From the NCBI GenBank assembly GCA_002841335.1, contig PHEY01000011.1, positions 1 to 57,717 on the forward strand: a stretch of DNA of 57,717 nucleotides. Direction: 5' to 3'. Below the pieces are notes generated by a model. That model ran no database searches. It was not told the DNA's origin and saw nothing but the letters and a program-made list of their open reading frames with translations. The DNA is from Actinobacteria bacterium HGW-Actinobacteria-2. Its GTDB lineage: Bacteria; Actinomycetota; Actinomycetes; Propionibacteriales; Propionibacteriaceae. Every line of letters starts with the position of its first letter. The first letter of the stretch is position 1. The position numbers and the translations under genes are program-made. This document shows positions 1 through 57,717 of this stretch, piece after piece.

Positions 1-676
1 GGCCGGCCTTGATCAGGCCATAGCTGCCCATGAAGCCGCCGGTGGGCCGCAGCTCGGCGCTGTTCTGGGACACCAGGACGAACCGGTGGTCGCCGGAGAA
101 CACATAGTTCACGAACCCGGCGATCGAGCCGCTCTTTGCCAGGAACGGCTTGGTCGGCGCGAGCAGATCCTCCGCCGATTGGACGGCGTCCGCCAGCGGG
201 GGCAACAGTCCGTCGGCGGACAGCTGCGGCTCGATGGCCGCGATCGTCTGGAGCGAGTCGACCGCGCTGAGCAGGTAGGGCTTGGCCACCTTCAGCACGT
301 CGCTCAGTTTGTGCCCCGACGCAGACGTCTGAGCCACCAGCGCGGCCATTTGCGCTCCGGCGGACGAACTCGCCGCACCCACCTGCGCCAGCTGGTCAAC
401 CGCCTGCAGTTGCCGTCCGGCCACCGGGATGGCCTGGAGCCAGGTCGGCCCGAGCAGGCTGCGGGTGTGTTCGAACTGCTGCTGCGCCTGGCTGAGCTGC
501 GCCTGCGCGCCGACGCCGTCGCCGTTCTTGAGGAGTTCCAGCCCTTGCCGTGCGGACGCCTCGCCAGCCTTGGCCGATGCCTGGACTTGGCTGGCCCACC
601 ACGCGCCAAGGCCGCCCAAGCCGAGCAGCGCCACAAAGACGGCAGCCGCAATCACCCAGCTGCGGCGCCTCTTCAT
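1..676 (-). CDS. DUF4012 family protein, N-terminal part (cut by window edge)
   Basis: The frame opens at an ATG at 676 and stays open to the window edge, so about 225 N-terminal residues are present and the rest lies outside. The protein starts MKRRRSW, followed by one hydrophobic segment (residues about 8-27), which suggests a membrane anchor or uncleaved signal. A Gln/Ala-rich helical stretch follows. Near the edge is the block SAELRPTGGFMGSYG, which closely matches the hallmark (N/S)AELRPTGGFxGSYG of DUF4012 proteins. Those proteins are often found in actinobacterial polysaccharide or cell-surface loci, but their biochemical role is not established. The plus-strand frame over the same bases is an out-of-frame shadow. 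Family assignment is fairly secure; function is unknown. Confidence 0.8.
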   Translation of the reverse strand, partial: MKRRRSWVIAAAVFVALLGLGGLGAWWASQVQASAKAGEASARQGLELLKNGDGVGAQAQLSQAQQQFEHTRSLLGPTWLQAIPVAGRQLQAVDQLAQVGAASSSAGAQMAALVAQTSASGHKLSDVLKVAKPYLLSAVDSLQTIAAIEPQLSADGLLPPLADAVQSAEDLLAPTKPFLAKSGSIAGFVNYVFSGDHRFVLVSQNSAELRPTGGFMGSYGLIKAG

Positions 677-843
677 GCCACCGATCGTAGTTCGCTGCAC
701 ATAGGGTCATGGCCGGTTCCTACCTAGCAATCGTGATCACTGCGGTATAGAACCACCGAACCCAGGCGATTCGGAGCTCGCCGACTCGCACCCAGTGGCG
801 CTCGGGCAGGCTTGTCGGCGGTCCTTCCTATCGCCTCTGGCGA

Positions 844-3800
844 TCACCGCACTTTTTGGGTTCGACTCGAGGTGCGAGCTGTGGTGGGGTACCCGGGCCG
901 CGTGCCGGTGACCGTGACGGTGAGGCGGGTACCGCGGTCGGTCGAGGTCAGGGTGTAGGACGCCCGAGTCGCTCCGGGGATCGCCACGCCTTGCCGGTAC
1001 CACTGGTAGCGGAAGGTCATCTTGCTCGGCTTCCACGTCCCCGGCTTCGCCTTGAGCTTCTTGCCTACCTTGGCTGTGCCCGACACTTTCGGTTTGGCCG
1101 GCTTGGTCTTTCCAAGGAAGGGGACCTTCCGGGTAGGAGCCGACGTGGCCTGGGCCGGGGTGTACCCAGCCAGGCTCCCGGTGACCTGCACCTGGATCGG
1201 GAGACCGGCGTCGGCGGCCACCACACGGTAGGTGGACCCAACTGCTCCCGGAATCGCAGCCCCTCCGCGCAACCACTGGTAGCTGAGTGCGGTCCCGGCC
1301 GGTCCCCATCCGGTGGTGTTCGCGGTGAGGACGACGTTGATCGCGGCCGCCTTGCCCGAGATGGATGCGCTGCCTTGAGTGACGACAGGCAGCACCGTCG
1401 GCGGTGCGGCTGCCACGGCCAGTCCCGCAGTGACGAGGTCGAAGCTGGCGAAGGTCAGCGTCGCCTGCCCGATGTTGCTGGCGATCGGCGCGTGCCGGTA
1501 GCTGATCCGGAGCGAGACCGTGTGGCCTTGATCGGCTGCGGCGATCGTGTACGCCGAGCCGACCGCACCGGCGATTGGCGTGTCGTCGCGTCGCCACTGG
1601 TAGGCAACCGGCTGGATGTCATCGCCGAAGGAGGCTGGCGTCGCGGTCAGCGTGGCTCCCACACTGTTACCACCGGCGACCTTCGCCGCTGCGGTCGCTG
1701 CCGGTGCAGTCCCACAGTCCAGCATGATGCCCAGATCCACCTTGGCCGGCGGTACCTCCATGGCATCGGAGGTGGTGGTGGCGCATCCGCTGGCACGCAC
1801 CTTGTACCAACCGGGAACCACGTCCCAGCGGAACCGCCCGTCGGCGTCGGTCTGATCCGGGTTGGTCCGGTTGCCCGACGACATCAGGCTCGACCCGTCC
1901 GGCACCGCGGTGAAGTCGCCCTCGGCGGCGTCGGACTCCAGCAGGGTGACCGATGCGCCAGAGACGGTGTTGCCGTACTTGTCGTACACCGTTCCGCTGG
2001 GATCGACGTAGAGGTCGAAGGAGCTTTGGGTCTCCGGCCCGGCCTCACAGCTGATCGTGGACGTCACCCTTCCGACGCCGGTGTAGGGGTAGAGCGTCCC
2101 CACCGCAGCTGTGAGGTCTCCGACCGTGGTCGCGAAGGTGCCGTTCCGTAGCGTCCGACCGGAGTCGTCGAGCACCGTCCACGTGCCGGATGCGGCACCC
2201 GTGCACCGGTTCTTCACCGTGAGCGTGAGCGGAGTCTGGTAGTCGACGACGGGGACTCCCTGTGCGGTGTCGACCGCAGTGATCGACGCGCCAGCAGGCG
2301 GAGCTTCCGGAGCCTGCAGGGTGATCGACAACTGCGTGGTCTGGTCCTTGGTGACGGTGGCCTCGGTTCCGCGGCCGATCAGGTCTCCCGGCGGTGACAC
2401 GCGCACGGCGTACGTGCCGACCGGCAATGCCTCCAGTCCGAAGGTGCCATCACTGGCCGAGGTGTTGACCTGGCAGTGGTCCTGCGTCTCGTCCGTCAGA
2501 TGACAGATGCTGACCGAGGCGCCCGGCACCGGGTCACCCGCCGCGTTGTGCAGGACGCCGCTGATGTTGCCGACGGCCGGCCGTTCCACCGGGCCGACGG
2601 CGTCCGAGGTGACCGCCAAGTCCTGGTAGTCGGTCTTGACCCCGGTGAGCGTGACCGTGATGGTCTTGCCCTCGTCTTCACCCACCAAGGTGTAGCGGTC
2701 TCGATCCGCGCCCGAGATCGGATGACCGTCCCGGTTCCACTGGTAGTGGACGGAATCCGGCTGTGGGTTCCAGGTGCCGGAAACGGCTGTGAGCGTGCTG
2801 CCGACGATGGCCTTTCCGGAGATCGTCGGCGCAGTGGTGCTCAGCGCTCCGACGGCGATCGGCGTGGTGGGGTCGGAGGACACCACCGTCAGTCGATAGC
2901 CCGGCGTGGATGCCGTGACCCGGACGGTCAGCGCGCTTCCGATGTCCTGGCTGGTCGGAGTGTAGGTGGATTGGTACGCACCAGGGATCGCCGCTCCTGC
3001 CCGGAACCACTGGTAGCCGAAGTGCTCGACCGCGGGCGTCCAGCTGCCGGTCTCAGCCTGCAACTTCGATCCGACAAACGGCTGCCCGGAGATGCTGGGG
3101 CGCGGTGAAGCGGTGTACTCCGCACCATCGCCGATCACCAGGTCGATCGAGGGCAGTGCCGTGCCGGATTGCACTGTGATCCACTCCGCTCCCGCCTCGG
3201 TGGCACTGGCCGGGTACCAGGTGGTGCGAGCCTCACCCAGGCATTCGTCGTCTTCGAAGAGCAGCCCCAGGCAGACGGTCGCTGACAGGTGGTACTTGCC
3301 GGCGGGTGCGGACAGCGAGAACTTCCCGGTTCCCGGTTCCACGGAGGTGACCTTGGTCTGATCAGCGTTGGAGAGCGTCACCGTGACTTGATCGGTGAAG
3401 CCGACTTGGCTGACCGCAGTGCCGGTGACCGTGCCGTCCGCCTCCACGATGGGCAGGGTGACGGAAGTCGTCGTGCCTTGTCCGGCGGTGATGGTCAGCG
3501 GTTCCGCGAGGTCGCGAGTGGCGGCCGAAGGCCACCACATCGTGGGTGAGCCGTCGGCATTGATGCGGAGATACACCTGCCCGGGGGCAAGGTCAGGGAA
3601 GGTGAACGACGCACCTTCGTCGGTGCCGGCAGTGGAAAGGGTCTTGCCGTCGCCGTCGACGAGGGTAAGGCTCACGTAGCGGTGGCCACCGCTGCTGAGC
3701 ACTCGTCCACTCAGTCGTCCGGCTTGCACCAGGCGAACAGCCGCCGTGGCGGTGCTCTCTCCGTCAATGACGACGACAGGGGTGCCACTGCCGACCTGTG

Positions 3801-6800
3801 CCGGCAGATACCCGCTGCGGGTGACGGTGACCTCGGCTGCGCCGGGGGCGACTCCCGTGATCTCCCAATGCCCATTGCGGTCGGTGGTCGCCCACTTGTA
3901 CTGGTTACTGCTGTCAACGGCGGTTACCGAGGCGTTGGTCAGCGGCTGGCCAAGGTCATTGAGGACCTGGCCCAGGACCTTTCCACCGGTCGACATGTGA
4001 ATGTCGTAGACGGTGTCCGCCGACACGGTCACCTTCGTCGCGTACCTCACCAATTGGTCGATGGGAGAGTTGCAGAACAAGTAGTAGGTGCCGGCCGGAA
4101 CAGTGGTGGAGAAGTGCCCCGTGCTGTCCAGGGTCACCCAGAGTTCGTCGTAGTCATCCGGGCCACCAGACAACACCAGTTCGAAGGAGTCGAAACCATC
4201 GGCCGGGAGGGAGATCCCCGCAGGCACAATGACCTGTCCACTGAGCGTGACCGTGGTACGCGGCGGCGCCCCGGGCAGAGTGAACTCGATGAAGGCCGGC
4301 GTGACGCCAGCAGTCACCGACACCACCGCTGCAGTTCTGGCATCGCCTCCGCCGTACCAGACCAGTGTCCCGTCATTGTCGACGGCGATCAGGTAGTCAC
4401 CGGGGGACACGTTCTTGAACGCGAAGGGGGTCGTGCTGGTTGGCGGTGAATCTCCCGACCACTGTTGGTCGATGACGGCGCCGGTGTGGGCATCCACCAG
4501 GTAGATGTCGTAGTAGGAGGACGGAGTGCCCGTGAAGATCATGCTGCCGCTGATGGTGGTGACGGCAGGATCAGGGGTGAGCTGCCGTGCGACATCAACG
4601 GTGGCCTGGCCGGCGACGACCACGCCGGTGAGTCGTTGCGGGGTGTAGCCGTCGGCATAGACCTCGAGCTGATAGGTCCCGGCAATGAGGGACACTTCGG
4701 GGTCGTCAGTATCGATCCAATAGGTGTCGAGTTCGGTCTGGCCACTCGCGTCGTACACGGAGAGAATCGCACCGAGTGGGGCGCCGTGCTCGTCCGTCGC
4801 GGAGACGCGGACGGTTCCGGTGGCGGGAATCGTCATGTCGACTGTGGTGGTGAGTCCCGCGGTGACCGTCCAGGTGGTGGCGTAGCTACGCCAGCCGTCG
4901 GGTGCCCACATCGTGGTCGTGTCGGTGTCGACAGCCACTCGATACTCGCCGCTCGGCAGGTTGAGGATGGTGAAGTTCCCGTGGCTGTCGGTCTGCTGGT
5001 AGTACTGCGACCACGATTGGCCGACGGGTATCGCGGAGACGGTCTGACCGGCCACCGGGTTGTGGGCGGCGTCGGTGATGGTCCCGGAAATGGCGCCCCC
5101 GGAGATCAGCGGGTGATCCGACAGATTGAACTCCAACCCGCTGTGGGCCTCACCGGCGGCGACGGTGATCCAGTTCGCCGTACTTTCGGTGGGGCGATCC
5201 TGCCACCACTGGTCGTTCACCTCGACCGCGTAGGTGCCGGGCGGGAGCGACCCGAAAGTGAACTCGCCACCGCTGTCAGTCTTCAGGTAGCGGGTCAGGG
5301 TGGCATCGCTTCGATCGACCAGCGTGACGGAAGTGTCACTAGCCGGTGTCCCGTCTGCGTTATGAACGACGCCACTCATCGATGCCGGCTTGGCGAGTTC
5401 CATGTCGGCGGTCACATCAGCGCCGGGGCTGACATCGATAGCGCGCGCGCTGTTCACCGAATACTGGTTCGGGTAGTACTGGACCACACGGCCGCGCATT
5501 GAACTCAGGTAGTAATGGCCTGGTGGAAGCTGCGAGAAGCTGTAATGGCCGGAGCTGTCGGTGTAGGTACTCCGATAGCCGGGGCCGTATCCGTCGGTAG
5601 GAGTATCGGCGGTGAGGACGACGTACTGGTCCGCGACCGGGGCGCCGTCAATAGAGGTGATCGTGCCGCTGATCGAGCCAGCGGGCGCCAGCGGGATGTC
5701 CCCCAGCGACAGGTCATCCTTATCGAGCTGTACGTTTTCGGACCACCACGACAGCCCAGCCTTGGTGAGGGTGAACTGCAACTGCCGGTTTCCGGTCGTC
5801 GCCGCGGAGAACCGCCCATCGGCGCCGGAGGTGGCCACGGGCGTGCCCCAGAAGCCAACGATCGCACCAGCAATGGGTGCGCCATTGAGGTCGACCGCAC
5901 GCCCCGAGACGGTCACTGCCCCCGCCGTGGTGAGGGCGATGTTGATACCCGTGGTGGCCGCTGACTCCGTCACGGTCACCGGAGTGCAGGTGGATCCGCC
6001 ATAGCAGGTGGTGGTAGCTCCTTGAGTGGAGGCTTGGACGGTGTAGCTGCCCGGAGTCAGGTCCCGCAGGACGTAATAGCCCGTCCAGGTCGTGTAGGTG
6101 GAAGCGACCACCGAACCGTCGCCGTCAAGAGCGACGACATAGGCGCTCGACGGCATGCTACCGACGGTGATGTGGCCACTGATGCTTCTGGGGGGTGCAG
6201 CGCTGAGCAGAATGTCGGCGTCAGTGATCGGACTACCAACCTGAAGAGTGCGCGGTGCGTAGGAGACTTCCGGGAACTCGTCGAGTTCCGCAGAAAGCGA
6301 CAGTTCGCCTTTCGGGAGCAAACAGGAAAAGTGGCCGTCAGTGTCGGTGTAGGTAGTGGTGCCCCAGCTCGCCGACGAGCACCACACCAGTACGTCGGCG
6401 CCAACCGGGCCGGTGGCAGTGCGCACGGTGCCACCGACGGGAACCCCGTCGACCATCGTGATGTTCTTCCCCAACACCTCGGCTGATTCGGCCAGCGAAA
6501 TCTGTTGTGCCAACGACGAATTGAAGGTGTTACCCAAGTAGGTCTGAAGATACTGCGGCGCGGTGGCGCTCAGCGTGTATTGGTCGGCGTCAAGGCCGCG
6601 AATGGTGTACTTACCGTCGGCGTCAGCGTTGGCGCATCGCCAGGAGTAGGTCGTTCCGCTGGCGCATACCTGTGCGCCGCTCACCGGTTCGCCCTTGCTG
6701 TTGGTGATGGTGCCGCTGATCTTGCCGCCCTTGGCGAGAGTCGCGCTGGCGACCTTGGTCGCGCCCGCCCCGACGGCGATGGTGGTGGCGGTGGTACTGG

Positions 6801-7404
6801 TGGCCGCTTTCGGCCACCACAGCGAGGTGTAGTCGGTTGCGGCGGCGTCGAACTGAATCAAGTAGGTGCCACTGGGTAGGGAGGTCAAGGCGTAGTTCCC
6901 GTCGGCGTCCGAGACCGCTTGTTCGACCGGATCTCCGGCGGCGTCAGCGAATGCCTTGACCTTGACTCCTGAGATGCCGGCCCCATTCGTGTCGGCCACT
7001 ACGCCATGGATAGAGCCGAATTGGTCGAGTGCGAAGTTGATGTCAGATCTGCCGGGAAGCGTGATGTCGACATGCTCGCTGCCTTCTTCGGTGAAGAAGC
7101 TGGTGGCGTATCCAGTCTGGGTGGCCCGGAATCGGTAGGTGCCCGCGGGGACCGTGAAGGAGTATCCGCCATCCGCGGACGATCTCGCCGAGCCGACGAC
7201 CAGAGGGGTGTCGCCGCTGTCGGCGATTGCCTCCACCAGCACGTCTTGGAGGGGGCTGCCGGTGCTGGCATTTGTGATGGTGCCCGAGATCGCTGCTACG
7301 GGATCACTGCCACCGGCCACCGCTGAGGGAATGATTCCCACCGCCACCAAAATGGTCAGGATCGCAACTACAAATGTTCGGTGGGTGACAGGGAGCCTGT
7401 TCAT
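844..7404 (-). CDS. Giant secreted multi-repeat protein (carboxypeptidase-regulatory-like and Ig-like modules)
   Basis: 2186 residues from the ATG at 7404. This start was preferred to the upstream in-frame one because GGAAGG lies about 9 bases before it and because it begins the signal peptide (MNRLPVTHR, hydrophobic core to about residue 27, then SAVAGG). The mature part is about 15 or more modules of roughly 80-100 residues. Each opens with a motif like ISGTITNxxGxPV and contains G.Y.(F/L)..LP.G.Y, the signature of carboxypeptidase-regulatory/CnaB-like beta-sandwiches. Toward the C-terminus are five modules with SGxxxVGxxLxA...YQWxRxGxxIPGA..., a type common in actinobacterial surface proteins. 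There is no LPXTG motif, terminal membrane helix or catalytic domain, so it is probably released or held non-covalently. Role is inferred to be adhesion or a structural spacer; no enzyme activity is visible. Confidence 0.85.
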   Translation of the reverse strand: MNRLPVTHRTFVVAILTILVAVGIIPSAVAGGSDPVAAISGTITNASTGSPLQDVLVEAIADSGDTPLVVGSARSSADGGYSFTVPAGTYRFRATQTGYATSFFTEEGSEHVDITLPGRSDINFALDQFGSIHGVVADTNGAGISGVKVKAFADAAGDPVEQAVSDADGNYALTSLPSGTYLIQFDAAATDYTSLWWPKAATSTTATTIAVGAGATKVASATLAKGGKISGTITNSKGEPVSGAQVCASGTTYSWRCANADADGKYTIRGLDADQYTLSATAPQYLQTYLGNTFNSSLAQQISLAESAEVLGKNITMVDGVPVGGTVRTATGPVGADVLVWCSSASWGTTTYTDTDGHFSCLLPKGELSLSAELDEFPEVSYAPRTLQVGSPITDADILLSAAPPRSISGHITVGSMPSSAYVVALDGDGSVVASTYTTWTGYYVLRDLTPGSYTVQASTQGATTTCYGGSTCTPVTVTESAATTGINIALTTAGAVTVSGRAVDLNGAPIAGAIVGFWGTPVATSGADGRFSAATTGNRQLQFTLTKAGLSWWSENVQLDKDDLSLGDIPLAPAGSISGTITSIDGAPVADQYVVLTADTPTDGYGPGYRSTYTDSSGHYSFSQLPPGHYYLSSMRGRVVQYYPNQYSVNSARAIDVSPGADVTADMELAKPASMSGVVHNADGTPASDTSVTLVDRSDATLTRYLKTDSGGEFTFGSLPPGTYAVEVNDQWWQDRPTESTANWITVAAGEAHSGLEFNLSDHPLISGGAISGTITDAAHNPVAGQTVSAIPVGQSWSQYYQQTDSHGNFTILNLPSGEYRVAVDTDTTTMWAPDGWRSYATTWTVTAGLTTTVDMTIPATGTVRVSATDEHGAPLGAILSVYDASGQTELDTYWIDTDDPEVSLIAGTYQLEVYADGYTPQRLTGVVVAGQATVDVARQLTPDPAVTTISGSMIFTGTPSSYYDIYLVDAHTGAVIDQQWSGDSPPTSTTPFAFKNVSPGDYLIAVDNDGTLVWYGGGDARTAAVVSVTAGVTPAFIEFTLPGAPPRTTVTLSGQVIVPAGISLPADGFDSFELVLSGGPDDYDELWVTLDSTGHFSTTVPAGTYYLFCNSPIDQLVRYATKVTVSADTVYDIHMSTGGKVLGQVLNDLGQPLTNASVTAVDSSNQYKWATTDRNGHWEITGVAPGAAEVTVTRSGYLPAQVGSGTPVVVIDGESTATAAVRLVQAGRLSGRVLSSGGHRYVSLTLVDGDGKTLSTAGTDEGASFTFPDLAPGQVYLRINADGSPTMWWPSAATRDLAEPLTITAGQGTTTSVTLPIVEADGTVTGTAVSQVGFTDQVTVTLSNADQTKVTSVEPGTGKFSLSAPAGKYHLSATVCLGLLFEDDECLGEARTTWYPASATEAGAEWITVQSGTALPSIDLVIGDGAEYTASPRPSISGQPFVGSKLQAETGSWTPAVEHFGYQWFRAGAAIPGAYQSTYTPTSQDIGSALTVRVTASTPGYRLTVVSSDPTTPIAVGALSTTAPTISGKAIVGSTLTAVSGTWNPQPDSVHYQWNRDGHPISGADRDRYTLVGEDEGKTITVTLTGVKTDYQDLAVTSDAVGPVERPAVGNISGVLHNAAGDPVPGASVSICHLTDETQDHCQVNTSASDGTFGLEALPVGTYAVRVSPPGDLIGRGTEATVTKDQTTQLSITLQAPEAPPAGASITAVDTAQGVPVVDYQTPLTLTVKNRCTGAASGTWTVLDDSGRTLRNGTFATTVGDLTAAVGTLYPYTGVGRVTSTISCEAGPETQSSFDLYVDPSGTVYDKYGNTVSGASVTLLESDAAEGDFTAVPDGSSLMSSGNRTNPDQTDADGRFRWDVVPGWYKVRASGCATTTSDAMEVPPAKVDLGIMLDCGTAPAATAAAKVAGGNSVGATLTATPASFGDDIQPVAYQWRRDDTPIAGAVGSAYTIAAADQGHTVSLRISYRHAPIASNIGQATLTFASFDLVTAGLAVAAAPPTVLPVVTQGSASISGKAAAINVVLTANTTGWGPAGTALSYQWLRGGAAIPGAVGSTYRVVAADAGLPIQVQVTGSLAGYTPAQATSAPTRKVPFLGKTKPAKPKVSGTAKVGKKLKAKPGTWKPSKMTFRYQWYRQGVAIPGATRASYTLTSTDRGTRLTVTVTGTRPGYPTTARTSSRTQKVR

Positions 7405-7667
7405 GCGAGTTACCTTCCGGCAGCCGTGTGCAGTTAATTCGATATTCACGCGCGAGTGAGCTTGGCATTGCCGCATCAATGCGGGCAAGAGGTTGAAGGC
7501 CGCGGAGAGAACACTCATACGAGCTCATACGGGCTGGCAGCGGTGCGTCGTGTCGTGAACCCACTGGGGTCGTTTGTGACCGACCTGTCGTGCCGCCGAC
7601 ATCACTTGGAGGGGCGGACGTCTCAGCCCGACGGTTGGCGAGAAGCGAAGGTGGCGGTGGAACTCGC

Positions 7668-7673
7668 TAGCCT
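7668..7673 (+). promoter_or_regulatory. Candidate -10 element (leaderless start) of lysS
   Basis: TAGCCT fits the actinobacterial TANNNT -10 consensus and ends 7 bases before the GTG at 7681. Transcription would then begin at or within a base or two of the start codon. No convincing Shine-Dalgarno sequence precedes that GTG. The -35 region is not obvious. Confidence 0.4.
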
Positions 7674-7680
7674 TACCCCC

Positions 7681-9192
7681 GTGACTGAGACAGGCCCAGA
7701 GATCCCGACGGTGAGCGAACAAGAGCAGGTTCGCCGCGACAAGCGCGCTCGGCTGGTGGCCGAGGGGCGCGAGCCGTACGCGATCGTGGTGCCGCGCACC
7801 CACAGTGCGGCTGAGGTGCACGCCACTTGGGGCGCCCTGAGCGCCGGCGAGGAGACCGACGCAGTGGTCAGCGTCTCCGGGCGGGTGGTGTTCCTGCGCA
7901 ACACCGGCAAGCTGTGCTTCGCGACCGTCCAGGACGGCTTCACGTTGGCCGACTCCGGGGTGCGCCTGCAGGTGATGATCTCGCTGGCCGAGGTCGGCGA
8001 GGACTTCCTGGACGCCTGGAAGGCCGACGTCGACCTGGGCGACTTCATCTCGGTGACCGGCCGGGTGATCTCGTCCAAGCGCGGCGAGTTGAGCGTGCTG
8101 GCCACCGACTGGGTGCTCGCCAGCAAGGCGCTGCGCCCGCTGCCGACCCTGCACAAGGAGCTGGGCGAGGAGACCCGGGTACGCCAGCGCTACGCCGATC
8201 TGGTCGCCCGTCCCGAGGCCCGGGACATGGTCCGGATGCGCGCTGCGGTCACCCGCAGCATTCGCGAGACCCTGTACGGCGACGGCTTCATCGAGGTGGA
8301 GACCCCGGTGCTGCAACTCATCCACGGCGGTGCGGCGGCACGTCCGTTCAACACCCACCTCAACGCCTTCGACATCGACATGACGATGCGCATCGCCCTG
8401 GAGCTGTTCCTCAAGCGGGCGATGGTGGGTGGCGCGGACCGGGTCTACGAGATCGGCCGGATCTTCCGCAACGAGGGCATCGACTCCTCCCACTCCGCGG
8501 AGTTCACGATGCTGGAGGCCTACCAGGCCTGGGGCGACCAGTACTCGATCGCCGCCCTGACCAAGTCTCTGGTCCAGAACGCCGCCGACGCGGCCTTGGG
8601 CACCCGGCTCATCGACACCCCGGCCGGCGAGATCGACCTGGACGGCGAGTGGGAGTGGCGTCCGGTCTATCCGACGCTGTCCGGCGTCCTCGGGGAAGAG
8701 ATCACCCCCGACACCCCGACCCACCGGCTTCGCGAGATCGCCGAGGCGCACGAGGTGGCCGTCGACCCGGCCTGGCCGGCGCAGAAGCTGGTCATGGAGC
8801 TGTTCGGCGAGCTGGTCGAGCCGCACCTGCTGCAGCCCACGTTCGTGTGCGACTACCCGCCGATCGCCCAGCCGCTGGCCCGCCAACACCGCGAAGACCC
8901 GCAGCTGATCGAAGCCTGGGACCTGATCATCGGTGGCGTGGAACGCGGGACGGGCTTCTCGGAGCTGATCGACCCGGTGATCCAGCGCGAGCGTCTGGTG
9001 GCGCAATCGCTGAAGGCCGCCGCCGGCGACCCCGAAGCGATGCAGCTGGACGAAGACTTCCTGGCTGCGCTCGAGTTCGGCGCCCCGCCGATGGGCGGCA
9101 TGGGCCTGGGCATGGATCGATTGATGATGCTGCTCAGCGGCGCGGGAATCCGCGAAACCATCCTGTTCCCGCTGCTGCGCCCGGGTAGCTGA
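7681..9192 (+). CDS. lysS: Lysyl-tRNA synthetase (class II)
   Basis: Charges tRNA-Lys with lysine in the cytoplasm. It is 503 residues from the GTG at 7681, the usual length for bacterial LysRS. It shows an N-terminal OB-fold anticodon-binding region (residues about 60-165, with VSGRVVFLR and FATVQDG) followed by the class II core. Motif 1/2 regions are visible as FIEVETPVLQ, FNTHLNAFD and RVYEIGRIFRNEGID, and motif 3 as GLGMDRLMMLL near the C-terminus. The frame is open further upstream to 7456, but that extension is Arg/His-rich and unlike the family. The GTG at 7681 behind a TAGCCT box fits a leaderless start, and the GTG at 7711 is an alternative. It converges on crgA. Confidence 0.95.
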   Translation: MTETGPEIPTVSEQEQVRRDKRARLVAEGREPYAIVVPRTHSAAEVHATWGALSAGEETDAVVSVSGRVVFLRNTGKLCFATVQDGFTLADSGVRLQVMISLAEVGEDFLDAWKADVDLGDFISVTGRVISSKRGELSVLATDWVLASKALRPLPTLHKELGEETRVRQRYADLVARPEARDMVRMRAAVTRSIRETLYGDGFIEVETPVLQLIHGGAAARPFNTHLNAFDIDMTMRIALELFLKRAMVGGADRVYEIGRIFRNEGIDSSHSAEFTMLEAYQAWGDQYSIAALTKSLVQNAADAALGTRLIDTPAGEIDLDGEWEWRPVYPTLSGVLGEEITPDTPTHRLREIAEAHEVAVDPAWPAQKLVMELFGELVEPHLLQPTFVCDYPPIAQPLARQHREDPQLIEAWDLIIGGVERGTGFSELIDPVIQRERLVAQSLKAAAGDPEAMQLDEDFLAALEFGAPPMGGMGLGMDRLMMLLSGAGIRETILFPLLRPGS

Positions 9193-9288
9193 GTCGAGGA
9201 TCGTGTGCCGGGCGGTGACGCCTAGGTTGTGGTCTCCGACCGGCGATGGCCAGGCTCGGAACCCGTAACCCGGAGGTCGGATTCACCG

Positions 9289-9306
9289 CCGCGGCGGATG
9301 CCGCGG
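9289..9306. terminator. Hairpin between lysS and crgA
   Basis: A perfect 7-bp inverted repeat, CCGCGGC GGAT GCCGCGG, lies between the two convergent stop codons. There is no T-tract. It is a plausible bidirectional terminator. Confidence 0.45.
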
Positions 9307-9329
9307 AGGCGCTGGTCGTCCGGTTCTGC

Positions 9330-10055
9330 CTACTTCCACAAAGTGGCGATGCCGAACGCGGTCGCCATCAGGCCCATGCCGACCACGACATTCCAGCCGC
9401 CCAGATCAGTCAGGAACGGGACCGCGATACCCACCGAAGCGGTGATGTAGTACACCACCAGCCACAGCACGCCCACCAGGCCGACTGTGATGAAGGTCGG
9501 CGGGACCCACTGACGGCTGCCGGGGGACTCGATTTTCTGCTGGCCGGTCAGGCGACGAGCGTTGCGCACCTTGTTGGCCGCCTTGTTTGCGGCCTTCGCC
9601 TGGGCCTGCGCCTCAGCGGCCACAGCCAGCGCAGCCGTGGCCGCAGACTCGGCGCGGGCGGCCTTGGTGCGGGCCTGATCAGTGGCGTCAGCGCTCAGCG
9701 CCTCGTTGGCGGCGTCGGCCGCGGCCTGGGCCTTGTCCGCGGCCTCGGTGGCCTTGTCGGCCTTCGCCTGGGCGACCTCGGCCGCCTTGATCAGCTTGTC
9801 GCCCTCCTTCTGGGCGTCGGCGTACTTCTTCATGTCGGCCTTGCGGGCCTCGGCCTCCGCCTTCTGGGCAGCCTTCAGCTCGCGCTCACGGATGCGGGCG
9901 GCCTGCTTCGGGTCGAGGCCCGGCGTGGACGAGGCCGGTGACGGTTCGACCACTTCGTTCTCGGTGACGTCGGTTGCATCGTCACTGACGATCTCGACGT
10001 CGGTCTCCACCGCGTCGGATTCGCTGACTCCGTTGTCGCTGGTCGCTTTGGCCAC
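9330..10055 (-). CDS. crgA: CrgA-type septation protein with long Ala-rich N-terminal extension
   Basis: CrgA is a small two-helix membrane protein of the actinobacterial divisome that helps recruit cell-wall synthases. The last 65 residues here (about 177-241) are the CrgA core: SRQWVPPTF, a first membrane helix, a short loop with an LGGWN motif, and a second helix. In front is an unusual acidic and then Lys/Ala-rich segment (residues about 40-160, repeated KAEAEARKA/AQAAADAA-type helix) that looks like a TolA-like coiled coil. The start is the GTG at 10055, with AAGGAGA 6 bases upstream; an ATG further upstream lacks such support. It lies next to the trpG-pknB-pbpA-rodA cluster, as crgA does in mycobacteria and streptomycetes. 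CrgA core assignment is strong; the role of the extension is unknown. Confidence 0.88.
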   Translation of the reverse strand: MAKATSDNGVSESDAVETDVEIVSDDATDVTENEVVEPSPASSTPGLDPKQAARIRERELKAAQKAEAEARKADMKKYADAQKEGDKLIKAAEVAQAKADKATEAADKAQAAADAANEALSADATDQARTKAARAESAATAALAVAAEAQAQAKAANKAANKVRNARRLTGQQKIESPGSRQWVPPTFITVGLVGVLWLVVYYITASVGIAVPFLTDLGGWNVVVGMGLMATAFGIATLWK

Positions 10056-10145
10056 CGGATTCTCCTTGCTCAAGATCGTGCCGAACCGACGACAGGATAT
10101 CCGAGCCGCGAGGTCGGCGGCGGCAGGGGTCGAGGCTGAGAGAGA

Positions 10146-10790
10146 ATGGGCGACATGGCTCGCATCCTGGTGATCGACAACTACGACTCGTTCGTCTACA
10201 ACCTCGTCCAATACCTGGCGCAGATCGGCGCCGAGGTCGAGGTCTGGCGCAACGACGATTCGCGCTTCGCCGAACCCGACTGGAGCGATGGTTTCGACGG
10301 GATCCTGCTCTCACCTGGCCCGGGCACGCCCGAGGAAGCCGGTGTCTGCATCGACGTCGTGACCGCCGTCGGCGGACGGGTGCCGATCTTCGGGGTGTGC
10401 CTGGGGCTGCAGTCGATCTCGGTGGCCTTCGGCGGGGTGGTGAACCGGGCACCGGAGCTGCTGCACGGCAAGACCTCACCCGTCCATCACGACGGACGCG
10501 GCGTGTTCGCCGGCCTGCCCAACCCGCTCACCGCGACCCGCTACCACTCGCTTGCGCTCGACCCGGCCACCGTCCCCGACGAGCTGGAGGTCAGCGCCAC
10601 CACCGAGTCCGGCGTGATCATGGCGGTCCGCCACAAGAGCCTGCCGATCGAGAGCGTCCAGTTCCATCCCGAGTCGGTGCTCACCGAAGGCGGCTACCAG
10701 ATGCTGGCCAACTGGCTGGTCGCCTGCGGGGACGCCGGTGCACCGGCCCGCGCGGCCGGGCTGACCCCGCTGATGGCGATCACCGGCTAG
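10146..10790 (+). CDS. trpG: Glutamine amidotransferase, anthranilate/aminodeoxychorismate synthase component II
   Basis: Class I glutamine amidotransferase that hydrolyses glutamine and passes ammonia to a chorismate-using partner in tryptophan or folate synthesis. Visible motifs are the N-terminal ILVIDNYDSFVYN, the oxyanion region SPGPGTP, the nucleophile loop FGVCLGLQSI and the His-Glu dyad in VQFHPESVL. The length of 214 residues is normal. The gene lies beside crgA and pknB, the same place as trpG/pabA in mycobacteria. No component I gene is in the window, so anthranilate and aminodeoxychorismate cannot be told apart. The ATG at 10146 has GAGG about 10 bases upstream; the in-frame ATG at 10155 is an alternative. 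It is divergent from crgA and convergent with pknB. Confidence 0.92.
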   Translation: MGDMARILVIDNYDSFVYNLVQYLAQIGAEVEVWRNDDSRFAEPDWSDGFDGILLSPGPGTPEEAGVCIDVVTAVGGRVPIFGVCLGLQSISVAFGGVVNRAPELLHGKTSPVHHDGRGVFAGLPNPLTATRYHSLALDPATVPDELEVSATTESGVIMAVRHKSLPIESVQFHPESVLTEGGYQMLANWLVACGDAGAPARAAGLTPLMAITG

Positions 10791-10807
10791 TCGGCCCGGG
10801 ACTCGAC

Positions 10808-10825
10808 GAGCCCTTCGACAGGCTC
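10808..10825. terminator. Short hairpin inside a dispersed-repeat-like sequence between trpG and pknB
   Basis: GAGCC CTTCGACA GGCTC lies in the 49-bp gap between the convergent stop codons. The surrounding text (CCCTTCGACAGGCTCAG) resembles a short repeat found scattered in many actinobacterial genomes. It could end transcription from both sides. Confidence 0.4.
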
Positions 10826-10839
10826 AGCCAGCGCAGGAC

Positions 10840-12564
10840 CTACGGGGTTGAGGACGCCGACGGGGATTCCGACGGCGTGGCCGCCGGAACCGCGTAGGTG
10901 AGTTCCAGCTTGGTGGTACGCAAGACCACCGAGTTGAACGGGATGCTCTGCGCGATCACGATGTCCGGCGTCTCGGTGGACGTCGCCGACTTGAAGGTCA
11001 CGTTGGTGAACCCGGCGTCCTCGGCAGCGGCCTTCGCCTCCGTCCGGCTCATGCCGTGGAAGTTCGGCACCGGAGACTTGCCCGTGGCGTAGAACACCGT
11101 GATCGGGGTGCCGGCGGGCACCGAAGCGCCCTCGGCAGGGCTCACGCTGGTGACCGCGTTGGCCTTGGCGTCGACGGGTTCGTTGGGGTCTTCCACCGCA
11201 GTCACGTTGGTGAACATCGACTTCAGCCGGTTGACCACCTGGTCGTACTTCTGACCCTTCAGCCCAGTGGGAATGGTCACCATGCTGGGGCCGGTGTTCA
11301 CGGTGATGACCACCTTGGTACCGATCGCGGCCTGCTGGCCGCCGGGGGGATTCTGGTTGATGACGCGGTTCTTGGTCATGTCGTCCGCTCCGGCGATGCT
11401 ATGCACCTCGACATCCAGCTTGGCGTTGATGAGGAGCTGGCGGGCCTCGGCCGGGGTCCGGTCGATCACCGATGGGACCGCGACCATCTCAACTCCACCG
11501 GAGACGGCGCGCCACACCAGGAAGCTGGTCACCCCGACGGCGATGACGGCGAGCGCCACCATGAAGGCGATCAGGCCGGTGTGACGCTTGTGGGTCGGTG
11601 TGACGGCGACATCGTCCATCACCTGGGTCTGGCTCATCACGGCGGTGGCGTCGCCACCGGACAGCGGCGGCAGCGGCGCAACCACGGTCGCCGGGACCGG
11701 CTTGGCCAACACCTCGTGACCGGCGAGCAGGCGGCCGATGTCGGTGCGCATCTCGGCGGCAGTCTGATAGCGATCGGCCGGATCCTTGGCCAACGCCTTC
11801 AGCACGATGTTGTCCATGTCCGCAGTGATCTCGGGGTCCAGATGGCTCGGCGGCACCGGAGCTTCGCGGACGTGCTGGTAGGCCACACTCACCGGCGAAT
11901 CGCCCTGGAACGGCGGACGGCCGGTGAGCAGCTCGTAGAGCAGGCAGCCGGCGGAGTAGATGTCGCTGCGGGCGTCCACGGTCTCACCGCGCGCCTGCTC
12001 CGGCGAGAGGTACTGAGCGGTGCCGATCACCGCGGCGGTCTGGGTCATGGTGGCCGAGGTGTCGGCGACGGCGCGGGCGATGCCGAAATCCATCACCTTC
12101 ACGTCACCTTCGGTGGTGAGCATCACGTTGGCCGGTTTGATGTCGCGGTGGATGATGCCGGCCTTGTGGCTGTAGCCCAGCGCGTCCAGGACGCCCTGGG
12201 TGAAGGTCATGGCCTTGGTGGGCTGGATCTGGCGCCCGGTGCGCAGCAACTCCCGCAGGGTGTGGCCCTCGACCAGTTCCATGACGATGTAGGGCACTTT
12301 GACCCCGGTCAGCTCGTCAAGCTCCTCACCGGTGTCGTAGACGGCGACGATGTTGGGGTGGTTCAGCCCGGCAGCGGACTGGGCTTCGCGGCGGAACCGC
12401 TCCTGGAACGTCGGGTCGGACGCCAGGTCGATGCGCAACTGCTTCACGGCCACTTCGCGGCCCAGGCGCAGATCCCGTGCCCGGCGCACCTGCGCCATGC
12501 CGCCCCGTCCGAGGTTGGCCCCCAGCTGGTAGCGGCCGCCCAAGATCTTCGGCTCGTCGGTCAT
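10840..12564 (-). CDS. pknB: Serine/threonine protein kinase with PASTA repeats
   Basis: Transmembrane Ser/Thr kinase that senses muropeptides or lipid II and phosphorylates division and cell-wall proteins. The N-terminal kinase domain (residues about 11-275) has the Gly loop LGRGGMAQV, VAVKQL, the catalytic HRDIKPANV, DFGIARA, an activation loop rich in Ser/Thr (DTSATMTQTAAVIGT) and SPEQARGE. A single membrane helix at about 331-353 is followed by about three PASTA-like modules (AVPSVIDRTPAEA..., TIPTGLKGQKYDQV..., PVPNFHGMSRTEA...). The C-terminus is Ser/Pro-rich. The start ATG has GGAAAGGA upstream. There is only one kinase gene here; pknA, which usually lies between pbpA and pknB, is absent, so PknB probably serves FhaA, FhaB and CrgA alone. 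Confidence 0.96.
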   Translation of the reverse strand: MTDEPKILGGRYQLGANLGRGGMAQVRRARDLRLGREVAVKQLRIDLASDPTFQERFRREAQSAAGLNHPNIVAVYDTGEELDELTGVKVPYIVMELVEGHTLRELLRTGRQIQPTKAMTFTQGVLDALGYSHKAGIIHRDIKPANVMLTTEGDVKVMDFGIARAVADTSATMTQTAAVIGTAQYLSPEQARGETVDARSDIYSAGCLLYELLTGRPPFQGDSPVSVAYQHVREAPVPPSHLDPEITADMDNIVLKALAKDPADRYQTAAEMRTDIGRLLAGHEVLAKPVPATVVAPLPPLSGGDATAVMSQTQVMDDVAVTPTHKRHTGLIAFMVALAVIAVGVTSFLVWRAVSGGVEMVAVPSVIDRTPAEARQLLINAKLDVEVHSIAGADDMTKNRVINQNPPGGQQAAIGTKVVITVNTGPSMVTIPTGLKGQKYDQVVNRLKSMFTNVTAVEDPNEPVDAKANAVTSVSPAEGASVPAGTPITVFYATGKSPVPNFHGMSRTEAKAAAEDAGFTNVTFKSATSTETPDIVIAQSIPFNSVVLRTTKLELTYAVPAATPSESPSASSTP

Positions 12565-12581
12565 TGCCTGGTTCCTTTCCG

Positions 12582-12599
12582 CTCTGCGTGAGCGCAGAG
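12582..12599. promoter_or_regulatory. Perfect inverted repeat in the pknB leader
   Basis: CTCTGCG TGAG CGCAGAG (7-bp arms, 4-base loop) lies just upstream of the pknB ribosome-binding site, within the pbpA-pknB gap. It could form a leader hairpin or be a repressor site. The sequence alone does not decide. Confidence 0.3.
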
Positions 12600-12679
12600 T
12601 GATTCAGCGGCCCAACTCTTACATTGTTGCCGATAAGACGAAAAAACCGTGCTTTGTGCCTGGCGGGGACGACGATCGG

Positions 12680-14092
12680 TCATCGCAGCGCCTCGATCAC
12701 GGCCTTGGCGATGGGTGCCGAAACTCTACCGCCGGCGATCTCACTGGAGGCGATCTCGGCGTCCTCAACGAACACGCACACCGCCACGTGCGGGTTGTCG
12801 GCCCACGCGGTGAACCAGGCGTACGGGCGGCGGACGTTGTCGGAGTTCGCGGTGCCGGTCTTGCCGCCGACGGTGACGCCGGGGATCTTGGCCCGATAGC
12901 CGGTGCCGCCCTCGACGACGCCGACCATCATCTCCTTCATCAGGGCGGACGTGGTGGCGCTGATCGGCTGGCTGCGCTGCTTCGGGGCGGCCTGGCTGAC
13001 CACCCGCAGATCGGAGTCCAGCACCCGCTGCACCAGGTAGGGCTCCATCTCGACCCCGTTGTTGGCGATCGCGGCCGAGACCATCGCCATCTGCAGAGGA
13101 GAGGCGGCGACCTCGTACTCGCCGATGGCGCTCATCGCCGTCTGGGCGGCGTCCAGCTCGTCGGGGAAGCGGCTGGCCGCCGACCCGATCTCGGGCAAGT
13201 AGGTGGTGCCGAAGCCGAACTTGTTGGCCTGCTCGCGCAGAGCCTGATCGCCCACCTTCACGCCGAGCCGGGCGAAGGCCGGGTTGCAGGAACGCTTCAA
13301 GGCATCGGCCAGGGAAAGCTGGCCGCCGCAGGCGCCGATCACCTTGGTCGACCCGGGCAGCTTGTACGCGGTCCCGTCCAGCAGGTCGGACGGGCTCATG
13401 CCGTTCTCCAAGGCGGTGGCCGTGGTGACCAGCTTGAAGGTGGAGCCGGGCGGGTAGATCTCGCGGGTGGCCCGGTTGTTCAGCGGCTTGTCGGGATCCT
13501 TGTTCAGGGTGTCCCATGCCTTCTTGGATTCGTTCAGATCGTGGGTGGCGAGCTGGTTGGGGTCATAGCTGGGAGTGGTCACCAGCGCCTTGATCGCGCC
13601 GGTGGTGTAGTCCAATGCGACCACCGCACCCTTGCGTCCGGCCAGCGCCTTCCAGGCGGCCTTTTGGGCTTTCGCATCCAGCGTTGTCTCCACCGTCCCG
13701 CCCTTGGGACGAGTGCCGGAGGCCAGGTTGATCAGGCGGGAGAGGAACTGGGAGCTGTCCTGGCCGGCGAGTTCGGCCGACTGCGACTGCTCCAGCGCCG
13801 AAGCGCCGTAGAAGTAGGTGTAGTAGCCGGTCACCGGGGCGTACAGCTCGCCCTCGGGGTAGGAACGCTGGAAGCGGTAGCGGTCCTTCACCTCGCTGGA
13901 TTTCGCGATCGGGGTGTTGCCGACCATGATCGGCCCGCGGTCCTGGCCGAAGCGGGCGTCGGTGACCCGGCGATTGTCGGCACGTCCGTTGAGGTAGTCG
14001 GCGTTGGCCAGGTAGCTGATGCTCAGGTTCAGCATCAACGCCAGCGTCATCAGCAGCGAGACCACCGCGACGCCGCGAATCGGGCGGTTCAC
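12680..14092 (-). CDS. pbpA: Peptidoglycan transpeptidase, PbpA-type class B penicillin-binding protein
   Basis: Cross-links peptidoglycan with its SEDS partner RodA. It is 470 residues, slightly short for the family. An N-terminal membrane helix (about 7-28) is followed by a dimerisation region (RGPIMVG..., YPEGELYAPVTGY) and the transpeptidase domain. The three active-site motifs are S217-T-F-K220, S268-C-N270 and K410-T-G. The GTG start at 14092 overlaps the rodA stop codon by 4 bases (GTGA), so translation is coupled to RodA. The 115-bp gap to pknB suggests pknB also has its own promoter. Confidence 0.95.
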   Translation of the reverse strand: MNRPIRGVAVVSLLMTLALMLNLSISYLANADYLNGRADNRRVTDARFGQDRGPIMVGNTPIAKSSEVKDRYRFQRSYPEGELYAPVTGYYTYFYGASALEQSQSAELAGQDSSQFLSRLINLASGTRPKGGTVETTLDAKAQKAAWKALAGRKGAVVALDYTTGAIKALVTTPSYDPNQLATHDLNESKKAWDTLNKDPDKPLNNRATREIYPPGSTFKLVTTATALENGMSPSDLLDGTAYKLPGSTKVIGACGGQLSLADALKRSCNPAFARLGVKVGDQALREQANKFGFGTTYLPEIGSAASRFPDELDAAQTAMSAIGEYEVAASPLQMAMVSAAIANNGVEMEPYLVQRVLDSDLRVVSQAAPKQRSQPISATTSALMKEMMVGVVEGGTGYRAKIPGVTVGGKTGTANSDNVRRPYAWFTAWADNPHVAVCVFVEDAEIASSEIAGGRVSAPIAKAVIEALR

Positions 14093-15699
14093 GATTCCTC
14101 CCCGGTGCTGGTGGTTCCGGTGCCGGTGGTTCCGGTACTGGTCGTTCCGGGGCCGGGGGTTCGCGGCACTTCCGCGGTGTCGTCCTCGGCGAGGTCGTTG
14201 CCGGCCAGGTCGTTGCCGGCCAGATCGTTACCGGTCAGCGTCGGTTCGACCACCGGGATGGGCCCGGTGACGTCGTCCGCGCCGGCGGGAGTCGCCATGA
14301 CCCCCGAAACTGGAGCGGGAGTCTGCAGCGAACTGACGTCGATCAGCTCGGTGGTGTCGGCCTCCAGGGAGGCCATCGGCATGGCGGCCACGGCTGCGGC
14401 CGGACGGCGCACCTGGTGGGTGATCACCAGCAGCAGTCCGATCATCACCCAGTTCGCCACCAGCGACGACCCGCCCTGCGACATGAACGGCGAGGTCAGG
14501 CCGGTCAGCGGCAGCAGTCGGGTGACACCGCCGATGATCGCGAACACCTGAATCGCGAAGACGAACGACAAACCGGTGGCCAACAGCTTCCCGAACGGGT
14601 CCTTGGCGGCCAGCCCGGCCCGCAAGCCCCGGGCCACGATGATCCCGTAGATCAGCATGACGGCCATCAGGCCGGTGATCCCGATCTCCTCGCCCAAAGC
14701 CGCGGCGATGAAGTCGGACTTAGGCAGGGGAGTCATGTTGGGTCGGCCCAACCCCCAGCCGGTGCCGAACAGGCCGCCCCAGGCGATGCCGTACTGCGCC
14801 TGGATGATCTGGTAGTTGTTGACCGGGTCGGCGAACGGATTGAGCCAGGCCGACACCCGGGCCTGGACGTGGTCGAAGGCGAAGTAGGCGCCCACGGCGC
14901 CGGCCAGGAACAGGCCGGTGCCCAGGAGTGCCCAGGCCGGCTTCTCGGTGGCGACGTAGAGCATCACCACGAACAGCCCGAAGAACAGCAGCGAGGTGCC
15001 CAGGTCCTTCTGGAAGACCAACACCGCCAGGCTGGCCAGCCACATCAGCAGGATCGGTCCCAGATCGCGGGGCCGGGGAAGCTCGACGCCCAGGAAGCGG
15101 GCCCCGGCCAGTGCCAACACCTCGCGCTTCTCCACCAAGTACGAGGCGAACGCGATCGAGAGCACCAGCTTGGCCAGCTCGGCCGGCTGGAAGCTGTAAC
15201 TGCCCAGATGAATCCAGATCCGCGCGCCGTGACTCTCCTTGCCCAGCCCCGGAACCAGCGGCAGCATCAGCAGGATCATGCCGAGCAGGAACAGCAAGTA
15301 GGGGTAGCGCTGCAGGAGCCGGTAGTCGCGCAGCCCGATGATCACGCCCGCGCAGGCAGCGGCGGCCACCACCAGCCAGGTGAGCTGCAGTTCGGCCGAG
15401 TGCATCACCGGGTTGCTGCCCAGATCGAGGCGATGGATCATCGCCAGGCCCAGCCCGTTCAGCAGCATCACCAGCGGCAGGATCAGCGGATCGGCGTAGG
15501 GGATGCGCCAACGAATCACCACATGAAGCCCGAGCGCGACTGCGCTGAAGATGCCAAACGCCCACGGCCACTGTGGCGGCAAGGTGGCCGACTGATCCAG
15601 ATGGGTCAGCAGGTACCCGGCCATCGCCAACGCAATGGCGAAGCCCAGCATGAAGGCTTCGACACCGCGGCGCTTCCGGTAGCTGACCACGCTATCCAT
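14089..15699 (-). CDS. rodA: SEDS peptidoglycan glycosyltransferase RodA/FtsW family
   Basis: Polytopic membrane glycosyltransferase that polymerises lipid II with PbpA. It is 536 residues from the ATG at 15699, whose A is the last base of the pstP stop codon (TAATG). The in-frame sequence upstream of this ATG lies within pstP and is not family-like. About ten to twelve hydrophobic segments are visible, with SEDS-type blocks YLLTHLDQSA, IWIHLGSYSFQPAELAKL, FQKDLGTSLLFFG, NYQIIQAQYGIAWGG and FAAALGEEIG-like sequence. The acidic Asp of QKDLG matches the catalytic region of the family. The last about 90 residues are a Thr/Asp/Pro-rich cytoplasmic tail with GNDLAGNDLAGNDLAE repeats, which is unusual. 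Confidence 0.95.
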   Translation of the reverse strand: MDSVVSYRKRRGVEAFMLGFAIALAMAGYLLTHLDQSATLPPQWPWAFGIFSAVALGLHVVIRWRIPYADPLILPLVMLLNGLGLAMIHRLDLGSNPVMHSAELQLTWLVVAAAACAGVIIGLRDYRLLQRYPYLLFLLGMILLMLPLVPGLGKESHGARIWIHLGSYSFQPAELAKLVLSIAFASYLVEKREVLALAGARFLGVELPRPRDLGPILLMWLASLAVLVFQKDLGTSLLFFGLFVVMLYVATEKPAWALLGTGLFLAGAVGAYFAFDHVQARVSAWLNPFADPVNNYQIIQAQYGIAWGGLFGTGWGLGRPNMTPLPKSDFIAAALGEEIGITGLMAVMLIYGIIVARGLRAGLAAKDPFGKLLATGLSFVFAIQVFAIIGGVTRLLPLTGLTSPFMSQGGSSLVANWVMIGLLLVITHQVRRPAAAVAAMPMASLEADTTELIDVSSLQTPAPVSGVMATPAGADDVTGPIPVVEPTLTGNDLAGNDLAGNDLAEDDTAEVPRTPGPGTTSTGTTGTGTTSTGEES

Positions 15700-17057
15700 T
15701 AGCACTCCGTGGAACCGGTAGGCATCTCGGACGGGGTCGGAACGGGGACGGCGGAGCTGGCAGCGGGGCTCGGCGTCTTGGTGCCAGTGGACGGGTTGGC
15801 CGTGGCGGTGCTGGGCGACGTCGTCGGCGGGTTGTGCCACTGCTGACGCTGCTGAATGCATTCGGCGGCCTTGGTCTGCAGCATCACCAAGGTGGTTCGG
15901 GCGGCGTCCAAGGACGACGCCGGGAGGGTCTGGCGGACCTGCTCTTGGTAGTAGGGCGGCAGATCCATGATCCGGGTGCTGTCGGCCTGCACCAGCTGCG
16001 ACAGCGGAAGCTTGAACACCGGCTCGGGGATGCCGCGATAGATGCCGATGGTCTCGTTGTTGGGGCCGACGAAGTACTGCTCCTGGGTGTAGGAGTACCA
16101 CAGCCCGCCGCCGGCGCCGATCAGCAGCAGGGGCAGCAGGACGGCCAGCGCCATCTTCAGCCAGGCCAGGCCACGTCCCTTGTTCGTGGGGGCGTAGCGC
16201 TCCACTTCGGGGGCATTCGGGTTGGGCTTGGCCGCGGACTTCGGCGGGGCGACCCGCTCGATCAAGGTGGCTTCGTTGTCGAGGTCCTCGGCGTCCAGTT
16301 GGGCGGCGGAGCCCAGGATCTGCGGCTCGCCCTCGGGCTCGCCCTCAACCACGTCAGCGATGATGATGGTGATGTTGTCCTGGCCGCCTTCAAGGTGCGC
16401 CACCCGAATCAGGGCGTCCATCGCGTCGGCGCGCTCGCCGTCGATGCGGGCGCTGATCACCTGGTCGGTGACCATGCCGCACAGGCCGTCGGAGCAGACC
16501 AGCAGCCGGTCGCCGACCTGGACGTCCAACATCTCCAGGTCGGGGGTGTGCTGCGGCTGGCCGTTGATCACCTTCAGGATCAGCGAGCGGTGCGGATGCT
16601 CCAGGGCTTCGGCTTCGGTGATCCGGCCCTCGTCGATCAGGCTCTGCACCCAGGAGTGATCCTTGGACAGCCGGGTGAGGGTGCCGTCGCGGTACCGGTA
16701 GGCGCGGGAGTCGCCCACATTGGCCAGCGCCAGGTGCTCCCCGTCGAAGGCCAGTCCGCACACTGTGGAGCCCATCCCGTCCAGGCTGGGCTCGGTGTGG
16801 ACCAGGTCGTTGATCAGGTCGGACGCGCGGGTGATGGCCGCGTTCATCTCGGTGAGCATGGCCTCGCCGGTGCTCTTCGCCTCGTCAGCTTTGACCAGCT
16901 GGGCCACCGCGATCGCCGAGGCCAGGTCGCCGGCCGCCGCGCCACCCATGCCGTCGGCGACGATCAGCATGGTCGGGGAGACGTAGGCCGAGTCCTGGTT
17001 GTTCTTGCGGACCAGACCGACTTCGGAGTGCGCGAGATAGCGCAGGGCTAGGGTCAT
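15699..17057 (-). CDS. pstP: PP2C-family Ser/Thr phosphatase
   Basis: Metal-dependent phosphatase that reverses PknB phosphorylation. The catalytic domain (residues 1 to about 237) has the PPM metal ligands in NNQD22, VAD35GMGG, SD190GLCG and GGQD227N. A linker, one membrane helix (about 299-321) and a roughly 130-residue extracytoplasmic region rich in Ser/Thr/Pro follow; the family tail is of this type. The ATG immediately follows the fhaB stop (TAGATG), and the stop is fused to the rodA start, so the genes are co-translated. Confidence 0.96.
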   Translation of the reverse strand: MTLALRYLAHSEVGLVRKNNQDSAYVSPTMLIVADGMGGAAAGDLASAIAVAQLVKADEAKSTGEAMLTEMNAAITRASDLINDLVHTEPSLDGMGSTVCGLAFDGEHLALANVGDSRAYRYRDGTLTRLSKDHSWVQSLIDEGRITEAEALEHPHRSLILKVINGQPQHTPDLEMLDVQVGDRLLVCSDGLCGMVTDQVISARIDGERADAMDALIRVAHLEGGQDNITIIIADVVEGEPEGEPQILGSAAQLDAEDLDNEATLIERVAPPKSAAKPNPNAPEVERYAPTNKGRGLAWLKMALAVLLPLLLIGAGGGLWYSYTQEQYFVGPNNETIGIYRGIPEPVFKLPLSQLVQADSTRIMDLPPYYQEQVRQTLPASSLDAARTTLVMLQTKAAECIQQRQQWHNPPTTSPSTATANPSTGTKTPSPAASSAVPVPTPSEMPTGSTEC

Positions 17058-17540
17058 CTACTTCTCCACGCTCATCAGGGTGCGGCCGATGCGCAGGCTG
17101 TCGCCGGGGGTGAATGCTGACGGCACTCGGAGCGGCTCATTGTTGAGCATGGTGCCATTGGTGGAGCCGAGGTCTTCGACCAGATAGCCGTCCGAGCCGA
17201 GGCTGATCCGGGCGTGGTGGGTGGAGACGTAGTCGTCATCGAGGATCAGCTGGCAGTCGGCGCCGCGTCCGATCAGCACCCCGCCGGCCAAGGGGATGGT
17301 CAGGCCGGCCTGCTTGCCGTGGGTCACCTTCAGCACCGTGGGCATCTGCTTGGTGACCTTGCGGGACATCCGCGGCGTGCCGGGGGCTGCGGTGGCTTCA
17401 AAGGTTGCTTGGGCGAGCTCGGCCGCGGGAAGCTTCCGCCCGAACAAGTCGGTGCGGATCACGTTGGCGACGAAGAGGATGAAGAGCCACAGCAGCACCA
17501 AGAACCCCAGCTTGAGGCCGAGGACGACCAGGTCAGACAT
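17058..17540 (-). CDS. fhaB: FHA-domain protein FhaB (FipA)
   Basis: Membrane-anchored phosphothreonine-binding protein of the PknB signalling cluster. An N-terminal hydrophobic helix (about 5-27) is followed by a short linker with Thr residues that could be kinase targets (APGTPRMSRKVTKQMPT) and a C-terminal FHA domain with GVLIGRGADCQL, the YVSTHHARI phosphothreonine pocket and DLGSTNGT. It is 160 residues, normal for FhaB. The ATG at 17540 overlaps the fhaA stop by 8 bases; a GTG three bases earlier is an alternative. The stop codon abuts the pstP start. Confidence 0.94.
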   Translation of the reverse strand: MSDLVVLGLKLGFLVLLWLFILFVANVIRTDLFGRKLPAAELAQATFEATAAPGTPRMSRKVTKQMPTVLKVTHGKQAGLTIPLAGGVLIGRGADCQLILDDDYVSTHHARISLGSDGYLVEDLGSTNGTMLNNEPLRVPSAFTPGDSLRIGRTLMSVEK

Positions 17541-18282
17541 CACTCACCGGGGACGTCACCAGCATCGTGGTGTTTCCGATGTCGATCCGGCTGCCGTTGG
17601 TCAACGCGGCCTGCCGGGTGCGGACGCCGTCCACGGTGATGCCGTTGGTGGAGCCGAGATCCTCGATGTTGAGGCTGGTTCCGGAGCCGGACTGGATCAC
17701 GTTGATCCGGGCGTGCAGCCGGGAGATGCCGGGATCGTTGATCCGCAGATCGGCGTCGGTGCCGCGTCCGATGGTCAGGCCGGGTGGGGTGAGCGGATGC
17801 CGCACGCCGTTCACCTCGACGACCAGGCCGGTGGTGCGCTGCCGCACCGGGGCGAACGGCTCGGGGTCATCCATCGCGGAGTCCGTGGACGCGGCCCCGG
17901 TCGCGGCGACTCCGGCGACGGCGGCTGAGGTGATGGTGAAGCGCCCGATCGGCAGGGAGGGCTCCACCTTGTAGTCGATGGAGACCGGGCCGTTGAAGAT
18001 GTAGCCCTTCTCGGCGGCGTAGTTCAGCAATTGGGGTGCGATCTCGGCGTTCAGGGTCTTGGAGTAGGGGGTGAGGCGGTCGTAGTCGTGGGAGGAGAGG
18101 CCGATGGTGAACTCGTTGGGCACCAGTTTGCGGTCGCGGCTGAGCAGCCGGGCCTCGGAGTCGAGTTCGCGCTGTAGCCGGGCGGTGATCTCCACGGGCT
18201 GCACGTCACCTTTGAAGGCTCGCGCGAAGACACCGCCAACGACGTTTTCGAGCTTCTTCTCTACTCGGTCGAAGACTCCCAT
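17533..18282 (-). CDS. fhaA: FHA-domain protein FhaA with DUF3662 domain
   Basis: First gene of the fhaA-fhaB-pstP-rodA-pbpA operon. The N-terminal DUF3662 domain (residues about 1-120) has MGVFDRVEKKLENVVGGVFA and PVEITARLQREL; the Thr/Ala-rich linker is short; and the C-terminal FHA domain has LTIGRGTDADLR, ISRLHARI and DLGSTNGITVDG. At 249 residues it is shorter than the mycobacterial protein because the linker is brief. AGGAGGG lies a few bases before the ATG. In mycobacteria FhaA binds phosphorylated MviN and controls late peptidoglycan steps; the same role is likely but inferred. Confidence 0.95.
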   Translation of the reverse strand: MGVFDRVEKKLENVVGGVFARAFKGDVQPVEITARLQRELDSEARLLSRDRKLVPNEFTIGLSSHDYDRLTPYSKTLNAEIAPQLLNYAAEKGYIFNGPVSIDYKVEPSLPIGRFTITSAAVAGVAATGAASTDSAMDDPEPFAPVRQRTTGLVVEVNGVRHPLTPPGLTIGRGTDADLRINDPGISRLHARINVIQSGSGTSLNIEDLGSTNGITVDGVRTRQAALTNGSRIDIGNTTMLVTSPVSDV

Positions 18283-18464
18283 TCGCCCTCCTGTGCGCTT
18301 GCGTCGCGTCCAAGCCTATCGACGCCAAGAGTCTCAACCATACGTGGCCCGCCAACCGGGGCCCGATCTGCACCTCGGCGGCAGGCTTTCGTCCGGCTGA
18401 CCGGCGGTTTCGAAGGTGCGACCGCCCTGTGATAGCCTCTTTCGGCTGGCTCGCAAGAGCTTGC

Positions 18465-18550
18465 GCGCGAGTGGCGGAATGGCAGACGCGCACGGTTCAG
18501 GTCCGTGTGTCCGAAAGGACGTGGAGGTTCAACTCCTCTCTCGCGCACCA
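18465..18550 (+). tRNA. tRNA-Leu (anticodon CAG), CCA encoded
   Basis: The 7-bp acceptor stem GCGCGAG/CTCGCGC is complete. The anticodon stem CACGG/CCGTG encloses the loop TTCAGGT (anticodon CAG). A long variable arm (TGTCCGAAAGGACGT) is typical of type II tRNAs. The T-arm carries TTCAACT, followed by discriminator A and a genomic CCA. A TAGCCT -10-like box lies at 18433-18438. Confidence 0.97.
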
Positions 18551-18552
18551 CG

Positions 18553-18584
18553 ATCCCGGCATCCAGATAACTGGTAGCCGGGAT
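18553..18584 (+). terminator. Terminator hairpin after tRNA-Leu
   Basis: ATCCCGGC...GCCGGGAT with an inner CCAG ATAA CTGG helix starts 3 bases after the tRNA CCA end. There is no T-tract, as is common in actinobacteria. Confidence 0.75.
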
Positions 18585-18722
18585 ATGTGCTTTCTGGGCA
18601 GAGTTCGCGGGCGCGTCACCGTCCCGGGTGGGGACGCTCGCCGCGATCGATGCTTTTATCGGCGCTCCAGGGTCGTGCGCCGAGGACTAGCGTGGAATCA
18701 GCCGACTCCCCAAGGAGGCGAG

Positions 18723-19832
18723 ATGTCCAACTTCTACACCGACCTGCGCAAGTTCAAAGATCCGGTCATGGCGCAACGATGCGCCCAGCGCCTGCTGAAG
18801 ATGCGGACCACGCTGGCCCCACTGCGAGCCAAGCGACGTGACGGCACGTTGATGCTGGCCACCTGGAACATCCGCGACTTCGGTTCGGGACGACTGAACC
18901 CGAGCCCGCGGCTGCCGGAGACCTTCTTCTATCTGGCCGAGGTGGCCGCCTGCTTCGACCTGATCGCCCTGCAGGAGGTCAACCGCAATCTGGGTGACTT
19001 CCTCAAGCTGGTCAGCATTCTCGGGCCGAGCTGGGACTACCTGCTCACCGATGTCACCGAAGGCACCAGCGGCAATGGCGAGCGGATGGCGTTCCTCTAT
19101 CGCACCGACAAGGTGCGGTTCCGCAAGATCGCCGGCGAGATCGTCCTGCCGAAGGGGCTGACGGTGGTGCCTGCTGACAACATCAAGCCGCCGATCACCG
19201 CCGACGATGGCGACCCGGCGCCGCCTGAGCCCGAGGCGGGGCAACAGTTCGCTCGCACCCCGTTCCTGGTGGCCTTCCAGGCGGGCTGGTTCCGCTTCAA
19301 CCTGTGCACCGTCCATCTGTATTACGGCACCGAGACCGGGGCCGGTTTGCGGCGGCGGATCGCCGAGATCCGCTCGTTGGTGCAGTTCTTCGCCTCCCGG
19401 CAGGACAAGGAGAACGCCGGCAAGGCCAACCCGCAGCAGGGGGAGAACTACATCCTGCTGGGCGACTTCAATGTGGTCTCACCGCAGCACGAGACGATGG
19501 ACGCCCTGGTCGACAAGGGGTTCACCGTCCCGGAGCAGATCGACGCGGAGCACCTGTTGACCCGCAACCACTTCTATGACCAGATCGCCGTCCGGGTGCG
19601 GGATCCGCGCTTCGCCACCGTGGACGGTGGTGTGGTCGATCTCTATGCGGACGTGTTCACCGACGCCGATGTGGCCCTGTACGCCGATCAGGTGCCGGAC
19701 TCAACGGTCGGAAAGACGCCGCTGGACCGGTTCCGCACCTGGCGTACCTGGCAGATGTCGGATCACAACCCGCTGTGGGTACAGATCAAGACGGACTTCT
19801 CCGACTCCTACCTGGAGCAGATCGGGGGCTGA
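18723..19832 (+). CDS. Endonuclease/exonuclease/phosphatase-fold protein
   Basis: 369 residues from the ATG at 18723, which has a strong AAGGAGG 6 bases upstream; the longer open frame would run through tRNA-Leu and is rejected. DNase I/exonuclease III-like fold motifs are visible: ATWNIRDFG (Asn49), IALQEVN (Glu85), YILLGDFNVV and the C-terminal SDHNPLWVQI. These supply the expected Asn, Glu, Asp-Asn and Asp-His active-site residues, so the enzyme should hydrolyse phosphodiester or phosphate-ester bonds. No signal peptide is seen, so it is probably cytoplasmic. The substrate (DNA, a sugar phosphate or another ester) cannot be told from sequence. It stands alone between tRNA-Leu and a REP-like repeat. 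Confidence 0.85.
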   Translation: MSNFYTDLRKFKDPVMAQRCAQRLLKMRTTLAPLRAKRRDGTLMLATWNIRDFGSGRLNPSPRLPETFFYLAEVAACFDLIALQEVNRNLGDFLKLVSILGPSWDYLLTDVTEGTSGNGERMAFLYRTDKVRFRKIAGEIVLPKGLTVVPADNIKPPITADDGDPAPPEPEAGQQFARTPFLVAFQAGWFRFNLCTVHLYYGTETGAGLRRRIAEIRSLVQFFASRQDKENAGKANPQQGENYILLGDFNVVSPQHETMDALVDKGFTVPEQIDAEHLLTRNHFYDQIAVRVRDPRFATVDGGVVDLYADVFTDADVALYADQVPDSTVGKTPLDRFRTWRTWQMSDHNPLWVQIKTDFSDSYLEQIGG

Positions 19833-19835
19833 GGC

Positions 19836-19875
19836 GGTTTCGACACGGTCATTGCACGCCCTGTTCGACCAGCGG
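19836..19875. repeat. REP-like dispersed repeat
   Basis: GGTTTCGACACGG...CCAGCGG starts 3 bases after the preceding stop codon. The same core recurs, sometimes inverted, near 23464, 24752, 24877 and 30222-30305. The family has GTTTCGACAC at one end and GCTCAACCAGCGG at the other. Confidence 0.7.
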
Positions 19876-19900
19876 TGGACGTGGGTCATCGGGGCGACGG

Positions 19901-20695
19901 CTAGGCATCCGACAGTGGGGTCAGCACCAGCTCGACGCCGGTCGTGCGGACGGCGGACGCGGCGTCCGAACTGAGGCGATCGTCGGTGATGATCTGGTCG
20001 AGGCGGTCCAGTGGTGCGACGCGGTAGCGCTCGAAGGCGCCGAACTTGGTGCTGTCGGCGAGCAGGATCGTGCGTGCGGACGAGTTCAGCACGGCCTGCT
20101 TCAGGAGCGCGGTGTCTGCGACCGGCACGGTAACGCCGTAGGCGGCGTCCCAGGTGCCGGTGCTCATCAGGTACAAATCGATCGCCAGCCGGCTGACCGT
20201 TGCTGCGGCCAGCGGGCCATTGGCCGACGAACGCTCGGTGTCGACCGCGCCGCCGGTGTGGATCAGGTCGATGGTGGGGTGCCCGATCAGTGCGGCGGCG
20301 GAGTTGAAGTCGTTGGTCACGACAGTCAGCCCGGTGTGACCGGCCAGATGCGGGACGACGGCCTCGCAGGTGGTGCCGGCGTCGAGGAACACGATCATGC
20401 CGTCACGCACCTGCGCGGCTGCGGCTTCGGCGATGGCGGCCTTGCTGGGAAGTTCCAGGACGCTGCGACTCACCCGCTCGCGCGGTGGCTCTTTGACCAG
20501 GCGCTCGATCAGCCGGACGCCCCCCTGGACGGCGGCCACCTGGCCGTCGGCTTCGAGGGCGGCGATGTCGCGGCGAATCGTCATGTGGGAGACCTGCATG
20601 GCCTCGACGAGGCTGCGAATGCTCAGCACGCCCGCGCCGTGAAGCCTGCGCAGGATCTCCTGCTGGCGCTGCTCGGGGATCATCGGTGCCGTCAT
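19901..20695 (-). CDS. DeoR-family transcriptional regulator
   Basis: 264 residues from the ATG at 20695 (GGAGGGAG 5 bases upstream; an in-frame ATG at 20719 lacks a ribosome site). The N-terminal DeoR winged helix-turn-helix is visible as QRQQEILRRLHGAGVLSIRSLVEAMQVSHMTIRRDIAALEADG (quoted in family order, interrupted here only by eye). The C-terminal sugar-phosphate-sensing domain carries IVFLDAGTT and SSANGPLAA-type motifs. It is divergent from the aldolase-transporter-kinase operon, with 119 bp between start codons, so it is very likely that operon's repressor responding to a phosphorylated sugar acid. Confidence 0.9.
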   Translation of the reverse strand: MTAPMIPEQRQQEILRRLHGAGVLSIRSLVEAMQVSHMTIRRDIAALEADGQVAAVQGGVRLIERLVKEPPRERVSRSVLELPSKAAIAEAAAAQVRDGMIVFLDAGTTCEAVVPHLAGHTGLTVVTNDFNSAAALIGHPTIDLIHTGGAVDTERSSANGPLAAATVSRLAIDLYLMSTGTWDAAYGVTVPVADTALLKQAVLNSSARTILLADSTKFGAFERYRVAPLDRLDQIITDDRLSSDAASAVRTTGVELVLTPLSDA

Positions 20696-20776
20696 TGCGC
20701 TCCCTCCGTTGGGGATCATCCTACGCAGCCTCCTGTGACGATACGTGCAATCGTGAGAAGTCTTCCGTGAAAACTA

Positions 20777-20806
20777 GTGACATCGCGTGTAGATCTGTTC
20801 TAGAGT
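20777..20806 (+). promoter_or_regulatory. Promoter of the aldolase operon (leaderless)
   Basis: A -35 GTGACA (20777-20782) and -10 TAGAGT (20801-20806) are separated by 18 bp. The -10 ends 8 bases before the ATG at 20815, so the transcript would have almost no leader, and no Shine-Dalgarno is present. ACGAT ACGTGCA ATCGT at 20738-20754 is a small inverted repeat upstream that could be part of the DeoR operator. Confidence 0.5.
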
Positions 20807-20814
20807 GTGAACCG

Positions 20815-21465
20815 ATGTTAACGAAATGGAATGCGTGGGGCTCCCTCGTCGAGACTGGGGCTCTCTTGATCGTCCGCCTCCCGAGTGCGGAGGAGGCCCT
20901 GTCCGTGGCCAAGGCGGCCGTGGACGGCGGCATCCGCGCCCTGGAGATCACCTTGTCGGTGCCCAATGCGCTGGACGTCATCCGCCAGCTGCGCGCCGAG
21001 TTCGACGGCAGTGGTGTCGTCGTCGGTGCGGGAACGGTGTTGGACGCACAGGCGGCCTTCGCCTGCGTCCAAGCGGGCGCGCAGATCCTGGTCAGCCCCA
21101 ACCTGAACCGCGGAATGCTCGAAGTGGCCAACCGCTATCAGGCATTGTCGATCAGCGGCGCCTACACCCCGACCGAGATCGTCGACACGTTGTCGGCCGG
21201 GGCGGACATCGTCAAGCTCTTCCCGACCCTGAACGCCGGGCCCAAGTACGTCAAGACCGTGCTGGAGCCACTGCCGCAAACCCCCATCCTTCCGGCGGGC
21301 GGGGCCAATCTGGCCAACGTCGCGGATTGGTTCGCCGCTGGGGTCGTCGCCGTCGGCGTCGGCAGCAGCATCACGAAAGCCGCGCGCCCCGATGGGGACT
21401 ACGCGCGGGTCACCGCAGCAGCACAGGATTTCCTGGCTGCGATCCCTCACCACGGAAACACGTAG
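20815..21465 (+). CDS. KDPG/KDPGal-type aldolase (2-dehydro-3-deoxy-phosphosugar-acid aldolase)
   Basis: 216-residue class I aldolase of the KDPG/KHG family, which cleaves a 2-keto-3-deoxy-6-phospho-sugar acid to pyruvate and glyceraldehyde 3-phosphate. Key features are LLIVRLPS, the catalytic Glu in LEITLSVPNA, GAGTV, VSPN, the TPTE block, the Schiff-base Lys in DIVKLFP and PAGGANL. The loop before TPTE reads ISGAYTPTE where most relatives have a PG pair, so substrate preference may differ. The ATG at 20815 is used in a leaderless context. It is first in an operon with an MFS transporter (35-bp gap) and a P-loop kinase. Whether the substrate is gluconate- or galactonate-derived cannot be told. 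Confidence 0.85.
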   Translation: MLTKWNAWGSLVETGALLIVRLPSAEEALSVAKAAVDGGIRALEITLSVPNALDVIRQLRAEFDGSGVVVGAGTVLDAQAAFACVQAGAQILVSPNLNRGMLEVANRYQALSISGAYTPTEIVDTLSAGADIVKLFPTLNAGPKYVKTVLEPLPQTPILPAGGANLANVADWFAAGVVAVGVGSSITKAARPDGDYARVTAAAQDFLAAIPHHGNT

Positions 21466-21499
21466 GCGTCTCCCGCCTCGCCATCACAAAGGAGTGAAT

Positions 21500-22792
21500 A
21501 TGTCCGAGACTGCCGCGATGGCGACGAAGAAGCCCGTCGTCAGCAAGGCCATCAACACGATGAGGTGGGGTGCTGTCGCCCTGCTCGTCCTTGGGGGCGT
21601 GGTCAACTATCTCGACCGCTCGACCCTGAGCATCGCCAACACCACGATCGCCAGCGAGTTCGCCCTCGACACCGTCGCCATGGGGCTGCTGCTGTCGGCA
21701 TTCTCCTGGCCGTACGCCATCGCCAACCTGCCGGCCGGCTATCTGGTCGACAAGTTCGGACCCAAGAAGATGTTCGCCTGGGCTGCGGTGGGGTGGTCCA
21801 TCGTCGGAGCGCTGATGGCGCTGGCCAGCTCCTTCGGCGTGATGTACGCGCTGCGTGTGCTGCTCGGTGTCACCGAGTCGCCGTTCTTCACCGCAGGACT
21901 CAAGGTCAATCAGCGCTGGTTCAACGACACCGAGCGTGCCGTCCCGGTTGCTGTGGTGAACACCGGATCGCAGATCGCCAATGCCATCGCTCCGCCGCTG
22001 CTGGTGGCGATCATGCTGGCCACCGGCTGGCGCGGCATGTTCATCATCATCGGTGTTCTCGGCCTGCTCGTCGTCGGACTGTGGCTGCGGTTCTACCGCG
22101 ACCCGAACGTCCAGGAGTTGATCGAGATTCACGGAGCCAAGGATGCGACCGCAGAATCGGCCGCGATCGAGAAGAAGGTCGGTTGGGGCGAGCTGTTCAC
22201 CAAGACCAACACCTGGTTCATGATTCTGGGCGCCTTCGGCATCTTCTACACCGTGTGGGTCTACCTGACCTGGTTGCCGAGCTACCTGCAGAAGGCCCTC
22301 GGCTTCACCCTGACCCAGATGGGGTGGGTCGCCATGTTGCCGTTCCTGTTCGGCATCGCCGGCGTCCTGTTCGGTGGCTGGCTGTCGAACCGTCTGGTCA
22401 AGCGCGGGGTCAACACCGTGACCGCCCGCAAGATCCCGATCGTCGGCGGCGCCACGCTCGCTGCGGCCGCCGTGCTCCCGGCAGCCTTCGTCACCAACGT
22501 TCCGATGGTGATCACCTTGCTGTGCATCGGCTACTTCGGCGCCCAGGTGCCGATCGGCTGCCTGTGGACGCTGGCCGCCGACGTCGCCCCCGCCAACCAT
22601 GTCGCCTCCCTCGGCGCCATCCAGAACTTCGGTGGGTTCATCGGGGCAGCTGTCGCCCCGGTTGTCACCGGAGCGATTCTGGCCGCGACGAACTCGTACA
22701 CCCTGGTGTTCGTGGTGGGTGGCGCGCTGCTCATCGTCGGCGCCCTGTCCTACGGTCTGTTCGTCAAGGATCGCTCGCAGGCGACCGCCTGA
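21500..22792 (+). CDS. MFS transporter, sugar-acid (anion:cation symporter) type
   Basis: 430 residues with about 12 hydrophobic segments. The start ATG has AAGGAG 7 bases upstream. The first helix region VVNYLDRSTLSIA, the loop LVDKFGPKKMF and the segment GVTESPFFTAGLKVNQRWF are characteristic of the ACS family, which includes hexuronate, glucarate and galactonate carriers. The position between a KDPG-type aldolase and a kinase supports uptake of an aldonate, hexuronate or 2-keto-3-deoxy sugar acid. It acts in the cytoplasmic membrane. The exact solute is inference. Confidence 0.88.
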   Translation: MSETAAMATKKPVVSKAINTMRWGAVALLVLGGVVNYLDRSTLSIANTTIASEFALDTVAMGLLLSAFSWPYAIANLPAGYLVDKFGPKKMFAWAAVGWSIVGALMALASSFGVMYALRVLLGVTESPFFTAGLKVNQRWFNDTERAVPVAVVNTGSQIANAIAPPLLVAIMLATGWRGMFIIIGVLGLLVVGLWLRFYRDPNVQELIEIHGAKDATAESAAIEKKVGWGELFTKTNTWFMILGAFGIFYTVWVYLTWLPSYLQKALGFTLTQMGWVAMLPFLFGIAGVLFGGWLSNRLVKRGVNTVTARKIPIVGGATLAAAAVLPAAFVTNVPMVITLLCIGYFGAQVPIGCLWTLAADVAPANHVASLGAIQNFGGFIGAAVAPVVTGAILAATNSYTLVFVVGGALLIVGALSYGLFVKDRSQATA

Positions 22793-22862
22793 GTACCGTT
22801 CGGTGGGTCGCGGCCGCCACCGCGGCCCACCGGGCATTCTTGTCTGATCGAAGGAGATCGAC

Positions 22863-23447
22863 ATGCCCAAGGTCTTGTTCATCGTCGGCCCTGCAGGCTG
22901 CGGGAAATCGACGTCCAGTCGGCTGATCGCGCAGCGACTCGGTGCGGCGTATATCGACAAGGACACCGTGGCCACCGGATTCACCGAAGCGCTGCTCACG
23001 CTGGCGGGCACTGACCCGCAGGAGCGCGACAACAACGCCTATTACCAAGCGCACGTGATGGATTTGGAGTACGAGACCATCCTGCGAATCGCCACCGACA
23101 ACCTCGCGCTGGGTCGCGATGTCGTCCTCGACGCGCCCTTCGGGCGCTACCTCGGCCGGGTGAACTACCTGCGCGAGGCCGCTCAACGGTACGGCTGGAG
23201 CGACGACGTCCAGCCGGTGGTCGTGCACGTTGCGGTCAACGGTGAAGCCGTTCGCACGCGCCTGATCGAACGCGGTCTCGAGCGAGACGCGTGGAAGCTC
23301 GCCCATTGGGACGAGTTCTGGGCGAAGGCGTCGAACACGGACTGCGCCTGGGAAGGTGCCGAGCATGTGGGCCTCGACAACACCGCCGAGCAGCCAGACG
23401 TCGAGGCGGTCATTCGGGCGCTGGGCCTGCCCGGAGCGCACCAGTAG
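22863..23447 (+). CDS. P-loop small-molecule kinase in the sugar-acid operon
   Basis: 194-residue P-loop ATPase from an ATG with GAAGGAG 6 bases upstream. The Walker A is GPAGCGKST (about residues 9-17), an Asp-rich substrate region is VVLDAPFG (about 88-95), and a basic lid reads RLIERGLERDAWKLAHWDEF in pieces around residues 130-150. The size and layout resemble gluconate-kinase or zeta-like small kinases. It ends the DeoR-controlled operon. No PfkB-type 2-keto-3-deoxy-sugar kinase is present, so I infer it phosphorylates the imported sugar acid that the aldolase then cleaves. The substrate has not been identified from sequence. Confidence 0.7.
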   Translation: MPKVLFIVGPAGCGKSTSSRLIAQRLGAAYIDKDTVATGFTEALLTLAGTDPQERDNNAYYQAHVMDLEYETILRIATDNLALGRDVVLDAPFGRYLGRVNYLREAAQRYGWSDDVQPVVVHVAVNGEAVRTRLIERGLERDAWKLAHWDEFWAKASNTDCAWEGAEHVGLDNTAEQPDVEAVIRALGLPGAHQ

Positions 23448-23463
23448 CTGAGGGCCGGGGCGT

Positions 23464-23504
23464 GGTTTCGACACGCGCGCCCCGCTCGCTGCTCAACAGC
23501 GGGG
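23464..23504. repeat. REP-like dispersed repeat
   Basis: GGTTTCGACACGCG...GCTCAACAGCGGGGG lies between the kinase gene and a fragment of a glucosidase gene, ending 3 bases from the fragment's stop codon. Confidence 0.65.
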
Positions 23505-23507
23505 GCC

Positions 23508-23609
23508 TCAGCGATGCAGCCAGGTGGTGGTGTCGGTGGGGAGCCGGCCGTCCTCAGTCAGCGGGCCGCCGGTCGGCAGCACCTCGACGTCGGACGGCAG
23601 TGCGACCAG
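23508..23609 (-). pseudogene. 3'-terminal fragment of a second GH13 alpha-glucosidase
   Basis: The minus-strand frame ends LPTDTTTWLHR-stop and, reading back, contains LPSDVEVLPTGGPLTEDG. This aligns without gaps with the C-terminus of the intact glucosidase at 27013-28716 (LPAHTKVLLSSGPLTTDG...LPADATVWLQA), with roughly half the residues identical over about 32 positions. Upstream the similarity stops at about 23610 and no catalytic domain remains. It is a leftover tail, bounded on one side by a REP-like repeat and on the other by the DUF389 gene start. Confidence 0.7.
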
Positions 23610-23696
23610 GGTGGCGCCGAGGCCGCTGCGGGTACGTGGGCTGGCCAGTCGGCCGCGGCTGTTGTCCGCATCGATTCGGGTGGGACAAGATGCCTC

Positions 23697-24701
23697 ATGC
23701 TTCATTTGCGGTTGAGCGTCCCAGCAGACCTCACCTCTGACGTCCTGGCCGTGCTGGCTCAGGAGTCGACGGTGAGCAGCCTGGCCGTCGTGGAGGGTGC
23801 CTCCATCGAACCCGTCGGCGACTTGGTCTACGTCGATGTTGCTCGTGAGCATGCTGATGCGGTGATCAACGATCTGCGGGAGTTGGGGTTGCCCCGTCGC
23901 GGCACGATGCACATCGAGCCGGTGACCTCGTGGCTGTCGCAGGCCGCACTGGACGCCGAAGAGGCCGCGCCGGGAAGCGCCACCGACGCGGTGGTGTGGC
24001 CAGAGGTTGGTCAGCGGGCGTACGCCGACTCGGAACTGAACGCCACCTATCTGGTCTTCATGACGTTGGCGACTCTGATTGCGGCGATCGCAATCGTGCT
24101 CGACTCGCAGGTGCTGGTGATCGGGGCAATGGTGCTCGGCCCGGAGTTCGGGCCGGTCGCGGCGTTGGGACTTGCGCTCGTCCTGCGCCGGCGCACCCTC
24201 TTCGGCTACGCGCTTCGCTCCCTGCTGGTGGGATTCGGAGTGGCGATCACAGTCACCACCGCGGCCGCCTGGCTGGCGCGGATCACCGGGTGGGTGAGTG
24301 CTGAGGTGATCTTGGCGCCGCGTCCCGGCACCAGTTTCATCTACCACCCGGACGCATGGTCGTTCGTGGTGGCGGTGCTGGCCGCGGTGGCGGGGGTGCT
24401 GTCGCTGACCTCGGGACGAATGGGTGGTCTGGCCGGGGTGTTCATTTCGGTGACGACGGTGCCCGCGGCCGGGAACGTCGCCTTGGGCTTGGCGTTCGGG
24501 CTGCCCGACGAGATCTGGGGCAGCCTTGCCCAGTTGGGCGTGAACCTGACGGCGATGATGTTGGCCGGTTGGCTGACGCTGGCGATTCAGAAGTGGCTGG
24601 GCCGCCGGCTGCCGAGGAACCCGTTCCATCACGATCTGATCAGGCGGCGGCGGGCCGATCAACTGGACGGACGTGGTCGCAGCTCCCGGCCACGACACTG
24701 A
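23697..24701 (+). CDS. DUF389 family membrane protein
   Basis: 334 residues from the ATG at 23697 (GGGTGGGA about 11 bases upstream). The longer frame back to 23514 would translate across the glucosidase remnant and is rejected. A cytoplasmic N-terminal domain of about 100 residues (LHLRLSVPADLTSDVLAVLA..., GTMHIEPVTSW) is followed by several hydrophobic helices with the family blocks NATYLVFMTLATLIAAIAI, VIGAMVLGPEFGPVAALG and SVTTVPAAGNVALG. The family is widespread and uncharacterised; a transport role is often assumed. The Arg-rich C-terminus is cytoplasmic. Confidence 0.88.
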   Translation: MLHLRLSVPADLTSDVLAVLAQESTVSSLAVVEGASIEPVGDLVYVDVAREHADAVINDLRELGLPRRGTMHIEPVTSWLSQAALDAEEAAPGSATDAVVWPEVGQRAYADSELNATYLVFMTLATLIAAIAIVLDSQVLVIGAMVLGPEFGPVAALGLALVLRRRTLFGYALRSLLVGFGVAITVTTAAAWLARITGWVSAEVILAPRPGTSFIYHPDAWSFVVAVLAAVAGVLSLTSGRMGGLAGVFISVTTVPAAGNVALGLAFGLPDEIWGSLAQLGVNLTAMMLAGWLTLAIQKWLGRRLPRNPFHHDLIRRRRADQLDGRGRSSRPRH

Positions 24702-24730
24702 CTGATCACAACCCATCCTTGATAGCTGCA

Positions 24731-24972
24731 GTTGTTGGGTGGTGGGCGTGATGGTTTCGACACGGTCGCTGCGCGACCTGCTCAACCGGCGGTGGGTGCG
24801 GGCCTGCTCAACCAGCCGGGGGTGGGACAGCGGGAACCGTCCCCGGTGTCCCACGGTTGTTCGGTGGTGGGCGTGGTGGTTTCGACGCTGCGCGACCTGC
24901 TCAACCAGCGTTGAATGAGGGCTTGCTCAACCAGCGGAGGTGGGACGCCAGGAACCGTCCCCGGTGTCCCGT
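24731..24972. repeat. Two tandem ~120-bp direct repeats containing REP-like cores
   Basis: Unit 1 (24731-24854) and unit 2 (24856-24972) share GTTGTT, GGTGGTGGGCGTG, GGTTTCGAC, GCTGCGCGACCTGCTCAACC, TTGCTCAACCAGC or CTGCTCAACCAGC, and GGAACCGTCCCCGGTGTCCC in the same order, with small differences. The REP-like core therefore occurs twice in each unit. No coding sense is visible. It fills most of the gap between the convergent DUF389 and metalloprotease genes. Confidence 0.8.
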
Positions 24973-25000
24973 AGCTGAAGGCGCGCACGCGTTCAGCTAC
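24971..25000. terminator. Hairpin between convergent genes
   Basis: GTAGCTGAA and TTCAGCTAC form a perfect 9-bp stem with a 12-base GC-rich loop, 41 bp from the metalloprotease stop. It is a likely bidirectional terminator. Confidence 0.55.
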
Positions 25001-25040
25001 GTAGTGGACGCCACGCGCGGCGAGGTCTGGTTGACGCTCG

Positions 25041-26168
25041 CTATCGGGCGGGATCGATGGCCCGGCTCAGGATGGGCAGGCTGGTCGCACCAAACGGGGC
25101 GTTGGTTGATTGGCCATTCAGGCTGGTCAGGCGGCCGCGTTGGACCACCCAGCCACTGTCCGCGCCAATCATCTCGTAGACACCGTCGTTGCGCTTTCGA
25201 AGCAGGAGCAGGTACTCATCTCCAGAGGCATTGGCGAGCAGGGTCGTGGACGCCTCGCGGTATTGGACGCCGTCAAGCTGGCCGCCGAGTTGGCTGATTT
25301 TGATGTCCTGGCCGGGCTTGAGGGAACCCTTCAGCGTCTCACTCACCTGGACGGTGGAAACCGTGACGGGGACCCGTAGGTCTTGAAGGTCCTTCGCGGT
25401 GGGTCGGACTCCATACTGTGGGTTGGTTCGCGCGTCACCAGTATTCGTCGACAGGTCCGGCATGAGCACAGATGCCACGGAGCGGACCAAGCTTGCGCGC
25501 ACCACCACGTCAGCAGCGCTCATCGCATCGGCGAGTGAATCGTAGGTTGGGTAGTCGGCGCTCATGACTTCCGTAGCCCCAACGGTACTGCCCGTCCTAG
25601 TGGGAAGGCCGCCCAAGCAGTACTTCACGTTCGCTTTGTCATAGGCGGTAGGCGATCCGACCTTTGACCTGTCTCGGCTGTGCGACATGAGGGATGTCTT
25701 GGTCGTGGGGGGATTGTCGGGGAGCCGAAGGGCGTGGCCAAGCTCGTGCGTCGATGTGCTCTTAGACCAGAGCGCGAAAGTAGAAGCGTTGGAGGTCTTA
25801 GCGTCAAGGCTTCGTATGTTGACCTTGATGCTGTAATAACTACCGTGCGGCATGTAGATGCCGAACCAGGAGTCACTGTAGCGACCAGCTGTGATACTCG
25901 AGGTGGCAAAGCTGATCTTTGCGAAACTAGCCCCGACTCCCGCATTGGCCCAGCGGCTGCGGGCGGTATCGAAATATCCGGCCCAGGTGGAGTTCACGGC
26001 GCCATACGCGACAGCTTGGGCTTTGGTGGTCAGCCCGCCGTTGTAGCACTCGAATGTGTCCTCCGCGTGGGCAATGATTGGCGGAATGGCGCCGGTGATC
26101 AAGAGGGCGCCAGTGAGGACGGCTATGAGGCGGCGCGGGAAGTGGGAGTGGGCCGTTTTCGCGAACAT
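25041..26168 (-). CDS. Secreted HELGH zinc metalloprotease with C-terminal accessory domain
   Basis: 375 residues. A signal peptide spans about 1-35 (Arg pair, hydrophobic stretch, cleavage near AHA-ED). The catalytic region has H141-E-L-G-H145 followed by LPD151, the HExxHxxxxxD spacing known from snapalysin-type metzincins, and a Met at 161 (SLM) that could be the Met-turn. A protease domain of about 200 residues is followed by a region of about 160 residues (VVVRASL..., VPVTVSTVQVSETLKG, EYLLLLRKRNDGVYEMIG) that resembles the neighbouring lipoprotein. It is exported and probably degrades extracellular protein. The Arg at the usual Gly of HxxG is a deviation. The start ATG at 26168 has GAAGGA upstream. 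The lipoprotein gene ends 34 bp upstream, so both may be one operon. Confidence 0.75.
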   Translation of the reverse strand: MFAKTAHSHFPRRLIAVLTGALLITGAIPPIIAHAEDTFECYNGGLTTKAQAVAYGAVNSTWAGYFDTARSRWANAGVGASFAKISFATSSITAGRYSDSWFGIYMPHGSYYSIKVNIRSLDAKTSNASTFALWSKSTSTHELGHALRLPDNPPTTKTSLMSHSRDRSKVGSPTAYDKANVKYCLGGLPTRTGSTVGATEVMSADYPTYDSLADAMSAADVVVRASLVRSVASVLMPDLSTNTGDARTNPQYGVRPTAKDLQDLRVPVTVSTVQVSETLKGSLKPGQDIKISQLGGQLDGVQYREASTTLLANASGDEYLLLLRKRNDGVYEMIGADSGWVVQRGRLTSLNGQSTNAPFGATSLPILSRAIDPAR

Positions 26169-26202
26169 CCTTGCGTTTCCTTCAATGGGTGAGGTGAGTC
26201 GG

Positions 26203-26709
26203 TCAGTGCAGGCCCAGGCGCGCGGCTAAGGCGCCGAGGGTGAAGGTGCCGGACCTGCTCGGACCGACGGTGCTCCCCTCGACGGGGAAGACACCCTGGC
26301 CAGCAGAAACCAGGTAGGCCGGTTCTTGCTTGGGCGTGACCAGGAACAGCACGTACTGGCGACCGACCGTGAGATCGATGGTCTCTGCAGTTCCGTTGTC
26401 AGGGTCGGTTGCGACCTTGATGCTCGCCGTTGAGGTCGCCGGCTCTGATTTCAACACGGTTGCCTCATTGAGGGTCTTGGGCATGCCATTAATGGTGGTG
26501 GAACTCGAGCCTGTGATCTGCACGAGTGCGACGAGGTCTGAGGCCTGTTGGAGCTCCGTCACGTTCTGGTACCACGGAGAATCAGACGCGGCGGACGGAG
26601 CCGTGGATTGCGGGGTAGGAGGAGTCGTAGGGCTGGAAGTTGACGTGCATGCCGACAGTGTGCAGACCAACGAAAGCAGGACCGAAGTGATTCTCAGATG
26701 GATCAACAT
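26203..26709 (-). CDS. Lipoprotein related to the C-terminal domain of the adjacent metalloprotease
   Basis: 168 residues from the ATG at 26709, chosen because it opens a lipoprotein signal (MLIHLRITSVLLSLVCTLSAC in outline, lipobox LSAC) and has GGAAGG upstream; the track-style longer frame adds a non-signal extension. A Ser/Thr/Pro linker is followed by a domain with DLVALVQITG, LNEATVLKSEP, QYVLFLV and YLVSAGQGVFPV. The metalloprotease C-terminus shows the same order of elements (DVVVRASLV, VSETLKG, EYLLLLRK, YEMIGADSGWVV). It is probably anchored to the membrane outer face and could act with or against the protease. Function is not known. Confidence 0.65.
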   Translation of the reverse strand: MLIHLRITSVLLSLVCTLSACTSTSSPTTPPTPQSTAPSAASDSPWYQNVTELQQASDLVALVQITGSSSTTINGMPKTLNEATVLKSEPATSTASIKVATDPDNGTAETIDLTVGRQYVLFLVTPKQEPAYLVSAGQGVFPVEGSTVGPSRSGTFTLGALAARLGLH

Positions 26710-27012
26710 AGGTGCCGCCTTCCGTCGCAATGAACCCACTCTGACGGTTGATTGCCCGGCTGTCAACACGCGCCCAAGGGTTGCCCCTGGATCGGCCAGA
26801 TATGTCCGTGGGGGTGCTTCTTGATACCTCGATGTGCTATTAGGGCCGTCCCCTTTTGCCGGGTAGGCATTACCCGTTTCGAGCGGAAAGAGCTCACCAC
26901 CGGCGTATTCGTGAAGGCGGCCGATGTGGTGTCGGTCGCCCCATTTGGTAGCGGGCTCTGACTTTTGGCGGTCTCGCGGGCCGACGGAGGCCTGGACGAC
27001 AGCGAGGGCTAC
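26710..27012. other. Non-coding gap (303 bp) upstream of the lipoprotein and downstream of the glucosidase
   Basis: It should hold the promoter of the lipoprotein-metalloprotease pair on the minus strand. Short frames in it show no family features. I see no repeat, hairpin of note or RNA gene. Confidence 0.4.
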
Positions 27013-28716
27013 TCAGGCCTGCAACCACACGGTGGCGTCGGCCGGGAGCCAGCCGTCGGTGGTCAGCGGCCCGCTGCTCAGCAGCACCTTGGTGTGAGCA
27101 GGCAGGGGCACCGCGGCGGTGCCGAAGTTCGTCCAGCACTCCAGGCCGTCGCCGCGGGCGAACGCCAGGACGTCCGGGCCGGTCTCCAGCCAGGTGAACT
27201 CGCCTTCGCCGAGGCCGGGATGCGCGGCCCGGATGGCCAAGGCGGCCCGGTACAGCTCGAGGGTCGAACCGTCCCGTCCTTCCTGGACGGACGCGGCGTA
27301 GCGTCCCCAGTCGGCCGGCTGCGGAAGCCACGGTGCGGCGGTCGGCTCGGCGCTGAAGCCGAAGTTCGACTCGGGCCGGTCGGTCCACGGTGGCGGCACG
27401 CGGCAGCCGTCGCGTCCGGGATCGGTGCCGTGGGTCTGGAAGAACACCGGATCCTGCATCGCCTCGGCAGGCAGGTCCTCGACCTCGGGCAGGCCTAACT
27501 CCTCGCCTTCGTAGATGTAGGCGCTGCCGGGCAGCGCGAGCATCAGCAGCGCGGCCGCGCGCGCCCGCCGCAGACCCACCTCGAAGTCGGCTGGACGTCC
27601 GCGGAAGTGCGACAGCAGGCGATCCATCGGCTTCGAGTCGTGCTGGTCGCGGGCATAGCGCGACACCGGCCGGCAGACGTCGTGATTGCCCAACACCCAG
27701 GTGGGCGGGGCGCCGACGGCCGCGTGGGTGGACCTGGTCGCGTCGATCACCGTGCGCAGCGTGGCCGGCAGCCACGGCGCCATCAGGAAGTCGAAGTTGA
27801 ACGCGGTGTGCAGCTCGTCGGCGCGCAGGTAGGCGGCCAGCCGGTGCGCCCGTCCGACCCAGACCTCGCCACAGAAGGCGCGGGCGGGGGAGTACTGATC
27901 GGCGATGGTGCGCCAGCTGCGGAAGATGTCGTGGATGCCGGGCTGGTCCCAGTGCGGATGGTTGATCTCGTCGGGGGTGCCTTCGGCGAAGGGAAACTCG
28001 ATGCCGTCCAGGTCGGGCAGGTTGCTGTCCTTGACCAGGCCGTGAGCCACGTCGATCCGGAAGCCGTCGACGCCGCGATCGAACCAGAAGCGCAAGGTGG
28101 TCTCGAACTCGGCCTTGATGTCGGCATTGTCCCAGTTCACGTCGGGCTGTTCGGGGGTGAACAGGTGCAGGTACCACTCGCCCGGCGTCCCGTCGGGGTG
28201 GGTGGTGCGCGTCCAGGCGGGGCCGCCGAAGGTGCTCTGCCAGTCGTTGGGCGGCAGTTCGCCCTCGGTGCCGCGGCCGGGACGGAAGATGTAGCGGTCG
28301 CGGGCCGGCGTCCCGGGTTCGGCGGCGAGCGCCTCGATGAAGAAGATGTGCTGGTCAGAGGTGTGATTCGGGACGATGTCGATGATCACTTTGATGCCCA
28401 GGGCGTGCGCCTCGGCGATCATCGCGTCGGCTTCGCCCAGGGTGCCGAAGACCGGCTCGATGTCGCGGTAGTTGGAGACGTCGTAACCCGCGTCCTTCAT
28501 CGGGGACGGGAACCACGGGCTGATCCAGATCGCGTCGATGCCGAGCGCGGCCAGGTAGTTGAGGCGTCCGCGGATGCCGGCGACGTCGCCCACGCCGTCC
28601 CCGTTGGCGTCGGCGAAGCTGCGCGGATAGATCTGGTAGACCACCGCGTTGCGCCACCAGGTGGGCAGCTCGTTGCGACGCGTGGTCAGCGGATGGGGAA
28701 TCGCGGTGGCGGTCAT
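27013..28716 (-). CDS. GH13 alpha-glucosidase / oligo-1,6-glucosidase
   Basis: 567 residues from the ATG at 28716 (GAGAAGG 7 bases upstream). The (beta/alpha)8 domain starts with WWRNAVVYQIYPRSFADANGDGVGD. Conserved GH13 regions are DIVPNHTS (region I), GFRIDVAHGL with the nucleophile Asp, FCGEVWVG with the acid/base Glu, and VLGNHDVCR with the transition-state Asp. A C-terminal beta domain follows. It hydrolyses alpha-glucosidic bonds of maltose/isomaltose-type oligosaccharides or acts as a transglucosidase. There is no signal peptide, so it is cytoplasmic. A tail of a close relative survives at 23508-23609. Confidence 0.93.
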   Translation of the reverse strand: MTATAIPHPLTTRRNELPTWWRNAVVYQIYPRSFADANGDGVGDVAGIRGRLNYLAALGIDAIWISPWFPSPMKDAGYDVSNYRDIEPVFGTLGEADAMIAEAHALGIKVIIDIVPNHTSDQHIFFIEALAAEPGTPARDRYIFRPGRGTEGELPPNDWQSTFGGPAWTRTTHPDGTPGEWYLHLFTPEQPDVNWDNADIKAEFETTLRFWFDRGVDGFRIDVAHGLVKDSNLPDLDGIEFPFAEGTPDEINHPHWDQPGIHDIFRSWRTIADQYSPARAFCGEVWVGRAHRLAAYLRADELHTAFNFDFLMAPWLPATLRTVIDATRSTHAAVGAPPTWVLGNHDVCRPVSRYARDQHDSKPMDRLLSHFRGRPADFEVGLRRARAAALLMLALPGSAYIYEGEELGLPEVEDLPAEAMQDPVFFQTHGTDPGRDGCRVPPPWTDRPESNFGFSAEPTAAPWLPQPADWGRYAASVQEGRDGSTLELYRAALAIRAAHPGLGEGEFTWLETGPDVLAFARGDGLECWTNFGTAAVPLPAHTKVLLSSGPLTTDGWLPADATVWLQA

Positions 28717-28783
28717 CGTTGAACCTTCTCTGCCGGGACGGGGCACTAGCCAAGATAGTGCCCCGCCAGGGTCTACCAGCGGA

Positions 28784-29260
28784 TCAGAGCAGAGCGCGGA
28801 TGTCGGCCTCGATGGCTGACGGCTCGACCGTCGGGGCGTAACGCCGCACGACTTTGCCCTCGCGATTCAGCAGGAACTTGGTGAAGTTCCACTTGATCGC
28901 GTCGCCCAAGATGCCGCCCTGCTCGCTGCGGAGCCAGGCGAACAGCGGGTGCGCGTTGTCGCCGTTGACGTCGATTTTGGCGAACATCGGGAAGGTGACG
29001 CCGTAGTTGAGCTGGCAGAAGTCTGCGGTCTCGGCGTTGTCGTCGAACTCCTGATGATTGAACTGGTCACAGGGGAAGCCGAGGACGACCAGACCGTCGT
29101 CCTTGAGGTCGTCGTACAGCTTCTCCAGGCCGCCGAACTGCGGAGTGAAGCCGCACTTGCTCGCGGTGTTGACCACCAGGACGACCTTGCCGAGGTAGGC
29201 GGATAGGTCCTGCGGGGTGCCGGTGATCGTGTTGGCGTGGAAGTCGGAAAGTGTGGTCAT
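28784..29260 (-). CDS. Glutathione peroxidase family (thiol peroxidase)
   Basis: 158 residues, normal for bacterial GPx. It reduces hydroperoxides. Active-site Cys36 lies in NTASKCGFTPQ, with a second Cys64 in GFPCDQF that probably resolves it, and the Trp-Asn of KWNFTKFL complete the tetrad. It has Cys rather than selenocysteine. Actinobacteria lack glutathione, so thioredoxin or mycothiol-linked reduction is more likely than glutathione. AAGGAG lies 6 bases before the ATG. Confidence 0.93.
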   Translation of the reverse strand: MTTLSDFHANTITGTPQDLSAYLGKVVLVVNTASKCGFTPQFGGLEKLYDDLKDDGLVVLGFPCDQFNHQEFDDNAETADFCQLNYGVTFPMFAKIDVNGDNAHPLFAWLRSEQGGILGDAIKWNFTKFLLNREGKVVRRYAPTVEPSAIEADIRALL

Positions 29261-29322
29261 GATTGCTCCTTACCCCAAAGTGAAGGGCTGAGCAGTGCGG
29301 ACTATTCCCCGGCGGCAAGAGT

Positions 29323-29362
29323 GAGGGCGATTGTGCACCGAACTCGGTGCGAAATCGCCCTC
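29323..29362 (-). terminator. Strong terminator hairpin after the nitrilase-family gene
   Basis: GAGGGCGATT/AATCGCCCTC encloses GCACCG AACT CGGTGC, giving about 16 base pairs. It starts at the stop codon of the upstream gene on the minus strand. Confidence 0.8.
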
Positions 29363-30147
29363 TAACTCAACGGACGTGCGTGCTGCAGGATCGGCAGCCG
29401 CTCCCGGACGCCGGCGACCTGGGTGAGGTCGATCTCCAGCACCGACAGCTCGGGGTTGGAACTCAGCTCTACCCACACATTGCCGGTGGGGCCGACGACC
29501 AGCGAGTGCCCGATGCCGGTGGGGACCGGGCCGTCGCCGCTGGCTGGCGGCTTGGCCTGGTCGACGGCGATGACGTACGCGGTGGCGTCCATGGCGCGGG
29601 CGGTGACCAGGGTGCGCCACTGGTGGAGCTTGTCGGCGCCGTCCGCCCAGGAGGCGGGCAGCAGGATCGCCTCAGCGCCAGCGGCGGCCAGATGAGTGAA
29701 CAGGTGCGGGAAGCGGACGTCGTAGCAGGTGGCCAGTCCGAAGCGGTGGCCGCCGAGGTCGAAGGTGACCGCGACCTCGCCCGCCTTGATCTGGCGGGAT
29801 TCGGCGTAGCCCAGCGCGTCGAACAGATGCAGCTTGTCGTAGCGGGCCTCAGCCCCGCCGGTGACCAGCAGGGTGTTGTGCACCTGGGGGCCGTCGGTGG
29901 GGGTGAACATGCCGGCCACGATGGTCACCCCGTTGTCGGCGGCCAGCTCGCGGACCGCGCTGGCCCACGGTCCGTCAAACGGTTCGGCCGCTTCGGCGCG
30001 GGGACGGGCGAAGGAGCACATGGTGGCCTCGGGGAAGACGACCAACTCGGCATTCGCGGCGACGGCGCGCTCGACCATCGCCGCGACCAACTCCAGGTTG
30101 GTCGCCGGGTCGATGGTGGAGAGCAACTGCCCCAAAGCGATCCGCAT
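29362..30147 (-). CDS. Carbon-nitrogen hydrolase (nitrilase superfamily)
   Basis: 261 residues with the complete Glu-Lys-Cys triad: Glu40 in VFPEA, Lys105 in YDKLHLFD and Cys141 in LATCYDVRFP. The second Glu in the PASWADG region and the VVGPTGNVW block also fit. The length and the DVRFP after Cys place it among omega-amidase or deaminated-glutathione-amidase-like enzymes that hydrolyse small amides. It is cytoplasmic. The exact amide is not predictable. It is a single gene ended by its own hairpin. Confidence 0.9.
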   Translation of the reverse strand: MRIALGQLLSTIDPATNLELVAAMVERAVAANAELVVFPEATMCSFARPRAEAAEPFDGPWASAVRELAADNGVTIVAGMFTPTDGPQVHNTLLVTGGAEARYDKLHLFDALGYAESRQIKAGEVAVTFDLGGHRFGLATCYDVRFPHLFTHLAAAGAEAILLPASWADGADKLHQWRTLVTARAMDATAYVIAVDQAKPPASGDGPVPTGIGHSLVVGPTGNVWVELSSNPELSVLEIDLTQVAGVRERLPILQHARPLS

Positions 30148-30190
30148 GGATCAACTCTGGTCGGTCAGGCTGGTACCCGCAAGGCTCCAC

Positions 30191-30312
30191 CACCCCCGCT
30201 GGTTGAGCAGCCCCTTCCCACCGCTGGTTGAGCAGGCCGCGAAGCGGCCGTGTCGAAACCCACCCCCGTTGGTTGAGCAGCGAGCGAAGCCCGCGTGTCG
30301 AAACCACACCCC
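30191..30312. repeat. Cluster of three REP-like units
   Basis: Three copies of (C)CGCTGGTTGAGCAG or CGTTGGTTGAGCAG lie in a row; the last two continue through GCGAAGC-type hairpin loops to CGTGTCGAAACC. The units are at about 30196-30212, 30222-30260 and 30266-30305. They run up to the start of a beheaded sigma-factor frame. Confidence 0.8.
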
Positions 30313-30496
30313 CGCGACCCGGCGCAAGGCGCGGCAGCGCCGCGTGATGGTCCTGCGGTATCTGGAGGACCTGCCTGAGGCCGAGGTCGCCAAGCACCTG
30401 GGCATCAGCGTTGGTGCTGTGAAGTCTGCCTGCTCACGCGGACTTGCGACGTTGCGAGAAAGCCATGCCGCTGCGACGGAAGGGATGTTGGGATGA
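30308..30496 (+). pseudogene. ECF sigma factor remnant, region 4 only
   Basis: The frame reads ...RRKARQRRVMVLRYLEDLPEAEVAKHLG... then ISVGAVKSACSRGLATLRE to a stop at 30494-30496. This is the region 4 helix-turn-helix of an ECF (SigE-like) sigma factor. Region 2 and the gene start are missing; upstream of about 30308 lies REP-like repeat. There is no plausible start codon with a ribosome site, so it is probably inactive. The stop overlaps the next gene (ATGA), which is the usual sigma/anti-sigma coupling. Confidence 0.8.
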
Positions 30497-31473
30497 ACGA
30501 TCTGGAAGAGCGCCTCCGCGCTGATTTCGAGTTGGCAACCGCCGACATCGACTACGCCATCAACCCCGACGACGTCCTGCAGGCCGGACGGATCGCGCGA
30601 CGTCGGCGCGCCTTGGGGCGCGTGGCCGCTGTCGCCGCGGCGGTGGTCGGCCTATTCGGGGTCTCGGTCTATGTGGCACCGCCGCTGATCGCGCAGATCC
30701 TGGATCACCAGACCATGGAGGTCGACAGTCAGTTCCAGTGGGACAAGACCCGCTCGGAGTTCGATCAACTATCGGTGAAGCTCGAGCGCAAGGACGATGT
30801 CGTGACCGCGACGGCCACCGGCTCTCGTGACGGGGCGGTGGTGGCCACCAGGTCGTGGACGGTGCCGAGCGATCTTTCCCCGACGCGAATGGCTCTGGGG
30901 CGGCGGGCCGTGATCGCGATCCTGCCCGGCGAGGTGGAGCAGGTCGCACTCATGCAGGGCATGGGCGGCTCGGGCGGGTCGCATCAGTGGATGTCGTCTT
31001 TCGGGGTCACGTTGGTGGCGACGCAGCTGCAATCGGCGTTGCCCGAGCCACAGACCTTGGATTGGGTGTGGCTGGACGCGAGCGGCGACGTCCGTTCGAT
31101 CGACGGGACGCCGGCGGTCAAGTTCGCCTTCGGCGGGGAGACCTATGTGGTCTTCAAGAGCCAACGGATGAACGAGGTGGGTTTGGTGGGGCACTTCGCC
31201 TTCCAGCTCTCCGACGTCACCGACGATTCGATGCTGGACGGGGCCGTCTCCTGGGGCGGGACCGACGCCGTGTCGTGGCAGCTGGGGGTGCTGCCAGCGG
31301 GTGCTCACGACGTCCAGCCGAAGCTGTCGAAGCCGGACGGTGACTGGGCCGGAGTGGCGCTGAGTGACGGCACGGTAGTCGTGCTGGCGCGGGTGCCGGG
31401 GGAGCCCAAGCAGGTGGTGACGTCGCTGAGCTACGTCCGCGCGGACGGGACGCTGGTGAAGGTCCACCGCTGA
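30493..31473 (+). CDS. Putative anti-sigma factor / single-pass membrane protein
   Basis: 326 residues. A cytoplasmic N-terminus of about 40 residues (LEERLRADFELATADI..., RIARRRRALGR) is followed by one membrane helix (about 42-62) and a large extracytoplasmic domain with no recognised family. The ATG overlaps the stop of the sigma remnant by 4 bases, the arrangement typical of ECF sigma/anti-sigma pairs. There is no ZAS zinc motif. Because its cognate sigma is truncated, it may have lost its partner or control another sigma. Function by context only. Confidence 0.6.
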   Translation: MNDLEERLRADFELATADIDYAINPDDVLQAGRIARRRRALGRVAAVAAAVVGLFGVSVYVAPPLIAQILDHQTMEVDSQFQWDKTRSEFDQLSVKLERKDDVVTATATGSRDGAVVATRSWTVPSDLSPTRMALGRRAVIAILPGEVEQVALMQGMGGSGGSHQWMSSFGVTLVATQLQSALPEPQTLDWVWLDASGDVRSIDGTPAVKFAFGGETYVVFKSQRMNEVGLVGHFAFQLSDVTDDSMLDGAVSWGGTDAVSWQLGVLPAGAHDVQPKLSKPDGDWAGVALSDGTVVVLARVPGEPKQVVTSLSYVRADGTLVKVHR

Positions 31474-31480
31474 TGCGCAC

Positions 31481-31522
31481 CCGGTGGGTCGGCCTCGATT
31501 GGAGTCGAGACCGACCCACCGG
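31481..31522 (+). terminator. Strong hairpin after the anti-sigma-like gene
   Basis: CCGGTGGGTCGG pairs with CCGACCCACCGG, with an inner CTCGA/TCGAG helix and a 6-base loop. It lies between the stop at 31473 and tRNA-Ser. Confidence 0.85.
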
Positions 31523-31535
31523 TAGCATCTCCGAC

Positions 31536-31623
31536 GGAGGATTCGCCTAGAGGCCTATGGCGCTCGCTTGGAAAGCGGGTTGGGTTCACGCCCTCACGAG
31601 TTCGAATCTCGTATCCTCCGCCA
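31536..31623 (+). tRNA. tRNA-Ser (anticodon GGA), CCA encoded
   Basis: Acceptor stem GGAGGAT/ATCCTCC, anticodon stem CTCGC/GCGGG around the loop TTGGAAA (anticodon GGA), a long variable arm, a T-loop TTCGAAT, discriminator G and a genomic CCA. It marks the left edge of the accessory block. Confidence 0.97.
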
Positions 31624-31632
31624 AGGGTGAAG

Positions 31633-31670
31633 CCGGCTTTGGCCCAGACTGAATCGTCTGTCAGAGCCGG
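31633..31670 (+). terminator. Terminator after tRNA-Ser
   Basis: CCGGCT/AGCCGG outer stem with inner CAGAC/GTCTG helix, followed by TTCTGTTGT. It starts 10 bases after the tRNA end. Confidence 0.65.
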
Positions 31671-31782
31671 TTCTGTTGTCGGCGGAGTGCTTCAGGGGCT
31701 CTGAGGTTGCCAATCGCGAGTCCCCGGTGCCGGAACTGGCTGCTCGGGATCTGCCCAGCGTCCCGCGGCAGCGCCATTGAGG

Positions 31783-32364
31783 CTAGAGCGAGCGCGCCAC
31801 CGGTCTCGTCGGGCGCTTCTCTCCCAACTGTGCCCGGGGTGATACGGCGGCGGGCAGAGGCGTGCGCCCCGCCGCTGGTGCCGGAGTTGGGACTGCGACA
31901 AGCACATGAGCGAGTCGCTCTTCGAAGCTGCCCCCAGGGGTCCGACCGTGGGCGTCTGCCACAAACTGATGCCAGCGGGACGGATGCCTCGGCTCGCCGC
32001 CGACCATCCAGATCGTTTCATGGCCGGCAGCGGCAGCTGCGGTATAGAGCCATTGCGCGCGGCGAGCCCGCTCGCACCGGAATGCCCCCGAGGCACCCGC
32101 TACGCCCCATCCAGCCAGAACTCCATCCGCGAGGCTGAGTTGCGTCGCAATCTGTGATTGGTTGGCGGGCCAAGGCGAATGGCTATCAAGGTGGTTGAGC
32201 TCGATAACATCCATAGTTCGATCGGCGAATAGGTTCGCGATCGTAAGGTCGCCAAAGCCGAGAACCGCTGCCGCGCGCTGTACTGCTCCGAGCGTGCGTG
32301 CGCCCGAGGTGGAGCGGGGCGGATTGAGCAGCACCGCGAGGAGCCGAAGCTGGTTGACGGCCAT
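31783..32364 (-). CDS. DUF1643-like protein, last gene of the ParB-methyltransferase operon
   Basis: 193 residues. The order of motifs matches DUF1643: LLAVLLNPPRST near the start, GFGDLTIANLFADR, VLAGWGVAGASG, then IWMVGGEPRHPSRW. Relatives end near the RHP motif; here about 55 more residues, rich in Pro/Ala/Arg, follow. The start ATG lies 9 bases after the methyltransferase stop and no ribosome site is visible, so translation is probably coupled. DUF1643 proteins are small, often phage- or island-borne, with no settled function. The 159 bp between its stop and the tRNA-Ser end hold only the tRNA terminator. Confidence 0.7.
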   Translation of the reverse strand: MAVNQLRLLAVLLNPPRSTSGARTLGAVQRAAAVLGFGDLTIANLFADRTMDVIELNHLDSHSPWPANQSQIATQLSLADGVLAGWGVAGASGAFRCERARRAQWLYTAAAAAGHETIWMVGGEPRHPSRWHQFVADAHGRTPGGSFEERLAHVLVAVPTPAPAAGRTPLPAAVSPRAQLGEKRPTRPVARSL

Positions 32365-32373
32365 CGAGATGCG

Positions 32374-33720
32374 TCAGTTGGTGCGCGAGAGTCGGTCATG
32401 TGCGGCGTCCGGGCCGCCGTCCTTGTAGGGCTCTTCCCAGTCGACTTCTGCGTCCAGATCCCTCACTCTCCCGCCCTTGCGGGCAAGCACTAGCACGCAA
32501 TCCTTGTCCGTCGCTTGGCCTTTGGTGTCGCCCCAGATGCGGCTCACTTTCTTGTCGACTGGGAGCTGGTCCTCTATCAGATCTATGAGCTGCAGTTCGG
32601 TGGCGTCGCCAAGGTCTGCCCAGACCTGCTCGGCTAGTGGCACCCGTTCCTTCCCAGGCTCGACGACGTCGCCGATCACAATGGCCGCGACACCGTTCGG
32701 TGAGAGTGACCGCTCAACGCCAGCGAGCAGTCTCCGTGTGAACTGCATGTATGCGTCGTAGCCATGCCGATGGTCAAGGACGCCATCGAGCTTCCTACGA
32801 CCTTCGCCTCGATCCCGACCGACCTCGTCGACTCCAAGCAGCCACAGGCGTATCCAGTTGGACGTGCCGTAGTTGACGACCCGGAGATATGGCGGCGACG
32901 TAACCAGGAGGTCGATGGAGCCGGGCTCTACTGGGCCAGCGGAGAGAAGGACCGAAGCGTCTTCAAAGTAGGTGACCCCGGCTGCACCATCCACCGCATC
33001 GAGGTACAGCCGGGCAAGCTTGTCGCGGAGCCGCTCGAAGACATCTTGCTCGAGTTTGCCGAGACTGTTTTCGCGGATGAACTTCCGCACGTAGTTCGGT
33101 GACATGCTGAACGTGTTCGGCATTGAAATGCTCAGGTATTGAGAGGTGCCATCCTGCCGATGTGCGCCGTGCATGATGCCTGATAGTGCGCCCGCAATCA
33201 TGCGCTTCTCTTGCGACCACTCCACCATGGGTTCGCTAAGAAGGTAGTCGCGGATGTAATTGAGCTGCTTGAGCGTGCTCGGGTGGTAGAGCATCTGGAT
33301 GTCGGGCGAGACATCAGGGTCGTCGCTGGGTGTTGCATAGCCCTTCTCCAAATCGGCGACTGCTTTCATGACGTCGAGCCAGGTTGGCGGGTCCGCTTTG
33401 GCACCCGATAGGACGTAGGCAAGTGGGTTCAGGTCATTACTGATCGTCCGGCGACCCTCGACACGGGCCTGAAGCGGCACCGTTCCGCGCCCACTGAAAG
33501 GGTCGATGACCAGATCTCCCGGCACGGAGTAGCGTTGAATGAAGTAGTGCGCGAGCTTCGCGGGGAACATCCCGTGGTAGGAGCACATCGTGTGCATCGA
33601 GTGCCCCCAGCGCGTGCTTGCGGCGTGCCAAAGAGGTCCGTTGCTCGTCGTTCCTCCATCTGTCGAGTCCGGCTCGGGTGCGTCGAAGAACGCGCCTTCT
33701 GGGTCAAAATCGGTAGTCAT
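32374..33720 (-). CDS. DNA methyltransferase (N4-cytosine/N6-adenine type)
   Basis: 448 residues. The S-adenosylmethionine site is DPFSGRGT (residues 73-80), preceded by HTMCSYHGMFPAKLAHYFI. The catalytic motif is TSPPY (274-278), followed by LRVVNYGTSNWIRLWLLG. The order is motif I first and motif IV about 200 residues later, so any target-recognition segment probably lies between them. The TSPPY motif indicates amino-group methylation, N4-cytosine or N6-adenine. The start overlaps the preceding ParB-like stop (ATGA). No restriction nuclease is recognisable in the neighbourhood. Confidence 0.9.
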   Translation of the reverse strand: MTTDFDPEGAFFDAPEPDSTDGGTTSNGPLWHAASTRWGHSMHTMCSYHGMFPAKLAHYFIQRYSVPGDLVIDPFSGRGTVPLQARVEGRRTISNDLNPLAYVLSGAKADPPTWLDVMKAVADLEKGYATPSDDPDVSPDIQMLYHPSTLKQLNYIRDYLLSEPMVEWSQEKRMIAGALSGIMHGAHRQDGTSQYLSISMPNTFSMSPNYVRKFIRENSLGKLEQDVFERLRDKLARLYLDAVDGAAGVTYFEDASVLLSAGPVEPGSIDLLVTSPPYLRVVNYGTSNWIRLWLLGVDEVGRDRGEGRRKLDGVLDHRHGYDAYMQFTRRLLAGVERSLSPNGVAAIVIGDVVEPGKERVPLAEQVWADLGDATELQLIDLIEDQLPVDKKVSRIWGDTKGQATDKDCVLVLARKGGRVRDLDAEVDWEEPYKDGGPDAAHDRLSRTN

Positions 33721-34589
33721 TTGAGGTATGCCCTAAACGCCTCAGCGGCCATCTTGAGGACCGGGTCAGACGTGTCGCGGGACACTCGGCTAAGGTTCTG
33801 CACGGCGGCCCTCGTGCTGCGCGCCTTCGCCGGTTCGTTGCGGATGGCCCGGCGAGTGCCAAGGGTCTTCTTGACGTCCCGGAGCTCGGAGTCTTCTCTG
33901 TAGTACTGGTCATCCAGCGCACCGGTTATTGACTCAACGTCTGCTGTTAGGTATCGCGCCCCGTGCCCTTGACGCGCCGACAGGATCATGCGCTCGGCCC
34001 AGGGCTCTGCGGCCTCACCGTCGCCGGCAAGCTGCTGGAGGACGAGCCGCAGCCCTTGAGCTGTAAGGCGTTGCCATGCAAACGGGTTGGAGGCGGGGAA
34101 CACGCCGAGATCCATCAGTTCGACAACCTTCACAAACAGCCCGTCCCGCTGCATGAGCCGCCACAACCCGGTGTAGTTACGAAGCGTGGCCGGAGACACG
34201 CCGATGTAGCGGGCGATATCGATCTTCTTGACCTTCTCGGTCTGGTGTAAATGCTCGACGAGGGTGGCCAGTTGGCTTGGTAAGAGGTCTTGGTAGATGT
34301 CTGTCTGGTAGCGGATCTCGTAGCGTCGCGCATAGTCGGTCAGATAGGCAGGCACGACTGCGAAAACCGTTGGGTCATCCTCACGAATCGCGGCAATGGC
34401 GCGAACCCGCATGGTGCCATCTACGACCAGGTACTTCCCCGATGGCATCTGAGCCACCTTGATCGGCTCTGCCAGCCCGATCTCTTCGATCGAGGAACGG
34501 AGCCGTTCCTCGAACTGCTTCGCGCTACCGGATCTGCGGAGCTCATCGCTAATGACGAGTTCGCTCGGGGCAACGTCAATAAGCATCAT
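33717..34589 (-). CDS. ParB/Srx-domain DNA-binding protein, copy 2
   Basis: 290 residues. The N-terminal ParB/Srx domain shows LRSSIEEIGLAEPIKV, GKYLVVDGTMRVRAIAAI (in place of the usual GHRR-type motif) and a helix-turn-helix VKKIDIARYIGVSPATLRNYTGLWRLM at about residues 117-145. The second half is helical with no known domain. ParB/Srx domains bind and hydrolyse CTP in chromosome-segregation proteins; the altered motif leaves that open here. It is coupled by 4-base overlaps to the ParB-like gene before it and the methyltransferase after it. Confidence 0.8.
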   Translation of the reverse strand: MMLIDVAPSELVISDELRRSGSAKQFEERLRSSIEEIGLAEPIKVAQMPSGKYLVVDGTMRVRAIAAIREDDPTVFAVVPAYLTDYARRYEIRYQTDIYQDLLPSQLATLVEHLHQTEKVKKIDIARYIGVSPATLRNYTGLWRLMQRDGLFVKVVELMDLGVFPASNPFAWQRLTAQGLRLVLQQLAGDGEAAEPWAERMILSARQGHGARYLTADVESITGALDDQYYREDSELRDVKKTLGTRRAIRNEPAKARSTRAAVQNLSRVSRDTSDPVLKMAAEAFRAYLK

Positions 34590-35455
34590 CCGACGGTCAC
34601 CACCTGGGGGCGCTGGGGCTCAAGCGCAAACGACGATGGTAACCTCTCGGCGAGCTGGCTGAGTCGGTCACCCACGCTGCCCTTGCCGATCCCGGAGAGT
34701 TCTTGGCACGCCCATGCGAGGAGGATTAGCCGACCCGCACGATGCTCGTTGCCAAGATCGGCAAGCTTCTGCCACCCGAGGGCGCGGAAGAGCTCATCGA
34801 TCTCCCGGGCTCGCAAGGCGTACTTCGAAATCTCCGCGACGATGTCTGCGCGCTCACTACTGTCGACGTGACGAGAAATTACGGCATGCAAGGCGAGATT
34901 CATGTTACCGCTCTTGAGCGCTGCAACCTCTCGCTTGCTCGCCCCGTTCAGTTGGCCCTGGAGCCTACGAACCGTGACCGGACTAACACCAAAGCGGCGC
35001 GCGACGTCCGCAGTCTCCTCACCCTGCTGCCGTGCGCGCGAGATGAGGAGCGCGCGATCAACAGGTCGCATTCGTAGGCGAGCGACGTTCTCGACCAGGA
35101 ATTGCTGAACCTTCTCGTCCTCCGCGAAATCCTCGCCGACCACAATCGCCGGGATCGTCTGGATTCCGAGCATCTCGCATGCGAGTGTCCGCCCCTGCCC
35201 CTTGATGAGGAGGTATTCGCCAGAAGCGTCTGAGGTACGGCGCACGGTGATCGGTGTCAGTACACCGAACTGCTCAATGGACCTGCGAAGTTCGCGGTGG
35301 CCATTACGGTCGCGCTTCCTTCCGAGCCCGTCTTCGGCTCGGATCTTCGAAACGAGGATGTCTTTCACCTGTAGGGCCTTACGCTTCTCGTCTCGCCCAC
35401 GGATCTGCTTCGCGCCGGTCGACGTGTCTGCGGGCTGTTCGGACACCTGCGTCAC
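34586..35455 (-). CDS. ParB/Srx-domain DNA-binding protein, copy 1
   Basis: 289 residues from the GTG at 35455, which has AAGGTGG 8 bases upstream. The frame is open much further (to 35953), but that part is Arg/Pro-rich and unlike the family. The ParB/Srx domain has HRELRRSIEQFGVLTPITV, EYLLIKGQGRTLACEML and VVGEDFAEDEKVQQFLVEN. The helix-turn-helix is GEETADVARRFGVSPVTVRRLQG. This organisation is that of RepB/ParB-like partition or phage proteins. It is about the same length as the next gene, and the two probably form a pair. First gene of a four-gene operon. Confidence 0.8.
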   Translation of the reverse strand: MTQVSEQPADTSTGAKQIRGRDEKRKALQVKDILVSKIRAEDGLGRKRDRNGHRELRRSIEQFGVLTPITVRRTSDASGEYLLIKGQGRTLACEMLGIQTIPAIVVGEDFAEDEKVQQFLVENVARLRMRPVDRALLISRARQQGEETADVARRFGVSPVTVRRLQGQLNGASKREVAALKSGNMNLALHAVISRHVDSSERADIVAEISKYALRAREIDELFRALGWQKLADLGNEHRAGRLILLAWACQELSGIGKGSVGDRLSQLAERLPSSFALEPQRPQVVTVG

Positions 35456-35981
35456 GGGGTTCACCACCTTCTCAAAACTACATGCCTGTGATTCTGCCAC
35501 TAGGACCCGACACAGTTGATCGGGCGCTACCGCATGGCGCGAGCCGAGGGCAACCACGCCATCGTAGGGCTTGCTGGCGCAGAACCTTGGCTCCAGTTGG
35601 ACACCGATGGGGAACCGCGCTCGCCGTCGGCTCCCGGGAGATCCACGCCGGGGTCCGCCGTCGCTGGGACATCTCGACCACACGACGCGGCTCGCGTGAC
35701 TGGTGGGTCGCATCTGGAGGATCCTGGTCTTCGTGGCCGCGTGGTCTTGGAGGCGCAACCCGCACGCCACCGGAGACTCGTAGATCAGCACGGACCTGGG
35801 CTTGGCTCCGGGTCGGCACGCCGGGCAGGTGTGAGGCTTCTTCAGGAGTCTTCGGGCCATAGCGCCGGGATGGAGCAGGATAGCGAGCCCAGGAGGCTGC
35901 CGATGTCCCTCGTGACGTGCTCTACGAGTGCGGGCCCCCGGGCCAGAGGCCATGCGGCTGGTGTCGATGTTGTCTCACGCC
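35456..35981. other. 526-bp stretch without a confident gene, upstream of the ParB operon
   Basis: The frame of the ParB gene continues open through here on the minus strand and includes MARRLLKKPHTCPACRPGAK (ATG at 35860) with Cys pairs, but no ribosome site or family match is visible. It should contain the promoter of the ParB-methyltransferase operon. I found no tRNA or strong hairpin. Confidence 0.4.
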
Positions 35982-36113
35982 TTACCCCGAGTGGGCAGGT
36001 AACCCGCCGTCGTCGACGAGTGCGAGGAGGCTCTCGGATTTCTGGGATGTGCAAGCCTCCTGCAGCACGACCGAGATCGTGACGTCACCTTCGAAGATGA
36101 TTTCGGTGTTCAC
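35982..36113 (-). CDS. 43-residue micro-ORF translationally coupled to the sigma factor
   Basis: The GTG at 36113 overlaps the sigma-factor stop by 4 bases (GTGA), and GGAAGGGG lies about 15 bases upstream. The product reads VNTEIIFEGDVTISVVLQEA... and continues CTSQKSESLLALVDDGGLPAHSG to a TAA at 35982. It is acidic, with one Cys, and has no membrane segment. The tight coupling suggests it regulates or assists the sigma factor, for example as a small anti-sigma peptide, but that is inference. No family is recognised. Confidence 0.6.
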   Translation of the reverse strand: MNTEIIFEGDVTISVVLQEACTSQKSESLLALVDDGGLPAHSG

Positions 36114-36676
36114 GCCGCCCGCGCCCCTTCCATGACCGTGCGGAGGGCGCGGTGGATGGTCGCGAAGCGCTGCGTCACGGCGGGTTTGCTGATGTTCAGT
36201 TGGACAGCGATTTCTGTGAAGCTCAAGTCGGCCAGGTAGTGCGCCCTCGCCACGTCCTGTTGCTCCGATGTCATGACCTTCATGAGGTCTACGAGCTCGA
36301 AGGTGGAGTTAGTGGCAGCGTCCCTCGGCTGATCCGGCCAGGCATAGGTCATCGGGTCAACTGCACTCTCCGGAGCCTGCATGGCCATGAGCGTGCGGAG
36401 CGCCGCCCCTTTCATGTATCGCTTGGCGTAGCTGGGAAACCCTGGCGTGCCCGCCTTGTGGGTCCGCACCGCCCGGACAAGTCCAAGGCGAGCGCCCTGG
36501 GCTGCGTCCTGCCGCAGACTCGAATCGCTAGTGAGGTGACGGGCTATGGCCAGGGCCGTGTCCTCGAAGCGCTCGAGGATGATGGCCATCGCGGCCGAAT
36601 CATCGGTTACGGACGCCTGCGCGGAAGCGATCAGGTCGTTCAATGACGGATTGACTCCAGAAACAGAAATGCCCAT
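36110..36676 (-). CDS. Small sigma-70-family factor (regions 2 and 4)
   Basis: 188 residues from the ATG at 36676 (GAAAGGG 8 bases upstream). Region 2 is visible in RQDAAQGARLGLVRAVRTHKAGTPGFPSYAKRYMKGAALR (residues about 70-110, read in pieces), and the region 4 helix-turn-helix in LTSE..., LSFTEIAVQLNISKPAVTQRFATIHRALR. Region 3 is absent or reduced, as in ECF-like factors. It could switch on the accessory block. Its own promoter should lie in the 188 bp between it and the GHKL ATPase, downstream of a terminator hairpin. Confidence 0.8.
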   Translation of the reverse strand: MGISVSGVNPSLNDLIASAQASVTDDSAAMAIILERFEDTALAIARHLTSDSSLRQDAAQGARLGLVRAVRTHKAGTPGFPSYAKRYMKGAALRTLMAMQAPESAVDPMTYAWPDQPRDAATNSTFELVDLMKVMTSEQQDVARAHYLADLSFTEIAVQLNISKPAVTQRFATIHRALRTVMEGARAA

Positions 36677-36816
36677 CGTGTTTGCCCTTTCGGATAGAGG
36701 ATTCCTCAGGGGCACCCAAGACGGGCGTGAGTATAGATTGTCGGCTCGACGCGTCGGTTGGCCCAGAACTACCCAGGCAATGTGACGAACCCCTGATGTT
36801 CAGTTGTGTGCCTAAG

Positions 36817-36859
36817 CGTACACCCGAGGCCAGCCGCCGGGCCGGGCCCCGGGTGTACG
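36817..36859 (-). terminator. Terminator hairpin after the GHKL ATPase
   Basis: CGTACACCCG and CGGGTGTACG are perfect 10-bp arms around a GC-rich 23-base loop, 6 bases downstream of the ATPase stop. It separates the ATPase transcript from the sigma-factor gene. Confidence 0.7.
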
Positions 36860-36864
36860 ACTAG

Positions 36865-38649
36865 CTATGCGGCGTTCACGTTCTCGTCGTTGTCGTTGAC
36901 GACCTCAATCTTGCGCAGGGAGGTGAGTACGTCCTTGAGGTTGGGCGACCAGACTTGCTGACGCTCGGCCTCATAGAAGCGCCTGCGATCGGATTCGGGG
37001 TCAGCATCAACTTCCGCGTTACCCAGCGTCCACAACAGCAGCTCCAGGCTCGCCCGGAGCCGCGGTGAGGAGGTAGGGCTTCCGTACAGGTCGGTGTAGA
37101 AGGGGTGGGCGACGTTGAGGAGGAGCACGCGCTGCCCACCTCGCTGCTCGCAGCGATAGAACGCCGCGCCCGGCAGATCCTCCGTCTCGACAGCTCGAGG
37201 GTTGCCCTCCTGCTGCGCCACGAGTTCGCGCTCGATCGACTCCTCCGAGACTCCAGCGTCCTTAGCGCGGCGCCGGGCCTCGTTCTTGAGGTTCTCGTCT
37301 GCCTCCTTGATGCGGGAAGGGGTGTCCTGAGGTGGCTTGGAGGTCCTGAACTTCTCGGCATCCTCCAACGCTTCGATGGAGGCCCTCTTGCGCTCCTCGG
37401 CCTGAGCGGCAATCTTGGCGGCCTCCTTCTTATAGATCCCCTTCATGGTGGCAACGGACTCGAAGATCTTGGCCTTGTCGCTAAGGATGTCCCAGATCCG
37501 ATCCGAGGGAACGACCTGTTGCTTGGCGGTGGTCATGGCGAACTCGTCGTCCAGCTCGGCGTCGAAGTCGACCTCGATGGCCCAGAAGCGATCGGTAGTG
37601 GCATTGACCGAGAACAGGCGTCGCGGTGGCTTGACAACGTCGATCTCGCGCCCGTTGCGAAGGAAGATGATTCCGTTGTGCGCGTCTGCGACAGGCAGCC
37701 TCTCGTTCATGTCATGGCGGCTCGGTTTGTTCGTGCCCTTGGCCTCGGGCTTGCGGAAGAAGCTCGCTGGCATTCGGGAGAAGCGAACACGCAACTTTCC
37801 GACGGTCGCCTTCGTCGCCTTGTCGGTGACCTCGATGACGGCGCCCGGAAGTTCCTCGGCCCGGTCGTCATCCAGTTCGTAGTAGCGGAATCCGGGGGTG
37901 AGGAAGAGCGGGTCGCACGGTTCCACCCTGACGCCATCGACGGTCATGGGAACGGCCACTAGGTAGTTGCGGTAGATCACGCCTAGATCACTCACGAGCC
38001 TGTTCCGGAGCTCCTCGCGCCGCGCTCTGTCGACTCGCGTGGTATCGAGCTTGTCCCACACAACGACCGTGCCGCTCGTGAGCGGCCACCGCTTCTGCTT
38101 CTTGAGGTGGTCAATCACGAAAGCCGGGGGATCCTGGAGAATCTCCTTGGGAGTGTTGATTCGGTGCGTCTCGGTCCACTTTCCTTGGCTGATTTCCTCG
38201 ACATCTAGGTAGGACTTCGCCCACGGTTCGCCGTCCACCTTCGAGTAGACCTCGACGCGGAGGCACTGACTGACGGAAGCGGACGGTAGCCCATACCCGT
38301 ACTTGCCGAAGCCCTGACGATCGCTGTATCGAGTGCCAGCACCCCAGACGAGGGACGCGCGGACCATCGGCGCGATCATGCCCCAACCGTTGTCGATAAC
38401 GGCGATCTTCGCGGGTTTGAGGCTCCCCTGGGTGAAGCCGAACACCACGTCAATCCACGTCGCGCCGGCCTGAATGGAGTTGTCGATGAGTTCCGCCATG
38501 GCGAACGACGTACTCTTGTAGCCGATGTCGCGCATGCCTCGAACGAAGGCGTCGCCGACGATGAGATCCCAGCCGGCGTCATTCAAACGATCGACGAGAT
38601 TCTTCTGAGCGGAGAGAGTGTCGCTCGCTCCTGTTTCTGTGGTAGCCAT
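36865..38649 (-). CDS. MORC/MutL-like GHKL ATPase
   Basis: 594 residues from an ATG with AGGAGGG 8 bases upstream. The N-terminal Bergerat fold has the N-box AELIDNSIQAGA (Glu53, Asn57), the G1 box VIDNGWGM (Asp86, Gly88, Gly90) and the G2 box GFGKYGYGLPSAS (about 113-125). This order is closest to MORC/MutL-type ATPases. A transducer-like domain follows, then a Lys/Glu-rich coiled-coil region (about 410-480) and a C-terminal helical domain. Members of this ATPase group are known from prokaryotic restriction-modification-like loci. It lies upstream of the sigma and ParB-methyltransferase operon on the same strand. It is likely a clamp-like DNA-associated ATPase. Confidence 0.8.
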   Translation of the reverse strand: MATTETGASDTLSAQKNLVDRLNDAGWDLIVGDAFVRGMRDIGYKSTSFAMAELIDNSIQAGATWIDVVFGFTQGSLKPAKIAVIDNGWGMIAPMVRASLVWGAGTRYSDRQGFGKYGYGLPSASVSQCLRVEVYSKVDGEPWAKSYLDVEEISQGKWTETHRINTPKEILQDPPAFVIDHLKKQKRWPLTSGTVVVWDKLDTTRVDRARREELRNRLVSDLGVIYRNYLVAVPMTVDGVRVEPCDPLFLTPGFRYYELDDDRAEELPGAVIEVTDKATKATVGKLRVRFSRMPASFFRKPEAKGTNKPSRHDMNERLPVADAHNGIIFLRNGREIDVVKPPRRLFSVNATTDRFWAIEVDFDAELDDEFAMTTAKQQVVPSDRIWDILSDKAKIFESVATMKGIYKKEAAKIAAQAEERKRASIEALEDAEKFRTSKPPQDTPSRIKEADENLKNEARRRAKDAGVSEESIERELVAQQEGNPRAVETEDLPGAAFYRCEQRGGQRVLLLNVAHPFYTDLYGSPTSSPRLRASLELLLWTLGNAEVDADPESDRRRFYEAERQQVWSPNLKDVLTSLRKIEVVNDNDENVNAA

Positions 38650-39087
38650 TGTTGCTGCCCTCCTGGTTTCGGTGGGGCGGCCCCGGTTGAGCCGCCTCAG
38701 GTTGGATGTCTAGAGAAGACACCCCACGGCGTCGCTGTTAAGGGCCACTCCGAAAGCGTTCGAGCCCCGACGCCTTGACAAGGTGAGCTGTGACAGGCAG
38801 GGCGCGTGGTGTGTGTATCCGGGGCGACCGGGTTAGTGCTCGGAGTCGATCTCCGGGCCGCCAGCACCTCCGCATCTGCTTCGAGGGGGCGCTGTCTCGG
38901 AGCCTGCGTCGTTCGGCGCGCCACCGGCTGTGGAAACCCCAGGCACGCGCAGGTTGTAAGAACCCCACAATCCGAGGTGTGAATTCCTGGCTGGCAGAGG
39001 ATCACTTTTGGCGGGTTCGTCTAGTTGGATCGTAAGGACGCCTGTGGGACGGGTGTCTTTCGTGTGTCTACACCTCCAGGAGGACCC
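38650..39087. other. 438-bp divergent gap between the ATPase and the carboxylase
   Basis: Promoters of both genes should lie here. CCTTGACAAGG (38773-38783) is a perfect short palindrome containing TTGACA. No attachment-site copy of the tRNA-Ser 3' end is visible. No gene or RNA recognised. Confidence 0.4.
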
Positions 39088-44598
<5,511 letters not shown>

Positions 44599-44679
44599 GG
44601 CCGCCGGCCACGCCCACGTCCACGACGACGTCGGCGCCCTCCCGCTTCAGGTGATCCGGTAGCTCCCGCGGGCTTCGAC

Positions 44680-45222
44680 TCAACCGTGACAGGACGGCGA
44701 GCCGTCGGGCCGCAGCGAGATGTCGCCGGTCACCACCAGGTGGGTGGGCTCGATGGCGACCCCCGTCACCGACACACAAGGCAACCCTTTGACACGGGGT
44801 GGTGCCAGTCGAGCGACGCGGGCCGCGGGAATCTCGATGCCCGCCGCGCTCGCCGACACCACCGTCCAGGTCAGTTCGTGGTCGGTCACCGTCGGCTGGA
44901 GTCCGACGGTCACCGGAAGCGTGCCGAGCTTGGAGGTGCGGGTGGTGGTGATTTCGACGACGTCGCCGAGCTCCACTCGGTCGGCCTTGGTGAGGGTCGC
45001 CAACGCCTCGACATCGAGCTGGGCTTCGACAGGCAAGGTCCCTGACATCAGCCCCAACAGCACCGGTCCGGCGGGACGGATCCGGGTGCCGGCGGGGGCA
45101 CGGCTGGCGACCTGTTGGGTGACGGTCGCGCTGGCGATGCCCTCGGCTCCGAGGACGACACCGGCCAGAGCGATGACTCCGGTGGCCGAGATGATGGCCA
45201 GGCGGATATGGCGTGCGGTCAT
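44680..45222 (-). CDS. DUF2993 (LmeA-like) protein of the export operon
   Basis: 180 residues. An N-terminal hydrophobic segment (about 7-28) serves as signal or anchor, and the exported part has TLPVEAQLDVEAL, TLPVTVGLQPTVTDHELTWTV and PTHLVVTGDISL, consistent with DUF2993/LmeA-type lipid-binding proteins. It is smaller than typical family members. The ATG lies 9 bases after the permease stop, with AGGAG inside the end of that gene, so it is the last gene of the adaptor-ATPase-permease operon. A role in binding or handing on the exported lipid-like substrate is inferred. Confidence 0.6.
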   Translation of the reverse strand: MTARHIRLAIISATGVIALAGVVLGAEGIASATVTQQVASRAPAGTRIRPAGPVLLGLMSGTLPVEAQLDVEALATLTKADRVELGDVVEITTTRTSKLGTLPVTVGLQPTVTDHELTWTVVSASAAGIEIPAARVARLAPPRVKGLPCVSVTGVAIEPTHLVVTGDISLRPDGSPSCHG

Positions 45223-45231
45223 GGGTGACTC

Positions 45232-46490
<1,259 letters not shown>

Positions 46491-46494
<4 letters not shown>

Positions 46495-47228
46495 GAGGCC
46501 TCCCGTCGCAGGCTGAGTCGCGGGGGCGGGCCGTCCAGTGGTGCTTGGCGCAGGTCGGAGTCGATCCGGCCATCACGCATCCGTAGCACCCGCTTGGCGC
46601 GATCAGCCACTTCGTCCTCGTGGGTGATGACGACCAGGGTCCGGCCTTCGCTCGACAGCTGATCGAACAGGTCGAGGACTTCGGTGGTGCTGGTGGAGTC
46701 CAGCGCCCCGGTCGGCTCGTCGGCGAGCAGCATCACCGGCGATCCGACGATCGCCCGCGCGATGGCCACCCGCTGCTGCTGGCCACCGGAAAGCTGTGCC
46801 GGGGTGTGCGTCAGTCGCTTCTCGAGTCCGACCCGGGTCAGAGCTTCGACCGCTCGTCGACGGCGTTCGCGGCGACCAACTCCGGCATAGGCCAAAGGGA
46901 GTTCGACATTCTCCAGTGCGGACGTGCGGGCGATCAGGTTGAAGTTCTGGAAGACGAACCCGATCTTCTGGTTGCGGATCCGCGACAACTCGCGGTCGGG
47001 GAGGGTTGCGACGTCGATTCCGTCGAGCCGGTAGGTGCCGCTGGTGGGGGCGTCCAAGCAGCCGATGATGTTCATCATGGTCGACTTGCCCGAACCCGAT
47101 GCGCCCATGATGGCGACGTAGTCGCCCACGTCGACCTGGAGATCGATCTGGTCGACCGCGCGCACCTCGGTCTCCTCGCGGCCGTACAGCTTGGTCAGGC
47201 CTGAGACGGCAATCACCGGACTCTTCAT
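46491..47228 (-). CDS. ABC transporter ATP-binding protein (MacB/LolD type)
   Basis: 245 residues from the ATG at 47228, which overlaps the adaptor stop (ATGA); the longer frame back to 47375 lies inside the adaptor gene. Walker [11 protein letters not shown]-loop FVFQNFNLI, signature [15 protein letters not shown], Walker [15 protein letters not shown] and the switch His in VVITHE are all present. It powers the adjacent permease. Confidence 0.95.
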
Positions 47229-48715
47229 CGCTTGGCCTTCGACGTCTGGGTGGCGTCGAGCTGGACGACGTCGCCCTCGGCCACACCGGTGAGGACCTCG
47301 ACCCTGGTCGTGGTGACCAGGCCGGTCGTGACGGCGACCTGGGTGCGGCTCGCTCCGCTCACGAGGAGTACCCACGCCGCACCGTCGGTCGTACCGATGG
47401 CGCTGGAGGGCAGGCTCAAGACGCCGGTCGCGGTCCGGGTGGTGATCGTGACGGTGGCGGTTTGGCCGGTTCTGATCGAGTCCGCGTCGACGGGCAGAGA
47501 AATGACCGCCTTGTACAGCACGACGTTGTCGATCACCGTGCTCGCCGGATCGATCGATACCACCGTGCCGTTGAACGTCTCAGCTGAGGCCGGCAGTTCG
47601 ACGGTTGCGGTCTGGCCCAGTTCCACGGAGGTCGCGTCGGCCTCGGCGATCATGGCCTCGACGCTCAGTGAGGACGAATCGACGAGGGTGACCAGACCGC
47701 TGTGGCTGCCACCGGTGGTGCTGGCTGAGCCGGTCGACGGCTGGCCGACGACTGCCGAGACCGTGGAGATCACGCCGTCGAAAGGCGCCCGCAGCACGGT
47801 GTTGGCGACGGCGGTCTCCGCTTGGTCGACGGCGACGCGAGCCGCATCCACCTGGGCCGCGGCCGCGGCCACCGTGCCGTCGCGCGGTCCTTGCTGGGCG
47901 ACAGCAGCCGCCGCCTTCTGTTGGGCGAGGGCTTTGGCCGCGGCGTCCCGGGTTCCCTGCTGGGCGGTGACGGCCTGGTCGGCCTCAAGGACGGCGGTGT
48001 CGCGAGTGCGTTTGGCGGCTGCGAGATTGGCCTGTGCGCCGGGAATGGCGGCCTGGGTTGCGGCCATCCGACTCTGCACCTCGGTGATGTCGGCCGTCAG
48101 GTTGGCCACCTCGGTCGGGTCGGTGGTGGCAGCGAGTTCGGCTTGGAGGTCGGCAAGGGTCGTTCGATCCGCGGCGAGGCTGTCCTCAAGGGCAGACAGC
48201 GTCGCGGCGGCTGCTGCCACCAGCTCGGCCTGCTGCGCAACGACCTGCTTGCGACGCGCTTCGGCGCCGGACAGTGCGCGCTCAGCATTGGTCAGATTCT
48301 GTTGCGCCACGGCGATCGCTGCGTTGTCGGCGGTCTTCTCTGCGCTCGTGCGTCCCTGGTTGGCGGTCGCCAGTGCGGCTTCGGCTGCGGCCAACCCGGC
48401 CTGGGCGGCGTCGAGTTGCTGGCGGGCGGCGGTGTCATCGACCGTGACCAACGAGTCGCCCTGGCTGACCGACTGGCCGGTGGTCACCCACACCTTCGTG
48501 ACGATCCCCCCGACGCCAGGCATCGCGAGTTCCGAGGTTGTCCCACTCACCACATTTCCCGATGCCGAGACCGTCTCGGCCAGGTTGGAGCGGGTGACGG
48601 TGGTTGTCGCGGGCAACGGGGTCGAGCTGCCGGCGCTGGCGACCACGGCCACGCTCCCGCCGGCGGCAATCACCAGCACGCCGATCCCGATGACCAGCAA
48701 TGTGCGTTTCCTCAC
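47225..48715 (-). CDS. HlyD-family efflux adaptor (membrane fusion protein)
   Basis: 496 residues from the GTG at 48715 with AAGGAGGAGG upstream. One N-terminal membrane helix (about 6-28) is followed by a biotinyl-lipoyl-like domain (VTKVWVTTGQSVSQGDSLVTV), a long Ala/Gln-rich coiled-coil hairpin (about 110-290) and the returning lipoyl half (RAPFDGVISTVSAVVGQ), then beta-barrel and membrane-proximal parts. It links the ATPase-permease pair to an export path across the wall. First gene of the four-gene operon, divergent from a two-component system that probably controls it. Confidence 0.9.
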   Translation of the reverse strand: MRKRTLLVIGIGVLVIAAGGSVAVVASAGSSTPLPATTTVTRSNLAETVSASGNVVSGTTSELAMPGVGGIVTKVWVTTGQSVSQGDSLVTVDDTAARQQLDAAQAGLAAAEAALATANQGRTSAEKTADNAAIAVAQQNLTNAERALSGAEARRKQVVAQQAELVAAAAATLSALEDSLAADRTTLADLQAELAATTDPTEVANLTADITEVQSRMAATQAAIPGAQANLAAAKRTRDTAVLEADQAVTAQQGTRDAAAKALAQQKAAAAVAQQGPRDGTVAAAAAQVDAARVAVDQAETAVANTVLRAPFDGVISTVSAVVGQPSTGSASTTGGSHSGLVTLVDSSSLSVEAMIAEADATSVELGQTATVELPASAETFNGTVVSIDPASTVIDNVVLYKAVISLPVDADSIRTGQTATVTITTRTATGVLSLPSSAIGTTDGAAWVLLVSGASRTQVAVTTGLVTTTRVEVLTGVAEGDVVQLDATQTSKAKR

Positions 48716-48782
48716 CAGAGTCCTCCTCCTTGGGTAGGCCACCACTGTGACCACCGGAGTTGGCAGAACGCGGACCGGATCG

Positions 48783-48824
48783 TGTCAGTTCGGTGACAGT
48801 CGGGGCCCTTTCACCAAACTGACA
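48783..48824. promoter_or_regulatory. Long inverted repeat, candidate response-regulator operator
   Basis: TGTCAGTTCGGTGA (48783-48796) and TCACCAAACTGACA (48811-48824) are inverted copies with 13 of 14 matches and a 14-bp spacer. They lie in the 132-bp divergent region between the export operon and the response-regulator gene, 24 bp from the regulator's ATG. Confidence 0.7.
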
Positions 48825-48847
48825 TCTCGGCGCGCCAAGCTGGTGTT

Positions 48848-49555
48848 ATGGCGGAATTCCCAGCGCGAGTTCTCGTCGTCGACGACGAGCCGGCGATCGT
48901 CGAGATGCTCTCGGTGAGCCTTCGCTTCGTGGGATACGAAGTGGACACGGCCCTCACCGGGACCGACGCCACGCGTGCTGTCGCAGCCCACGCTCCCGAT
49001 CTGGTGATTCTCGACGTGATGCTTCCCGACGCCACCGGTTTCGATCTCCTCGGCAAGCTTCGAAGCAGCGGACCGGTGCCGGTGATCTTCCTGACCGCCA
49101 GAGACTCCGTCGAGGACCGGGTGCGCGGTCTCACCCTCGGCGGCGACGACTACATCACCAAGCCGTTCAGCCTGGAGGAGGTCATCGCACGAGTTGCCGC
49201 GGTGATTCGTCGATCTCGGTTGGCCCAGGGTGCGGTCGACGAAGCCGACCTGCTCAGCTACGCCGACTTGACCATGGACGAAGAGGGCCACGAGGTCTGG
49301 CGGCAAGGCGAGACGATCCAGCTGTCACCGACTGAGTTCGCGTTGTTGCGTTACCTGCTGCGCAACGCCGGACGCGTCTTGTCCCGCGATCAGATCCTGG
49401 AGCGAGTCTGGCACTACGACTTCAGCGGCGACTCTGCGGTCGTCGACTCCTACATTCGTCATTTGCGCAGGAAGGTGGACATCTTCGATCCGCCCCTGAT
49501 CGAGACCGTCCGCGGAATCGGCTACAGCCTGCGGCTACCGAGGCATCTTCGATGA
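48848..49555 (+). CDS. OmpR-family response regulator
   Basis: 235 residues. The receiver domain has the acidic pair in VVDDEP, phosphoacceptor Asp56 in VILDVMLPD, Thr in FLTAR and Lys in ITKPFSLEE. The C-terminal winged helix has IQLSPTEFALLRYLLRNAGRVLSRDQIL and VDSYIRHLRRKVD (given in pieces). Its stop overlaps the histidine-kinase start (ATGA). By position it should bind the inverted repeat just upstream and control itself and the divergent exporter. Confidence 0.95.
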   Translation: MAEFPARVLVVDDEPAIVEMLSVSLRFVGYEVDTALTGTDATRAVAAHAPDLVILDVMLPDATGFDLLGKLRSSGPVPVIFLTARDSVEDRVRGLTLGGDDYITKPFSLEEVIARVAAVIRRSRLAQGAVDEADLLSYADLTMDEEGHEVWRQGETIQLSPTEFALLRYLLRNAGRVLSRDQILERVWHYDFSGDSAVVDSYIRHLRRKVDIFDPPLIETVRGIGYSLRLPRHLR

Positions 49556-50985
49556 AGCAGCTCTCGCTACGGCGGCGACTCGTGCTCGGAATGATCGCGG
49601 TGATGGCGGTCGGACTCCTCGCCGCCGATGTGGCCGGACTGCTGTTGTTCCGGTCCTTCCAGATAGACCGGCTCGATGAGACCCTCCTGCTTCCCTTCCG
49701 GGATCGCGACTCGCCGCAGGTCTTGGAGCGGCTCGCGACCAACTGCGATCCGGACAAGGTCGCCGGAGGACTGTGGCTGCCGACCACCTACGCGATCGTC
49801 ATCCTGGACCAACAGGGTCGACAACGGTGTTCGGTGCCTGACCCGGACGCCGCCCGGGCCGGGAGCCCGGTGGTAGACCTGACCCCCGAGGAACTCTCCG
49901 CCCTGGTCGACGGCCAACGCATCGTCGGTCTGCCGGACCGTTGGGGCCGCGCGCCCTGGCGGGCCCGCGTGATCGGAGTCACCGGAGGCTACGCGGTGCT
50001 CGCGGTTTCGACCACCGAGGTGAACGACACCGTGGCCCGCCTGACCCTGGTCTCCCTCGGCGTCGGCTTGGCCACGGTCACCCTCGCCGGGCTCGCGAGT
50101 GCCGGCCTGGTCCGCCTCGCGCTCCGACCACTGACGCAGATAGAGGCGACCGCTGGCGCCATCGCTGCCGGAGATCTGAGTCGACGAGTACCGGGGGAGG
50201 ACCCAGACACCGAGGTCGGTCGACTCGCGACCTCGCTGAACGCGATGCTTGCCCAGATCGAGGAGGCGTTCGCCGCACGAGACGAGACCGAAGAGCGGCT
50301 GCGCCGATTCGTCGCAGACGCCAGCCATGAACTGCGCACGCCATTGACGACGATCCGCGGCAACGCCGAGCTGGTGAGGCAGGGAGCGGTCAATGCGCCG
50401 GCGGACGTGGCTCGCACCATCGAGCGCATCGAGGCGGAGTCGGTCCGGCTGGGCAGATTGGTCGACGATCTGCTGGCGATGGCCAGACTCGACGAGGCCG
50501 CCGAGCTTCAGCTTCAGCAGGTCGACCTGCTCAGTGTGGTGGCCGATGTCGTCGCCGACGCCCGCGTCCGCGCGCCGGAGAGGATGGTGAGGATCCAGTA
50601 CCTGACCGACAGCCCGTGGTCGGACAGTGTCCCGGTGATGCACGGCGAAGAGACCCTGCTGCGTCAGGTCCTCACCAACCTGGTGAGCAACGCGCTGAAC
50701 CACACCCCGGCCGATACCGAGGTGGAGGTCGCGCTCGGCGTCCGCGAGGAGCAGGTGGTGGTCAGCGTGATCGACCATGGCCCTGGGCTGCAGGCAGGCA
50801 ACGAGCAGCGAGTCTTCGAGCGCTTCTTCCGCGAGGACGCGGGTCGGAGCCGGACTCGTGGCGGTGGCTCGGGCCTCGGCCTCGCGATTGCGGCAGCGAT
50901 GGTGGCCAGGCATGCAGGCACCTTGCGCTACGAACCGACTCCCGGTGGTGGCGCGACGTTCGTGGCTTCGTTTCCGGTGCGCTGA
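49552..50985 (+). CDS. Sensor histidine kinase
   Basis: 477 residues. Two membrane helices (about 11-34 and 160-185) enclose an extracytoplasmic sensor of about 125 residues. A HAMP domain (about 185-240) is followed by the dimerisation domain with phosphoacceptor His259 in ASHELRTPL and the ATPase domain with N-box LVSNALNHTP, G1 VIDHGPGL, F-box FERFFRED and G2 GGGSGLGLAIA. It phosphorylates the preceding regulator. The sensed signal is unknown; coupling with an exporter suggests an envelope-active compound. Confidence 0.95.
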   Translation: MKQLSLRRRLVLGMIAVMAVGLLAADVAGLLLFRSFQIDRLDETLLLPFRDRDSPQVLERLATNCDPDKVAGGLWLPTTYAIVILDQQGRQRCSVPDPDAARAGSPVVDLTPEELSALVDGQRIVGLPDRWGRAPWRARVIGVTGGYAVLAVSTTEVNDTVARLTLVSLGVGLATVTLAGLASAGLVRLALRPLTQIEATAGAIAAGDLSRRVPGEDPDTEVGRLATSLNAMLAQIEEAFAARDETEERLRRFVADASHELRTPLTTIRGNAELVRQGAVNAPADVARTIERIEAESVRLGRLVDDLLAMARLDEAAELQLQQVDLLSVVADVVADARVRAPERMVRIQYLTDSPWSDSVPVMHGEETLLRQVLTNLVSNALNHTPADTEVEVALGVREEQVVVSVIDHGPGLQAGNEQRVFERFFREDAGRSRTRGGGSGLGLAIAAAMVARHAGTLRYEPTPGGGATFVASFPVR

Positions 50986-51004
50986 GTTCACCGGCGCCCG
51001 GACC

Positions 51005-51040
51005 ACGACCGGCCGAGTCAGCGTGAGCTCGGCCGGTCGT
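51005..51040. terminator. Bidirectional terminator
   Basis: ACGACCGGCCGAG and CTCGGCCGGTCGT are perfect 13-bp arms around a 10-base loop, between the convergent histidine-kinase and membrane-protein genes; TTTG follows on the plus strand. Confidence 0.85.
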
Positions 51041-51045
51041 TTGCC

Positions 51046-51519
51046 CTAGCTACGAAGGTCGGCGGTCGCCCGGGCAATCGGGGCAAAGGCCCGTGGCCAC
51101 GTCCAGGCCGAGCGCAGGATGAAGGCGAGGAGCAGCAGCTCCAGCCCGATGGACAGGCCGTAGAAGAAGGCCCAGGTCCACGTCTCGCCGACCGCGTTGA
51201 ACAGCGAGTAGGGGATGTAGAGCGTGGCCACGACCAGGTTCGTGACCCGGTTCGCCCGGGCGGGCAGTGCCGCGGAGAGCGTCACCATCATCGCGGGGAT
51301 CGCCACGGACGCGAGCATCGCGGTGAGCACCGTCGGGCTGATCTCGAAGGTGAACACGTGGCCGGCCCGGAGACTGTCGATCACACCCGGCTTGTGAAGG
51401 TGGAAGTAGTCCACGTAGATGTAGAGGAACATGAAGCTCGTCCAGGCGGCGGCGAGCTTGGCCTGAACGGGCATCGGCGGGTTGTCGAGCGCGTTCGACG
51501 CATTCGTTGGCATGGTCAT
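51046..51519 (-). CDS. Small four-helix membrane protein (DUF6326-like)
   Basis: 157 residues with four hydrophobic segments (about 24-38, 62-82, 93-110, 115-135). The motifs WTSFMFLYIYVDYFHLHKPG and YSLFNAVGETWTWAFFYG are typical of a family of small integral membrane proteins annotated DUF6326. No enzyme motif is seen. The ATG at 51519 has AAAGAAG a few bases upstream. It lies 90 bp downstream of the oxidoreductase gene on the same strand and may be co-transcribed, thus under the TetR regulator. Confidence 0.6.
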   Translation of the reverse strand: MTMPTNASNALDNPPMPVQAKLAAAWTSFMFLYIYVDYFHLHKPGVIDSLRAGHVFTFEISPTVLTAMLASVAIPAMMVTLSAALPARANRVTNLVVATLYIPYSLFNAVGETWTWAFFYGLSIGLELLLLAFILRSAWTWPRAFAPIARATADLRS

Positions 51520-51609
51520 CGGTTCTTCTTTCGGTAGGAACGGTCCGTCCGCCGGAGTAGCGGCACGGTGAGGTGCAGACGCACGAGTCGGGTGAGGCAG
51601 GTCTGGTCG

Positions 51610-52650
51610 TCAGACGGCGACCAGGACTTTTCCTCGGGTGTGGCCGGACGCCACGTGGCGCAGGGCGTCGGCGGCTTCATCGAGGGCATAGGTGCGGTCG
51701 ATCACGGGTGTGAGCTGTCCGGTCGCGAGCAGGTCGGCCAGCGCGAGCAGGTCCTCCCGCTTCGGGAACGAGGTGAAGGGCCGCAACTGCTGGTCGGTGC
51801 ACACCGACAGCAGCCGTGCCTTGGCGATTCGCGGAATCGGGCCCAGCCAGCGGCCACCACGTCCACTGTTGGGGATCAGGGTGCCGGTCGGTGTGAGCAC
51901 TCGGCGGACGGCCTCCAGGGGCTGAGTCTCCACGCTGTCGAGGATGACGTCGTAGCGCTCAGCGCTGTCGGTGAAGTCGGTCCGGGTGTAGTCGACCACG
52001 TGGTCGGCGCCAAGGGAGTCGACCAGGTCGAGGTGGTCGGTGCTGCAGACGCCGGTCACCTCCGCGCCCATCGCCTTGGCGATTTGGACGGCGAAACAGC
52101 CCACACCGCCAGAAGCGCCGGTGATCAGTACCTTCTGGCCCGGTTGGACCTTCGCGATGTCGCGCATCGCCTGCAACGCCGTGATCCCTGAGGTGGGGAC
52201 CGCGGCCACGTCCAGGATTGACAGGCCGGCCGGTATCGCGACGAGCTGGTTGGCCGGGACGCAGGCGTACTCGGCGAGCGTGCCCGCGGTGCTCCAGCCG
52301 AACACGGCGTCGCCCACTCGCAGGTCGGTGACGTCTTTCCCGGTCCCTGCCACGACGCCGGCCAGGTCTCGTCCCGGGATGCCGTGCCGCGGCCGTCGAA
52401 GTCCGAACGCCAGGCGCACCAGGTACGGCTCGCCGGTCATGATGAAGTAGTCGCCGGGGTGTATCGACGCTGCGCGGACCTGGACGAGCACCTCGCCGGG
52501 GCCGGGCACCGGCAACTCGATATCGACCAGTTCCAGCACGGAGGCCGGGCCGTAGCGGTGCTGGACGACGGCCCGCATTCTCGCTGGGCCGCTCTGGCTC
52601 GCTCCCGGACCCACGCCGGTCGTGGCCGCTGATCGCTGTGTGTTTCCCAT
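51610..52650 (-). CDS. Zinc-independent MDR oxidoreductase (quinone-reductase-like)
   Basis: 346 residues from the ATG at 52650 (GAGGAG 6 bases upstream). A GroES-like N-terminal fold (PGPGEVLVQVRAASIHPGDY, PGRDLAGVVAGTG) is followed by a Rossmann fold with VLITGASGGVGCFAVQIAKAMGAEVTGV. The structural and catalytic zinc ligands of classical alcohol dehydrogenases are missing, so it belongs to the quinone-oxidoreductase-like group and should use NADPH. The substrate is unknown. It is divergent from a TetR regulator with clear operator repeats between them, which implies inducible expression. Confidence 0.9.
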   Translation of the reverse strand: MGNTQRSAATTGVGPGASQSGPARMRAVVQHRYGPASVLELVDIELPVPGPGEVLVQVRAASIHPGDYFIMTGEPYLVRLAFGLRRPRHGIPGRDLAGVVAGTGKDVTDLRVGDAVFGWSTAGTLAEYACVPANQLVAIPAGLSILDVAAVPTSGITALQAMRDIAKVQPGQKVLITGASGGVGCFAVQIAKAMGAEVTGVCSTDHLDLVDSLGADHVVDYTRTDFTDSAERYDVILDSVETQPLEAVRRVLTPTGTLIPNSGRGGRWLGPIPRIAKARLLSVCTDQQLRPFTSFPKREDLLALADLLATGQLTPVIDRTYALDEAADALRHVASGHTRGKVLVAV

Positions 52651-52686
52651 AGGAGTCTCCTCATGCTGAGTCGCCACTTAGTGGCT

Positions 52687-52732
52687 CGTACACTGTACGT
52701 CGTACACCGTACTATCAGCCGTACGCTGTACG
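52687..52732. promoter_or_regulatory. Three palindromic operator repeats for the TetR regulator
   Basis: CGTACACTGTACG (52687-52699), CGTACACCGTAC (52701-52712) and CGTACGCTGTACG (52720-52732) share the palindrome CGTAC..TGTACG. They fill the 116-bp divergent region and overlap the likely promoters of both genes. Confidence 0.75.
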
Positions 52733-52766
52733 CTTGTCAAGTTGTTGCGCAGGAGTGAGGAGACCG

Positions 52767-53441
52767 GTGGCTGTCGAGAACCAACGCCAGGGCGCCCCAG
52801 AGGTGGGGCTGAGCAAGCAGCGAATCGTGGCCGAAGCTCTCCGTCTCGCCGACCGCGAGGGGGTGGAGGGACTGAGCATGCGCCGGCTGGCCGGCGTCCT
52901 CGGTGCGGGAGCGATGTCGCTCTACCACTACGTGGCGAACAAGGACGAGCTGCTGGACGCGATGATCGACATCGTGTTCGAGGAGATCGAACTCCCACCC
53001 GATGATGTCGACTGGCAGTCGGCGATGCGACAGGAGGGGCTCTCGGCCCGCCAGGTGCTCGCCCGCCACCCGTGGGCGATCAGCCTGATGGAGTCACGGA
53101 CGTCCCCGGGGCCTGCGAACCTCCGGCACCGCGAAGCCGTCACCGCCTGCCTGCGAAAGGCCGGCTTCTCGGTCGCCATGGCCACCCACGCCAACTGGCT
53201 GCTCAACAGCTATGTGTACGGCCACGCCCTCCAAGAGGCGAACCTGCCGTTCGACACCGCCGCCGAGCTCGCCGATATGACCGAAGACGTCTACCTGCCG
53301 CAGATCCCTGCCGACGAGTTCCCCTACCTCAGCGAGTCCGCCGCGGTGCTGATGGCCTCCGGTTACGACCCGACGCAAGAGTTCAGCTTCGGCCTCGACC
53401 TCGTCCTGGCCGCCCTCGACCCGCTGAGGGGCCCCGCCTAG
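52767..53441 (+). CDS. TetR-family regulator
   Basis: 224 residues from the GTG at 52767 (GGAG 4 to 10 bases upstream; the upstream in-frame ATG at 52734 would overlap the operator region). The N-terminal helix-turn-helix is IVAEALRLADREGVEGLSMRRLAGVLGAGAMSLYHYVANKDELLDAMID in outline. The C-terminal region (LARHPWAISLMES..., WLLNSYVYGHALQE) resembles the TetR_C ligand domain. It probably represses itself and the divergent oxidoreductase. Confidence 0.92.
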   Translation: MAVENQRQGAPEVGLSKQRIVAEALRLADREGVEGLSMRRLAGVLGAGAMSLYHYVANKDELLDAMIDIVFEEIELPPDDVDWQSAMRQEGLSARQVLARHPWAISLMESRTSPGPANLRHREAVTACLRKAGFSVAMATHANWLLNSYVYGHALQEANLPFDTAAELADMTEDVYLPQIPADEFPYLSESAAVLMASGYDPTQEFSFGLDLVLAALDPLRGPA

Positions 53442-53493
53442 CCTCACGTCGCGGCAACGACTGGCATGTACGCGGAGGAACGCGCGGCCTCGG

Positions 53494-54735
53494 TCAGCTG
53501 TTCCGGCTGCGGCCCTTGCTGATAGCGGTGGCTTCGGCGCCGAGCACCGGGTGGCTCCGCAGTCCTTCGATGATTGCGCGTCCGTGTTCCCGGCCGAGCC
53601 TGTTGATAGGGCGTAGGAAGAGAATGCGCGATTGGCCCCGCTCCTCCAAATCGAGGAACTCGATCAGATGCGCCAGTTGGGCCGATGTGGCGCACCCGGA
53701 CATTGCGATGGCGGCGGCATTGGCTTGGGCCGGGCTGGGTGCGGTCAGGTAGAGCTCCCTCAACCGGTCCCAGTAGGCCACAGCATCCTTGATCGCCAGC
53801 GCTTGCCCGATGATGTCGGTGGTGATTTCGGGGTAGCCACCACGCTCCAGGTGATTCATCAGTACCGGCAACGCCTGTGGATAGGGCCACACCCGATGCT
53901 TGCCCAAGTCCCATACCGAGTCGACATCGAGCCCGGCCGCGCGAAGGTCCATCGTCAACGGTAGCTCTGCTTCCTCGAACTCAGCCTCACGCGCATCGTC
54001 CTCGGCGGTCCACATTGCCAGCTCTTGCTGATAGTCCTGATCGGCCGCCAGTGCCGCGCGGAACTCATCCATGCGACCTCCGCCGGCCATGCCGGTGTCG
54101 GTTCGTCTGTCCGCAGCCAGCCTCTCGAGCCACTCGAGTTCGGTCGGGTCAGCGTGGACGAGGCCAAGGCCGGGGTGATTCTCAAACGGGGATGACCAGT
54201 CGATCGATGAAAGGGCGACCTCCGCCGCCTCACTCGCCTCATCGCGGTCACCTACCGCCTCCGCTAGCCGCGTGTAGGCCACCGCCCAGCGATACACGTT
54301 GGCAGGGAACGGCGAGCCGCGCTTCACCTGCCAGGAGTCCAGCAGCCGGTACGCCTCGCACAGGCCGGCCTCGGACCCGCCCCCAATGAGAATCTCGGCC
54401 AGCGCAACCTCAGCCATTTGCGTCGTGTCGTTCAAATCTGGATGCTCGGCGAGGAGGCGGCGCAGCAGTTGCTCGGCCCGGGCAGGGTCGTCTCGCAGGA
54501 GTGCCTCGGCCATGAGTTCCAGGAGTCCCGGCTGTTCGGACCTCGTAGCGTCGTTGTCGAGCCCGCGCTGCCACAGGCCGAGGGCGGCCTCGCGCAGCCC
54601 CGCCTCAGCCAAGGCGAGCCCCTTGATGCGCAGGTACTCCGGTCGATTCCACGCGCGCGCACGAGCCAACCGGAGCTCGAAGGCCTCCTGATCAGCCTCC
54701 GACCAACCCGGGCTGCGGTACCAATCATCATCCAC
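53494..54735 (-). CDS. TPR-like helical-repeat protein, unknown function
   Basis: 413 residues from a GTG at 54735. The N-terminal block WYRSPGWSEADQEAFELRLARAR and RPEYLRIKGLALAEAGL begins a set of TPR-like helix pairs (about 25-190). The middle is acidic (ELAMWTAEDDAREAEFEEAE), and the C-terminal third is helical with GQSRILFLRPINRLGREHGRA. A similar N-terminal block is common in uncharacterised actinobacterial proteins. No signal, membrane segment or catalytic motif is present. Perhaps a scaffold. It converges with tetR and is divergent from murL. Confidence 0.7.
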   Translation of the reverse strand: MDDDWYRSPGWSEADQEAFELRLARARAWNRPEYLRIKGLALAEAGLREAALGLWQRGLDNDATRSEQPGLLELMAEALLRDDPARAEQLLRRLLAEHPDLNDTTQMAEVALAEILIGGGSEAGLCEAYRLLDSWQVKRGSPFPANVYRWAVAYTRLAEAVGDRDEASEAAEVALSSIDWSSPFENHPGLGLVHADPTELEWLERLAADRRTDTGMAGGGRMDEFRAALAADQDYQQELAMWTAEDDAREAEFEEAELPLTMDLRAAGLDVDSVWDLGKHRVWPYPQALPVLMNHLERGGYPEITTDIIGQALAIKDAVAYWDRLRELYLTAPSPAQANAAAIAMSGCATSAQLAHLIEFLDLEERGQSRILFLRPINRLGREHGRAIIEGLRSHPVLGAEATAISKGRSRNS

Positions 54736-54889
54736 AGCGAGAGTGTCTCAGTTGCCGGAGTCGTCCGGCACGCGACCTCTCGGCCCGAATGGGCACCCAT
54801 GTGCCGTCGGTGACAGCGTGGCGGCCGGCTCGCCACCACGGTCGCCAGCGCAGGTGCCGTCCCCACTCAGGTCTCAACGCCCCCGGCGG

Positions 54890-54895
54890 TATGCT
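54890..54895 (+). promoter_or_regulatory. Candidate -10 element (leaderless) of murL
   Basis: TATGCT ends 5 bases before the GTG at 54901, and no ribosome site precedes that codon. This spacing fits a transcript starting at or next to the start codon. The -35 is unclear. Confidence 0.45.
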
Positions 54896-54900
54896 TCGCA

Positions 54901-56289
54901 GTGCTGCGAGCGAGAGGAACACGTCCCGAAGTGCATCGGTCTACAGATCCGTTTGAGTACGTCGGCTACCAGGTCCATCCCGAGAGCAGCCGACTCGTTT
55001 GCCGCTACCGGATCGGGGCTGAGGAGTTCGTCGAGGAGTTCGGCTTCCCGGCCGGCGGCGACTGGGGCAGTGACGCTGCCGCCGAAGCGGCCCGCTGGTT
55101 GTTCCTGCTGGCCGGGGTCTCCTACTACAAGACCAGCGCGCCGCAGGTGATCGACCTCGGTGACGTCCCGGTCTCCGACGAAGACCGCGCCTTCCTGCGC
55201 GACTACTACCTGCACGGTCTGGGCGAGTTTGCCTACCGGCTGCGCGAGCACCATCCCGACGCCTTCCCCGACGGCCTCGACCTGTCCGACCTCGCCCTCG
55301 TCGGCGGCCGGACGCCCACCCGCCCGGCCACGCCGCCCACCCCACGCACCGGACGGCGTCCGCTGATCCCGTTCGGCGGCGGCCTGGACTCGATCGTCAG
55401 CGTGGCGATGCTCGCCGGCCGCGTCGACGACCCGGCGCTGTTCATCGTGAACCGGCCCGGCGACCGCTTCGAGGCCATCGAAACCCCCGCCGCCCAGACT
55501 GGGCTGCCGATCGTCCGGGCTGAGCGGGCCATCGACCCCAAGGTGCTTCAGTCGCGCGAGCGCGGCTACCTGAACGGCCACGTCCCGGTCACCGGCATCA
55601 TCTCGGCCATGGGCGTGCTGGCCGCGTCCCTGTTCGGCTACGACGCGCTGGTGATGTCGAACGAGTGGTCCTCGTCCTCGGCCACCCTGACGCTGAGCGA
55701 TGGGCGCGAGGTCAACCACCAGTACTCCAAGAGCGCGGACTTCGAGCGGGCCTTCGCCGCTCGCCTGCAGGCCGACGGCCTGCCCGACTACTTCTCGCTG
55801 CTGCGTCCGTTCACCGAGTTGTGGATCGCCCGCTACTTCGCCGAACACGCCCACGACTACCTGGCCAGCTTCCGCAGCTGCAACCGCTCGTTCGCCATCG
55901 ACCCCACCAAGCGGGTCGACCACTGGTGCGGCGTCTGCGACAAGTGCGCCTTCATCGATCTGATCGTGTCCCCGTTCGTGTCGACCGAGGCGATGAGTGC
56001 GGTGTTCGGCGGCAACGAGCCGCTGCAGAACCCCGAGTTGGCGTCCGCCTTCGAGCAGCTCATGGGGCTGGACACCGACCTCAAGCCGTGGGAATGCGTC
56101 GGCGACGTGGTCGAGTCCCGGGTAGCGATGCGTCTGATCGCCGAGCGGGACGACCGCGCCACCGCGCTGGTCGAAGCGCTCAGCGGGCGCGCCGCACAGT
56201 TCGACGACCCGGCCGCGGACGCCCTACTCGTCCCGGTCAGTGACCACGGCATTCCGGAGCGCTATGCAGCACTCATTGACCTGGGCTGA
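54901..56289 (+). CDS. murL: UDP-MurNAc-L-Ala-L-Glu epimerase
   Basis: 462 residues. MurL converts the terminal L-Glu of UDP-MurNAc-L-Ala-L-Glu to D-Glu using ATP. It shows the PP-loop-like ATP site IPFGGGLDSIVS (about 156-167), RPGDRFEAIE, VPVTGIISAM, MSNEWSSSSATL and a C-terminal Cys cluster CGVCDKCAFIDL. The start GTG at 54901 has a TATGCT box right before it; the in-frame GTG ten codons later is an alternative. It overlaps murD2 by 26 bases. The pair replaces the MurI/MurD route for D-Glu incorporation. Confidence 0.9.
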   Translation: MLRARGTRPEVHRSTDPFEYVGYQVHPESSRLVCRYRIGAEEFVEEFGFPAGGDWGSDAAAEAARWLFLLAGVSYYKTSAPQVIDLGDVPVSDEDRAFLRDYYLHGLGEFAYRLREHHPDAFPDGLDLSDLALVGGRTPTRPATPPTPRTGRRPLIPFGGGLDSIVSVAMLAGRVDDPALFIVNRPGDRFEAIETPAAQTGLPIVRAERAIDPKVLQSRERGYLNGHVPVTGIISAMGVLAASLFGYDALVMSNEWSSSSATLTLSDGREVNHQYSKSADFERAFAARLQADGLPDYFSLLRPFTELWIARYFAEHAHDYLASFRSCNRSFAIDPTKRVDHWCGVCDKCAFIDLIVSPFVSTEAMSAVFGGNEPLQNPELASAFEQLMGLDTDLKPWECVGDVVESRVAMRLIAERDDRATALVEALSGRAAQFDDPAADALLVPVSDHGIPERYAALIDLG

Positions 56290-57586
56290 GCTGGCCGGAC
56301 TCCGCGTCGGGGTCTACGGCCTGGGCGTCGAGGGACGCGCGAATCTGCGGGCCTGCCAGGCTCGCGGCCTGTCGCCGATGCTCGTGGACGACCAACCGCA
56401 GCCCGAGCTGCCCGACGCCCTGGTCACCTCCGCCGGCGGTTTGGACGCCCTGGCCACCTGCGAGGTGGTGATCGTCAGCCCCGGCATCTCGATCTACTCC
56501 GACGCGATCACCTCGCTGCGGGAGCGCGGCGTGAAGATCGTCGGCGGGTTGGGGCTGTGGCTGGCCGGCGCCGATCTCGATCGCGTCATCTGCATCACCG
56601 GCACCAAGGGCAAGAGCACCACCGCTGCGCTGACCGCGCATCTGCTCAACGAATGGGGCTACCGCTGCCTGGTCGGCGGCAACATCGGCACCGCCCCTTG
56701 GGATCCCGAATGCGGCGATGACTACGACTTCTGGGTGGTGGAGGTGTCCAGCTATCAGGCCACTTCGGCGACCGTCGCGCCGCCGGTGGTGGTGGTCACC
56801 TCGCTGAACCCCGACCATCTGCCCTGGCACTGCGGCGACGTGGAGACCTACTACCGCGACAAGCTGTCGCTGTGCACCCGGCCCGGCGCCCGCGTCACCG
56901 TCGCCAATGCCGACTCCCCAGAACTCGTCCAGCATGCCGCCCTGCTCGGGTCGACGGTGCACTGGGTCTCCAACACCGACGTCGCGGACGAGTCGTGGGT
57001 GTCGGCGGTTCCGCTGCTGGGCCAGCACAACCAGCGCAATGCCGTCCTGGCGGCGGCCGCACTGCGAGAGGCCGGCATCGCCGAAGCATCGGACGCCGAC
57101 GCGCTGGCCCGCGCGGCGGCCACCTTCCGTCCGCTGGCTCACCGGCTGACGCTGATCGACACCGTCGACGGCGTCCGCTTCATCGACGACGGCCTGGCCA
57201 CCAACGTGCTGCCGACCATCGCCGCGCTGGAATCGCTGCCCGGCGAACGGGTGGCCCTGATCGTCGGCGGGCATGATCGCGGCATCGACTACCGCCCATT
57301 GGGTGCCTACCTGCGTGAGGCCGACGCCGAAGTGCTGGTGCTGACCACGCCCGCAGTGGGCTCCCGAATCGCCACCGAAGTGGCCGAGAGTCTGCCCGGC
57401 ACCCGCTCTCTGGTGCGCGAATGCGCCGATCTCGATGAGGCCGTGGTGGGCGGCTTCGACTGGGCCCGCCCCGGCGGGATCGTCCTGCTGTCTCCAGCGG
57501 CGCCGAGCTTCGGGGTCTACCGCGACTACAAGGACCGCTCCGACGCCTTCGCGCGGGCAGCCCACACTCTCGCCGGCAAGTCCTAG
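56264..57586 (+). CDS. murD2: UDP-MurNAc-L-alanine--L-glutamate ligase
   Basis: 440 residues from the ATG at 56264 (GGAG 4 bases upstream); the frame is also open to 56240 without support. The N-terminal domain is VGVYGLGVEGRANL; the central ATPase has ITGTKGKSTTAALTAHLL, VVEVSSYQ and LNPDHLPWH; the C-terminal Mur ligase domain has LAHRLTLIDTVDGVRFIDDG and LIVGGHDRGIDY. It resembles MurD but, next to murL, it should add L-Glu, which MurL then epimerises. It acts in the cytoplasmic phase of peptidoglycan synthesis. Confidence 0.9.
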   Translation: MQHSLTWAELAGLRVGVYGLGVEGRANLRACQARGLSPMLVDDQPQPELPDALVTSAGGLDALATCEVVIVSPGISIYSDAITSLRERGVKIVGGLGLWLAGADLDRVICITGTKGKSTTAALTAHLLNEWGYRCLVGGNIGTAPWDPECGDDYDFWVVEVSSYQATSATVAPPVVVVTSLNPDHLPWHCGDVETYYRDKLSLCTRPGARVTVANADSPELVQHAALLGSTVHWVSNTDVADESWVSAVPLLGQHNQRNAVLAAAALREAGIAEASDADALARAAATFRPLAHRLTLIDTVDGVRFIDDGLATNVLPTIAALESLPGERVALIVGGHDRGIDYRPLGAYLREADAEVLVLTTPAVGSRIATEVAESLPGTRSLVRECADLDEAVVGGFDWARPGGIVLLSPAAPSFGVYRDYKDRSDAFARAAHTLAGKS

Positions 57587-57717
57587 CCGGCGAGGCGGGT
57601 CCGCGCGTCCGGACTAGGTGTACCCGGCCAGGACGTTGGTGACGGGCGTGGCTGCTTGAACAGGTGAGAACCCCCGAGTGAGGTGTGGCTTGTCGAAGGC
57701 CCACACCGATCGGAGGT
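57587..57717. other. Window right edge, 131 bp without a gene
   Basis: It starts just after murD2. The last about 95 bases (GGCCAGGACGTTGGTGACGG ... ACACCGATCGGAGG) have the look of a transposase leader or insertion-sequence end, from memory of similar sequences, but no inverted repeat or frame can be shown here. Confidence 0.25.

What the first reader, a model, noticed from the sequence alone, without database searches (positions are those of the whole stretch)
31783..35455. Four-gene ParB-ParB-methyltransferase-DUF1643 operon, a candidate new modification or defence system
Two ParB/Srx-domain proteins with helix-turn-helix motifs (about 290 residues each) precede a TSPPY DNA methyltransferase and a DUF1643 protein. 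The first three genes are joined by 4-base ATGA overlaps and the last by a 9-nt gap. No ParA, replication gene, nuclease or integrase is present, so plasmid partition or a classical restriction system does not explain it. I infer that the ParB proteins place the methyltransferase, or a clamp, on DNA. ParB domains with methyltransferases are known in phage and mobile DNA, but I do not know this exact set.
Basis: partly seen in the sequence, partly recalled or inferred. Interest (0 to 1): 0.78.

Follow-up and report, generated by a model that had tools for sequence, protein, structure and literature searches.

The report
Methylation defence module with swappable partners
A bacterium carries a compact gene block in which two DNA-binding ParB proteins and a DNA-marking enzyme form a unit that, in related bacteria, is paired with different sets of likely phage-fighting genes, suggesting a mix-and-match immune system.

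Summary
The four genes are real, on the minus strand, at the stated places. But the block is larger than reported. The whole insertion between tRNA-Ser and the conserved flank (31,624 to about 38,909) holds six genes: a MORC/MzaB-like GHKL ATPase, an ECF-sigma-like protein, ParB1, ParB2, a TSPPY methyltransferase and DUF1643. Starting from ParB2 alone I found 10 more loci (9 distinct), all Actinomycetes. ParB1-ParB2-methyltransferase is together in all of them, with conserved 4-base overlaps. The partner changes: of ten distinct loci (window included) four carry the MORC plus sigma pair, five a Pbe-like cassette (HKD-helicase PbeA, small gene, CxC-type ATPase PbeC, small gene), and one both. 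A tree of the trio rejects a single MORC-type group. Pbe and paraMORC proteins are known parts of modification-based defence loci, so the trio is most likely the self-marking half of such a system. DUF1643 is not core: it adjoins the trio in 3 of 10 loci, and its subfamily recurs beside BREX, Hma, Zac and other defence genes. A conserved cis-element lies upstream of ParB1. No function was tested. I rate it a new variant of a known kind.

The parts
36865..38649 (-). MORC/MzaB-like GHKL ATPase, 594 aa
   Evidence: HATPase_c_3 E 2.5e-18; NCBIfam MzaB E 5.2e-17, 61 bits against a cut-off of 850; profile matches MORC2 structures E 8.6e-7; relatives at 60-63% beside the trio in L009/L010, L012, L013 and 40% in L011
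36110..36715 (-). ECF-sigma-like protein, 201 aa
   Evidence: sigma70-ECF TIGR02937 E 1.9e-12, above cut-off; 33% relatives beside MORC in L009/L010, L012, L013; L011 has a sigma-like ORF upstream of its MORC
35478..35500 (-). conserved cis-element upstream of ParB1 (core TGGCAGAATCACA, then N4 and TGTAG)
   Evidence: 10-mer with at most 1 mismatch in 8 of 10 upstream regions; 0 of 200 shuffles reach 7; the 14-mer occurs once exactly in the own genome
34586..35455 (-). ParB1, 290 aa, ParB_N + HTH
   Evidence: profile matches Spo0J structure 1vz0 E 1.3e-15; ENVAR stretch identical in 10 of 10 rows
33717..34589 (-). ParB2, 290 aa, diverged ParB-like + HTH
32374..33720 (-). DNA methyltransferase, 448 aa, motif I before TSPPY; N4-cytosine or N6-adenine not settled
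   Evidence: TSPPY and DPFSGRGT invariant in 10 of 10 rows
31783..32364 (-). DUF1643 protein, 193 aa, accessory
   Evidence: PF07799 E 2.3e-9; subfamily neighbours
31536..31623 (+). tRNA-Ser (GGA), left boundary of the insertion
   Evidence: homology to three sister genomes stops at 31623
31624..38908 (.). the whole inserted stretch; right boundary between 38,909 and 38,948
   Evidence: blastn against sister genomes G004, G010, G006

Best explanation
ParB1-ParB2-methyltransferase is the self-marking (modification) half of a modular anti-invader system. In this genome its partner is a MORC-type GHKL ATPase with a sigma-like protein; in relatives it is a Pbe-like cassette. Steps: (1) the trio is one conserved unit with overlapping genes (shown by synteny and overlaps); (2) it is joined to two unrelated cassettes (shown by neighbourhoods and tree); (3) the methyltransferase marks host DNA (inferred from motifs); (4) the ParB pair, one copy keeping the ParB ENxxR motif and one degenerate, finds or holds DNA for the methyltransferase and/or controls the operon through the element upstream of ParB1 (inferred; clamp loading is speculation); (5) unmarked DNA is acted on by the MORC ATPase here, perhaps by trapping or compaction, or by the HKD-helicase and CxC ATPase elsewhere (inferred from the known families).
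For: Found with ParB2 only, 10 of 10 loci carry the trio. ParB2-methyltransferase overlap is 4 bases (ATGA or GTGA) in 10 of 10 distinct loci including the window, ParB1-ParB2 in 9 of 10 (not L012). Cassettes: MORC only in 4 of 10 distinct loci (window, L009/L010, L012, L013), Pbe-like only in 5 of 10 (L014-L018), both in 1 of 10 (L011). PADLOC PbeA E 5e-185 and PbeC E 1e-264, on the L007 copies (same place as L014). The concatenated-trio tree splits window (MORC) plus L015 (Pbe) from the rest at 96%; the AU test rejects MORC-only loci as one side of a split, p 7e-5. Published context: Pbe/CxC systems with methylases (PMC10853773 passages; PMC6459918 passages) and paraMORCs in restriction-modification loci (PMC2292703 passages). 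The insertion is the six genes and little else.
Against: No activity is shown for any gene. Only 10 distinct loci, all Actinomycetes, from one pattern-limited scan. The window version has no recognised nuclease, and the MORC model is poor (pTM 0.41), so a hidden effector domain is neither shown nor excluded. The window-L015 split is 86% for ParB1, 49% for ParB2 and absent for the methyltransferase alone (where window, L015 and L011 split off at 85%). Since L011 has both cassettes, loss from a doubly equipped ancestor is as possible as exchange. Neighbourhoods are finite (11.9 to 21.0 kb), so a missing cassette could lie further out. PbeB and PbeD are assigned by position and size; a profile of the PbeD-like protein found no DndE structure. 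ParB2 scores below the ParB cut-offs. MORC relatives also occur without the trio, beside DruA.
Confidence: 0.6

Rival explanations
1. The ParB pair are only transcription regulators (like controller proteins of restriction-modification systems) that bind the conserved element upstream of ParB1; the methyltransferase works alone.
For: Both ParBs have HTH regions; a conserved element, in several loci with an imperfect TCACA-N4-TGTAA inverted repeat, sits 30-88 bases upstream of the ParB1 start used, in loci of both cassette types; no second exact copy in the own genome.
Against: Two ParBs overlapping the methyltransferase gene is more than a controller needs; ParB domains joined to methyltransferases exist in a phage family (ParB1 and the window methyltransferase match different parts of phrog_498). 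Who binds the element is unknown, and in the genome scan with up to 2 mismatches the reversed control pattern had more hits (14) than the element (5).
Confidence: 0.25
2. The six genes are two independent systems that happen to sit together (MORC-sigma, and trio plus DUF1643).
For: MORC relatives occur with DruA and without a trio match in L053, L021 and L022 (L021 has a weak ParB1 match to the plasmid's RepB). DUF1643 is promiscuous.
Against: MORC-sigma beside the trio in 4 distinct loci in two orientations, and MORC in a fifth; in a sample of 293 genomes of the order the only other MORC match at E 1e-40 is G177.
Confidence: 0.2
3. Mobile-element housekeeping: a partition or stability remnant of a plasmid or prophage with an orphan protective methyltransferase.
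For: The block is an insertion at a tRNA gene with somewhat lower G+C (the window has another G+C dip near 25-27 kb).
Against: No ParB2 match in plasmid or phage records and none in the viral scan; ParB1 matches in 14 plasmid records, none covering 80% of the 455-aa query; no second copy of the tRNA end within 3 mismatches in the window; Pbe and MORC partners.
Confidence: 0.08

Closest known systems
PbeABCD / CxC ABC-ATPase-DndE systems
   Same: Six distinct relatives of the trio carry PbeA and PbeC homologues with two small genes; published work notes such systems with methylases in place of phosphorothioation (PMC6459918, PMC10853773 passages)
   Different: The window itself has no Pbe gene; I found no description of a ParB pair with the methylase in the papers searched
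paraMORC / MZA system (MzaB)
   Same: GHKL ATPase with MORC-like N-terminus in a modification locus
ParB-methyltransferase phage proteins (phrog_498)
   Same: ParB domain and DNA methyltransferase together
   Different: Separate genes, two ParBs, bacterial loci with defence cassettes
Dpd and Dnd systems with ParB-family DpdB/DndB
   Same: A ParB-family protein in a DNA-modification defence system (PMC12839542, PMC10853773 passages)
   Different: A methyltransferase rather than deazaguanine or sulfur chemistry

Membership tests
PbeABCD system | PLD/HKD-helicase PbeA and CxC ATPase PbeC in the locus | tested here: not met
   Window: no tblastn hit of either. L011 and L014-L018: homologues of both present; PADLOC scores on the L007/L014 copies only
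MZA (MzaABCDE) | MzaB above curated cut-off | tested here: not met
   61.4 bits versus 850
[not shown]
   No such family among the proteins of the block that were scanned
Classical type II restriction-modification | Methyltransferase with cognate restriction endonuclease | tested here: not met
   Methyltransferase present; no nuclease family among the scanned proteins of the block
ParABS partition | ParA beside ParB | tested here: not met
   No ParA-type family among the eight minus-strand proteins scanned between 31,783 and 39,297
ParB superfamily (ParB1) | ParB_N domain above cut-off | tested here: met
   43 bits versus 26.3
ParB superfamily (ParB2) | ParB_N domain above cut-off | tested here: inconclusive
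   17.9 bits versus 26.3; TIGR00180 27.9 versus 58.45; five phrogs match
DNA methyltransferase | N6_N4_Mtase domain, SAM and catalytic motifs | tested here: met
CTP-dependent ParB clamp | CTP binding and clamp closure | not testable with these tools
   ENxxR motif kept in ParB1; the reading of these residues is recalled

The most novel reading that the evidence does not exclude
A methylation-guided defence family in which a ParB pair acts as a nucleotide-gated DNA clamp that delivers a methyltransferase as the self-mark, and in which a bacterial MORC ATPase replaces a nuclease-helicase cassette as the effector, silencing unmarked DNA by trapping or compacting it, an ancestor-like analogue of eukaryotic MORC silencing.
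Probability: 0.25. Interest if true: 0.82.

Novelty: new variant of a known kind. Interest (0 to 1): 0.6.

Why it matters
It links a ParB pair to what looks like methylation-based immunity, shows one modification unit combined with two unrelated partner cassettes, and gives a compact six-gene system in which the role of bacterial MORC ATPases can be tested directly. It also flags a DUF1643 subfamily as a recurring defence accessory of unknown function.

Tried and rejected
DUF1643 as a glycosylase fold: I thought of a uracil-glycosylase likeness (recalled motifs), but the AlphaFold model (4 sequences, pLDDT 68.5) gave no PDB match at E 0.001, and sequence and profile searches of the PDB gave nothing below E 0.14; not supported, not excluded. 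DUF1643 in viral contigs: no relative with A6, one with A8. Repeat of the tRNA end: no second copy in the window within 3 mismatches. Nucleotide similarity of the block in plasmids: only about 100 bases of the MORC gene in two records. Window methyltransferase in plasmids: 19 records, 8 covering at least 80% at 24-36% identity; in phages 2 records at 34-35%. In the four of these 21 neighbourhoods that I opened (L019, L020, L023, L024) tblastn finds no ParB1, ParB2, MORC or Pbe match; the other 17 were not opened, and two Salmonella hits overlap a gene annotated ParA family.

RecA-NDp (PafBC) promoter: the pattern TGTCRN11TANNNT (consensus recalled, not printed in the passages I read of PMC6789036, PMC8223512 and PMC2897130) lies upstream of ParB1 in 5 of 10 loci against 11 of 1366 background stretches (a looser form 7 of 10 against 29 of 1366). 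But the background may include those same sites, the pattern was chosen after looking, the stricter TTGTC form gives 0 of 10, and the window has only a form ending CAGAAT; a lead only. MORC structure: low confidence, no fold search done.

'Not found in print' rests on searches of open-licence PMC text; of the papers listed I saw only passages, or the listing. A lookup of the earlier ABC-ATPase classification paper (identifier recalled) found it not held, so a prior figure with a ParB pair there cannot be excluded.
Full report
What is there. The four genes lie on the minus strand as described, with ATGA overlaps at 34586-34589 and 33717-33720 and a 9-nt gap before DUF1643. Transcription runs ParB1, ParB2, methyltransferase, DUF1643.

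Where it sits. A tRNA-Ser ends at 31623. Against the matching region of three genomes of the same genus, nucleotide homology stops at 31623 and resumes at 38943 (G004), 38909 (G010) and 38948 (G006). The inserted stretch is therefore the six genes and little else. The same slot holds other cargo in those genomes: about 2.3 kb in G004, 6.3 kb in G010, and 30 kb with very long ORFs in G006 (I read the G006 genes as polyketide or peptide synthases from their first residues only). No second copy of the tRNA end was found in the window and no integrase family was matched among the block proteins scanned.

Relatives. A scan of one genome for each of 84,980 species with the ParB2 alignment gave 10 loci, all Actinomycetes; L009 and L010 appear to be the same locus in two MAGs and count as one, so 9 distinct plus the window make 10. 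L014 is the same place as L007, and L016 the same as L006. The scan used two short peptide patterns, so it misses diverged copies. Other searches: ParB2 in 3 of 30 genus genomes (own, G016, and a weak match in G023 that also matches ParB1 and looks like another ParB); 2 of 293 order genomes; 1 of 396 phylum genomes, the own one; none in plasmids, phages or viral contigs.

The trio and its partners. All 10 loci carry ParB1, ParB2 and the methyltransferase in order, at 52-61%, 50-65% and 61-68% identity to the window in the alignments of 10. The ParB2-methyltransferase overlap is 4 bases in 10 of 10, the ParB1-ParB2 overlap in 9 of 10. Four distinct loci, window included, have MORC plus sigma-like; five have PbeA, a small gene of 84-100 aa, PbeC and a PbeD-like small gene; L011 has both, its MORC more diverged (40%) and with a sigma-like ORF upstream of it. 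The partner genes played no part in the search, so their recurrence is independent evidence. Orientation of the MORC pair relative to the trio differs (same in window and L013, divergent in L009 and L012). The concatenated-trio tree splits window plus L015 from the rest at 96%, and a tree with the MORC-only loci on one side is rejected (AU p 7e-5). Single-gene support for the window-L015 split is 86% (ParB1) and 49% (ParB2); the methyltransferase tree instead splits off window, L015 and L011 at 85%. So the cassettes were exchanged, or lost in turn from an ancestor with both.

What the partners suggest. In PADLOC the L007/L014 copies match PbeA (E 5e-185) and PbeC (E 1e-264). Passages of PMC6459918 describe PbeABCD as a phosphorothioate-dependent antiviral cassette and report base-modifying genes near 155 of 320 solitary PbeAC pairs. 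Passages of PMC10853773 redefine it as a CxC ABC-ATPase system that can recruit cytosine methylases, some circularly permuted cytosine-N4. Passages of PMC2292703 place MORC and paraMORC ATPases in restriction-modification loci. In order-level sampling, PbeA at E 1e-60 occurs in 5 of 293 genomes (6 places): one is the trio locus G055; L054 carries another methyltransferase with MTaX1 and DUF1643; the other four (L055-L058) each have a second ABC-ATPase match, as expected of Dnd-type loci, which I did not annotate further. MORC relatives lie beside a DruA homologue in a genome of the same family (L053) and in two Roseobacter-group plasmids (L021, L022), none with a trio there.

DUF1643. It adjoins the trio in window, L016 and L018, and lies about 8 kb from it in L014. 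With a subfamily profile, 10 of 293 order genomes have a match. Seven of ten are directly beside a gene with a PADLOC match: the window methyltransferase, BrxA in L069, L072 and L074, ZacA in L070, HmaA/HmaB in L073, PDC-S58 in L075. L054 is beside MTaX1 (Pfam) with a PbeA-like gene next (tblastn). The other two have a PbeC 3.8 kb away (L014) or a methyltransferase 1.35 kb away (L071). One gene from each of ten arbitrary places, nine of them in these genomes, gave 0 of 10. The control tested one gene per place, the DUF1643 loci up to four in PADLOC, chosen after reading their ORFs, so it is rough. DUF1643 looks like a travelling defence accessory, not part of the ParB mechanism.

Cis-element. 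In the 350 bases upstream of ParB1 the 10-mer CTGGCAGAAT occurs with at most one mismatch in 8 of 10 loci; 200 dinucleotide shuffles never exceeded 6. A model built without the locus in question ranks the site first in its locus in 8 of 10 (window, L009, L011, L012, L014-L017); in L013 the site matches the core exactly but ranks third, and in L018 it is not among the best four. In L011 the site overlaps the start codon I used, so that start is probably too early. In several loci the element continues as TCACA-N4-TGTAA, an imperfect inverted repeat. It occurs with both cassette types, so a trio protein is a natural candidate to bind it, but it could also be a promoter. In the own genome the 14-mer has one exact copy; with up to 2 mismatches it has 5 hits against 14 for the reversed control, so there is no sign of further sites. 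A RecA-NDp-like pattern is present upstream in 5 of 10, with the caveats given under Tried and rejected.

Mechanism and confidence. I hold at about 0.6 that the trio is a modification unit of a modular defence system. The motif reading of ParB1 as nucleotide-binding and of ParB2 as degenerate is inference from conserved residues and recalled knowledge. Base specificity is not settled. The effector action of MORC is inferred. Nothing here was tested by experiment.

Noticed in passing
L021 7527-21058; L022 7526-14305: Roseobacter-group plasmids carry two MORC-like ATPases (37-38% and 32-33% to the window) with a DruA homologue; L022 has an annotated sigma-70 gene nearby, L021 a very long DEAD/DEAH helicase gene further on.
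   Followed up: partly
L010 210-2495: A diverged GHKL-like protein (761 aa, HATPase_c_3 E 1.9e-4, below cut-off; no PADLOC match) follows the sigma-like gene in one MORC-type locus.
   Followed up: partly
L054 1068-2357: A DddA-like double-stranded DNA deaminase toxin domain is encoded near a Pbe-like, MTaX1, methyltransferase and DUF1643 locus.
   Followed up: no
L041-L044: The tRNA-Ser slot is a variable cargo site in the genus, with inserts of about 2.3, 6.3 and 30 kb in three genomes.
   Followed up: partly
L076 4001-4447: A DUF1643 relative (35% identity) in an IMG/VR viral contig; neighbours not annotated.
   Followed up: no
L007 16682-17572: An SRA-HNH protein lies beside the Pbe-like cassette in Actinopolymorpha; such domain pairs are known from modification-dependent nucleases.
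   Followed up: no
L006 12739-15189: A second SMC/AAA-type ATPase (816 aa, best PADLOC match mad3 E 3.9e-21) follows DUF1643 in the same-genus trio locus.
   Followed up: no
window 36812-36864: An inverted repeat (20-nt arms, 85% complementary) sits between the MORC and sigma-like genes, perhaps a terminator or regulatory hairpin.
   Followed up: no
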